Assembly: GCA_964006375.1 (NCBI GenBank)
Contig: OZ023270.1
Coordinates: 69,727,082 to 69,791,081, forward strand
Direction: 5' to 3'
From: Tillus elongatus
Taxonomy: Eukaryota; Arthropoda; Insecta; Coleoptera; Cleridae
Length of the DNA stretch: 64,000 nt
Below are positions 1 to 64,000 of the stretch, piece after piece; positions within the stretch are counted from its first letter, which is position 1, and each line of letters starts with the position of its first letter. The notes below the pieces were generated by a model. The model did not search any database and had not been told where the DNA came from. It worked only from the letters and a program-made list of their open reading frames with translations. The translations under genes were made by a program, and so were the position numbers.

Positions 1-2332
1 TCCATTTTGTTGCTGAATTTCTGACCTTAGAAAAGATTAACTCTAAAATATCGTCATTAATTACATTTATATCATTATTAAAAGTTACACCTAAAATATT
101 AATGCTGTCTGAAGTCCATGAGATACCCAACGGTATTTCAGTTGTGCCTTTGAAACGTCCGAGCCAAAAACCTTTACACTTATTTCTATTTAAAATTGCT
201 CCAGAATTTACAGAATATATTTCGAAAACCTCTACTAGACTGACAAAGTCACACTTTTCAGTTATTAAAACACTTACATCGTCTGCGTATGCTGACACTT
301 TTAGATAATTAATTTCTCCAATGGGACCAGGAAGTCTTAGACCGGTAAGTTTTTGTCTCAAGAGATTCAGCAAGGGTTCCAAACAGAGTGAAAAAAGAAC
401 GCCTGAGAGTGGACATCCCTGGCGTATACCCTTCTTAATAATAATTGGCGATGTCAAAAATTTTGCTGTTCTTATCATACATATGCCACTGGTGTACAAA
501 AGATTTATTAATTTGATAAGATACGGACCAAAGTTATAGAGTCTTAAAAGTGTGAAAAGGTAGCTGTGTGTTATGTTGTCAAAAGCATTTTGTTGATCCA
601 GAGAGACAATTGCTGCACCCTCATTTTGCTTGTTTACATAGGTAATAATGTCACGAAATAGATGTAAGGAGTCATAAATTGATCTGCCTGGAACACAGTA
701 ACTTTGATCCTCATGAACTAAAGTATTTATTACTTTGGAAATTCTAACAGAAATTGACTTCGAAATGATCTTATAATCCGTCGTCATGACAGATACAGGT
801 CGCCAGTTTTTTAAAAGTAATGGGTCACCCTTCTTGAACAATAAAGAGATAACAGATGATCTTGCAGTACGTGGTAAGAGATTTTTACTAATTGCGTCAG
901 TAACCATTTCGAGAAACCTATACTTTATTTTATCCCAAAAATGGAGATAAAATTCTGGTGTCAAGCCATCAATTCCAGGAGCCTTATTTTTATTAAGAGA
1001 CCTCAAAGCAGCGGTAAGCTCTTCAATGCTTAGCGGCTCATCTAATGACTGTCTATTGACATCAGTTAGTGTATTTAAACCGCCAAATAGAGAACTCGCC
1101 AAGTTAACATTACCACCCTGGTCACTAAAGAGAGTCTCAAAATGTGCTTTTACAAAAGAACACACTCCTATGGCATCTGTGATTGTAGAGTTTCCATTTC
1201 GTAGTCCCTCGAAACGTTTGTGAGAGCTTAATATTGGACTTATCATCTCAGCCGTTGGCCTGTCTACATGGTAAAGGTGAGAGAGACCAATTGAGTGAAG
1301 TTTTTTCTCACTGTTTGCAAAGTATATTTGTTTGACTTGTTGATTGATTCTCAAGATATCAGCAATGTTATCATCAGTTATCTCATTCATAAATTCAGAC
1401 AGAGCCCTTTCAGTGGCAACAAAAAACATCCTGTCATGACTACGTCTAAGGACCAAGTATTGTTCAGTCAATTCTTTGATACCAAGCTTAAAATTTTCCC
1501 ACCAGGCTAAAGGATCTCTTTTAGAATCAGCAAGGAGTGATATTATATAATTGTTGATGCAGTCTGTATACTTTGGATCATTTAAAAGGTTGTTGTCAAA
1601 TTTCCACAGCTTTAGCTTGTTTTCCTTTTGAAAATTCAGCAAAACAGACAATGCAAGGTGGTCTGAAAAGGACGGCAGTAGTTTTGAAGAAATGACATGT
1701 GTGAGAACATTATTGGAGCAATATATTCGATCTATTCTGGATGCAGACCTCCCGACATAGAACGTAAAACCACTCTTTCGAGCATTTGTAAGTGGCCACG
1801 CATCATGCAGCAAACAATTACTAACTAGGCTACTGAGTCTCCCGGACACCGCAAGATTTCTCTCCACAGAGTTCAACCTATCCCTCGCTGGAAGCAAGGT
1901 GCAATTGAAATCCCCGCACACTATAGCATGCTCCGTGGCACAGATGTTCAACCGGCTTACGTAATCCTCTAACTTACTAAGAACAGAAAGAGCTATATCT
2001 GAGTCGTGTGAAACATAGACAGACAATACATGCAATATCATATTTTTGACGACGAAAGTAGCTCTTTGTAAGTACCCGCGTATGAGCACCTCATGACTTC
2101 TCAGCATTAATCCTGAAGATACTTTATAACCGATTATTGTACCAGAGTAATTCTCTTGACAAGGGTTAATTAGAAAATTATAAGGGGAAAAAAGGAAAGG
2201 CAATGGCGATACCTCTAAATTAGTCTCCTGTAGACAAGCTATATCGGGTTTTACCTCATCTAGAAAGGACAACAAGGTACACCACTTGGCCTCACTTCTA
2301 AGACTTTTTGTATTAAGAGTTATTATTTTCAT
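1..2332 (-). CDS. Tx1/L1-type LINE ORF2: apurinic-type endonuclease plus reverse transcriptase (partial, runs off the window)
   Basis: I translated the minus strand from the ATG at 2330-2332 and found no stop through about 777 codons to the window edge, so the protein is intact as far as visible. The N-terminal part has endonuclease motifs: QETNLE near residue 40, CGDFNCT near 150 and SDHLALS near 230. The RT region follows, with NKAPGIDGLTPEFYLHFW, NWRPVSVMTTDYKI, GIRQGCPLSG and the catalytic box AYADDVS near residue 700. The GIDGLTPEFY signature and the two-ORF layout fit the Tx1/L1 group; the clade is my inference. ORF2 starts 30 bp after the ORF1 stop. Its role is target-primed reverse transcription. 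The 3' end lies outside the window. Plus-strand frames at 102-1510 are antisense shadows. Intactness suggests a recent copy. Confidence 0.9.
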   Translation of the reverse strand, partial: MKIITLNTKSLRSEAKWCTLLSFLDEVKPDIACLQETNLEVSPLPFLFSPYNFLINPCQENYSGTIIGYKVSSGLMLRSHEVLIRGYLQRATFVVKNMILHVLSVYVSHDSDIALSVLSKLEDYVSRLNICATEHAIVCGDFNCTLLPARDRLNSVERNLAVSGRLSSLVSNCLLHDAWPLTNARKSGFTFYVGRSASRIDRIYCSNNVLTHVISSKLLPSFSDHLALSVLLNFQKENKLKLWKFDNNLLNDPKYTDCINNYIISLLADSKRDPLAWWENFKLGIKELTEQYLVLRRSHDRMFFVATERALSEFMNEITDDNIADILRINQQVKQIYFANSEKKLHSIGLSHLYHVDRPTAEMISPILSSHKRFEGLRNGNSTITDAIGVCSFVKAHFETLFSDQGGNVNLASSLFGGLNTLTDVNRQSLDEPLSIEELTAALRSLNKNKAPGIDGLTPEFYLHFWDKIKYRFLEMVTDAISKNLLPRTARSSVISLLFKKGDPLLLKNWRPVSVMTTDYKIISKSISVRISKVINTLVHEDQSYCVPGRSIYDSLHLFRDIITYVNKQNEGAAIVSLDQQNAFDNITHSYLFTLLRLYNFGPYLIKLINLLYTSGICMIRTAKFLTSPIIIKKGIRQGCPLSGVLFSLCLEPLLNLLRQKLTGLRLPGPIGEINYLKVSAYADDVSVLITEKCDFVSLVEVFEIYSVNSGAILNRNKCKGFWLGRFKGTTEIPLGISWTSDSINILGVTFNNDINVINDDILELIFSKVRNSATKW

Positions 2333-2362
2333 ATTTGATGCGAATATTATTGTATAATTATT

Positions 2363-3656
2363 TTAATACGTTGAAGCTTCCGAACAAGAGGCCTCTGATG
2401 TGTAATCAGTAGAAACATCCCTTTGTTGTGGCCCCTTGGCAAGTGCAACACTTAATCGTTTCATTCTCTCTCTTAACGATCTTACTTCTATTAATGGATA
2501 GGCTTGACTAATCAGGGAAATTAGCTGCTTAATTTCTGGCGTGAATTCTTGTGCAATAGAAAACGGATTTCCCTGACCTTTAACCGATACCATAAAATCT
2601 TTAAATTCTTCATAATTAAGAATAAACTGCTTTTTGGCAAAGAGGGGTTTCAAAGGTTCAAAGGATTCGGGAGGTTCAGCTTTTTTCTTTTTGTGCCGCT
2701 TATGCCTTTCCTTTCCTTGTGAATTTTCCGAAACTGGCTCTTTAAACGAGAGGCTACGTTCTGGTAAAGTTTCCTCAATTTCCGGTGAGTTTAAAGCTAA
2801 GCGTTTAAGTCCCTTAGGAGGTGTTGGGTTTACTTGAACTTCTAAGCTCGGCGCACCTTGAGCGAGGCCCAATGGTGCATTCGTCGCCTCTTCAACCACC
2901 ACCGTGTTAGGTACATTATCAGAACCATTTTCTGGGCAATTTTTGGAAATATGACCAGGCTGCTTACATTTAAAGCAACGTAGTTCATCTGTAGCAAGAA
3001 AAACGCGATAGGCGTCACCTTCAAAGTTTATAACCAAAGATGATGGAAGGGTAAAATCATCATCGGGGACTATAAAAACCTGCCTACGGAAGCTTTACAT
3101 GTGGGTGAGTTCACTAAGGCCAAGCCCCATGCCCACATAACTTACCGGAGATACCAATCTAAACTTATTATCTCGAAGGACGTCTTCTATCAATTCATGG
3201 GGGATGCAAGGCGATACGCCCGACAAGATAATTCTTCTAGCGGGTGTAATAAGTCTCCTACTAGATACAAATATATCTCCAATGGAAATACCTGCATGGT
3301 CAGACATAAACTTATCGACAATGTCCTTGCTTGACAGATAAACACAAACCCTGTTATTTGATATGCGAGACAAATAGTAAATTTTTAGGCTGCACTACTT
3401 TTCCCAAGTTTACAATGTAGTCCTTAATCGGAATCCCCTCAATAGAATTTAATATAATCGCCTGATCTTTCCGTGGATAAACAACTTTTCTAAGAACTTG
3501 CGAAAATGATCTTGCTGAATTACCAGAATTCGAGTTTTGGTTTAAATTATCATTATCATTTACAGTTTGTATAACATTCACATTTGATGAAACCTTATCA
3601 TTTGCTTGTAAACATCCTCCGTTTCCGGAGGCAACATCGTTGTTAAGTTCACTCAT
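2363..3656 (-). pseudogene. ORF1 (gag-like, CCHC zinc knuckle) of the same LINE, broken by two frameshifts
   Basis: Three overlapping minus-strand frames make one gag-like protein: 3656-3354 (low-complexity N/S-rich start), 3373-3095 (HELIEDVL and SYVGMGLGLSELTH) and about 3090-2363 (SFRRQVFIVP, then the knuckle CFKCKQPGHISKNCPE, then a K-rich nuclear-localisation-like stretch near 2690). The joins near 3354-3373 and near 3095-3100 each need a one-base frame change. The central block followed by a single CCHC knuckle is the arrangement of Tx1-like ORF1 proteins, which bind the element RNA. The start at 3656 is the first ATG of the first frame. Either the copy decayed after insertion or the consensus has indel errors; the open ORF2 next to it makes errors worth testing. 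Confidence 0.8.
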
Positions 3657-3904
3657 TTTTCTCTAAACCTATATTAAATTATGAATAAATAAATCTCTAG
3701 GAACACCCGACAGAACGGGGCCCCGAGAAAACTGTTATTCTTCCTATCAGCTGACGGTGATAAGAATTTGTATAAAATATATATTAAGAAAATAAATAAC
3801 TTACCAGGTAAAAATTCTTTCAACTGTAGAAAAATAGAAAAAATCACTATTTTCATGTACTTACGCCATTGTAAATCTACATATTTCTACGTAAGGAAAT
3901 GTAA
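3657..3904. other. Probable 5' UTR/flank of the LINE
   Basis: This AT-rich stretch lies directly upstream of the ORF1 ATG. A short GC-rich block at 3708-3730 could be near the 5' end of the element, but no boundary or target-site duplication is visible. Confidence 0.3.
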
Positions 3905-4088
3905 CGTAATTTTTTATCCGAAAATTACAAAGTTATTTTAATAAAATTTAGTGGATATCTTGCCTTAGGAAAGACCTTACTACGTATTAAAATTAAACTC
4001 TCTAAGTTTATAGAAAATTGAGTTATTTAAATTTGAAGCATTAAATAAAAATTCACTACCATAACGCACTTGCTGCGTCCCGAGTTTT
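3905..4088 (-). mobile_element. TA-core element, head fragment
   Basis: Reads on the minus strand as the head TCGGGACGCAGCAAGTGCG (complement near 4065-4085) followed by the conserved body through the TTTTCGGA-type segment. The TA tract and the hairpin end are missing, so it is truncated internally. Confidence 0.8.
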
Positions 4089-4795
4089 TTAAATTTTAAT
4101 TAACCTCCTTCTATTAAAGCGACCTATCTCAAATGTAAGATTTACAATATAACTTCAAATTGTTGTAGTATTTACCACTTGTTTGACAACTTTCTGCCTT
4201 CTATATCGTAGTAGTAGGATGACACAGAAGACATCATCAGTGAAGACAGAAAGCAAGCAGAAGGAAGACGGCGCGATGTAAATTGCTTGGAACGTCAGTG
4301 ATTAGGAGGAGGATTGGTGTGAACAATGGTCCCGGATTCACGAATCATACACATGGAATAGACATGTATTATACACTATTCAATACGGCATAGCGCTAAA
4401 TCTAAACTCGCATCAAGTATAGCTTTGAAGTTGACAATTCAATTGTTCCAAGATTTCCTTATCGTTTCTGCGATATTCGTTCAGCGGTGGATGGTACAGG
4501 AAGGATCTTCAGTATATACGTATTAGTGTAGCTTTCTCTCTTCTGTCTGTGTATGGATGTGTGCGTAAGTTAGGAAACGTTGTCGATTCCTTGTCGATCC
4601 TTCTTGTATATATATAAGCAGGATGTTTAACTTTGCTATACACTGGGAAATTACTCATAATCTACACCATTACAATCCGTTGTCTCCCTAAAGATTTTAG
4701 TCTCTCAAACTGTGATTGTGTTATCTTATAGTTTATAAGCTATTATATGTGTTGGGGAATTGTTTCCGTCATATTTTTAATGAAATTTTGTAAGT
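4089..4795. other. Unassigned AT-rich sequence
   Basis: I see no coding segment, known repeat end or structural RNA here. It is less AT-biased around 4190-4330 and could be unique flanking DNA. Confidence 0.4.
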
Positions 4796-5592
<797 letters not shown>

Positions 5593-5597
5593 TCTAT

Positions 5598-7734
<2,137 letters not shown>

Positions 7735-7807
<73 letters not shown>
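7735..7807. repeat. (TA)n microsatellite, right of the mariner
   Basis: Continuation of the TA tract split by the mariner. Confidence 0.97.
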
Positions 7808-8050
<243 letters not shown>

Positions 8051-8156
8051 GAATAATAAACTACGGACTCTATAACTTAAACTACTTCCAAAGCATCAGA
8101 TAAAAGGTCTAATTGAAATGAATTGTCTGCAAGTATTTTAGTAAAATGAATGATAA

Positions 8157-8312
8157 GAGAACCTCGGTGGTCCAGTGGTGACAACGTGTACCTCTGAGCC
8201 GAAGGATACTAGGTTGGCGTACCAGGGTTCCCCTTCCATGTTTTCAGTCCATAGTGTAATAAATTAACATCAACCGAGGCTGTGGCATTGTATTTGAAAG
8301 AGTTGAATGTGT
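8157..8312 (+). mobile_element. tRNA-derived SINE (family 1), 5' part
   Basis: Matches the complete copy at 9312 from AGAACCTCGGTGGTCCAGTG through the GAGTTGAATGTG segment. The A-box-like GGTCCAGTGGT is kept; the B box is altered (GGTTGGCGTACC). The copy stops before the conserved central domain. Confidence 0.8.
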
Positions 8313-8334
8313 TTTGTGGGCACGCTAGGAAACA

Positions 8335-8620
8335 AAGACGCTACATCAAATGATATCAGAATCTTTCCTTCAACCAATTTAACATCTTTAACTTTATTAA
8401 TAAATGCAATGAGTTTGACACTTAGCAACTTTTTTGTTTAACAGGCAAGCTCTTAAACTCATTTGACAGCCACTTAGCTAAATTATATGTCTGAGAATCT
8501 ATAGCCGAAATAATAAGTCTCATTGATGTTCTCGGTTTATGAGTTTTTGGAGGACAATGTTTTTTTGAACTTTTGTATTTGTAAGTTGTAACCTTCTTCA
8601 TAAGTCTTTTGTGTGTGAAA
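8335..8620 (-). pseudogene. Penelope-like element reverse transcriptase fragment
   Basis: Read leftward from about 8600, it gives CPPKTHKP, then LIISAIDSQTYNLAKWLSNE and, after frame breaks, a decayed KIKDLKL / SFDVVSLF-like block. The series PK.HKP, (R)(P/L)I.S..DS.TYNLA.(Y/W)L is diagnostic of PLE reverse transcriptase. Frameshifts and stops near 8440 and 8370 make it a pseudogene. PLEs mobilise by reverse transcription and usually encode a GIY-YIG nuclease, which is found nearby on the opposite strand at 9040. Confidence 0.75.
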
Positions 8621-8676
8621 TTGTGTGTGAAGTGGCTGTCAAATGAGTTTAAAAGCTTGTCTGTTAAACAAAAATT
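8432..8676. repeat. Inverted duplication inside PLE sequence
   Basis: The segment near 8432-8480 (GCTCTTAAACTCATTTGACA) recurs inverted at 8628-8676 (GTGGCTGTCAAATGAGTTTA), so the same PLE RT codons are read from both strands about 150 bp apart. Confidence 0.85.
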
Positions 8677-8904
8677 CTCAGGGTCAGAAGTGAATGTTCT
8701 GATTTTCGGCTTTTAACTGTCCTCTATTTCGATTGGGAAATTTTTATTTGCACTGCCGTTTGTCTATTGCTGTGATTTGAGGTCTTGATGCTTCTAATTC
8801 TGCCTTCACCCATATAGTGCAAGGAAACAAAGACGATAGTCTATGACACCAACAACTATGATAGATTTCTTATAAAGTTCAGTTCCTGTTATAAAAACAG
8901 AACG

Positions 8905-8953
8905 AAGCCCCTGAAGACGGCTTAGGTTATATGAGCCGAAACGCGTAGGGCTT
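8905..8953 (+). ncRNA. Hammerhead-ribozyme-like motif in PLE sequence
   Basis: Stem I strands AAGCCC (8905-8910) and GGGCTT (8948-8953) are perfectly complementary. Between them lie CTGAAGA (8911-8917), stem II GGCT/AGCC (8919-8922, 8934-8937), GAAA (8938-8941) and a minimal stem III formed by ACG/CGT around GAAA, ending in the GTA triplet at 8945-8947. One unpaired C (8918) after CTGAAGA departs from the ideal core and may weaken or abolish cleavage. PLEs are known to carry type I hammerheads with very short stem III. Confidence 0.55.
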
Positions 8954-9039
8954 TTGTCAATAAATACAGTCTGGAAGTGTAGCCGTGTCTGTTTTACCTT
9001 AGAAGTATGTCTACTCCAGTCGTCGTGACGTTCAGAAGT

Positions 9040-9297
9040 TATAAAGATAAAGCCACTGAAATGTTGGGTACCTGTGAGATAAATTGTAAAGGTTGTAATC
9101 TTAGATAGGTTGGGCAGGCTAAAATAACTATTAAAACCAGACGCAAGGAACATGTGGCACAGCCGAGATACGGTAGTGTAGACAAGTCATGCGTGGCACA
9201 ACATATTTGGGATAATAATCACAAAATAGATAAAAAAATCTGTAGCTTAACAGAAATGTTAGACAACCATCAAAGTTAGATGCTTGCGAAAGTATTT
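9040..9297 (+). pseudogene. PLE GIY-YIG endonuclease domain, degraded
   Basis: Reads GTCEINCKGCNLR, stop, VGQAKITIKTRRKEH, then KSCVAQHIWDNNHKID. This matches the PLE GIY-YIG domain: a GIY-like start, the CxxC finger typical of Penelope nucleases, a YIGQT-like block (the Tyr codon is now a stop) and the conserved H. The family of this nuclease nicks target DNA for integration. A SINE interrupts the element at 9312, and PLE sequence resumes at 9694. Confidence 0.8.
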
Positions 9298-9311
9298 ATA
9301 TTTCTAGGCAA
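9298..9311. repeat. Target-site duplication, left copy
   Basis: ATATTTCTAGGCAA, repeated exactly at 9680-9693 around the SINE. Confidence 0.95.
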
Positions 9312-9679
9312 GAACCTCGGTGGTTCAGGGGTAAGAACGTGTGCCTCTGAACCGAAGGGTACTGGGTTCGATCCCAGTGTACTCCTTTCACTTTTTCAGT
9401 ACAGACTGTAACATTAACATCAACTGAGGTTCTGGCATTGTATTTGAGCAAGTTGAATGTGTACACGTTCCGCTCTTCGGAGGGGGCGTAAAGCCGTCGG
9501 TCCCGTGTCCATGCGATGTTGGGCACGTTAAAGATCCCTACCCTCCTTACAGAAAGGCGGGGGTTCGGCAAAATTCCCAGGAGAGTGAGGTGAAACTTCT
9601 CCCTGGCGTCGGTGATTGGCCATAGTCGCGGAAATAGGCCGACGTTAAAGAAACAAAAACACACAAAACAACACAACAC
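9312..9679 (+). mobile_element. tRNA-derived SINE (family 1), complete, with 14-bp TSD
   Basis: 368 bp. The tRNA-like head has an A-box-like GGTTCAGGGGTAAG and a perfect B box GGTTCGATCCC (near 9366). A central domain contains GGCACGTTAAAGATCCC, a motif shared by SINEs of many invertebrates. The 3' part has GTCGGTGATTGGCCATAGTC and ends in an A/C-rich tail. It would be transcribed by RNA polymerase III from the internal boxes and moved by a LINE. Exact 14-bp flanking duplications prove retrotransposition into the PLE. Confidence 0.95.
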
Positions 9680-9693
9680 ATATTTCTAGGCAA
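9680..9693. repeat. Target-site duplication, right copy
   Basis: Second copy of ATATTTCTAGGCAA. Confidence 0.95.
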
Positions 9694-10153
9694 TAAAAAA
9701 ATAAAAGTTTTCTAAACCGAGCTCCACCATTGACTTATAGCCCTTTGTTTACACTCCCTCTGAGATAGAAGAGATTGCGAAACTCGGCAGGTAAAGTTAT
9801 AACGGAAGTTCCAAAACTTCCTCAGGCAATTAAAATACAATATTCAGAAAAGTTGGCTGGGATTTCGTCCCCCTCTTTATCGGTCTTTACCTAAGACGTA
9901 GTATAAAAGGTAATATATAGTTGTAAGTAGTTACTTTTTCTTCCTATAATGACGCTAACTTTGTTAGTGAAACCATCGTCAGGACTTAAAAAGATATGTT
10001 GTGGTGATTTGGGTTCTCCAAGTGTACTAATCGGTGCTCGTCACAGGTTCCAATCTTCACTTATTGACAATAAGATAAATATTTGGCGATTTAATTTATT
10101 TAGAAGAACAAGCAAGCATGCTTTTCTTTAAGACACAAAATTAAATATAGACG

Positions 10154-10158
<5 letters not shown>
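9694..10158 (+). mobile_element. PLE 3' region
   Basis: Resumes the PLE after the SINE: a decayed C-terminus (TTCTAAACCGAGCTCCACC) and a downstream region that also occurs at 42100-42460 and 42665-42900. It contains AGTATAAAAGG, a TATA-like word near 9899, and a small hairpin GCTAACTTTGTTAG. It ends at a TA tract, as do the two related copies. Confidence 0.65.

Positions 10159-10232
<74 letters not shown>
10159..10232. repeat. (TA)n microsatellite
   Basis: TA tract after the PLE 3' region. Confidence 0.97.
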
Positions 10233-10236
<4 letters not shown>

Positions 10237-10412
10237 TAATTACGTTTTGTACTGATGTACCACATTTCATATGTTTTTGTTTCTTGATAGCTCGAAGGAC
10301 CTGATTATGTTGTGTTAAATTAAACGCTGATGTTGTAACACTTAACATTTAATAACAAACTGTTAAACTTATACAAAGTTACTAATATTATGGTATGCTT
10401 TAGAGTTCATGA

Positions 10413-10608
10413 GAACTCTACGAAATGATTAGTGATTATGCTATGACAAGCGTGGTCCTTGTCTCGAGTCTCTAGAAGAACTACTAAAATCAATATGCTA
10501 AAGGATGTTGATTGTGTCGAGTTTACAGAAGAACTCTACGAAATGATTATGATTATGCTGACAGGCGTGATGCTTGTTCGGAGTCTATATAAGAACTGCT
10601 TTGAATGA
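10413..10608. repeat. Imperfect tandem duplication, 118-bp period
   Basis: GAACTCTACGAAATGATTA at 10413 and again at 10531, with the following GATTATGCT...GGAGTCT segment also repeated. Two units only. Confidence 0.8.
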
Positions 10609-11688
10609 ATATTGAATATTTCTACTCTATCTACCTGATATAGGGTAGCAGACGTACTGCCAATTGTAGATAAGAAATGACCCTTGTTGGGTTATTCCTA
10701 ATCATGTTTAAAATTACATTGTCTTTCTTATAAATATTTTATACTTCATTTCCCTTGCACAAAACAAACACCTACACCGGCAATAACAATCAACTCATCT
10801 AGGAGCTGCGTAAAGTACCCCGAGATGGCGTTAGCTTTCTTTTATATGATAACTCGAATGGACCAATTCTGGAGACGGTCCAAATTAGGCTCCTTTCCTA
10901 TACTTAATATTTACATTGATATAATTTACAAGGAGCCAATGCAAAATGACAATACAAATGGTATGAGACACATCACCATAAAAGCATTGCCTAATTCTCT
11001 ATAAAAAATTTAGGCAGATGTAAAAGCAGAAGCATCGTCCATGACTTTTCTCTGAGCAGCGTAGCACATTACATATATACACATATCCTGTATCGTTATC
11101 CATAATAGAATATGCCCTCTTTCGATATATGTCTACTTGTACTGCATCTCTTACACTAAATATTCCGACATTTCCCTATATACGTGACTCCATATCCTTA
11201 AGAAGTATTGAATAATTCCGTGGCATATGCCGCCTCTGACGGTTAAAATCGTTTTGTTTTATTCATACGCAGTCGATTTTTCTTGTAGCTGCCATAAACT
11301 GGAAGATAAATTCAGTTTAACCGCCGTCCGCATTTGAATTCTTCTATATACTCGCTCCTATACACGTTGCAGAAACCGGAGACAAGGTAACTTCTTTCCA
11401 GTTTTTATTGTAAAGGCTTTCACATATTCCATCTTCATGGGTTCTCGTCTACTCTATGGCCGAATAGACTAGGACTTATTGTTATCTCCCTGTTGTAAAA
11501 TATATACTTTATACGTGTAATTACGATCTCTCTGTGTTCTCTTCTACAGTGACATCTCTTGCAGGAAGCTGGACATTACAAAACTAAAATTGAGGTCTTA
11601 CAACAGTCCTCGTGTAAGTGTGTGTAAATGCGTAAAATATTTTTTAATACATAAGGATTTAGATTACTATTTCTGGTTTCGATTTTTG
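10609..11688. other. Unassigned sequence
   Basis: No open frame with recognisable domains, no repeat ends. It is less repetitive than its surroundings and may be unique DNA. Confidence 0.4.
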
Positions 11689-12031
11689 TAGCACTTTAAC
11701 GTCGGTCTATTTTTACGACTATGGCTAATCACCGACGCCAGAGTGTACTTTCAACTCACTATCCTCAAATTTTTGCCGAAACCCTGCCTTTCTGAAAGGG
11801 GGGTGGGGATATTTAACGTGCCCAACATCGCACGGACATGATACCGGCAGCTTTACTCCCCGTCTGAAAGGCGGAACGTGTAGACGTTCAACTTGCTTAA
11901 ATACAATGACACAACCTTAGTTGATTTTACAGTTGATTGCACAGTCTGTACTGAAAAAGTGGAAGGGGAATCGAACCCAATAATCTTCGGTTCAGAGGCA
12001 TACTTTCTTACCACTGAACCACCGAGGTTAT
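11689..12031 (-). mobile_element. tRNA-derived SINE (family 1), near full length
   Basis: On the minus strand it reads from CCTCGGTGGTTCAGTGGTAA through a mutated B box (GGTTCGATTCC), the central GGGCACGTTAAATATCCCC domain and the GTCGGTGATTAGCCATAGTC end. Clear target-site duplications are not visible. Confidence 0.9.
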
Positions 12032-12289
12032 CCGGTTCTGATTTAAGTATTTACATTAAGTGATAGATTAATATGACAAAGATTGATATGATATGCTCTT
12101 CATTATGCAAGATTTCAAAAGAAATTGCTGCACAATTAAAGACAGCTATAACTTTATTAAATACGGATGATAACTTTCTCTCTGGCTTTACATATGCTTA
12201 TTTTCTTCTCTGCAACCGATTTTTTCTTTTGAGGCATCGTCAGGCAGCAAAAACTTTAATCTATTTATATGGCTTCCCGACAGCTGTAA

Positions 12290-12450
12290 ATACAAATCCG
12301 TCCATCGCTACTTAATAGTAATGCTTTAAGACATAAAATGAAAATGACAGACGACGTCATTAAAACGTCAATGTGATGTAGCTTAGTCAAAATTTAGCGT
12401 GAAAACGCAATCAGCTATTAGCAGTTATAATCGTAGCAATAACTATAACA
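12290..12450 (+). repeat. Unclassified dispersed repeat (copy 1)
   Basis: Shares ATGAAAATGACAGA(C/T)GAC, CGTGAAAA.GCAATCA-like and AATAACTATAACAA segments in the same order with 63225-63410. No coding capacity; ends unclear. Confidence 0.6.
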
Positions 12451-12452
12451 AG

Positions 12453-12644
12453 GCGCCGCCGTGGCCGTGTTGGAAAGTCGAGTAAAACTTTCCAACTAGG
12501 ACTTGGGGGACGACGGTTGGAGACTCACCGGCAGCGGATGATTTTTCAAATCGCCTCTGTCGTTGAGATCGAGCTTAAGGGTGGAGGGTAATGTACAATA
12601 GGCCAAGCGCTGTAGTGCTCCCTGAGAAAAAAACCGTAACAATA
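12453..12644 (+). mobile_element. SINE family 2, tRNA-Ser/Leu-like head
   Basis: Begins GCCGCCGTGGCCGTG, very like the 5' end of tRNA-Ser/Leu genes, has a long variable-arm-like GGACTTGGGGGACG and a B-box-like GGTTGGAGACTC (near 12515). A tRNA-unrelated body follows to about 12640 and the copy ends in (TAA)n. Family assignment is inference from these motifs. Confidence 0.6.
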
Positions 12645-12670
12645 TAATAATAATAATAATAATAATAATT
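12645..12670. repeat. (TAA)n, 5' flank of the Dong/R4-like LINE
   Basis: About eight TAA units at the end of SINE family 2; the LINE begins right after. Confidence 0.95.
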
Positions 12671-13018
12671 ACCTAGGGTCACTGGTCTGTCTGGCCGGTG
12701 GGTGTACTGCTTCCAGCAGTGTGCTCACCGCTACTCGTAACGACGTAAACACGGTCCTATTTACCCTCTTTCTCCTTAACAATATTACCTTACTCCTTTC
12801 TTAACCCCTACCTGTGACACCAGGGTTAATTGGTGGCAAACCCATGGAAGTGAAGCAAAACCAAAGCCTCTGAAAAATGGTGCTGCCTGGGGTTCGCCAG
12901 GGAGTGCCTGGAGCTGGCGCTGGACATGACAGCATGCGAGACGACGGCGGCGGGGTGCTGATGAGGCGGGCCCCTAGTAAGCCTAGTAAGAACAAGAGCG
13001 TCACCCACTGAGGATGCT

Positions 13019-13704
13019 GTGCGGGAAAATCAGCCAGTGCTCACCCAGATGGGATTACCAAAGCGGGGCATGAAATGGACTATGGATATGAATGAAACAA
13101 TTATGCGCATTTACTACAGAGTAAAACAACTCGGACAACAGACCACCGCATATAGACAACAGCTTCACACCGCATCTCTTAGAATTTACCCATACATACA
13201 GGTGACTCAACAGAGAGTAGCGGATCATTATCGTGTCATATTTAGCAATAACCTTATTCCACAAACTAGACTGCGCCTTGGAGAGCATTTTTATAAGGTT
13301 ATGCAGAAGGCGGCAATACTTGCAACTGCTCACGTCGTGCGGATACTCCTGGGAAATCAGGATGTGGCGCGTTGTCGTTCAGGGCCGATAACTTGAAAAG
13401 AGCTCCATCTCAGATCACTCACTTTGAGACAGAGTTTGATGGTTACAGGAGAAAATTAATGGAGATGTGGAGAAGGTCTAGACTGACCGAGCAACAATTG
13501 TGCAGTCAACTGCGATCTATTCATCAAACAAGTCAACGACTGTCGAATCCGGAGTTGCACACCATCAAACAGCAAGCACAAGAACTATGCCAGGTTGAGG
13601 AGGTGTCCTCACCCCACCAGCAGTTGCGAGGACCACACGTACGAGCATCTACTCCAAACCGTTCGTTGTGGAGCGTATGCGGTTTTCTAAGCCACGGGGT
13701 TTAG
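13019..13704 (+). pseudogene. Dong/R4-like LINE ORF, N-terminal region
   Basis: Two overlapping frames. The first (13019-13396) reads MKWTMDMNETIMRIYYRV, then TAYRQQLH and VTQQRVADHYR. This pattern (W..DMN..IM..YY.VT..., QR..DQ.R) heads ORFs of R2/R4-like LINEs in many invertebrates. Its end, HFYKVMQKAAILATAHVVR, is normally found after the nuclease at the C-terminus, so a C-terminal piece seems joined to the N-terminal region here. The second (13372-13704) is RADNLKRAPS followed by Q/R-rich helices I do not recognise. No complete start-to-stop frame. Confidence 0.6.
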
Positions 13705-14604
13705 AATTAAGCCGAGAAAGCGACACTGCCGTAAGGGTACCACACCTCTACCCCACTGGATGAAGCGCATTGAGAACCGTATCAACATCATCCGGAAAGA
13801 TATTTCCCACCTGCAGCAAAAGGGTCCACCACAGCGTCCAAATTATTATTCGACCGATAGGCGCTACTTGAATTAAAGGCGCAGGGTCGGGGTTGCGAGA
13901 GCATAAGGAGTACCTCAGGGGCCGCATTACGGCTCTCGGGGCTCGTATAAGACGATACCGTGAAGCAGCCGAGCGCTGGAAGTAGGAATACTTATCCGCA
14001 GTCGATCAGCGAGCGATGTACCGAAAAATAGAGCAAGGCTACCAACGTCATACAACACAACAGCCACCAGACACAGAATCCATTAATAAATATTGGTAAT
14101 CAATCTGGTCTGTTCTTGTAAGTCGCGACGAGGCCGCGAGCTGGCTTGGGAGACTGCGAAATAAATGTAATTAGGTGTCGCCCATGGCGAGGTTTACCAT
14201 CGACCTTTTCGACGTTCGGTCATCGATCAGGAAAACGAAAAATTTGCGTTCGCCTGGACCGAACGTCATTTGCAAATTTTGGTGGAAGTGTTTTCCGACC
14301 ACACACAAGGCGCTCCTACAGCATTTCAGATAGTTCATTAGCACCCCAAAGTCTACAACACCATCCTTGACAGGGGGCCTCACGTACTTGCTGTACAAAT
14401 CCGGGGATCATTCCGACCTAAAAAAATACCCCACATTCACTTCTATTCTGACAGGAAAAACTAACGATCACATCATTCAGAATCAGATTCTCGCGACAGA
14501 ATAATATGAATGCTGAAAGAACGCACAGGTATGCAAGGAGCTTCTCGTCTCTGACAAAATTATCACATCTCAAGTAAAGAAAATAAGCGTAACATTTCCA
14601 TAGG

Positions 14605-15475
14605 TTTGATTGACTACCACACGGCATTTGATTCCATTCTGCCCACTTGGCTACTTGAAGTGTTGCAACTATACCAGGTCGACGAATCTCTCAGAGGAGC
14701 CCTGGAAGCCTGGATGGCAAATTGGCGTAAGCATCTGATGATGCAAAGCCCGGATGCTACAACCACTCCAGTCGAACTCGACAGCAACAGAGTGATCTTT
14801 CAGGGGGACAGTTTAAGTCCCCCTGGTTCTGTCTATCTATTAGCCATATGTATAAGCCATATGTTAAACAAGACTTCCTACGGATACAGCATCGAACGCA
14901 GTAATGTAAGACGGGTTACTCACCAGTTCTGCATGGACGACTTGAACCTCTACTCCAAGAATGCTGACGAGTCAAGAAACATTATGGAGATTGTGAAGGA
15001 CTTAAGCGACACGATCCGTATGGAATTCGGGCTGTACAAGTGTGCGGTTCTCTACATTAAACGCGGCTGACCAGTACCAGTAACATATCAGGATATGACG
15101 CTAATGTCAGGCGAATGAATTCAGGGCGTCGCCTCTGATGGCGCTTACAAGTACTTGGACATACAACAACTCATCTCTGTGAAGACAACAGAGGCGCAGG
15201 GGGCTGTGAAGGACAAAGTATTGGCTAGGGTGAGAAAGGTGTGCAGAACTTACCTGTCCGGCAGAAATAAAATCAGAGCAATAAACACTTGGAGAGTCCC
15301 TGTTGCTACGTACACTCGTGGCATCCTCGACTGGTCAACAACTGCTCTTCAGGAGTTTGACAGAATGATTCGCTCTGTTATGAAAAAACATCAAATGCTG
15401 CATCCTAGGAAGTCCTTGTACCGCTTGTACTTGCCTCGAGACAAGGGGGACGTGGACTCATCTCGGTGGAAGTGA
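14605..15475 (+). pseudogene. Dong/R4-like LINE reverse transcriptase
   Basis: Reads IDYHTAFDSILPTWLLEVL (motif A, catalytic Asp in FD), then VIFQGDSLSPPGSVYLLAI (motif B) and HQFCMDDLNLYSKNAD (motif C, MDDL in place of YADD) in one frame to 15070. After an in-frame stop it continues 15155-15475 with the thumb: ARVRKVCRTYLSGRNKIRAI, then NTWRVPVATYTRGILDW and MLHPRKSLYRLYLPRDKG. The N.RI.AIN(T)..VPV.TY..G...W and HHPKA...RLYLPR series is typical of R2/R4-group elements. Stops and shifts show it is dead. Confidence 0.85.
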
Positions 15476-16344
15476 TGTGTGACAGAGAATGCAGGCTGCT
15501 GCTCAGATAATACTTCTGGGAGAAAGGACAACCGCTGGTGCAGTGTGTGCACGGCCCTACTGTTGTTTCGAGTATGGATGAGCGCCGGCACGCTTGGGGG
15601 TAGATGGAGCTGCATGGACGCTTCGCCGTATGTCTAACTACTTAGACAAAGTCAATAGACAGGAACTGGATTTGCCCTCAATACGGCCCTTGCGTACTAT
15701 ATTTACTTGCTAGACTTGGCAATGAACCCGCAGTAATAATACTAATAACAATTCGAAATACATCGAAAATCTACAAGCATCACCCGCACAGTGCCATCGC
15801 ATGAGTACCCCTACATATGCATCAAAGTGGAAGTGGAGTGTTGGATATTGGTAAACAGTTGGACCAGCAGATGTTGGACCTGCGTACATATTTCTATCAG
15901 CAGGCGCTTACTTCCGACCTACACCGTGTTATATGCGAAGCAGATGATTCAACACCGCTACCATTAAGAGAAAGCGAAATACAGAGTCACCATCAGATCA
16001 GGACAAGATGTAATTTTGGATGCAGAAGCATCTCAATGGGCGACATCCGAATGAGATGCCCGAAGTACATGTTGACAAATCGTCGTCGAACTATTGGTTG
16101 GTGTCCGGACAGATGTTTCCAGAGACGGAGGAGTTTTTGCCGGCCATACAAGCTTAGTTCATTGCTACAAGAAACTACTTGAAGGATATAGACTGTTTGC
16201 TGCCACAGTGTACAAAAACAGATAAGACGCAGTTGCTAGAATACTTAATCAAGAACAGGCTCTGAAAATGAAACTTTTAAATCTTAGTAAGGTGCCCTAC
16301 TATAAATACGCTCTTGAGCCTGTACTAAAAAACTGATAATACGG

Positions 16345-16849
16345 GTTGTACCGCGATCGGACCATGCTACTAGACCAACGAGTTTCACACAACAGGCCAG
16401 ATATAATCATAGTGGATAGGTCCTACAAAGAAGCGTCGCTGATTCATGCGGCCATTCTGAATACGAATACTCTAGAGATAAAGTACAACGAGAAAATCAT
16501 TAAGTACAGAGGCCTTAAGATGCAAGTAAAGAGACAGTGGAGGGCAGATAGTGTTCGAGTGGTCCCGATAGTCATGTCGTCAACTGGGGTGGTTCTTATG
16601 AATCTGCGACAGAACATTAACAGACTGGACCTTGGAGAACACCTTTATAAGGTTATGCAGAAAGCGGTAATACTTGCAACTGCCCACACCGTGCAGAGGT
16701 TTCTGAGGAATGAGGATGTGTTGCGTCGTCATTCAGGTCCGATAACTTGGAAAGGGCTCCATCTGAGCTCAAACCCTTCGTATCTGAGATACCCGGGATT
16801 AGTAAACGTTCCCCTTTGAGAGGGTGTGAAAACTCTTCAGGCTAAAGTC
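16345..16849 (+). pseudogene. Dong/R4-like LINE restriction-like endonuclease and C-terminus
   Basis: Frame 16346-16819 has DRTMLLDQRVSHNRPDIIIV, matching the R2/R4 nuclease core (H-N-(R/K)-P-D-I... followed by a downstream acid in VDRS), then KYNEKIIKYRGLKMQVKRQW and VRVVPIVMSSTGVV. The family uses this PD-(D/E)XK-type nuclease to nick the target before reverse transcription. The final segment LGEHLYKVMQKAVILATAHT repeats the block at 13280-13340. The frame ends at 16819; the 3' UTR is about 30 bp before the TAA tail. Confidence 0.8.
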
Positions 16850-17004
<155 letters not shown>

Positions 17005-17176
17005 CCGAGAAAATTTTCCGAACCCCTCCCTTCCTGTAAAAAGGGTAGGGACCGACGGCCTCGCGGCTCCTCCGAATGGCGGAACGTGCAGACATTCAAC
17101 TTGCTCAAATAAAATGCCACAACATCGGTCCCTTCGTCTCAGAGGCACACGTTCTTACCACTGAACTACCTAGGTA
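17005..17176 (-). mobile_element. tRNA-derived SINE (family 1), internally deleted
   Basis: Minus strand: from the head (AGGTAGTTCAGTGGTAAGAA) to the ACATTCGAG-like GAATGTCTGCACGTTCCGCC block, then directly to the GGGTTCGGAAAATTTTCTC part. The B-box region and the GGGCACGTTAAAGATC domain are absent. Confidence 0.8.
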
Positions 17177-18478
<1,302 letters not shown>

Positions 18479-18780
18479 GGATTTATATCAAGTATCGGCC
18501 TCCACCCTATATTCAAAATTCGTCGGCGATTATCTTGCTCTCAGTGATATTTCTTTTGTGACTTGACACACCTCTCCAAAGTTGTTAATGGCTTTAGGTT
18601 GTTAGAGGAACTGGAAAAGGCCCGTATATCGTTTCCTTTTATTACGCCAGTTACTCTATTGACCCTCTAAGTTGACCTAATTGATCACAAACTAATATTC
18701 TGGGCCTTGGGGGTCAGTTTCGGTAAGACTGCAGATTTTTTATTTATTTCAACAACACACCACGAGGGCTCAAAGCCTAA
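18479..18780. other. Probable LINE 3' UTR/flank
   Basis: Follows the end of the LINE remnant on the minus strand. No tail or TSD recognised. Confidence 0.35.
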
Positions 18781-21018
18781 ATACTATCGTACTGTGGGTA
18801 TCGACAAGGAGGAAAGAGGCAACTTGTTAATTCTGGACTTGAAGGTTTGGAGGTTCAGAGGAGAAAGAAAAACCTGTTCCGGCAAGGAATTCCACAACTC
18901 AGAGGTCATCAGGACAAAAGAGCGGGCATAACTTGATGTTCTATGTTTGGTGACCTGGACAGTAAAAGGGTGCATTTGCTTAGTTCCCCTGGTAGATCTG
19001 TTGAGGGCAGCAGGTGGAGGAACTATGAAAGAAAGCTCATCTGAGCAGTGCCCGTGCAGATATCTGTAAAATAGAGAGAGGTCACCAACGGGTGGACAAG
19101 TGATGGCAGCCTTAGGGTGAGGGAAGGGTCACCGATAAGACGTATAGCTCTCTTCTGAATGAAGTCCAGGATAGCGAATGTAGAAGCGGCAGCGGTACCC
19201 CAGATGTGGGAGCAGTAGTCGAGGTTTGGCCTTATTTTCGAAGTATATAAGGTATAGAGATTAGCTGGTGAAAAGTATTTGCGTGCCTGGAAGAGGAAAC
19301 ATAACTTCTTAGCAGCCGCTTCTGCAATTGATGTGACATGTTGGTGCCAATTGAGATTTCGGTCCACAGAAACGCCAACAAGTGAAAAGAACTCATTACT
19401 TTGAATAACTTTGTTGTTCATTGTGATGGGTCTAGGGCTGGTGTATCTCTTATGACATAGAAGGCAAGACTGAGATTTGTTGGAGTTGAATTGTACAAGA
19501 TTTCTACTTCCCCAGTCCAATAGTGTTTGGAGATCCACAGAGACAGAACCCCTCATGTGTCTGCAATCCTCATCTAATTGGGTTAAAGAGACAGGCTTAG
19601 AATATTGTATATTTGGGTGGAGGGTGCTGTCGTCCGCGTAACTGTGAATTGGATTGGATGTGCCAGAGAGGAGGTCATTGATGTGGAGAAGAAACAAAGT
19701 AGGGGCTAAAGCTGAACGTTGAGGAACTCCTGCATTAATTGGATGCAGTTTAGAGGACAGACAACAGAAATGCTCCGGTTGGAGAGAATATTTGCTGTCC
19801 AGGTACAGATTTTTAGTGGTAGGCCATAGGCCGAAATTTTATTAGGCAGCGCTGCGTGCCAGACCTGGTCGACTGCTTTGGATATGTCTAGAGCAACAAT
19901 CTGGGATTCACCGTGTAGTTCCATAGACTTGTTCCAAGAATGGGTGACAAAGGAAAGGAGGTCGACAGTTGATCTGCGCTGACGAAATCCATGCTGCCTG
20001 TCGTGGATTAGCTGTATTTTTCAAGAAATTTTAGTACTTCGGTACTTATATATTTTTCCATTACTTTAGAGACGACTGAAAGGAGAGAAATAGGCCTGTA
20101 GTTGATAGGAAGTGCTTTGGATCCTTTCTTGGGGACGGGTTGTACTCAAGCAGTTTTCCAGTTACTAGGGAATATGCCTCTATTGTAAGATGTCTGAAAC
20201 AGACGAGTCAGGACAGGAGCAAGTTCTGGTGCGCATTTTTTGAGAACAATTGCTGAGATCTCGTCAAGTGCAGTGGCTTTTCTGGTATTAAGAGAAGATA
20301 GCATCTTTCGTACCTTTTTAGTTTTGAAAATGATATCCGTCATTTTATGCGCGACACTGGGGACTGTTGGTGGTTGAACATTTGGAGGTGGGTTGAGAGT
20401 AGAATTGCTGACGAACATCGAGGCAAAAAGTTCAGCCTTGTCCAGGGCGGTAGAATCAATTTCATTCCCTGAAACAATAGGTGGGAACGTGCTCTTGCAG
20501 AAATTATTCCTAATAGATTTAGCAAGAGTCCAGAAGGGTTTGCTGCCGTTGGAGCTTGAGAGGGCATTGTTTTTGATGTTAAACGAGTTTTTGGCCTCAG
20601 AAATAATGCGGACATAGCGGTTTCTTGCGTCGTAAAATGTTTGACGGTTTTCTTGACTGGGATTGTGTAGACGGGTTTTGTGAGCTTCGACCTTTTCAGG
20701 TCTGGCCTTGTCAGATGATTTAGAGAACCGGGGCTTTTGAGTGGCTGAAGAGGTTTTCTGTGTACGTGGAATAAATAATTCCATGCCAGCTTGGATAATT
20801 TCGGTGACGTTTTGTGAGATAACAGAGGGGTCAGGATGAGAGACAGACGCCCATGGAAATGAGGAAAAGTAATTCCGCATTTCCTCCCAGTTCGGATCTT
20901 CAGTGTGTTCAACACAGATCTCCCGTAGGTCTAGGGTTGAACAGACTTTAGAGACTATCTTCAGCAAGGTTTGGGGAGTATTGAGGTCGCGTAGTCGAAC
21001 TACAACAGCCCAACCCAT
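18781..21018 (-). pseudogene. LINE ORF2 remnant (reverse transcriptase, CR1/L2-like)
   Basis: One ORF2 in several frames. 21018-20146 (290 aa): linker region through LNTRKATALDEISAIVLKKC and the RGIFPSNWKTA block. Next, after a stop: VPKKGSKALPINYRPISLLS, then HGFRQRRSTVDLLSFVTHSW and IVALDISKAVDQVWHAALPN (motif A). 19697-19023: FLLHINDLLSGTSNPIHSYA with the catalytic ADD, thumb and KIRPNLDYCSHIWG. 18975-18784: the C-terminus ELWNSLPEQVF...NLQTFKSR. The C-terminal (R.WNSLP..VF...NLQ.FK) pattern and absence of RNase H suggest a CR1/L2-like clade. At least two stops and two frameshifts. Confidence 0.88.
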
Positions 21019-21167
21019 CCCTATTCACTGCTCTAAGGAGTAGGCAGATTGACGTTTAAGAGTTGATTTACTTTTATATCTCATTAAGCTTGCGAAAATG
21101 CCTCCAATACGGGAGCCGAAATATCGAGTTTTAATAAATTCTAGACGCAGTTCAACCCCATAAACAA

Positions 21168-21168
<1 letters not shown>
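21019..21168 (+). mobile_element. PLE-type terminal fragment with a decayed hammerhead-like motif
   Basis: Contains GGGAGCCGAAATATCGAG, AATAAATTCTAGACGCAGTT and CAACCCCATAAAC before the TA tract. The same block, less decayed, is at 44137-44230 (minus) and 44885-44934 (plus). The CTGANGA core is replaced by GCGAAAA-like sequence, so it is not a working ribozyme. Confidence 0.55.

Positions 21169-21248
<80 letters not shown>
21169..21248. repeat. (TA)n microsatellite
   Basis: TA tract next to the PLE-type fragment. Confidence 0.97.
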
Positions 21249-21253
<5 letters not shown>

Positions 21254-21684
21254 TTTGCGCTAAATAACAATTTTATTATGTGTTTTTAAACAATACCTAC
21301 CTGTCCATAGTTCAAAAGTTTTTACCGCCATAATATATTCAAATCAAAAACCCGTTAATAGAAGAATTAATTCGCCACAACAACTGGAGCAATCAAAATC
21401 CAATAAGTCGTTAAACGTCAATCTCGCCGCGGCGAGAAATTTGCTTTCAATTAATTTCGAATTTATACTCCGAGTCTGAACTAATTTTCGCAATGAGAAT
21501 TGAGAAAGTTTCTTTTTCGATCCAATTTGCATTTATATATGGAAAATTTAAAATTTTATCATCGATTCAACGTCACAATACTAAACTAATCACCTTTCAA
21601 ATGCTAATTTAGATTTTCTAAATGAATATTCTTATTTTAAATGCAAGAGAAAATACATCGTTTAGTGTAAATATTTCATCACAC
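21249..21684. other. Unassigned AT-rich sequence
   Basis: A 62-codon minus-strand frame (21344-21532) shows no recognisable motif. Confidence 0.35.
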
Positions 21685-22014
21685 GCAGCCCAGTGGTAAG
21701 ATCGTCTGGCTTTAAAGTCAAAGATCTTGGGTTTCGTTTTCAGTTTTTTTTCGGTGCCTACATACCAAAAAATTAACATTAACTGAGGTTGCGGCATTAT
21801 TTGAGAACATTTCTAGCCTGCATGTTCCTCCCTTCAAATGTGGCGTAAATATATCGGTCTTGTGTACAATTCGAGGTTTGACACTTTAAAGATCCTTTAC
21901 CCCCTTTATATCAGAGAAGTTCAGAAAAATTGACATGATGTTGATGTGGGCTTGCTTTTTGGCATCGGTAATCGGCGATAGTCGTGGAGATAGACCGACA
22001 TTAAAGAAAGAAAT
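21685..22014 (+). mobile_element. tRNA-derived SINE (family 1), diverged
   Basis: Head GCCCAGTGGTAAGATCGTCT, decayed B box, then ATTAACATTAACTGAGGTTG, CACTTTAAAGATCC and CATCGGTAATCGGCGATAGT in family order. The most diverged copy in the window. Confidence 0.8.
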
Positions 22015-22029
22015 AATACCTACACACAC

Positions 22030-22830
22030 AATGTAAATTATTATTATTTATTATTATTATTATACATACAAATATGGACAGAGGATAAATCCTATAGAGT
22101 CCGTATATAGCTAGGTACGCACAACCAGAACAGCACAAATCAGAAAAATTACTAGACTTGCAAGAACGAACAAAACTTAGAGCACACTAAAATAAAATTA
22201 GCTCGTATTGTCTTTTAAAGGTATTCGCGCTCACTACTGGAGAAGGCAGACTGTTCCAACTACCGAACGCTCGATTCGGAAGAAAGATCTGCCGACAACG
22301 AACACTGAACGCTTCCCTGGAAAGTTAGTATTTGTGCCCACTGAGACGATTATCAGAATTCCGAGGAAATAGGGTGTCCAACGGTATTCCTGTAAAATCA
22401 TGTAAGGTACCATACGTGAAAATCAGGTCACTTCGTTCACGTGTCCCAGAAAATGATGTCATGCCGCAGATTTGTAACCTAACCTCGTAGTCGGGCCTGA
22501 GAATGCCATAAGGTATTCCAGTAGGTCGCGGTCTCTTGATGTGGTCCGGGGACCAGGCTGGCCCGCAATACTCCATTAGAGGTATAATGTATGTGGCGTA
22601 TACAAGTTTAGTACACCGACGATTAATATGGTGGAAAGACTTACGCATCATGTACAGGATACGATTTGCTTTCGAACAGATACTGAACGTTTTCGCAGAC
22701 CAGGCCAAGTCTTCCGTCACGACGACTCCCAGATCGGTCTGCTGTTTTACCGTTGCAAGCTGGGTTCCATTAATGTAGTATGGGATTTTGGGGTTTTAAT
22801 AAGATTGCGATATATTTTGTTATTTCTTGC
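22030..22830 (-). pseudogene. LINE 3' end: RT thumb and C-terminus with (ATA/TAA) tail
   Basis: On the minus strand from about 22800: YYINGTQLATVKQQTDLGVV, then VTEDLAWSAKTFSICSKANR, LVYATYIIPLMEYCGPAWSP and, to the end, NRLSGHKYQLS and NRAFGSWNSLPSPVVSANTF. This is the post-palm region of CR1/jockey-type RT, where (DLGV...L.W..H....KAN..L) and (P.LEYC...WSP) are conserved. It is 5'-truncated at about 22800, the usual LINE outcome, and ends in an ATAATA-type tail at 22036-22062. A different family from the LINE at 18.8-21.0 kb. Confidence 0.85.
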
Positions 22831-24675
22831 TCTTGGCTGATATAAATTCGTCAATGTTGTTCTCTGCAATGAAGGAATGAAAAAATGAATGTTAGGGATA
22901 CAATTAGATTATGGATAGAAAACTTCTAAAATAATTAAACCATTGTCAAACTAACCTAGAGCAACTGAACTAACTATAAAGGTACAAATTTAAAAAATGT
23001 TTAACCCGTTACCAAAAAAAATCTAATCTATCCAGCAATAATTTTGCCAAATCCATCTCATCTATTCTTTGTTTTGCACATATCTCTTCCAAATTCATAA
23101 ATGGAAACATGACTTGTTTGCTCGATAGATGTGGACACGCATTTGCGCTACTATTCAGTGAGCTACCTTTACTCACGAGGGTGTATTTAATTTCAGAAAC
23201 AAACATATGTGGAAGAATGAAAAACCTTATTTGGCAGTAGAATGTAATTTTCAACATGGCTTAAACATTAAGAGTTGGTGTGGAATAATTTTAAAGCATA
23301 ACGTGGTCTCTAAAGACTGCTTTTTTCACATTGAAGCCATACCTCATTTCAACGCTGTCTATCCCGCATTTGTACCAGGTCCTCTAGCTTTCCTCAGCGT
23401 TTTCCCAAGAAATATTTTATGTGGTCTATGCATTGAGGGTGTTTGTAGGCATGCAGGGGGGGAAAAGTACCCCCACAACGATTTAGCGGAGCACACCTCC
23501 TACACAGTCCTACTCCCCTACCTTATTTCACTGAATACAGTAACTTTTCATAGTTTTTACGTTGCGGTTTTGAAAAATGTTATCACTAACTTGTGCTTCT
23601 TGCTATAATATCAGAATTCAAAACATATGACATAAAGTTGGTTTTATATGTCAACATACATTTAGGAGATCACTAAAACAGTATCATATATGTCATTTGT
23701 TGGTGTATTTATGTTGATGGTTCTGCTTATGTAGAGTAAACAATTACCGTCGATTTATCTAAAACTGTCCAGGAGGTGAAGTGCAAATTGACATTTATCT
23801 TGTATATCAGTATGCAGTCTAACCTATAAATCTACATTATATATACAAGATTCATTTAAGCCATATTTACTTACCATGTTTATATAACAAATTAGCAAAA
23901 TAAGATGATATTTTACAGTATTAAAGCAGGTAATCAAGAATATAACATTTAAATAACAATTTCCTTCAAATTATAATTCATAAGCCGTTGACATTTGCTG
24001 ATTTGCGGCTGATTGACAGATATTGACACCCATACTAGAAACGCAAACGACAGCGGCACAGAGTTGACAGATGGTATACACTGGAATTTAATATATTATT
24101 TTAAAGTATCGTTAGAAATTGGTAATTTAAAATGTATGGGTATTAACCTCAGTTTTTGGATTGATTTAATTTTTGAACGATCTTTCATTTGTCATCAATA
24201 TTTATGAATATGTGCTATGCCCGATGTTATACGTTCTAAGATTCAAATGATATTTTATTACATCTAACAGCCCGGCTCATTTGCATTTATTTTCACTAAC
24301 TGTTGTGTTCTTGGTCGATTTTGAAAATTTCTCTGCTTCAAAGTAAACGACGTTCATACTCTACCCATCCTTGTCAACGTTGAATGTGCAAGATGTCTAA
24401 TGGAATTTGAACTAATGTCATAGCCTGTTTATTGTTTTAATTTTTTTTATTTTTGAGTAACACTTTTTCCTGTGGACCGGCCATTTAATTTAAAATTTGG
24501 TTATCAGCTATATTGCGGCGTCTTCTTTGCATGTGCAAATTTCTATTCAAATCACTTTGTTACTTCAAAAAAATATTGCGTTTTAAAAATTTTCTTTACA
24601 TTTCTTTGTAAGAACAATCAGAGCTACAGTGCTTTTTATCTAAGTAGTTAATTAGGAATTAGCATGCTTAAACTT
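22831..24675. other. Unassigned sequence
   Basis: 1.8 kb without a recognised repeat end or domain. The 133-codon frame at 23207-23608 shows no motif. It could be unique host intergenic DNA. Confidence 0.4.
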
Positions 24676-25009
24676 GCTGGATGCAGCATGTGCGTTATGG
24701 TAGTGAATTTTCATAGAAATGATCTGACACAAAATATTTTAATAGAACTTTTTTTTCTTGTAACATAGAAATCTAAATTTTGGTGTATAGTTTGCATTTT
24801 ATATCGTAAACCTACCTATCAAATTTAGTTATCATAGCTTTTTTATTTTTTGAGATAAATTTTTTTCGAATGAAAACTTAAAAATTTTCCGGAAAACCTC
24901 GTCCAATCTTCCTGACTAACGAACTTGTCCAAGCCATTTACAAAAGAAAGGTACATGCCAAAATTTAACAAAATCGGCCCATTATTTTTGAGTTATCGGT
25001 GTGATACAT

Positions 25010-25095
<86 letters not shown>

Positions 25096-25225
25096 ATATA
25101 AAAATTTAACTGACCCCGGATATGGGTTCTAGGGGTCCTAGTTCGCACTCATTTGCAGAAATTTTTTCAAAATTCAAAAGTCGGGATCTCCCCATTAGTA
25201 AATTTTTTCTGCGAAAATTCACTAA
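24676..25225 (+). mobile_element. TA-core element, full-length short version
   Basis: About 550 bp. Head GGATGCAGCATGTGCGTTAT with TAGTGAATTTTCAT just inside, body with CTGACTAACGAACTTGTCC, TA tract 25012-25092, post-TA block AACTGACCCCGGATATGGGT, then the hairpin arms TTAGTAAATTTTTTCT and GCGAAAATTCACTAA at the end. Confidence 0.85.
25012..25092. repeat. (TA)n microsatellite
   Basis: Core of the element at 24676-25225. Confidence 0.97.
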
Positions 25226-26029
25226 AAACAGAGGAAGACAATAAGTTTGGGGGATACAATCTTGATGCATTTATACTTCGTATAGTGCTGAAATAATACC
25301 GCTTACCACAAAAAAATAATAAAAGTCTTATGCTTACAGTCAACTTATGGACTGAGGCAAGTTTTGCCAAATTGTAATATTTTGATGCCAAAGATCTACT
25401 GCTACTATGTGCACCATTACTTTTGGACCAGCTTCTATAACATATGCGTACATTTTAGTGTCTTTTGGTGCTAAAAATCACGAGACACTGTACTTAATTG
25501 TTATTTCAGGTATTGATTTTTAACCAAAAATAGTTAGAGGGAAATAAAAATAAATAATAAACAGGTGTTTAGTTTCGGATAGTGCACCTTTAACATTTGC
25601 AATATGTTTCTAGTTGGCTAAGAGACTTTAGTTCTTAAGGGCCTTGATTTTCCAAATACACACAATAGATGGCGGTGTTAAATGGAGTGTGAGAACCTTA
25701 TTGTAAGAGTAGTTAGTATAACTTTGTCTTCGTTTCGACACTCATCTGTTATTCATTGTATCGGTTCTTTAGTCTACTGAATCTTTAGCACTACACTAGA
25801 CTGTGAACGATTTGATTCCATTGTTGCCAAAATAAGGTGGTAGCGCATATTTGTGTGTTTCTAATATACCATACATTCAATTATAACTTATTCTTTGACT
25901 ATTGCACTGCCAACCTCTTAAAAGACTCACAGCTGATTATAGGTTGGCTTCTGAAAATTATTTGATGCACTAGAAAACAACTTGATTAATCTCTTATCTC
26001 TTATCTCTTAATATCATAGATACAATAGA
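25226..26029. other. Unassigned AT-rich sequence
   Basis: Nothing recognised. Confidence 0.4.
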
Positions 26030-26960
26030 TTCAGTCACTATTGAGGAAATGAAAAGGCACACAAAATCTCTCAAAACTAAGAAAGCTCCTGGATCGGACT
26101 TAATAACGAACACCATCCTAAAAACTTGTCTAGAAAATATATTGCCGTTCTTACATCAATATTCCACGCATGCCTATGATTAAAATCCCTCCCACGACAT
26201 TGTCAACTAGCACATGTAATTATGATACACAAATCAGGTAAAGATAAAAACGATGACTCCAACTGTATACCCATGAGTTTGTTATATACTATGTCCAAGG
26301 TATTTGAGATAGCAATCCAACAACTAAATTTATTTATATAAAAGATCTCACCCGTTACGCAGTTTGGATGTAAAAAATATCACTGAACAAGTCAGTAGTT
26401 TTTAAGACTGACACAAGTAATTGAAAGAGTTTTTGACAAACAATTTCACAAGACCTTGTTTATTGACTTGCGGCTTTTGAGAAAGTATGGATAGACGGAT
26501 TTGAATACAAAATACTCAAGGTGAAACTCCCATCATATTTTTCAGGAATCCTGCGTTTATTTTTAGACGACATGTCTTGTCAAAATCTTATGTATTCCTG
26601 ATACTCTTGGAAGAAAAAAAAATGCAGGAGCCCCACAATGTAGTATTTTAGGCCCAACATTATCCAAACTTTCCACCTTTGACATAAATTCATCCGAAAA
26701 TACAACATTGGCGCCCAACGTGGAGTCGTTGTCGCAGCAATAATAACAGGAGATAGTCAAATGAAAAATTCAGTCGAAAACCTGCTAACGGCTACGAATA
26801 TAATTTCTGTACGGTGCAGAAGAGGGGTATCACCATAAACATCGCTAAATGCCAGGCAAAGTATTTACACTTAGGAAATTATGTGCATCAGCAGAGTCTA
26901 ACATCAGCATCGATAATGAGAAAATAGTTGGGAAAACAACCAAGAGCCAATAAAATATCT
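26030..26960 (+). pseudogene. Jockey-like LINE reverse transcriptase remnant
   Basis: Begins SVTIEEMKRHTKSLKTKKAP, then GSDLITNTILKTCLENILPF, followed after stops by segments matching a HIWK-like and SYRPISLL-like region and ending near INIAKCQAKYLHLG, the (N..KC.......G) block after motif C. Many stops and shifts. KAPG.D.I.N..LK is the conserved block before RT motif A of jockey-type elements. Confidence 0.7.
26709..26723 (+). other. Primer-binding-site-like word
   Basis: TGGCGCCCAACGTGG matches the tRNA primer-binding site of many insect LTR retrotransposons, preceded by TACAACAT as at an LTR end. No LTR pair or gag-pol is seen. Confidence 0.3.
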
Positions 26961-27019
26961 GGGTCTACTTCTACACACAAGACCCACATGAAGCTTTAAT
27001 ATTAACAAACAACAAAAAT

Positions 27020-27309
27020 TCGGGACGCAGCAAATGCGTTATGGTGGTGAATTTTCATTAAATGTTTCGAATTTGAATCTCAATTTTCTATAAACCTAGA
27101 AAGTTGAATTTTAGTATATAGTAAGCTCTTTTCCAAGGAAACATCTCCACTCAATTTCATTAAAATAGCTTTGTAATTTTCGGAGAAAAAAATTTTTTTC
27201 GAAAGAAAACTCAAAATTTTCCCGGAAAACCTTGTCTGATTTTTCTGGCTAACGAAAAGTCTCACCATCGATACCTCTCTATTAGTGAATTGTTTTTTAA
27301 ATTCACTAA
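27020..27309 (+). mobile_element. TA-core element, deletion derivative without a TA tract
   Basis: Head TCGGGACGCAGCAAATGCG, body to TTTCTGGCTAACGA, then a direct jump to GTCTCACCATCGATACC and the hairpin TTAGTGAATTG/AATTCACTAA. Both ends are intact; the TA core and its flanks are gone. 290 bp. Confidence 0.88.
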
Positions 27310-27552
27310 AAAGATAATGAGGGTTATGCACGATTTGACCAGCTTTATCTACTATTAAACAGAAAGTTCTATCTTATCACAGTGCATTACACAAGTTTGA
27401 TAAGATCTGTAATTACTGACACGTGTAGTTTGTGGTGTGATACTTCTAGAACCAACATTTAAAAAAAGGTTAAAAAACATAATTCTCTGAATGGCGGTTT
27501 CCGCACCGTGGTTTGTAAGAAACGAGCAGTTATATAGTGAACAATATAAATG

Positions 27553-27972
27553 TCTGGACGCTGCAAGTGCTTTGTGTTAGCGAATTTTCATAGAACCTAT
27601 CTGGCACCAAGAATTTTTTCCAATAACCTGCTTATAACCTTTTTTCTTGTAAGAGAGACATCTAAACTTTGGTATACAGTTTACTATTATTAAAGTAAAC
27701 CTACGTACCAAATTTAATTACCATAGCGTTGTTATTTTTGGAAAGAACATTTTTTCCAAAGGAAAACCCAAAATTTTCCCTGATAACGAACTTGTTCAAG
27801 CCACTTACAAAATAAAGTCAGCTGCCAAAATCGGCTCATTATTTTTTGAGTTATCGGCGTGATACATATGTCCCACCACAAGTCATTATCCCTCAGGAGA
27901 AACGCAAATCCACGCAAGACTAAAAGCAAGCTTCCGCATAATACACTCCTCACAAGCCGCATTGCGTGTGCC

Positions 27973-28063
<91 letters not shown>
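27553..28063 (+). mobile_element. TA-core element, 3'-truncated, with foreign segment before the TA tract
   Basis: Head TCTGGACGCTGCAAGTGC, normal body to GTTATCGGCGTGATACATATG at 27870, then about 105 bp (27871-27975) not seen in other copies, then TA 27976-28063. No post-TA block or hairpin. Confidence 0.75.
27976..28063. repeat. (TA)n microsatellite
   Basis: TA tract at the right end of the truncated element. Confidence 0.97.
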
Positions 28064-28064
<1 letters not shown>

Positions 28065-28824
28065 GTTCCTTGTAATATTTGGTTCCTGATACTTATAAAT
28101 AGCTGTATTGTCTTACTTTAACACTATCTTGTAAAACAAACTTTGTTGTGTTAAACAGATCTGAATAAATTTAAAAAACACTTTTTATCTAGTATATTTA
28201 TTTTTAAAACATATCAGAATAAAACAGAATAAGATTATTAAGCGAGAATGTAATTATCATGTTTGTTTATTGTTTATTATTGTTTAGAGCAGATGCGAAG
28301 TGCAATTGCAGAGTGATCATACATTGTGTCAATACAAAGAAGTATATGAACCCTCGCGTAATGTTCAAAAGTTAAGGCAAATGTTGTGTTTGGACCTAAA
28401 CACTTTTTTTTACATAGAATCATCAACCATTCATCTATTTTCCATAATGAGGATTCCAGGCTGCATTCACTTCTAAATAGGCATCAAGAGATATATAGGG
28501 ATTCTGAGTCTATATTGAATAGAAATAGTTTCTAAGTTATTAGTTTGTTGATATTAATTGCATTATCTAAGAAAGGAGTTTCTAGCCTGTACTTGCCCAA
28601 GGTACAATTTTATATTGGATTGAATACAAATAGTACCCGCAAAACTTTCAGCAGTACATTGATAAATAAATTTAGGCATAAGAAAGTTAATTATTTTCTA
28701 CTCATCTTAACTTCAATTCTAACCACTCCCATCACTTACAAAGAAACACACGCCCTTAAGAAGCATGATTTGGTTAAAATATTTGCCGCGAACGCCTAGG
28801 CAGCATCTAGTAATTAAACATGTC
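28064..28824. other. Unassigned AT-rich sequence
   Basis: The 84-codon frame at 28545-28799 has no recognisable motif. Confidence 0.35.
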
Positions 28825-28834
28825 CTAACGTTAG

Positions 28835-29345
28835 TCAACATCTAAAGTCGTCCCAATTGCAGTCGTTATTCCTCTTCTTAAGCCAGTGATATCGCGTGGT
28901 TGAGTTTTGTATACCATACCGTTCACATATATCCATAAGAAAAAGTCTAATAGCGCAAGATCGGGTGATGGTGCTAACGATCCTCCCCTTCCTATCGACC
29001 GATTTGGAAATATTAAGTATATGTAAAACTGATTTGGTAATGTGCTGGTGCTCCACCCTGCTGAAACTACATCACAGTCGCTGGAACTGATGGGTTTGCT
29101 CGATCATGATATAATTTTGCCAAAGTGGGCACGACATTATTTTTGAACAGTGCTAAATAATTACCTGTATTCAAATTGCCACCAATGAAAAAGGGACCAC
29201 TGTTATGGCTGCTTGTCGACTCAAAATATGTGTGTTTTCCTCAAACTCAAGCACTACAGCCAATTTGGTATTATTACTCAGTGTATTAGGATGTTCTTTT
29301 GTACCTGCGTTGCATGTCTAAGGTCGCGAAATTGGTTTTCAGTTT
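28835..29345 (-). pseudogene. Tc1/mariner transposase remnant (family 3)
   Basis: On the minus strand the HTH region is near 29345-29200 (decayed counterpart of RRYKNVSSSLSNDTKLDIML at 59640) and the C-terminal catalytic part near 29065-28850: QQGGAPAHY (the second Asp is now Gly), then in another frame SPDLALLDFFLW-like and YKTQPRDIT-like residues. About 240 bp of the central catalytic region present in transposases is missing, and several frame breaks occur. Not functional. Confidence 0.7.
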
Positions 29346-29360
29346 TACTAATTGTCCCTT

Positions 29361-29525
<165 letters not shown>

Positions 29526-29982
29526 CAAATCGGGAAGTTTTCATTGAAATTGGAACTTCGATCAGCGATCGTGTTTTGTCTTCGTAACGAATTATCTTTA
29601 GCACTGTTATATTATGCATTTCTGTTAAATAACCATGTTTGTAAATTGCAGTCAACAACTGACAACTACTGTCATGCGGTTACAAGTCTACAGCAAGTTG
29701 CCAAGGCTACAACTAAGGTTTCCAACTATGAATAATGTTGATAACATTTTAATTGATGCCGTCCAAAAAGACACTGAATTTGTTGTTGCCTGCTTTCTCT
29801 TCATCAAGAATAAAACACCATTAGCCATCAATTTTTTAGTGTGTTGTAGTGAAGTTCGCCAATTAGATGCATTTCCTTTGTTTCACTCTTAATTTTTGCA
29901 CAAAGTTTTAAAACCATGTGATTTTTGAATAGAGGATAAATGAGTTATCACAATCCGCTTCTTCCCATTTAAAAATTTAGGG

Positions 29983-29990
29983 ATTTCAAC
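29983..29990. repeat. 8-bp target-site duplication (left), imperfect
   Basis: ATTTCAAC, compared with GTTTCAAT at 31128-31135: six of eight bases agree. Confidence 0.6.
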
Positions 29991-31127
29991 TAGGGCTGGG
30001 AATCGAATGCGAATAGTTCGAATATTCGAGTATTCGAATACGAATTATTTCAACAAGAGTGTATTCGAATATTCGAATATATTCGAATATTCGAATATTT
30101 GAATATTCGAATATATATATTATGGCTGGAAATGATCCTCAGAAGATTCTTAGAAGCACTCACCGCAGGGAGCACTACGAGAAAATAGTAGATCCTTCAA
30201 ATAAGTGATTATGAATAATTTGTTAGCTTTGCACTGTATAGGCTCTCTTTGCTTGGTTTCAACTAAATATTAATAAGAACCATATAATTTTGTCGAGTAT
30301 TTCTATGAATCTTTCCATTTATTCACGCCTTCATGAGCCAATAAAAATCTGCAAAGAAACAGAATATGTCGGATTACTAAGCGGAAGGTGTCGCAACACA
30401 TTTTGAAACTTTGAATTGTAGGGCGCTTTTATCGAGTTGAAAGCGATAAGTTATTGGGTTTCCAGATTGAGGTATAGTTTGTTTAAAGTTAGTTGAAAAC
30501 ACTTGAGTAAGTCGAAAGCTGTATTTGTCCTTTAACTCATAGGCGGCGCATAGAAGTTTATAAACACCAAAATGTAATCAAAATATGATGATAAAGTTAT
30601 TGTATTGTATGTTGTAACAAATCGACTGGTGGTTATCCATATCGCATTCGAATTATGCAATGAAAACAAACATAAATTTACCCTTTAACACATAGAGGAT
30701 CATAAATACGAAAATAGAAATGCAAGAGATTCTTAGATATACTAACAGCACGACAAGTTCGTCTTGCAACCTACATTATAATATAATATACCAACATTAT
30801 AATCGTTAGTAATTTTTCTAAAATAAACAATGAAAAATTTCCGGAATTATTTGAAAGTTAAGAATTAAATCGCTAATTTTCTAGGAAACAGAGACAGATT
30901 CAAAAAATGATAACGAGACACATTCGTGGGCTTAAAGGAGTGTTTTTTACTGTGCGAATATTCGAATACTCTGCGAATATTCGAATACTCTTCGAATATT
31001 CGAATACTCCACGAATATTCAAATGATCGAATACTCCACGAATATTCGAATACTCTAATAATTCTAATAATCGTGAAGCTTTCGGAATGAATATTCGAAT
31101 ACACAAACAGATAAATTCCCAGCACTA
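29991..31127. mobile_element. Non-autonomous hAT-like element with subterminal CGAATATTCG arrays
   Basis: 1137 bp. The ends are inverted: TAGGGCTGGGAAT and ATTCCCAGCACTA, matching the hAT-type TAGGG terminus, with an 8-bp imperfect TSD. Both subterminal regions (30010-30115 and 30953-31105) are packed with the palindrome CGAATATTCG and variants, typical of transposase-binding arrays. No transposase frame is present. The homologous site at about 60190 is empty, confirming insertion and boundaries. Confidence 0.85.
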
Positions 31128-31310
31128 GTTTCAATTGTCACTCGAATGGGGTTGAATGTATGGGTGAAATTTTCACATTGCAGGATCTCATTTTTTAATC
31201 TACAATCAACGTGTTTTAAAACTTTTTTGCAAATATGCACAATAATTGGGATACTGAATTTATTCCATGTAGCTTTTCCACACTGTATATTAAAAATAAG
31301 ACATTTAGCA

Positions 31311-32225
31311 GAACATTAACTGCGTTAACCAGTGTATTTGGAATATATGTAAATATTGGATCCTGCAAACAAAAAGAAATTAAAATCCAGAGAGACCTAG
31401 CAGTGGACAATGTAGCTATTTTTAACGATTTCATTTCCTTATCGATTAGACCGATTAACGTTAAAGTGAAGCCGTGATTTTTTATTGGTCTTTCGCCAGA
31501 TCACGTGTGATACCGCCATCCATAACCCATGAGGGGTAAGTAAACGTCTCAAGCTCACTTCGTATATAGTTTTTAATGTGAAAATCAATTCGTTTATGTT
31601 GGGTATCGGGATCAGCGGGTGAGGGGAGCCGGTACTGAAAACCGATGGCTACTCCAGATAATTGTCAGAAATATCGTCAAACATTAAACGAAGCCTTTGA
31701 CGGATAGCTTTATTGCATGACTTCGGTAAAAGAAAAGTCTTTAAGGAACTATTTCCTATATTTAACACGAAGACTCGGGCTAAACTCAACCTAATCTTCG
31801 AACACGCACCAGACTAATTAAGAAAAATCATTAATTTGGCTATAAATATACAATAATTACCTTTTGTACAGATTTCAGTCGACTCTACCCTCCTCCTTGT
31901 GCAGAGATATTTATTTCTCTTCATATTTCGCGGTTTTATAGATTTCAAGATTTATTGTTAAGCATACTTCTGGAGTTCATGACAGGATACTATTATTTCG
32001 TTCATTAGTTTTTATTTTGGCGCCATTTGTCAGCAGAAGTAGTCATTCTTGTCACGACTCCCGTTCATTACCACGTGATCATGCAACATTTTTCGACTAT
32101 TTTGAAACGTTTTGCCTAAGCAGTTACAATTTAAAAATGCATTTTGAAGACTGTTAGGCCTAAGGATCTTGTTCATTTTTTTTTTCAAAATTTATATTTA
32201 TTTTATTAAACTAAAAACATACATT
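31311..32225. other. Unassigned sequence
   Basis: The 80-codon frame at 31235-31477 has no recognisable motif. Around 31500-31680 the composition is less AT-rich. Confidence 0.35.
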
Positions 32226-32335
32226 TTAGCGAATTTTTATTTTTAAGAAAATCGCTATCAAAGAGGTATCGATGGTGAGACATTGCAAAAATTTTCTCAA
32301 ATGAACGCCAATTTGGGCCTCCAAGCTCCGTTTGA

Positions 32336-32415
<80 letters not shown>

Positions 32416-32717
32416 AATGGTTATTAACCGATCTTCATGAAACTCGGCAATAATCTTTCTTTTATTAATAGCTTGGATGCGTTCGTTGCTAGACCAATCG
32501 GACTAGTTTTTCTAAAAAAAATTAGACTTTTCCGAAAGAAAAACTTGTATCTCCAAAAATAACAAAGTCATTTTAACGAAATTTGGTTGATATATTGTAC
32601 CCGTAAATACCCTACTACGTGTCAAAACTTAAATTTCTAGGTTTATAGAAAATTGAGTTATACAAATTTGAAGCGTTTAATTAAAATCGCAACCATAACG
32701 CACTTGCTGCGTCTCGA
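32226..32717 (-). mobile_element. TA-core element, full-length short version
   Basis: Right end on the plus strand is the head complement (GCACTTGCTGCGTCTCGA); left end is the hairpin TTAGCGAATTTTTA/AAGAAAATCGCTA. TA core 32339-32413. All modules are in standard order. Confidence 0.88.
32339..32413. repeat. (TA)n microsatellite
   Basis: Core of the element at 32226-32717. Confidence 0.97.
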
Positions 32718-33336
32718 ATTTTTTTATTAGAGTGCAAGGCACAAGGTAAAGCAACTACGTAAAAATAAATTATGAAAAGCGTAAAATGAGCTATCTGCAT
32801 AGGCTGTGCCAAAATAGACGCTTTCTTATGGAAACTCATGTTTCTGTCAGAGATAGAAAAAAATTGTCTCTTGGGCTCAAATATTATGAGAAACTCACTG
32901 GTGAAAACAAAATTTTGCTATCTCATATCGTTTTGCCGCTAGAGGGCGTTTTTCGAATTTAAACGATTTTTTTTATTTCCTATCATTTTTTTTGTTTTTA
33001 AAGCTAATTGATTTCTCAAAAAACTTTCATACAGCAGTTTTTGATGTCGAATAAGCTGGTGTAGTTTGTTTTAATACAGAGTGGTTGAAACATTTGCTAC
33101 CGGAAAAAAATTTTGGCTTATGGGACACCCAGTGTATTCTTAAGTTTTCTTGTAGTTCTTAAAATTCACTTTTCAAAAATATATAATATTATATAGCTAT
33201 ATCTAACGTTTTACGATATATAAGGCTTTAAAGTAAATTAACTGTAAAATCAAGTAACGGTTACAGCTCATAGCCCTAATTGACAATTCGTTTAAAGGAA
33301 ACACAGTTGACGGCTGTCAAACTGGTCTGAGAGATT

Positions 33337-34826
33337 TTGAATTTGGGCAGAATCTGTTTTAATATCCGTGTTCCAACATTGGAAGTGTATAAAAAATATG
33401 AAAAATACAATATGTTAAAATGTTTTCTCAAGTGTAATCAGAATGTGGAAGCTGCCAGACAACTTTATGGACATCAATATCCAAAACGAGCACAGCCATT
33501 TGGTAAAATTGTTTTAAAGACTTAAAAGAAACCTACAAAATTTTGGTGCGTTTTCTAAACGGCGACAGACAACAACAATAAGATTAATCACCAAGATTTA
33601 ATGGACACTATAATTTTGGGCTCCATTGAAGATAACCCCAAATTGTCTACGTGAAACTCGCATACCGAAGCTGTTATACCAAGGACAACGCCAGACGAAT
33701 TAAAGAAAAAGGTCGGGGCGCAGCAAGTGCGTTATGGTAGTGAATTTTTATTAAATGCTTCAAACTTGAATAACTCAATTTTGTATAAACTTGGAAAATG
33801 TAATTTTCGTACGTAGTAAGGTCTTTCCTAAGGCAAGATATCCAACAATTTCATTAAAATAACTTAGTAATATTCAGAGAAAAAAATTTTTTTTAAAAGA
33901 AAATTCAAAATTTGAATAACTCAATTTTCTATATACTTAGAAAATTGAATTTTGGTAAGTAGTAAGGCCTCTCCAAAGGCAATATTAAAAGTAGATTTCA
34001 TTAACACCGCTTTATAATTTTCGGAGAAAAAAAAATTTCGAAAGAAAACTCAATATTTTTCCGGAAAACCCTAAAAACATAAGTTTAGTGCTTACCGAAC
34101 TAGAAACATACACCATCTATTCCCTGCGGATCACGATTGAAGACAGCAATTCTGTAAGTAGTAATTTGAGAAGTGTGCTAAAGATGGAAACTGCCTTGAA
34201 CTGTATTTGGACGAATGCGGCAAATATCAGCCGCCCGGGGATATTTTGTAGGTATAATAGTTTTATACATAGGACCGTGCTAATCCTTATGAACAGAATT
34301 CATAAGAAAGCGAGGTCGTTTCAGTTTTAATGTATGGGCAGGCATTTTTATTAAAATAATTATTGGTCCTTATATTTATGATGGCATACTGAATTTGGAG
34401 CGATATTTACGTACGCATGTTGAACCCTTTGTGGTAGACTTACCATTAGTTCAACGACAGGGGCCTATATTTTTTCAACAAGATGGTACGCCGACCCGTA
34501 ATTCAGGATTTATAAGTCTGTACCTAAATGAGCTGTTTGGTCAAGAATTGATAGGAAACCAAGGGCCAATAACTTGCCCAGCCAGATCACCAGACTTGAT
34601 ACCAACTGATTATTATCTTTGTGAAAGAACTAAGGATTTGCTATATGAACAACGTATTACCAAAAGAGAAATGCTAGAGGAAGCAGTACAAAATGGATTT
34701 TTCACAATAACCATATTGACTCAAGAAATTCGGCAAATGCTATCAAGGAACGTTGCCGCTTTTGTATTAATGACAACGGTGTTAATTTTGTTAATTGTTG
34801 TAAATGTTAATGTTAATATTTTCTAA
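33337..34826 (+). pseudogene. Tc1/mariner transposase (family 2), split by an insertion
   Basis: The N-terminal HTH region (33337-33525) reads YNMLKCFLKCNQNVEAARQL and YGHQYPKRAQP, like the insect HTH-29/DUF4817-type heads. A decayed linker (33526-33710) includes QDLMDTIILGSIEDNPKLST. After the inserted element and another decayed stretch, frame 34395-34826 gives YLRTHVEPFV, FFQQDGTPTRNS (second Asp) and SPDLIPTDYYLCERTKDLLY (third Asp), again with 41 residues between. The first catalytic Asp block is not recognisable and was probably lost around 34070-34300. Not functional. Confidence 0.82.
33713..34071 (+). mobile_element. TA-core element, 3'-truncated, inside the transposase gene
   Basis: Head TCGGGGCGCAGCAAGTGCG, two tandem copies of the CTCAATTTTCTATA(A/T)ACTTAG body segment, stopping at TTTTTCCGGAAAACC before any TA tract. 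Confidence 0.85.
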
Positions 34827-35480
34827 ATGTTTAATATTGTTTTCATAATTTATAAGTAACTATATTTAGTTTTATTTACTTCTACTTATTTTTGCGGCTG
34901 TAGAGAGGGTTAATTACTGTTACAATAAAGTATTGTTAAGTCAAATTCAAGCAAATGGGTAAATTATTGTCAAATCCACTATAAAACAATTGTTATGCGG
35001 CACTATACTATAGTGGCTACTTGATTTTTCTCGTTAATTTATTTTAAAGCCTTATATATCGTAAAGTGCTAAGTTTAGATATACAGCATTATATATTTAA
35101 AAAAAAGAGTATTTTAAGGACTATAAGAAAATGCTAAAATATACTGGGTGTACAGTAAACCAAAAGCTTTTTTGCTATAACAAATGTTTCAATCACTTTG
35201 TATCAAAACAAACTACACCAGCTTATTTTACATCAAAAGAGAGTAAGAAAGTTTTTTTAGAAATCAATTATCTTTAAAACAAAAATGTTATAGGACATCA
35301 AACAAATCGACTAAATTTGAGAAACTCCCTCTAGCGGCAAAACTACATAAGATACCAAGAGTTTGTTAACGCTAGTGAGTTTGTCATGAAATTTGAGCCC
35401 AGGAAACCAGGGCCAATGTTTTTATATCTCTGACAGAGACGTGAGTTTCCATAAGAAAGCGTCTACTTTGGCAAGCCCTG

Positions 35481-35829
35481 TACCTTGTTTGATACGTATT
35501 GATGCTTATGAAAACTCTTTTGATTCCTGTTTAAAATTTATACAGTATTAATACAGTTGCCAATTTGCTAAGCAGTAAATAACTAGTTTGCTATATTTTT
35601 CTTTTCCCTCTCCTGGTTATTTGCTTGACTTTTGCATCGCAAGCCCTTAACTTCTCTGTCACCAACCATTAGTGGTGCTGGAAATATTATGTTGTTGCTA
35701 ATTACACCTTGTTAGGTTTATCATATGTTCCTCACAAAATACATCATAAAATTTTGAACGGAGGCACCACTTAAATTTGCTGAGATCTATTCAGTAAGGA
35801 TGTTGGTCTAGAACATCTTCAGAAGCATA
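35481..35829. other. Unassigned sequence
   Basis: Nothing recognised between the mariner and the next LINE fragment. Confidence 0.4.
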
Positions 35830-36310
35830 CAAATAATTTAGTTACATTGAGCAGAAGGGAACAACACCCTTGCAACACCCACACGGCGAAGCGTAGAACG
35901 ACTCCTACCAAGAAGCCAGACTGTCTTGTTTCTATCAGGACTCTTTACGAAGTTCTTCGGTTGTCTTCAGCCACTGCTGCCATCAGTGCTTCTCCATGCC
36001 TCCTCAGTTCATATGTCTAGGGCGTCGGATACCACCTTCCTACTTATGCCTATAGCAGGCTCCGGGCCACAGAGCGACCGCCGGGAACTAAGCCTTGAGA
36101 TATAATTTGCCACCTTATTCTACGCTACGCCGCAGTGTCCCCAAGCTCACATAAGCTGTACTTTGTTTATCCTGGCCAACTCTGTGAAAGCGCCAGCGCC
36201 CTCCGAAACCAGCATTTGTGTAATCCTGGAAGCGCAGACCACACGGAGGGCCGCCTGACTATCCGAGTAACATCCGTCGCGGCTCGGAAGGATACTTAAT
36301 AAGACGGCCC
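35830..36310 (-). pseudogene. LINE RNase H domain fragment
   Basis: Minus strand, several frames: DSQAALRAVCASRITQMLVS, EGAGAFTELARINKVQLM, then a decayed WGHCGVAGNEVANYISRLSS-like block and RRSLCGPEPAIGISRKVVSD. This is the RNase H of jockey/I/R1-type LINEs (catalytic Asp in DSQAA; (W)(V)PGH.G..GNE..D.L). Two frameshifts and stops. GC content is higher than in the surroundings. Confidence 0.75.
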
Positions 36311-36560
36311 CAACTTTTGCAGTGAAAGTCTTTTAGATCTTCATGAATAATACAAGGACGCAGCTAAGTCCTTTTTAGGCATCCAACTCTACCCAGCCAC
36401 AACTAAAAGGCTTTTGAAAGTGCGTGATGCTATAATTACAGCTAAAAAACTCAAATTTTAAAGTGAACTATGAAATGAAGACCGAGCAAAAAGGGGCTCT
36501 TTATGACCACTTAATGTTTATAGGTTTATATGTAGGCCGTTGCGATTGACGTAGAAAGGT
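36311..36560. other. Unassigned sequence
   Basis: No recognised feature. Confidence 0.35.
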
Positions 36561-37600
36561 AAATTGATCTCAAAGCAGCATGCATTTGTATATATTAATA
36601 AAAAAGGCATGTCTGTTATCAAAGGCATAATTTGTGACCACAAAAAATATGTACCAAATGGTATGTATCATCGCTGTGCCTCAAGACTATTTCAAGTACA
36701 CAGATTCAAACCAGGAGACTTAGCTGGCCACTTAAAGATCCTGGAAATTATTTCATTTGAGTCACTTGACAAACCAACATATCAAATTCCAGATTGGATT
36801 GGATTTTATAGTTCCATTGTACGTGATCGTAGATGACAGCCAAGCATGGGAGAGGGGCAGTAAAAGGCTAACAAATAACGCACCTGTATGGTACACAGAC
36901 AGGTCTAAACAAATGGGGGAGCAAGACTGCGAATAAGAGGACCTAACTCGCTTTGTCCCTAGAAAAAACGTCCACCTTCTTCCAAGCAGAAATGCATGCT
37001 ATAATCTGTGTGCACAGGAGTGCCTACAAAGAAGACTTAGAAATAGAGAGATTTACAGATAGTCGGGCAGTACAAAAACTCGGAGATCTATCAAAACCAA
37101 GTCTAAACTGATAGGCGATGCAAAAAATTCTTGAAGCAACTGGCTGCGAGTAATGAAGTAACTTTGATGTGGGTACCAGGGTGTCAAGGCATTGCAGGAA
37201 ATGAGGAGCAGATATCCTTACAGAAAGGGCAGCAGCAACACCAATTTACGGTCGGGAGCTCTATTGTGGCCAGCAAAAAGTCGTGTAAGAAATGAACCAA
37301 ATGCTGTCATATTGGAGGAAAACGCCAGGCTTAACCAAAACGGTTTATCACCATATCAACAGAGATGTCGGAATTGTTTTTTGAATTAAACAGAAACGAT
37401 TGGCGAATAATCACTGGACATTTCACAGGACACTACCCAGTAAGGTATCAGCGTATGAAGATGGGCAAGGCGAACAGTGAAAACTACAGATACTGCCCTG
37501 AAGCAGCAGAAACAACAGAACACTTTCTATGCGACTGCACGAGCCAGTTCTCCAAAAGGCTCAAATACCTTGGAGGAGTGACTCTAACACCCCAGGAAAT

Positions 37601-37610
37601 AGGTAAATTA
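37601..37610. repeat. Target-site duplication, left copy
   Basis: AGGTAAATTA, repeated at 38370-38379. Confidence 0.92.
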
Positions 37611-38369
37611 TTATAATTGATAAAGATATATATTCAGATAGCCAAGCTGTTATAAAGGCTCTTGGTTCCCTACCATTGCAATTCAAAAACGGTATGGAGT
37701 TGTAAATCTGCCCTCAACGAACTGGGCAGTTGCAGTGAGGTGTCGCTGGGCTAGATACCGGGTCACTCGGACCATGATGGCAATGTTGCGTCCGACGCGC
37801 TTGCTAGGAGTGAAGCCCAAGGGGACTTCATCGGAGCAGAACCTGTGCTGGGGATATCATCATGCACAGCAAAATGCACCTTAAAGACCTGGACAGAAAG
37901 AATTACAATCTAGCAATGGCAAAATCTGCCTAGATTAGCTCAGTCTAAGGCCTTCATAAATGGCCTGTCAGAGTCAAGGGCTAAAAAACTGTTAGAGCTA
38001 AACAGACAACAACTGAGTACTCTAGTCGGCCTGTATATAGGACACTACCGCTTGCGCTACCACATGCACCGAATTGGAGTCAGTCAGGAAACTGAGTGCT
38101 GGCTGTGTATGGAGAGTGACGAAACAGCAGAGCACGTACTGTGTTCCTGTCAGGCGGCAGACACGACTATAAACCTGCTATTTGCCAAGGCAAAGCTTGC
38201 ACCGGAAGATCTGGATCAACTTTCGCCGACAAAGATTATCGACCTCTGCAGGAGGCTGGCTTTGTTGGGCGAAATATAGACTGTTAGGCGTGAGCCACAA
38301 TAGACCTTATGGTCGCAGTGGAGGAATAGTTATGGCCCACTCACAATCAAACCTAACCTAACCTAACCT
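37611..38369 (+). mobile_element. 5'-truncated RNase H-type LINE with CCTAA tail, nested in another LINE
   Basis: Starts in RNase H (IYSDSQAVIKALGSLP), continues through a decayed GSDHDGN..DALAR-like block and ends with ETECWLCMESDETAEHVLCS (CX2CX8HX4C knuckle) and TKIIDLCRRLALLGEI. After the stop and about 70 bp of UTR comes CACAATCAAACCTAACC, a tail of CCTAA units to 38369. Exact 10-bp duplications flank it. The family is the same as the minus-strand copy at 53335-54540. Confidence 0.92.
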
Positions 38370-38379
38370 AGGTAAATTA
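38370..38379. repeat. Target-site duplication, right copy
   Basis: Second copy of AGGTAAATTA. Confidence 0.92.
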
Positions 38380-38624
38380 ACCCCCAAAAAGACAATAGAC
38401 TATATAAAAAGGCTAAACATCTTGGAAAACTATTAGAAAATAGAGACATGAACAAAGGTTGCATAAGGGCCATAGCGCTGAGAGGCCAAAGAGCTTATAA
38501 GATTAGTTAAATAATCTACAACCTACAAGTATTATCCATATAGTCTAGTTATGCTGAGTGCTATATTATTTTAAACTTTATTAGCGAATTTTTTTTTTAA
38601 AAATTCGCTTATGGGGAGATCTGT

Positions 38625-38744
<120 letters not shown>

Positions 38745-38787
38745 TCCCTTAAGTTTGACCTTGGAAGATTTCCATTAGTCACAAGAC

Positions 38788-38789
<2 letters not shown>

Positions 38790-38843
<54 letters not shown>
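38790..38843. repeat. (TA)n microsatellite
   Basis: Second TA tract in the same element copy. Confidence 0.97.
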
Positions 38844-38846
<3 letters not shown>

Positions 38847-39514
38847 ACCGATAACTCAAAAAATATTGGACCGATCTTATTAAAATTTGCAGAGTACCTT
38901 TCTTTTGCAAGTGGCTTGGATAAGTTCGTTAGCCAGGAAAATCTGACCAGGTTTTCCCGGAAAATTTTGTGTTTTCTTTATAAAAAAATTCATATCTCCG
39001 GAAATAACAAAGTAAGGGCAACCAAATTTGGTAAGCGTGTTTGTATTATAAAGAGTGAACTCTGTACCAAAATTTAAGTCCATAGCTTCAAAGACAAAGA
39101 AGTTATGGGCAGTTAAAGCAATAAATGTAGGAGTTTTCCTCAAAACGTCAAACTCGCAATATTAAACGTCAAAATTGGCAATGTTTAGGCAAAGAATGTA
39201 AAACAAATACCATTTGTGAAAAGAAAATGTTGCAAGAAGAGTGTTCTGCAAACCCTTAAGTTTCAGATTCAACCGTCATTGCCCTTCATTTTACTAAAAC
39301 GTTTACAGGAAATCCATTTCAAATAGACCCTTTCTCTGGTGCTTTGGCTGTCAGTTTAGTTAAGTTTGGTAGCTGTTTGGATATTTATTTGCAGGTTTAG
39401 TGAAATTTATGGTTTAACGGCCTATAATTTTTTTAAGCTAATTATCGTGGAACAAATTTGTTAATGCATTTTTGCATTTTTTATCGAAATATGATGCGTT
39501 TATCTTAAAAAAAA

Positions 39515-40160
39515 TCTGGACGCAGTAAGTGCGTTTTGGTTGCGAATTTTCGGTAAATTTGCAGTTAAGCTCCCGAACGCTTTTCAAAACACTGTTTTCA
39601 GAAACCTGCCTAGAGCCCCCCCTGGATCCACAAATCCCAAGAAAAATTTGTTGTTCACACTCCCCAAGGAAGTTACGGGACCAGGAGTGAGTAGGGGTGC
39701 ATAATTTTTTTAGCTAATTTTTGTAGAACAAATTCGTGAATGCATTTTTCCATTTTTTGTCGAAATATGATGCGTTTGCAAGAAAAAAATCTGGACGCAG
39801 TAAGTGCGTTTTGGTAGCGAATTTTCGATAAATTTGCAGTTTAGCTCCCGAACGCTTTTCAAAAAACTGTTTTCAGAAACCTGCCTAGGCCCCCACCCCT
39901 CTGGATCCACAAACCCCAAAAAAAAATTCTTGTTCACACTCCCCAAGGAAGTTACGGGACCAGGAGTGAGTAGGGGTGTATAATTTTTTTTAAACTAATT
40001 TTCGTAGAACAAATTCGTTAATGCATTTTTGCATTTTTTATCGAAATATGATGCGTTTGTAAGAAAAAAATCTGGACGCAGTAAGTGCGTTTTGGTAGCA
40101 AATTTTCGGTAAATTTGCAGTTTAGCTCCCGAACGTTTTTCAAAAAACTGTTCAGAAACC
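39515..40160. repeat. Tandem array, about 278-bp period, 2.4 units
   Basis: TCTGGACGCAGTAAGTGCGT occurs at 39515, 39790 and 40071 (spacings 275 and 281). Each unit carries GCTCCCGAACG, GGATCCACAAA and CCCAAGGAAGTTACGGGACC. Confidence 0.92.
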
Positions 40161-40668
40161 TGCAGGTGAGGTCCTAGTAATGTCTCTGAAAACAATTTGT
40201 TGAAAAGCGTTCGGGCGCTAATCTGCAAATTTACCAAAGTTTCATTAAATCCTTCAAATTTCAATAACTCAATTTGCTATTAACGTAAGCTTTGTTGGAT
40301 AGAAAACCAACATTTAAGTTTATTTTCGGAAAATTTTTGTATATTTTCAAACCATAAGTAATTTTGATAAAATATAGTACATTGTTTCTACCACATAGGC
40401 TATACCGGTAATCAGATTGATGCCTACTCGCATTTGCTATTAAAAACATTTTTATGGAAAATCACTTCCATAACACATTTGCTGCATCTAGACTTTTGAA
40501 AAATGTTTATATATTTTCAAACAATAAATTTGTTTCAATGAAATATGATACATTGTTTCTACTATATAGGCAACCAAGTTTGATGCCTGCTTTCATCAAA
40601 GAAAGACATTTGCTATTAAAAATATTTTAAAGAAAATTCGCTACCATAACGCACTTGCTGCGTCCCGA

Positions 40669-41654
40669 GTTTTTATAATATCTAATTAGTTTTGTGTTAG
40701 TTAATATTACTACAATAATAAAATATCCAACATTATAAAACTAAAGAAGGTATAAATGAGCTGAATGACCTCGCTTGGTTATGAGGCCCGATCTGAAGTA
40801 GTTGTGGAAATGTTCGAAGCCGTGCACTGAACATGGAGTATCAGCAGGGGGTGAAAGGAAATGAAGCAACAAACTTACAAATGGCTCGGAACGACATTAA
40901 ACAGCAGCCGATCCAGAATGGCCTCAATGTTCACCGCGATCTGTTTTTGGTTTACCGACCGAATCAGCGCGTCAGAAGCGAAGAAGCTATGTTTTCCAAT
41001 TGTTCCGTTGATACATAAAGAACGGATAGCAAGCGACATTAGTGTAAGAGGAGAGAACAGGCTGGATGATTACAATGTTTGATTTGAAATTCTAGTGTTA
41101 CAGTAGAAGGCATAATAAATTGTTTAACGGGTCATTAGATATATTTTATAAGTTTCGACGCAGCAAGTGCGTTATGTTAGCAAATTCTTTGAGAAAAATT
41201 TGTGAATTTTCTATTGACGTGGAAATCGTATTTAGGATATTATATGGCTTTCTTATTTACTACTATGTACAAAATTGTATCAAAGCATGTATATTATTTC
41301 AGGATATAAACAATTTTATTTAAAAAAATGGTTTAAGAAACTGATGTCTTTAGTCCATTCATTAATTGTTGTTGCCCTTACTTGGTGAAACCGTTTCATA
41401 CTAAATACAGACGTTTTCTCAGACCATTTCATGGAGTCCTAGAGATATGTGGGGCCTTCTACTGAGAGAACATGCTACTGAGAAGGATGTTGTATCTCAT
41501 GTCTTTGGAGATAAATGTAGTGGAAATAGAGGGATGGAGAGAGAGGGAGAGAAAGAGAGAGTATTATTGCATTCTACAGGGAGATATAGGTCCTCCTGAT
41601 GGGAGTGGGTGTTCGGCAAATTACCAGGAGGCTTTATTGAAATTATACAGAGTT
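40669..41654. other. Unassigned sequence with a short TA-core head at 41155-41200
   Basis: CGACGCAGCAAGTGCGTTAT at 41158 is a solitary head fragment. A GAGA-rich run lies at 41538-41565. No gene seen. Confidence 0.45.
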
Positions 41655-41853
41655 TGTAAGACTAGATGCATCTAGTCTTACATACTTTGTCCCTATATTG
41701 GGGGTAGAAATGGGCCAGGGCTGACAATTTTCTAAATTGTTAGTTAGTCGTATACAGCCTCTATTTTTTTAACACTTTGTGTTATTTGGAGCTGGCGTGA
41801 CAACATACTACTTGGTTCCGCAACTAGGTGGCGGCACGTCCACCACTCAGTAT
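41655..41853 (+). mobile_element. Partial monomer of the hammerhead (retrozyme-like) repeat
   Basis: From GATGCATCTAGTCTTACATA through GGGCCAGGGCTGACAATTTT, ACACTTTGTGTTATTTGGAG and GGTTCCGCAACTAGGTGGCG to CACCACTCAG. It stops before the ribozyme part. It lies 50 bp from a PLE remnant. Confidence 0.88.
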
Positions 41854-41904
41854 TTTACAGAGTTATTGAAGCAAGGAAAATCCTAGCTTATTTGAGTTTC
41901 TAAT

Positions 41905-42460
41905 AAATTACCACGAGACTAAAAAACGAGTCCAAAAATATGAGTAATAAGAACGTGCCCCAAAAATTTTACTTTGGCTATATTCAAAATCAAACATGCA
42001 ACCACTATCAGCAAGTAATGGAAAACAATAGCATATAGCAACAATTCTGGCTATAAAAACAGAAACAGCTAGATGCGTACAAAAGTATTTATAATGTTCT
42101 TTAAACCGAGCTCCGCCACTGGTTTGTAGTCCTCTTTTTGCGCTCTGTCTTCGATACAGATAAACATTCCGAAACATGTAAAGTTATAAAGAAAGTTGAA
42201 AAACTTCATCCGGCAATTAAAATACAGTACAGAGAAAATTTAGTCTTCCTCTCGGTATCGTTCTTAACCTAAGACTCAGTATAAAATGTGATAATTAGTA
42301 GTAAGTAGTTAGAATTTTCCATCCTCTGATGACGCTAACTTTGTTAGTGAAACGATCATCAGGTCTTTAAAAAGATGTGTTGTGGGGATTGCGGTTCTCC
42401 AAGTGTACTTATCAATGCTCATCACAGGTTCCAATCTTTAGTTAGCATATCTTGCCTTAA
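41905..42460 (+). mobile_element. PLE C-terminus and 3' region
   Basis: A decayed C-terminal frame (KQLDAY, then TELRHWFVV after TTTAAACCGAGCTCCGCC) and a 3' region colinear with 9694-10120: CAGTATAAAATGTG, GATGACGCTAACTTTGTTAG, CCAAGTGTACTTATCAATGC. The LDAYE.I.I-type ending is typical of PLE GIY-YIG proteins. Followed by a TA tract. Confidence 0.65.
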
Positions 42461-42575
42461 AAAAAAAAGATAAAATTGATATGCCAACGAAGATGTTTAC
42501 GCTACAAAAAAATGTTTTTTAAGAACGAATATCTCAGGAAACATAAGTGCCTTTCCATACTTTTTACTAACCCTA

Positions 42576-42577
42576 TA

Positions 42578-42655
<78 letters not shown>
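42576..42655. repeat. (TA)n microsatellite
   Basis: TA tract after PLE 3' sequence. Confidence 0.96.
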
Positions 42656-42663
<8 letters not shown>

Positions 42664-42664
42664 T

Positions 42665-43003
42665 TTGTCTGCGATTTAGTCTCCCTCTCGGTATCGTTCT
42701 TGACCTAATTCTCAGTATAAAAGGTGATGTTTAGCAGTAAGCAGTTAGCATTTTCCATCCTCGGATGACTCTAACTTTTTTAGCGTAACGATCGTCAGGT
42801 CTTTAAAAGGATATGTTGTGGGGATTGGGGTTTTTCAAGTGTACTCACTAATGCTCATCACAGGTCCCAGACATCACTTAGCATATCTTGCCATTAAAAA
42901 AAAGATAAAATTTCCATACCAACGAAGATGTTTATGCTACCAAAAAATGTTTTTTAAGAACGAATATCTCAGGGAGTACAAGTGCCTTTCCATGCTTTTT
43001 ACG

Positions 43004-43007
<4 letters not shown>
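42665..43007 (+). mobile_element. PLE 3' region, second copy
   Basis: Repeats the preceding 3' region from TAGTCTCCCTCTCGGTATCG through CGATCGTCAGGTCTTTAAAA and the GAAGATGTTTATGCTACC segment, again ending at a TA tract. The two lie in tandem, about 440 bp apart. Confidence 0.75.

Positions 43008-43095
<88 letters not shown>
43008..43095. repeat. (TA)n microsatellite
   Basis: TA tract after the second PLE 3' copy. Confidence 0.97.
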
Positions 43096-43101
<6 letters not shown>

Positions 43102-44067
43102 CGATAATCATTTAAGTTGATATTTTAACAATGATTTCTCAATAGGAAGCTTTAAGAATATTAATTTTTCCATTTTTGAACTTTTAATCACTTTTATTCT
43201 AAACCCAATTTTTTGGATTCAACTGTGAGGTACGGATATATAATACATATCAATAAATAATTTTTCGTAGTCCGTTAAATTGTGTATGCATTAGATTATT
43301 AAAGAATGTAATGAAACACATTTCAAAATTAACTAGAGCATCAGATGTAATCAGTGAAAGACGATACTGGATGTTTTCCGTTTCCTTAAAGCTGAATCCA
43401 ATTCAAAACGGCATAATCGCGTGGCTGGTCGTTTATCGATTGAATTTGGCATTTTATGTGATCGTCTGATAGCATGTTTGAAAGAAACAATGAAAGAGAG
43501 GGGTGGGTGTTATTGAGATGGTATTTGCGGGGTAGTTGTAGCGATTTAAAAGAACATTGTGGGGTGGTCTTTAATCGATTCCCTTTTCCTTTTGTAGCTG
43601 ATCTGTTACAGATGTCGATTTTATAGCGCGCCGGAAAACGCTCTTAGACGATTCCCTTAATGCCTTCGGTAATACTCTCCACTGATGTTGGGAACGTTCT
43701 GTCGATGCGAACCGTCTGTGTTTTTTATCATCTTTAGGCGATATTATGTTACTGGAACATTTGTTATGTTCACTTGTGCCATCAGAAGACTATTGGAAAG
43801 GTGATTTATAATACTTATCTCAAGTACTAGATATTAAGGAAGTAATTTAGCATACACCTGTAAGAAAATTATTTAATTAAACAGTACACTTTCGAAAAAG
43901 TTTAGGCTTTACGGTTTACTTAATGTAGTTGCAGATATGTATTTGTGAATTACTAGGCTAAATATCTAAAATATTTACCTATTTTTTGGTCTGGCCTTTG
44001 AATCAATGTTTGTTGAACTCAAAATATATTCCACCGCTGATAGGTTTGCCAAAAAGTATCTAAACAA

Positions 44068-44069
<2 letters not shown>
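43096..44069. other. Unassigned sequence
   Basis: About 1 kb without recognised repeats; less AT-rich at 43380-43760. A pyrimidine run followed by TAG (near 43590) resembles a splice acceptor, but no coding frame follows. Possibly unique DNA. Confidence 0.4.

Positions 44070-44136
<67 letters not shown>
44070..44136. repeat. (TA)n microsatellite
   Basis: Left border of the PLE remnant at 44137-44934. Confidence 0.97.
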
Positions 44137-44139
<3 letters not shown>

Positions 44140-44927
44140 GAGACATACTTGGTTCTCGGGTTGAACCGCATCCAGAATTTATGAAAACTCGACGTTTCGG
44201 CTCCTGTTTTGGAGCCATTTTCAAGAGGTGAAGGAAATATGTAACGACACTCTAAGGCCTCAATCTGTCTACTCCTTAGAGCGGTGGACAAAGGTGGGTT
44301 GGGTTGTTGTAGGTCGATTACGGGGCCTTAATCTGCCTGCTCCGCAAATCACGCCGGAGATCGTCTGTGAGGTCTCAGTGTGTTCAACGATAGGCCTCAG
44401 AGAGATCTGGCAGTTCGTTGCAAGTCTTGTCTTTTATATGTCGTTCCGTCTACATGCTTCGTTATCAGTGAAAGTAGTAGGGTTACCGTCAATTAAGTGG
44501 AGGGCTTTGGTCACGGTACTTAGAGGATGAGGAGGAAGATTAAGATGGTCACCGGCATTTGCTGAGACAGATAATGGTGAAATAAAATTGTCTGTAGAAT
44601 TTATTTTCTTTTTGTGTGTTTGTAATGAAGATAAAATAGTTTTCCAAGTAGTCGGAAGGCGAAGACCATCATCTCTCTTATTTAAACAATCGGGACGTTT
44701 TTCAATCTCGATTGCTTCGCGGATAATTCTCGTTTTGAAGTTGTAAACCGGTGCTATTTTTCTGGCATTATCGAAGTCTATTTTGTGTCCTGTATGAATA
44801 TGATGCATGTCCAGCTCAGATGAGGGGTCAGATTTTCTAACTGAGAGGGTGTGTTCATATATTCTATTGTCAATGCGTCAGTTTGTTGAAAATGGCTCTA
44901 AAACAGGAGCCGAAACGTCGAGTTTTC

Positions 44928-44934
<7 letters not shown>
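44137..44934 (-). mobile_element. Truncated PLE bounded by inverted terminal fragments
   Basis: Both edges carry the same block in opposite orientation: at the left the complement of GGAGCCGAAACGTCGAG, at the right GGAGCCGAAACGTCGAG itself (44902), each followed outward by a TA tract. The block has a hammerhead-like layout (stem GGCTCC/GGAGCC, then GAAAC), but the CTGANGA core reads TTGAAAA, so it should be inactive. Inside lie a GIY-YIG C-terminus and a segment shared with the LINE junction at 21 kb. Confidence 0.7.
44434..44870 (-). pseudogene. PLE GIY-YIG endonuclease C-terminal part
   Basis: The frame 44808-44434 reads MHHIHTGHKIDFDNARKIAP, then RIIREAIEIEKRPDCLNKRD and DGLRLPTTW. This is the end of the PLE GIY-YIG domain, where (H...GH..DFDN...A) and (R..REAIEI.K....N...DG..L...W) are conserved; the Glu in EAIEI corresponds to the catalytic acid. 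An upstream frame (44870-44810) gives YEHTLSVRKSDPSSELD, continuous with it. The GIY and YIG motifs are absent, so the protein is truncated. Confidence 0.85.

Positions 44935-45016
<82 letters not shown>
44935..45016. repeat. (TA)n microsatellite
   Basis: Right border of the PLE remnant. Confidence 0.97.
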
Positions 45017-45021
<5 letters not shown>

Positions 45022-45159
45022 GTATCTAAAGGTAGCAATTTAGAATTAAGTTGTGTTCCTGTAAAGCCATGATCCTCATTCTAAAAATATTTTTAACAAT
45101 GCGGTGTTGCCAGATCCCCTCTTACCAAACACCAACTCTGATTTTTCTAATAGGACATC

Positions 45160-46238
45160 GTATATGTTATGACACCTATAACTTAAAAAATAATGGACCG
45201 ATTTTGATAAAATTTGGTGAGTACCTTCCCCTCGCACGTCGCTTGGTTAAGTTCGTTATCCAGGAAAATCCGCCCAGGGTTTCCCGAAAAATTTTGTGTT
45301 TTCTTTCGAAAAAAAATTACATCTCCGGAATTAACAAAGTAAGGGCAACCAAATTGCATACGCGGGTTTATATCATTATAGGTAAGTTACCTACCAAAAT
45401 TTAGCTCTGTAGGTTAAAGGACAAAAAAGTTACAGGCATTTAAAGAAAAATAAATTTTGGTTTTCCTCAAAACGTCAAAAGTCCAATTTTGACGTTTAAA
45501 ATTGGACTTTTGACGTTTTTAGGCAATGAACCTGAAACTAATATGAGCTGTGGAAGGAAAATGTCTCAAGAATAATGTTTTACAAAGCCTGAAGTCTTAG
45601 TTTCAATGGCCACTGTCCTTCATTTTACTGAAATATTCCCAGAAAATTCATTTCAAATAGACCCTGATGCTTTGGCTGTCGGTTTAGTTAAGTTTATGGT
45701 TTAACGGTCTATAATTTTTAGCTAATTTTCGTAGAACAAATTCGTTACTGCATTTTAGCATTTTTTTATCGAAATATGATGCATGTTTGTGAGAAAAAAT
45801 CTGGACACAGTAAGTGCGTTTTGGTAGCAAATTCTCATTAAATCCTCCAAATTTCAATAACTCATTTGCTATTAACGTAAGTTTTGCTGGTTAGGAAACC
45901 AACATTTGACTGTATTTTCGGAAAATTTTTGTATGAACGCAGCAAGGGCGTATTGGTTGCGAATTTTCATTAAATGTTCAAATTTCAATAACTCAATTTG
46001 CTATTAACCTAAGGTTCATTGGCTAGGAGACCCGTTTTCTCAGAAACATTTAAAGTTTATTTTCCGAAAATTTTTGTACATTTTCAAATAATTATTTTGA
46101 TAAAATATGATACATTGTTCCTACTATATAGGTTAGACCGCTAAACAAATTGATGCCTGCTCGCATTAGAGCGATATATTTGTAATTAAAAACATTTTAA
46201 TGAAAATTCACTTCCATAACGCACTTGCTGCGTCCAGA
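45160..46238 (-). mobile_element. TA-core element, long version, without hairpin end
   Basis: Begins at the block just after the TA core (GACACCTATAACTTAAAAAA) and runs to the head complement CGCACTTGCTGCGTCCAGA at 46238. It contains two plus-oriented internal heads (45802 and 45933) and a perfect 22-bp palindrome at 45469-45519. Confidence 0.82.
45469..45519. repeat. Perfect hairpin, 22-bp arms and 7-nt loop
   Basis: Arms 45469-45490 and 45498-45519 around GACGTTT. Other copies of the element have no such palindrome here. Confidence 0.95.
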
Positions 46239-47373
46239 GTTTTTTTAAAGGAGTTTGACATTAATTATTTTCAAAAATAATGCTATCAAATAACTGTCCG
46301 GTGAAATAATTTGGGGATACAGAAATGTACCGTATACATTTTCAAACGTAAACATCTCAGTATATGCAATAAAGATATGCAGATACTACGAGCACGAAAT
46401 TTTAATATTTTCTTTAGGAAACGATGCCCAATTCTAATAAAGATAAAATATAAATGCAGCGAATTCGGGAAGTATGTTAATACAGTGAAAAGGAAATGTA
46501 AGATATTCGTATTTTCATGAAACTGGACGTTCTGTCAATGTGGTATTCCAATATATCTAAACGAATAAAAGGAATTCAGTAGACAGCGGTCACTGCAATA
46601 TCATTCGGACAACAGTAAATATTTTTGTATTATTTACATTCTCTAAGGATATTTTCTACCCGACCCTTTGGTTTTTATACTGTCTTATCACCGTCTGAAT
46701 TGAATAGTACTTCAAACTAAGGTTTTTTCCGTGGTAAAATTTTTCAAAGATATGTATTGTTTGCTAAAATTTTGCTTATCTTAAGCGGGCGTTTTAATTC
46801 TTTAACCAATTTGGTTAGAATTAAGATGTGACCGAATTATCCAATAAAAATATATTTTTTAATTTTAAGTTTTTCTAATGCCTAACAAAGTTACATGTCA
46901 AACTACATCATACAGTGCTGTTAGAATGACAAAAATATCAATTGCAAAGATACAATAAAAATATATATATTTCATATCATGGCCTTATGGTTTTCTGACA
47001 TTATTTTCTGTGAAAATTTTACAATATATTTTGTTAGGCATGGTAGAAGGAGCTTTCTTATAAAAGTATACTTGATATGTGTCTCCAGTGGCGTTTTATT
47101 TTTGTAAAAAAAAAGTTTATATTCACCCTTTGCTTTGCAACTCCCTTAAAATAGAAGAAACGATATTGAGTTATCTAGAAGACAGTCTTTTATCAAATAT
47201 CAAAACAATCTGCCACTGTGATATTAGTCCAGTAAATATCCGTCAGAAAAAAAAAACAGGTTTGCTCTGCTAATGTCGCGCAGTTTGGATTTTTGGTTAT
47301 ATTTTTAGCGCTAGGATTGTATCGAAAAGTTCATATTGCCGACATTCTCGTGTTGCTCTGCGCCATTTCGTAT
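46239..47373. other. Unassigned AT-rich sequence
   Basis: Short frames at 46311-46520 and 47079-47273 show no motifs. Confidence 0.4.
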
Positions 47374-48089
<716 letters not shown>

Positions 48090-48105
48090 TGTTTTTGACC
48101 TTCGT

Positions 48106-48137
48106 AAAGCGAAAAATTCCCTAATAGGGAGATCTGT

Positions 48138-48221
<84 letters not shown>

Positions 48222-48903
48222 CACCGATAACTTCAAAAAATAATACGCCGATTTTGATGAAATTTGGTATGTACCTTTCTTTTGCAAATGGCTTGGACAA
48301 GTTCGTTAGCTAGGAAAATCGGACCAGTTTTTCCGGGAAAATTTTAGGTTTTCTTTCGGAAATGTTTCGTATCTCCGAAAATAACAGAGATATTACAACC
48401 AAATTTGAAGCATATGTTCCTACTATCAAACTTACCCTACACACCAAAATTGAGATCTCTACGTTAAAACAAAACGAAAATTTATAGGCATTTAAGGAAT
48501 AACATTTTAGGTGCCACTGGCGAGCAGAGCAAAGCACAAGAACAAAATATATTTTGTGATTAACAAAACCAATTGAATATTACTTACAACGGTTAAGTGT
48601 CAAGAAGTAACAGAAAAAATATTTTCTTCTTGTAACGTCAAAGTCGCGATTTGAAACGTCAAAGTTTGCAATTTTCAGACATCGAATTTGAAGCAAATAC
48701 GGATTATGTCGAAAAAATTTGTTAATAAGTGTGTTTTACAAAGCCTGAAGTTTCAGCTACAACCATCTTTGTCCTTCATTTTATTAAAATGTTTTCGGAA
48801 AATCCATTTTAATAGACCCTCTTTCTGATGCTTCGGCAGTAGTTGAGTTTATGGTTTACTAGTCTATATTTTAGCAAATTTTCGTAGAAAAAATTCGTTA
48901 TTA
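48106..48903 (-). mobile_element. TA-core element, long version, head missing
   Basis: Decayed hairpin remnant (AAGCGAAAAATTCCCTAATA), TA tract, body with GGCTTGGACAAGTTCGTTAG and AACGTCAAAGTCGCGATTTG, stopping near TTTTAGCAAATTTTCGTAGA. Confidence 0.78.
48141..48220. repeat. (TA)n microsatellite
   Basis: Core of the element at 48106-48903. Confidence 0.97.
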
Positions 48904-49332
48904 AGAAGACCGCGACCGCAAATGAGCGCGAACTAGAACCCCTAAACCCCATATACGGGGTCAGTTTCAGTTTTGCCTGTTTACACATATACAGGGTGAC
49001 GCATTTATAGAAGATATGAGGAAAAAGTATATACGTTAATTATAGAAGATATGAGGAAAAAGTATATACGTTAATTATAGGGTGTCTTGAGCTCTATCTT
49101 ATCAACCTATTTTGACAATTACAGGCTGACCCATAAGTCGTTGGTGATACACTATTTAATAGAACACCACTTATATTGTTGCATTTTTGTGTTTTCCATC
49201 AAATTATAATGCATGCTTGTAAGGAAAAAAATGATATCATTCATCGTTTTTGAGTTATTTCAATTGTTTTGCAACTTTTTACGTTTTTTGGCACATATTT
49301 CAAACACATATCACAAATTGTGATTTGGCGTT
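48904..49332 (-). repeat. TA-core fragments with a short inserted module
   Basis: 48916-48975 is a post-TA block (CCATATACGGGGTCAGTTTC). 48991-49152 is a module beginning ACAGGGTGACGCATTTATAG and ending CCCATAAGTCGTTGGTGATA, also at 50270-50435, 57770-57925 and (inverted) 62125-62225. The CAGGGTG start resembles a mariner-type end, so it may be a small MITE; this is inference. Confidence 0.6.
49012..49087. repeat. Direct tandem duplication, about 37 bp
   Basis: TAGAAGATATGAGGAAAAAG and the following GTATATACGTTAATTA occur twice back to back. Confidence 0.92.
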
Positions 49333-50829
<1,497 letters not shown>

Positions 50830-51207
50830 ATTTTTATCAATAGAGAGTCCCATGGAAATTACGCATTCAGAGAGCTTTTTCTTTGTCTTAATCGTCGAAA
50901 AAATCGAGCTGTCGTATACAGATACTCTCAAGTAGTGGCTGAATTTGAAAAGTTTTCGCTGAAATGTTTTTAGTGTTTCCGTAGAAATCATTTTTTGTAA
51001 GATTTGTGTGATATGCTGGTAATCAATAATAAATGTGTAGTAAGTTGTTGTAAAAAAAGTTGTCGAATTTTTGTGAAAAATATAATTTAGTATAACGTTA
51101 CCCATGAAGGCATTTTATGTAAAAGAAATTATCTTTTTTATTTTCAATTTTGGTCCCAAAGCTGTGTGTGAATAATTATATCTTGTCAGGTGTGTAAATA
51201 GCTTAAA
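50830..51207. other. Unassigned AT-rich sequence
   Basis: Nothing recognised. Confidence 0.4.
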
Positions 51208-51443
51208 GAGGTTCGTTGGCCAGAAATATCGGAACAGTTTTTCTGGAACTTTTAAAGTTTATTTTCGGAAAATGTTTGTACTTTTTGAAACAACAAAGCT
51301 ATTTTAATGAAATATGGTACATTGTTAGTGCTATATAGGTTATACTATCAACCAAATGTCCTTCTTGTAAAAACAAGAAATATTTTACATTAAAAACATT
51401 TTTACGAAAATTCGCTACCATAACGCATTTGCTGCGTCCCGGA
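51208..51443 (-). mobile_element. TA-core element, head half only
   Basis: From GGTTCGTTGGCCAGAAATAT to the head complement ACGCATTTGCTGCGTCCCGGA. No TA tract or hairpin. Confidence 0.8.
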
Positions 51444-52450
51444 CTTTTATTTATTGTATTTATTGTCCTGCTTTAATTGAACATTATAAGCGTCAACTTT
51501 ATATTATGACGGTCGGAGCCTAGCAAGGTTAACAAAATTTAAGTGGGTGGTTTTGTATGCTACACAAAGAAGAAACGGCAAATTAAAGGTAACACGAAAG
51601 AAATAATGGGTCCTATTATAGGCGTCCAAAAGCGGCAATGAAATTTAAAGGGAACTGCTTGAGACAGAAGATTAGCCTTAGGATGACAAGGCGACATCGC
51701 CTTGAGACTGTGGTAATGGTACCGCTATGTTATATAAAATTTCGAAGCAGAATATGTGATTGCGCAACTGATTGATATTTCGTACACGTTTTGCCAGTGT
51801 CGGGATATACAGCCAATTTGTAAAACCAATAACCCGATAGTCTACTAATAGAGAGATGATATTATGTTATAGAAGGGATGCCATGTTACCTTACACACGA
51901 TGCGGAGATATGAGTCACTAATATATTGGGCCTGATTAACAATAATAACCTGAGGGGTTAATCCATAGAACACCTGTCAGTAATTATCCGGTGATAATTA
52001 ACCTGGCCAGACCTTACTTGTTGATTTTGGCGATGCACCTACATCACCAACTTCGCGTATTTAGTTATCTATAACCGCTCCTCCCTAAGATAATATCATC
52101 GGCCATAATTACACTGCCAATTAGGCACCAACTAGCACTTACTCTGTTATAATTGACCTTTATATAAGGTAGATGTGGATTTTAGAATGCAATAGTCAGC
52201 GAATTGTAACTTATGGTTAACATTTTGATATATCTTATGTGGAAAAGTTTATCGAAGGTCACTAAAAGTATTCCTCATTAAGTTAAAAGTGAGCCTAAGC
52301 TTTCTACAGGGTGAACCAACGATTTAATAAAGTATGCCGTTAATAGATAATTTTTTTAAATAAAATGGATACAGGGTACGTAAATGGGATTATGCACAAC
52401 GGTTTGATTAGATTTGACGTTCCGCGATGTTAAGTGATTAATAAAAAAGT
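51444..52450. other. Unassigned sequence
   Basis: Includes a short perfect hairpin (CAAGGCGA/TCGCCTTG near 51689-51706) and a TATATAAGG word near 52162. A solo LTR cannot be excluded, but no TG...CA pair with a duplication was found. Confidence 0.35.
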
Positions 52451-52888
52451 TCGGGACGCAGCAAGTGCGTTATGGTAGTGAATTTTTATTAAATGCTTCA
52501 AACTTGGATAACTCAATTTTCAATAAACTTAGAAAGTTGATTTTTGGTATGTAGTAAGGTCTTTTCTAAGGCAACATATCCACTAAGTGTCATTAAAATA
52601 ACTTTGTAATTTTCTGAGAAAAAAATGTATTCTAAAGAAAATTAAAAATATGAAAAACTCAATTTTCTATAAACTTAGAAAGCTTAATGTTAGTATGTAG
52701 TAAGGTTTTTATTAAAGGAACATATCCACCAAATTTAAGTAAAATAGCTTTGTACTTTTTGTAGAAATTTTTTTTTTCTAAAGAAACCTCAAAATTTTCT
52801 CGGAAAACCTTGTCAGATTTTCCTGGCTAACGAACTCATCCAAGCCAATAATAAAAGAAAGGCACTTGACGAGTTTCATAGAAATCGG

Positions 52889-52971
<83 letters not shown>

Positions 52972-53101
52972 ATAAAAATTAAAACTGAGCCTGGATATGG
53001 GTTCTAGGGGTCCTAAATCTGGCCCTTTTAAACAAATTTTTGCAAAGCCTCATCAACGATACCTCTCTATTAGTGAATTTTTTTAAATAAAAATTCACTA
53101 A
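52451..53101 (+). mobile_element. TA-core element, full-length short version (best reference copy)
   Basis: 651 bp: head TCGGGACGCAGCAAGTGCG at 52451 with TAGTGAATTTTTATT inside it; two tandem body segments; pre-TA block TTTTCCTGGCTAACGAACTC; TA 52894-52964; post-TA GAGCCTGGATATGGGTTCTA; hairpin TTAGTGAATTTTTTTAAA/TAAAAATTCACTAA ending at 53101. Confidence 0.93.
52894..52964. repeat. (TA)n microsatellite
   Basis: Core of the element at 52451-53101. Confidence 0.97.
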
Positions 53102-53334
53102 TACGCATATTTTGGTATGAAATTTATTTGTTTTGTGAGGCTGGTGTTTATAAGAGGCCCGCACCTTGCATTTTTTTAAATGGCAACCTAGGTTTTATTT
53201 GATATCATTTGGCGCAGGTATTTGATACCAAAATACAATACGGTAAACCTTAAGAGTTTTTATCCTATTACACCAGAAATTATAAAATTAAACCAATACT
53301 TTACATACCTGGAACCAATTTTAAAAATTCAGTT

Positions 53335-53378
53335 GGGTTAGGTTAGGTTAGGGTAGGTTAGGTTAGGTTAGGTTAGGT
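53335..53378. repeat. (TTAGG)n tract = CCTAA tail of the LINE
   Basis: About eight TTAGG-type units, one shortened. On the LINE sense strand it follows CACATTCAAA, exactly as at 38345. Confidence 0.95.
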
Positions 53379-54540
53379 TTGAATGTGAGTGGGCCATACC
53401 GGTCCCTCTACCGCGACCATAAGGTCTATTGTGGCTCACGCCTAATGGTCTATATTTCGCCCAACAAAGCAAGCCTCCTGCAGAGGTCGATAATCTTTGT
53501 GGGCAAAAGTTGATCCAGATGTTCCGGATCCAGCTTTGTCTTGCCAAAGAGCAGGTATCTAGTCCTGTCCGCTGCCGTACAGGAACACAGTACGTGCTCT
53601 GCTGTCTCGTCACTCTCCATACACAGCCGGCACTCAGTTTCCTGACCGACTCCAATTCGGTACATGTAATGACGCAAGCGGCAGTGTCCTGTATACAGGC
53701 CGACTAGAGTACGCAGTTGTCTGTTTAGCTATAGAAGTTTTTTAGCCCCTGACTGAGACAGGTCATTTATGAAGGCCTTAGAGTGGGCTAATCCTGGCAG
53801 ATTCTGCCATTGCTGGATTGTCATTATATCTGTCCAGGTCTTTAAGGTGCGTTTTGCTGTGCATGATGTTATTCCCAGCACCGGTTCTGGTCAGATAAAG
53901 TCCCTCTGCGCACCACTCCTGGCAAGCGCGTCGGCCGCAAAATTGCCATCGTGGTCCGAGGGAGCCGGTATCCAGACCAGACACACCTCATTACATCTGG
54001 CCAGTTCGTAGAGGACAGATTTACAACTCCATACCGTTTTTGAATTGCAACGGTAAGAACCAAGAGCCTTTATTGCAGCTTGGCTATCTGTATATATCTT
54101 TATCGATTTGTGTGTGCGCTGGTTTTCTAGATTTTCCCTTGCACACATCTCGATGGCATACACTTCTGCCTGGTGTATGGTTGCGTACTTGCCGAGGCTA
54201 GTTGATAGTCTAGCATCGGTGTTGCCTCCATATGCGCCGCCGGCTCCTACTCCCATATTGGTTTTGGAGCCATCAGCATACCAGTAGAGATCGGCTCTAA
54301 ATAGGGTCGTTTGATTCCGTTCCCTGCCCTCCCTTTCCGGCAGGACGGTCTTGAAAGACAGATCTCTACTGATCTTTGTAGGCATCAAGTCTGAGACTAT
54401 TCCCGGAATCCCATGACCCTCAATGTCATCGAGGAGTCCGAACCCTCCCAGACTGTTTTCCTTCGGCGTGCTGTCGACCGTTTGTTTTAATATATACGTT
54501 GTCCACCTCGACACCCTCTCCAGTCATACGTGAAGAGGTA
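53379..54540 (-). pseudogene. RNase H-type LINE ORF2 C-terminus (same family as 37611-38369)
   Basis: The frame 54514-53891 (207 codons) is open: a linker, then RNase H with WYADGSKTNMGVGAGGAYGG (first Asp), HQAEVYAIEMCAREN (Glu), IYTDSQAAIKALGS (Asp) and DHDGNFAADALARS (last Asp). A TGA at 53888-53890 interrupts it. It resumes with PEPVLGITSCTAK, a K/D-rich linker, and 53677-53450 with ETECRLCMESDETAEHVLCS (CX2CX8HX4C) and TKIIDLCRRLALLGEI. RNase H of I/R1/LOA-type LINEs degrades the RNA strand during integration. A 5'-truncated copy with few disablements, hence fairly young. The copies at 37.6 and 53.4 kb are in opposite orientation. Confidence 0.92.
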
Positions 54541-54745
54541 GAATATTAAGCAACTAACTAACAATTAGGTAAATTGTTAGCCCTGACCCATTTCTACCCT
54601 AATATAGGGCAAAGTATGTACGGCTAGATGCATCCTCATACTGCTTGGTTCCGCAACTAGGTGGCGGCATGTCCACCGCTCACTTAGTGTTGAAAGGCTG
54701 GCTACTATAGCCGTATTGCTTTATAGGTGTATTTTCGCTGCAATT

Positions 54746-54787
54746 AGTATGCCGTACTGAAGAGCTCTAATGAGAGCGAAACCGGTC
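54746..54787 (+). ncRNA. Hammerhead ribozyme 5' part, broken at the cleavage point
   Basis: GCCGTA (54751-54756), CTGAAGA, stem II GCTCT/AGAGC, GAAA, CCGG and TC ending at 54787. The next bases (AGTAGACC) do not provide the stem-I 3' strand; the sequence turns into an inverted ribozyme fragment. Confidence 0.85.
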
Positions 54788-54866
54788 AGTAGACCGGTTT
54801 CGCTCTCATTAGAACCGTAGACCGGTTTCGCTCTCATTATAGGTGTATTTTCGCTGCAATTAGTAT

Positions 54867-54910
54867 GCCGTACTGAAGAGCTCTAATGAGAGCGAAACCG
54901 GTCTACTGAC
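54867..54910 (+). ncRNA. Hammerhead ribozyme, stem I partly lost
   Basis: Core complete from GCCGTA (54867-54872) to GGTC (54903). After the cleavage point only TAC matches the stem-I strand before the sequence inverts. Confidence 0.8.
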
Positions 54911-54929
54911 CGGTTTCGCTCTCATTAGA

Positions 54930-54972
54930 ACCGTAGACCGGTTTCGCTCTCATTAGAGCTCTTCAGTACGGC
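54930..54972 (-). ncRNA. Hammerhead ribozyme, complete core, minus strand
   Basis: On the minus strand: GCCGTA (54972-54967), CTGAAGA (54966-54960), stem II GCTCT with AATG loop and AGAGC, GAAA (54945-54942), minimal stem III CC/GG, T, C (54936) and the stem-I strand TACGGT (54935-54930). All conserved core bases are present. Confidence 0.88.
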
Positions 54973-55405
54973 ATACTAATTGCAGCGAAAATACACCTAC
55001 AAAGCAATACGGCTATAGTAGCCAGAACTATTGTTCTAATTGTTGCGAGAATGCATCTAGCCTTACATACTTTGTCCCTATATTAGGGTAGAAATGGGCC
55101 AGGGCTAACAATTTACCTAATTGTTAGTTAGTTGTATACAGTCTACGGTTCTAATTGTTGCGAGAATACATCTAGCCTTACATACTTTGTCCCTATATTA
55201 GGGTAGAAATGGGCCAGGGCTAACAATTTTCCTAAATGTTAGTTGGTTGTATACAGTCCCTATTTTTTAACACTTTGTGTTATTTGGAGCTGGCGTGACA
55301 ACATACTACTTGGTTCCACAACTAGGTGGCGACACGTCCACCACTCACTGAGTGTTGAAAGGCTGGCTACTATAGCGGTATTACTTTATAGGTGGATTTT
55401 CGCTG

Positions 55406-55466
55406 CAATTAGTATGCCGTACTGAAGAGCTCTAATGAGAGCGAAACCGGTCTACGGTTCTAATTG
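55406..55466 (+). ncRNA. Type I hammerhead self-cleaving ribozyme, complete
   Basis: Stem I: GCCGTA (55416-55421) pairs with TACGGT (55453-55458), extended after a small internal loop by CAATTAG (55406-55412) with CTAATTG (55460-55466). Core: CTGAAGA (55422-55428) and GAAA (55443-55446). Stem II: GCTCT/AGAGC with loop AATG. Stem III is only ACC/GGT with no loop, and the cleavage triplet is GTC at 55450-55452. Type I hammerheads with such a short stem III are known from PLEs and retrozymes and act best as dimers. It would process tandem transcripts into 309-nt units. Confidence 0.92.
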
Positions 55467-55485
55467 TTGCGAGAATGCATCTAGC

Positions 55486-56809
55486 CTTATATGTCCTACA
55501 TGATATAAAGTTGTGTTCCGGGGCCACCTCCATTTTTTTATATTTGGGCTTTTTAGTTTTCACTTATTGTCATTTGTTCAGCCTTTTTTAGTTAATAATT
55601 CCAGAATAATAATGTGTTTTTGGTTCCACGCCCGATAATAAGTTAAATTAGAAATAATAAGGCATAATGTTTTCTTTCAGCTCAAATTTAAAAAAATATT
55701 ACCAGGTATGGAGTCATTCTCTGATATTATGTCTTTTTTGGACTCACGATAACCCATAATTTAAATCGTAATTATCTTTAAAACGGTGAACTGTAAAAAA
55801 AAACTGAACAATGATATTATTTTCTACTGAGGCCGTAGATTTTAAAATTGGATGGTATTTTAAAAAAATCAGTGCTGTAACATTTTTTACAAACAAAATA
55901 TTTGGTTTAATTTACTATTTTTTTTAGAACTTCAACACCAATGTATATATAATGGAAAATCAGCTTGAATTTGGGTTTTAGGTGCCCAAGTTTGCTTTTA
56001 TTGTAAGAAAATTTTCAAAAATCTTAGTCGTGAACCTGTCAATAGAAAATGTTATTTCAGAAAACTAGCTAATACAAAGGAGTTGTTTACAGCCATCAGT
56101 AAAAATTGTTGAACATATTAGTACAAAGCGCAATTTCATTGCATGATATTTTGGTATGTTCTCTCACTTTAACAACACTTTGCAAATTATATCAATCAGC
56201 AGAACAATTTTATCCATAAATTTATCACCATAGTTGCACACACACACATTTTGCCCCATTCCAGGTAACAAGTTTCACTTTGCCATAATATGTGATGGGA
56301 TATAGAAATGGCAAAACTTCGGTCATAAACACGCAAACGACAACCGTAGATAGCACAGAATTAGTTTTAATAATTTCGTTCGTCACTTTGATCTATTTTG
56401 ATAGGGCGGTATATAGGCTGTGGAATAGTTCTTGTAGGGATGAGTTATGTTTCACTAATTATCTGAGAATTGTATCGTGGCAATATTACCAAAGTTCATC
56501 CCCCAATTATGGCTAATTTACGACTGCGGACTGACACCCAACTATTTTATTCAGTCAATTTATAACTAGTAAATATCGGCGGGCACGAATATCTATGAAT
56601 GTTGAATTGGCGAAGGCAAATCGTGGGTACCATGACCATTTTGCAAGCCTGTAATAAATAATTTATTTGTTACACATTTTTCTTATTTGCTTGGTTAGCT
56701 TTTTTTTTGTTTCACATTTCAAATTCAGAAGGCAACCTGATACTACATTAAGCCTCGTGCAATTTTGTATTAAACTATAGGTAAAATAATTGAATTGTTT
56801 ATGTATTTT
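55486..56809. other. Unassigned AT-rich sequence
   Basis: No recognised element. The 74-codon frame at 56292-56516 has no motif. Confidence 0.4.
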
Positions 56810-56916
56810 TGTGAATTTTTATTTTAAAAAATCAGTAATAGGGAGGTATCGATGGTGAGACTTTGCAGTTTTTTTTAAATAGAACCCATATCCGGGGTCA
56901 GTTTCGATTTTTATAT

Positions 56917-56996
<80 letters not shown>

Positions 56997-57275
56997 AACC
57001 GATAACACAAAAAATAATTAACCGATTCGGATGAAACTCGGCAGGTGACTTTCTTTTATTAATAGCTTGGATGACTTCGTTAGCCCTGAAAATCGAACAA
57101 GGTTTTCTGGGTAAATTTTGAGTTTTCGTTCAAAAAAAAAATTTTTTTCCGAAAATTACAAAGATATTTCGATGAAATTTGCTGTACATATTTCTTTGGT
57201 AAAGACCTAACTATGTGCCAAAATTCAGCTTTCTAGGTTTACAGAAAATTGAGGTATTTAAATTTGAAACATTTA
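56810..57275 (-). mobile_element. TA-core element, head missing
   Basis: Hairpin GTGAATTTTTATTTTAAAAA, post-TA block (CCATATCCGGGGTCAGTTTC), TA 56927-56994 and body to TTGAGGTATTTAAATTTGAA. Confidence 0.83.
56927..56994. repeat. (TA)n microsatellite
   Basis: Core of the element at 56810-57275. Confidence 0.97.
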
Positions 57276-57589
57276 TTTTTAATATCACCGCGTTTCATTG
57301 ACGATGGCAAACCTGGCTTATATGAGATCTAGTATGTTGTTGCCCGGTAACGGAACATTTGATATTATTGCGCTGGTCTGTTACACGCTGTAAGCTGTAA
57401 CTGACATTTATCGTATGGTATTATATTGTTTATATGTTTATCTGTTGGAGTTGACAAATTAAGTGCAAATTGTTCGTTTATTAATGTTAGTGGGTGGACT
57501 AAACAGTGTTTGTTATGTTTTATCAACACATATAAAGGATGGAAGTTATACAAAAAGGCTGATATGCAACAGGTTAGTTATATTCTCTT
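57276..57589. other. Unassigned sequence
   Basis: Nothing recognised; slightly less AT-rich. Confidence 0.4.
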
Positions 57590-58293
57590 TGATGCTTTGG
57601 CGGTAGTTTTAGTTAGGTTTATGGTTTAACGATCCATAATTTTTAGCTAATTTTAGTACAAACAATTCGTTAATTTAGAATTTTAAAAAAGTTACTTCAA
57701 ATGAGCGCAAACTAGGCCGCCTGAAATCCATATCCGGGTTTACATTCAGTTTTTATCTGTTTACATATATACAAGGTGACGCATTTCTACGGTAAAGCTC
57801 AATATAATAATTATTATACAAGAGACGAGAAAAAATTGTATAAGTTAATTATAAGGTGTCTTGAGCTGCATCTTATAACATTATTTTGGCAATCACCGGC
57901 TGGCCCATAAGTCGTTGGTGATCCCTGCAATTTTTTTTCGAACTGCCTTATTTTATTGCATTTTTTATCAAAATATGTTTGTAAGAAAACAAATTAAGAC
58001 GCAGTAAGTGCGTTTTGGTAGCAAATTTTCATTAAATGCTTCAAATTTCAATAACTCAATTTGCTATTAGCCTAAGGTTTGTTGGCTAGGAAACGAACAT
58101 TTAAAGTTGATTGTCGGAAAATTTTTGTACATTTTCAAACAATAAGATATTTTGATAAAATATGGCACATTGTTTCTACTACATAGGTTATATAAGTAAC
58201 CAAATTGATGACGGCTTGCATTAAAAAGACATATTTGATATTCAAAGCATTTTTATAAAAATTTACTGCCATAACGCACTTGCTGCGTCCAGA
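57590..58293 (-). mobile_element. TA-core element, long version, rearranged
   Basis: TTTATGGTTTAACGATCCAT, then a post-TA block (TCCATATCCGGGTTTACATT) leading straight into a CAAGGTGACGCATTTCTACG module without a TA tract, then an internal head (58000) and the head complement CACTTGCTGCGTCCAGA at 58293. Confidence 0.78.
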
Positions 58294-58849
58294 CTTTTTT
58301 TAAGTTCCTGATGTTAACTTGATAATGGAAATGAAGAAAAGTCAGCATCCGCATCGTTACACAGTGCAATATTATACTTAATTTAAAAAACTTCGCCAAG
58401 GAAATATGCTGTATGGGAAATTTTTATTTGGGGCCCTCTAGATAGCGCAATTTGTACCAATTTGTTGTTTGCCTGTTATTAATTTTTTTAAGAAAAACTT
58501 ATATGGTTTAGTGACCGTTCTACGTTTACACAGCATCTTCCACGTACAGACAGTAAGGCAAGCAGGGAGCTGTTTATGAAAAATGTACAAGTATGAATAA
58601 AGTTTGAATTTGAACAGTTCAATTATTATAATAAGCCTGAGGGTAATAGGGGCTAATGATATCTTATTCTCTTTTCGAAAATGCCGAGGCCTTAGGATTT
58701 ATTGCAAAAATTAACAATAAAAAATGAAATTTAACCACGCCAAAAAAAACTAATCACGTTTCATTCTTGATAATAAAACCAAAACAAAAAACATATTAAT
58801 CTTAATGTAGGATATGTTCAAAATTCATGCGTTGAATGTCTTGTCAGCA
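58294..58849. other. Unassigned AT-rich sequence
   Basis: Nothing recognised. Confidence 0.4.
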
Positions 58850-60330
58850 TCGTAGTCGTAAATAAAAATGTCTTCTAACGTTAATCAACATCTGACCGAC
58901 CTAATCGCAACCGTTATTCTTCTTCTTAAGTCTGCTAATCTTGGGGCTTAGTTCTGTATACCATACTTTTCACACATCTCCATAAAAATAAGTCTAATAG
59001 CGGAAGATCAGGTGATCGTGCAGGCCATTCCAACGATCCTCGCTTCCTATTCAATGTTTTCGAATTATTAGGCGAGGTACCGACATTGATTTGGTACTGT
59101 GCTGATGCTCCATTCTGCTGAAACGATATCACGTTCTCTGGAATTTTGGGTTTCCTCGATCAGGATATAGGCTTTCCAAAGGTGGCACGACATTATTTTG
59201 AAGCAGTGCTTAATAATTATCTCTATTAAATTTGCCGTTCATGTAAAAGGGACCAGTGACATGGTTTAAAACTATCTATATTGCGTATGTTCTTTTCTCA
59301 TCCAGTGTGGATTTTTTTAGACAACTGGCGAGAACTTTAATGATTATAGCATGACATAAAGTCTAAAACGGCACTCGTCAGAAAACAAAACAGATTTCAG
59401 TTTGATAATATTGTTATCTAACATTTCTATCATTTGTTTACAAAACACGTTTTTATATAAAAATTGCCATTAAGAACTCCTGAGTTTGTACTAGTTGCAA
59501 AGGATGCATTTTCTTTTCTTTTAATGTTCGAATAATCGATGAACGCCTAACATCCAATGTTTTGGATGCTTGTTGACTCCAGGTATGTGGGTTTTCTTCG
59601 AACTCGAGCATTATATCCAATTTAGTATCATTACTCAGTGAGCTAGACACATTTTTGTATCTGCGTGACATGTCCAAGCTTGTCAAATTGCTTTTCTATT
59701 TCACTAATCGTGGGATATAGACGGCGAATTGGAAAGTCTTTCTTAAAATGGGCTAGCAACTTCGGTCTGTGATCGTGTTAGATCTCCGTAACCAATCATC
59801 TGCAGAATTGTTGTTTCATGCATTGTGGTTAAATAAACCATGTTTGTAAACTGTATTTAACAACTGGCAATCACTGTCCCGCAGCTAAAGTCGAACAGCA
59901 AGTTGTTAAGTTACCAACTATGATGAATGTGGACACACTTTTTATACCTTCCTGCTAATTGATACCGTCCAAGAAAGTCATTGAAATTGTTGTTGCTCGC
60001 TCGTATTATAAAGAATGAGACGCGATTAGTTATTAATTTTTTATTGTGTCGCAGAGAAGTTTGTCAAATAGATTAATACATTTTTTTTACTGTTAATTTA
60101 TGCAATAATTTTTTAAACCATATGATTTTTGAATAGATAATAAAGAAATGTTTTAAGCCCTTACCTGCTTTTTAGAAATTTAGAGGTTGCAAATGTCACT
60201 CGAAAAGGGTTCAATGTATAGCTGAAGTTTTCACTTTTAATGTAAACTTGATGTTTTGCGGCATTTTCTTATAAATATTCGCAATAATTAAGATACTGAA
60301 TTTATTCCACACTATATATTAAATATTGAA
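58850..60330 (-). mobile_element. Tc1/mariner-like element remnant (family 3), without the hAT insert
   Basis: Colinear with 28825-31310, lacking the TA expansion and the hAT-like element. It serves as the reference for the state before both events. Confidence 0.78.
58935..59686 (-). pseudogene. Tc1/mariner transposase remnant (family 3)
   Basis: The frame 59686-59453 gives RRYKNVSSSLSNDTKLDIML and ENPHTWSQQASKTLDVRRSS, an N-terminal HTH pair. The frame 59132-58935 gives SFQQNGASAQYQ (the second catalytic Asp is Asn), then GSLEWPARSPDLPLLDLFLW (third Asp) and VYRTKPQD. The block between, including the first catalytic Asp, is decayed. DDE-type transposase, inactive. Confidence 0.8.
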
Positions 60331-60912
60331 ATGGAAATATCAAGTCCGTATCCTGTTATTTAATCAATTGGTACATGCTTTTCTCGTTCTCGTTTTTCTG
60401 TGTATACATACCATAAGTGACGGTCTTTGATCTATACCGCCGACCGATGCAGTGCGGTTTATTAACACACGCTGAAAATAATCAAAAACATTTAAAAATC
60501 CTTAATTGGAGTTCACAGAAATTGCAAAGAGACTGCAGAACTGTGTGGCTGCCGTTTGCTGTATTAAGAGTATTCAATTGGGTTATTTGTCATAACGATG
60601 CCGATTTTCGATAAAAGTGCATTACCCCTACACAGAAACACACATGGAATAACAAGCTACATGTGGTATTCTGGTTCAACATTTATTATTTGATGATCGC
60701 GTGTAAAGGAGTTTGTCTCTTTGACATGCAGGAATTGAGAGTTCAATTATACGAAATTAATAAACAAGTATTGCTGATGTCTGATATAAATATCATATGT
60801 TTTTTGATGGAATTTGAAATATTACACTAACGAACTAACAGACGTAGAGAATATTTATCTGGCTTCACAAATGTTTGCTTTTTTTCTGTTTGGCGACACC
60901 AGACAAGAAAAC
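60331..60912. other. Unassigned AT-rich sequence
   Basis: A 65-codon frame (60417-60614) has no motif. Confidence 0.4.
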
Positions 60913-62002
60913 TCTGGGCGCAGCAAGTGCGTTATGGAAGTGAATTTTCATAAAAAAAAATTTAATTACAAATATATCGCTCTAATGCGAGCAGGCATCA
61001 ATTTGGTTACCGTTATAACCTATATAGTAGGAACAAAGGACCATATTTTATCAAAATAATTATTTGAAAATGTACAAAAATTTTCCGAAAATAAACTTTA
61101 AATGTTTCTGAGAAAACTGTTCTCCTAGCCAATGAACCTTATTTTAATAGCAAATTGAGTTATTGATATTTGAAACATTTAATGAAAATTCGCAACCAAA
61201 ATACCCTTGCTGCGTTCATACAAAAATTTTCCGAAAATAAAGTTAAATGTTGGTTTTCTAACCAACAAAACTTACGTTAATAGCAAATTGAATTATTGAA
61301 ATTTGAAGGATTTAATGAAAATTTCCTACCAAAACGCACTTACTGCGTCCAGATTTTTTTCTTACAAACATGCATCATATTTCGATAAAAAATGCTAAAA
61401 TGCAGTAACGAATTTGTTCTACGAAAATTAGCTAAAAATTATAGAGCGTTAAACCATAAACTTCACTAAACCTACAGCGAAAGCATCAACTTTACTAAAC
61501 CGACAGCCAAAGCATCAGAGAAAGGGTCTATTTCAAATGAATTTTCTGCAAACATTTTAGTAAAATGAAGGGCAATCACGGTTCAATTTGAAACTTAAGG
61601 GTTCGCAGAACACTCTTCTTGCAAAATGTTCTTTTCACAATCCGTATTTCGTTCATGTTCTTTGCCTAAACATTGCCAATTTTGACGTTTTAAATTGCGA
61701 GTTTGACGTTTCGAGGAAAATTCCAAAATTTATTTCTTTAGCTGCCTGTAACTTTTTTGTCCTTAAACTTAGAGACCTAAATTAATGGTTCACTCTTTAT
61801 AATACAAATACGCGTACCAAATTTGGTTGTCCTCACTTTGTTATTTTCGGAAATATGAATATTTTTAGAAAGTAAACACAACATTTTCCGAGAAAACCTG
61901 GTCTGATTTTCCTGGCTAACCAACTTATTCAAGCCATTTGCAAAAGGAAGGTACTCGCCAAATTTGATCAAGATCGGTCTATTATTTTTTGAGTTTTCGG
62001 TA

Positions 62003-62074
<72 letters not shown>

Positions 62075-62117
62075 ACGGATCTCCCCATTAGTGAATGTTT
62101 TTAAGAAAATTCACTAA
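60913..62117 (+). mobile_element. TA-core element, full-length long version (reference copy)
   Basis: 1205 bp. Head TCTGGGCGCAGCAAGTGCG, a minus-oriented internal head pair (near 61210 and 61350, GCACTTACTGCGTCCAGA), TTATAGAGCGTTAAACCATA, TTTGACGTTTTAAATTGCGA, pre-TA block TTTTCCTGGCTAACCAACTT, TA 62006-62070, hairpin TTAGTGAATGTTTTT/AAGAAAATTCACTAA. Confidence 0.9.
62006..62070. repeat. (TA)n microsatellite
   Basis: Core of the element at 60913-62117. Confidence 0.97.
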
Positions 62118-62807
62118 AAAATAAAATTTTAATCACCAACGACTTATGGACCACCTCTATTTGTAAAGATATTTTTTTAAGATGTAGCTCAAGACACCCT
62201 ATAATTCATGTAAACATTTTTTTTCGTATCTTGCATAATGACGGATATACTGAGTTTTAAAGATTTTTTATGAAAATTCGACAAAAATGATATACCATTA
62301 ACCGATAAACTCTACAGCTAACACTACTGCCAAAGCATCAGAGAAAGGATCTATTTGAAATGATTTTTTGCGAATATTTTAGTAAAATGAAGGACAATGA
62401 CGATTGAAACTAAGTTCAGGCTTTGTAAAATATTTTTCTTGAGACATTTTCCTTCCATAGCTCATATTAGTTTCAGGTTTATTGCCTAAATATTACCAAT
62501 TTTGACGTTTTAAATCGCGACTTTGACGTTTTGAGGAAAACCCAAATTTATTTTTCTTTAAATGCCTGTAACTTTTTTGTGCTTTAATCTACAGAGCTAA
62601 ATTTTGGTAGATAACTTATCTAAAATGATATAAACCCGCGAACCAAATTTGGTTGCCGTTACTTTGTTAATTCCGGAGATATACAAAATTTTCCAGGAAA
62701 ACCTCGGCGGAATTTCCTGCCTAACGAACTTGTCCAAGACACTTGGACAAATGAAATGAAGGTACTCATCAAGTTTTATCAAAATTGGTCCATTATTTTT
62801 TTAGTTA

Positions 62808-62829
62808 TAAGTGTGACACACACACACAC

Positions 62830-62917
<88 letters not shown>

Positions 62918-62938
62918 GTGTGTGTGTGTGTCACACTT
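62808..62938. repeat. Inverted repeat around (TA)n, left-flank type
   Basis: TTATAAGTGTGACACACACA on the left is mirrored by TGTGTGTGTCACACTTATAA on the right; arms of about 32 bp around TA 62834-62911. Confidence 0.93.
62834..62911. repeat. (TA)n microsatellite
   Basis: Loop of the first inverted repeat. Confidence 0.97.
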
Positions 62939-62941
62939 ATA

Positions 62942-63004
62942 ATAAATTTCTTCAAATTAGCGCTATTTAGAAGCCCTGGAATCCAAATCGGATGTCGGTT
63001 TCAA

Positions 63005-63078
<74 letters not shown>

Positions 63079-63142
63079 TTGAAACCGACATCCGATTTGG
63101 ATTCCAGGGCTTCTAAATAGCGCTAATTTGAAGAAATTTATT
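62942..63142. repeat. Inverted repeat around (TA)n, right-flank type
   Basis: Arms of about 69 bp, perfect as read, from ATAAATTTCTTCAAATTAGC at the left to GCTAATTTGAAGAAATTTAT at the right, around TA 63010-63074. Confidence 0.95.
63010..63074. repeat. (TA)n microsatellite
   Basis: Loop of the second inverted repeat. Confidence 0.97.
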
Positions 63143-63224
63143 CAAAAATCGCAATCTCCTCAATAGTGATTTTTTTTTAAAGAAAATTCACTAAACGGGA
63201 ATTATTTGATGCGTATTCATGACA

Positions 63225-63410
63225 ACTACAAATAAGAATCCGTTACTACCTAATGATGTTTTCATCAAAAACTCTTTAAAAATAAAAGTAACATGAAAAT
63301 GACAGATGACATTTACAAAGTGTCACGTGATGCGTGTCAATATTTAACATGAAAATAGAATCAAACTAGAACAATAATAATAACTATAACAACGAAAATA
63401 TCGACGCCCA
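63225..63410 (+). repeat. Unclassified dispersed repeat (copy 2)
   Basis: Colinear with 12290-12450: ACATGAAAATGACAGATGAC, then AACATGAAAATAGAATCA and AATAACTATAACAACG. Confidence 0.6.
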
Positions 63411-63564
63411 TCAATCTAGTTATCTTATTATAACTTTTTAATATAGATGGACGTATTTTGTTTCAAGTATTTACCTAGAAAGAAAAACTTCCAAGAAAGG
63501 GATATAAATCAAATGAGTTTGCTCATTTAAAACAATGTCGCTATTATTGTCGTGTATATGCTTT

Positions 63565-64000
<436 letters not shown>

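Follow-up and report, generated by a model that had tools for sequence, protein, structure and literature searches.

Metazoan non-LTR retrozymes have, in the part of PMC7229834 drawn on here, units of about 170–400 bp and target duplications of more than 4 bp, and LINEs or PLEs are named there as their movers, PLEs being favoured on co-occurrence. Animal retrozymes, including those of insects in general terms, are in print together with PLEs as their likely partners (PMC7229834; PMC7761336; PMC11722881; all as excerpted), and the repeats are stated to have no conserved motif that would reveal the partner (excerpt of PMC7761336). The Anolis PLE cuts and extends both target strands in vitro from internal starts near the hammerhead; its tail is the space between the two start sites, and unprocessed RNA is its main template, ribozyme mutants being inserted too (PMC11167929). 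The PLEs of Adineta form inverted repeats that are mostly head to head, with palindromes at the turn, duplications of 8–10 bp and a tail on one inverted repeat, and are able to move other sequences in trans (PMC3846280, partial text).

The element described here was found at 54.5–55.5 kb of the window, the whole stretch of 64,000 nucleotides that was analysed, and its assignment to the metazoan non-LTR retrozyme kind is supported. It shares with these retrozymes, as characterised in the portion of PMC7229834 cited, the type I hammerhead, a unit of about 300 bp, a GC content below 50%, the lack of an ORF, tandems, a self-paired circle, duplications of more than 4 bp and PLEs in the same genome. 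A previous examination (the sequence-only reading) had called it retrozyme-like, and the type I hammerhead, 309-bp tandem unit, low GC content, lack of an ORF, predicted self-paired circle and duplications agree with that name. The same reading was not aware of a description of the family; retrozymes of this kind were published in 2020 (PMC7229834, in part), while in a non-exhaustive literature search neither fixed paired start sites nor head-to-head anatomy turned up for retrozymes. The ribozyme is a variant one for an insect, and the insertion anatomy is newly noted. As far as the cited sections of PMC7229834 go, the element differs from the retrozymes described there in its head-to-head pairs (35 of 61 loci) with two fixed 3′ ends; it also has no stable stem III, a condition which those sections report for vertebrate retrozymes and not for most invertebrate ones. 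With the hammerhead of newt/axolotl satellite 2 it has in common one A-U pair closing a palindromic tetranucleotide and a dimer that is predicted to be needed, whereas the sequence is another one, the host is an insect and the activity is predicted only. The pDo500 satellite of Dolichopoda cave crickets is likewise an insect hammerhead repeat with a proposed dimeric form, but its stem III lies within one molecule, whereas here two molecules would be joined by stem III (PMC2837043, in part).

The 309-bp unit and its hammerhead

The sole complete 309-bp unit of the window locus spans positions 55144-55452 (+). Its GC content is 0.424, and the longest ATG ORF of the 309-bp circle has 26 codons, i.e. 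there is no ORF, in keeping with the earlier statement that the unit is non-coding and relies on other machinery. The ribozyme features of this copy are as follows.

55396..55476 (+): type I hammerhead, complete, stem I long; its core is 55422-55452 and cleavage is predicted at 55452/55453
55445..55450 (+): ACCGGT palindrome replacing stem III; kept in 83 of 106 genomic copies

The whole window was compared with 4227 Rfam families using Infernal. Hammerhead_HH9 (RF02275) was matched at 55404-55474 (+; 30.4 bits, E=0.0014) and 54914-54984 (-; 28.5 bits, E=0.0053), and more weakly at 54863-54920 (+; 23.9 bits) and, partially, 54757-54787 (+; 21.6 bits), all four matches scoring below the curated cut-off of 52 bits. 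With 1.2 kb only, the E values were 2.5e-5 (55404-55474, +) and 9.9e-5 (54914-54984, -). This comparison, of the kind that the sequence-only reading had proposed, gave hammerhead matches, all under the family's cut-off; every core base of the hammerhead claimed at 55406-55466 is present. Four places carry the 31-nt core CTGAAGA...GGTC in identical form: 54757-54787, 54873-54903 and 55422-55452 on the plus strand and 54936-54966 on the minus strand, the last within the second match and corresponding to the complete minus-strand core already reported. The two further copies described as cut at or near the cleavage position are both on the plus strand and stop at that position or 3 nt beyond.

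In the complete copy, a stem I of 6 bp leads into an internal loop and then a second, long part, stem II has 5 bp and a four-base loop, GAAA is present, GUC stands at the cleavage position and the palindrome ACCGGU occupies the place of stem III. A weak stem III with a palindromic loop, together with canonical stems I and II, is as in the newt-type dimer-acting hammerhead. The best ribozyme copy folded with z -5.67 (0/200 shuffles), and its minimum-energy fold is not the hammerhead: for a single copy, the hammerhead is predicted at -24.7 and the free minimum at -33.6 kcal/mol, the former being 8.9 kcal/mol costlier. For tandem units, the predicted energies are -136.1 kcal/mol for the double hammerhead, in which the palindromes pair mutually, -121.0 for two single hammerheads and -137.6 for the free minimum, so that the double form is 1.5 kcal/mol less stable than the free minimum and 15.1 more stable than the two single ones. 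Cleavage as a dimer is predicted to be favoured, the single ribozyme with its loopless stem III being predicted weak.

Other candidate sequences were discarded. The hammerhead-like string at 42326-42357 is attributed to chance, with no Rfam match and a fold z of -1.60 (14/200 shuffles as good), and the Rfam microRNA matches at 54763-54980 (mir-3202 and others) are a by-product of the inverted repeats there. Among viral contigs, one pattern scan gave two exact matches (L001, L002), which have no hammerhead at gathering cut-offs, another pattern scan gave zero matches, and a scan with a 15-base pattern gave 12 (L003-L014), taken as chance.

Genomic copies and insertion anatomy

The host genome searched comprises 1.72 Gb in 30 contigs. 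With the unit as query, 116 matches in 40 loci were obtained, 40 having been scored of 3342 first-look candidates, a figure that does not equal copy number. Sample A consists of 40 loci (39 and the window locus) plus a second copy at 41.7 kb of the window. Because its query ends at unit position 40 and therefore favours copies extending to that position, sample B was obtained with unit positions 60-200 as query; 40 of 1725 candidates were scored, the loci were distinct from those of sample A save for the window locus, and of 39 loci the first 20 entered the analysis. The 61 loci in total were mapped against nine copies of the unit. They are dispersed, all nine contigs sampled carrying copies, and many contain tandems, the longest of at least 6 units (L057); the identical spacing of these tandems confirms that the 309-bp unit is real.

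Complete ribozyme copies numbered 106, in 40 of 41 loci, and the core was intact in 70 of them. Core positions vary by 3.7% among the 106 copies, against 6.5% in the rest of the region, a modest excess. Stem covariation beyond that of shuffles was not found among the genomic copies: stem I has three double changes, reached by 91/200 shuffles, and a paired fraction reached by 1/200, and stem II gave no covariation signal.

The orientation is minus-plus in 35 of the 61 loci, minus only in 16, plus only in 9 and complex in one. The minus-plus loci are simple pairs in head-to-head arrangement, their 3′ ends both pointing outward; the reverse, plus-minus arrangement was found in 0/61. The single plus loci include the 41.7-kb copy, which carries a stub, and the complex one is the window locus. 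Outer 3′ ends (n=97) fall mostly at two sites, 45 at unit 33-47 (site A) and 40 at unit 204-218 (site B; binomial, 1.7e-72), with 12 at neither. The two sites account for 54 of 64 ends in sample A and 31 of 33 in sample B (13 at site A and 18 at site B). Since the site ranges were fixed after seeing sample A, sample B is the fairer test, site B having been widened by one base after it. Outer 5′ ends (n=25) are scattered from unit 1 to 273. Among 101 5′ and head ends, 9 lie at most 4 nt from the cleavage position, where 2.6 were expected (p 0.0013), and many arms run through that position for several units.

Target duplications of 9–15 bp were present in 22 of the 61 loci; they are 70% AT and not microsatellite, and in a control, mismatched left and right flanks of different loci matched equally well in 16/3660 pairings. 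The unit, its tandems and its target-site duplications, which the sequence-only reading had proposed to look for in the genome, were all encountered. One end at each of sites A and B was found in 23 of the 35 head-to-head loci, the other 12 being without this pairing, and 19 of these 23 two-site loci have a duplication of 10–15 bp. Among the other 38 loci, a duplication of at least 9 bp was found in three: L036, whose A end is seemingly shortened, L074, which has a single orientation, and the 41.7-kb copy. The 41.7-kb copy and L036 look like disguised head-to-head copies. Poly(A) or a simple tail was absent from the terminal junctions of the 11 loci inspected.

Outward 3′ ends on both sides indicate that each target strand primed its own cDNA, the fixed position of these ends points to internal starts at two sites, and the scattered 5′ ends, together with arms of several units, argue for a template without a fixed 5′ end, i.e. 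a circle or multimer. The insertion pattern is therefore consistent with a circular or multimeric RNA on which both strands of the target prime, at two internal sites. The predicted circle has z -4.06 for the sense strand (0/100 shuffles as stable) and -1.05 for the antisense strand (14/100). In its predicted fold, sites A and B lie near one four-way junction, positions 39-42 pairing with 235-238 and positions 207-217 forming the base of the next arm; this modelled proximity is a suggestion only.

The two copies in the window

The window locus at 54.5–55.5 kb is a scrambled insertion and not a simple tandem. Its parts, with the adjoining LINE, are the following.

53345..54523 (-): decayed LINE, RNase H part, adjoining the retrozyme insert with its 5′ side; approximate start
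54551..54637 (-): piece of the retrozyme, running from unit 106 down to 19
54638..54787 (+): retrozyme piece, unit 160 to 309, with core 54757-54787; its end coincides with the position of ribozyme cleavage
54789..54839 (-): pair of short pieces, inverted, around the cleavage site (unit 3 to 288, about 12 to 290)
54840..54906 (+): retrozyme piece, unit 246 to 3, core 54873-54903; within a 116-bp tandem duplication
54908..54929 (-): inverted piece, unit 309 to 288
54930..55025 (-): inverted piece with complete ribozyme core 54936-54966
55028..55143 (+): retrozyme piece, from about unit 1 up to 115, diverged in its first bases
55144..55452 (+): complete 309-bp unit
55453..55492 (+): final 40 bp, unit 1 to 40; the insert stops at site A

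The left end of the locus is thus at unit 106. No ribozyme lies upstream of the first GTC/TACGG junction (55143/55144), where the sequence jumps from unit 115 to 1, GTC being common to both. The release of a 309-nt RNA from a tandem transcript, as claimed earlier, fits the tandems elsewhere in the genome, but this junction is not ribozyme-made. No target duplication was found around the insert or around insert and LINE together. Co-insertion of LINE and retrozyme as one chimera gained no support: no duplication encloses the two, the best repeat being of 6 bp and off position. The protein relatives of the LINE are from Molorchus and Cylas. A run of TTAGG-like repeats, the motif of insect telomeres, is present at its 3′ side (53336-53380), and a second LINE copy (37615-38370) has the same TTAGG-like end.

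The other copy in the window, at 41.7 kb, is simpler and consists of the following parts.

41646..41654 (+): target-site duplication TACAGAGTT, left copy, 9 bp
41655..41668 (-): 14-nt inverted stub that starts from unit 39, in site A
41666..41849 (+): the other retrozyme copy, covering unit 23–204 and ending at site B, without ribozyme; 91.8% alike
41856..41864 (+): target-site duplication TACAGAGTT, right copy, 9 bp

Stub and copy form a 28-bp palindrome. A repeat of at least 9 bp at such a position occurred at 8/4000 random places, and at 1/4000 after AT-rich ones were removed. The partial monomer without ribozyme noted before near 41655 is this copy; the PLE said to lie next to it exists, but about 2.3 kb off.

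Mobilisation and rival explanations

The PLE piece in the window was delimited as follows.

44137..44934 (-): PLE piece bounded by inverted terminal repeats, of which only the left end has a tail; GIY-YIG C-terminal ORF 44434-44877

It is head to head, with the tail on one side only, and its protein relatives are from Diabrotica, Leptinotarsa and Trypoxylus. As the database relatives of the LINE and the PLE belong mainly to beetles, the host is probably a beetle too. Among the 40 scored matches of 879 candidates, all except the window's own are at 97–98%; the PLE family is young in the host genome, judging from these sequences. PLE ends were readable with an exact anchor in 6 of 8 loci, and all six stop at the same base, 53 nt past GTC; the hammerhead-like motif has no canonical core in the copies read. 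Four of the six ends are placed within (AT)n itself, which the retrozyme targets are not, and for this reason we only infer the mobiliser. Retrozyme and window PLE show no sequence similarity (scores 20 and 24, shuffles up to 28), and descent of the former from the latter is rejected on this ground.

The retrozyme resembles PLEs with hammerheads in internal starts near the hammerhead and the use of both target strands (PMC11167929), and in head-to-head copies, palindromes at the turn, short duplications and end asymmetry (PMC3846280, partial text). It differs from them in having no protein and no similarity to the window PLE, in start sites at other distances past the cleavage position (about 40 and 211 nt, against 15 and 53 nt in the PLE), and in duplications that are longer (10–15 against 8–10 bp; PMC3846280, same portion) and not concentrated in (AT)n. 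The insertion anatomy parallels PLEs better than LINEs. The earlier suggestion that a PLE plausibly supplies the machinery is strengthened by the anatomy of the 61 loci and weakened by the frequent occurrence of this PLE family in (AT)n.

On balance, we regard it as fairly probable that this is a non-autonomous retrozyme family moved by a PLE-type enzyme, with two internal starts on a circular or multimeric RNA template. Tandem genomic units would be transcribed, and the hammerheads, mainly as pairs through the ACCGGU palindrome, would cut the RNA into 309-nt monomers, which, by analogy with relatives, may be closed into circles. A reverse transcriptase borrowed from a PLE-type element would start at about unit 40 (A) and unit 211 (B), the target being cut with a stagger of about 10–15 bp and each of its strands offering a 3′ end as primer. 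Each cDNA would follow the circular or multimeric RNA for less than one round or for several and stop anywhere, the two cDNAs would be joined head to head, and gap filling would give the target duplication. The window locus would be a scrambled product still ending at site A.

It is possible, though unlikely, that a LINE moves the retrozyme and that the head-to-head copies arise by twin priming, the second target strand priming inside the RNA. Twin priming of L1 yields outward 3′ ends and duplications of a length similar to those of the retrozyme; it leaves one 3′ end fixed and the second start variable, whereas here both 3′ ends are fixed (45 and 40 of 97), and the junctions of the 11 loci inspected argue against it by their lack of poly(A) or a simple tail. 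LINEs are abundant in the window, one of them adjoining the retrozyme insert, and are left open as retrozyme movers in the consulted part of PMC7229834. That unequal exchange and fold-back, acting at the DNA level, have dispersed and inverted an ordinary satellite, with the ribozyme as a passenger, is very improbable: tandem arrays exist, and other long perfect palindromes with (AT)n centres in the window indicate that fold-back events or assembly errors occur here, but the dispersed loci on nine contigs, the fixed 3′ ends, the single inversion polarity, the duplications of 10–15 bp in 19/23 two-site loci and, with its modest excess, the lower variation of the ribozyme core (3.7% against 6.5%) speak against such an origin.

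The start sites may also be real and the template a linear monomer cut by the ribozyme, instead of a circle or multimer, a reading to which we give little credence. The excess of ends within 4 nt of the cleavage position (9/101 against 2.6 expected) leaves room for some linear template, and in the window locus that position is where two pieces begin and one stops. The remaining 92 of 101 ends lie elsewhere, and arms cross the cleavage position, over at least 6 units in L057; copying of linear cleaved RNA was thus rejected as the origin of the window locus and is a minority route at most.

If movement by a PLE-type enzyme is correct, a circular RNA would serve as an insertion template through copying of several turns. 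The two fixed start sites with inversion of one polarity are a signature of the partner that can be searched for in published retrozymes. The wider proposal that animal retrozymes are the SINEs of PLEs, circular RNAs with two PLE-type docking sites, one per target strand, stands in our opinion at even chances; if true, the retrozyme would be a two-site element of mirror-image form whose target duplication measures about 13 bp, and its moving machinery would be settled.

Some additional features were recorded. A further PLE end (21090-21180, +) has a tail running into (AT)n, and one PLE relative, P0062, is a PLE-type protein from a Pissodes strobi bin labelled Wolbachia and probably stems from host DNA. 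The abundant LINEs of the window include an open frame of 787 aa at 2-2362 (-), with endonuclease and reverse transcriptase domains, which exits the window. A dispersed repeat is attached to (AT)n microsatellites (e.g. 47373-47910, 52646-53109 and 32223-32682), its longer copies being 73–83% alike. Perfect palindromes with (AT)n centres are located at 62941-63142 (202 bp), 7808-7959 (152 bp) and 62805-62942 (138 bp).
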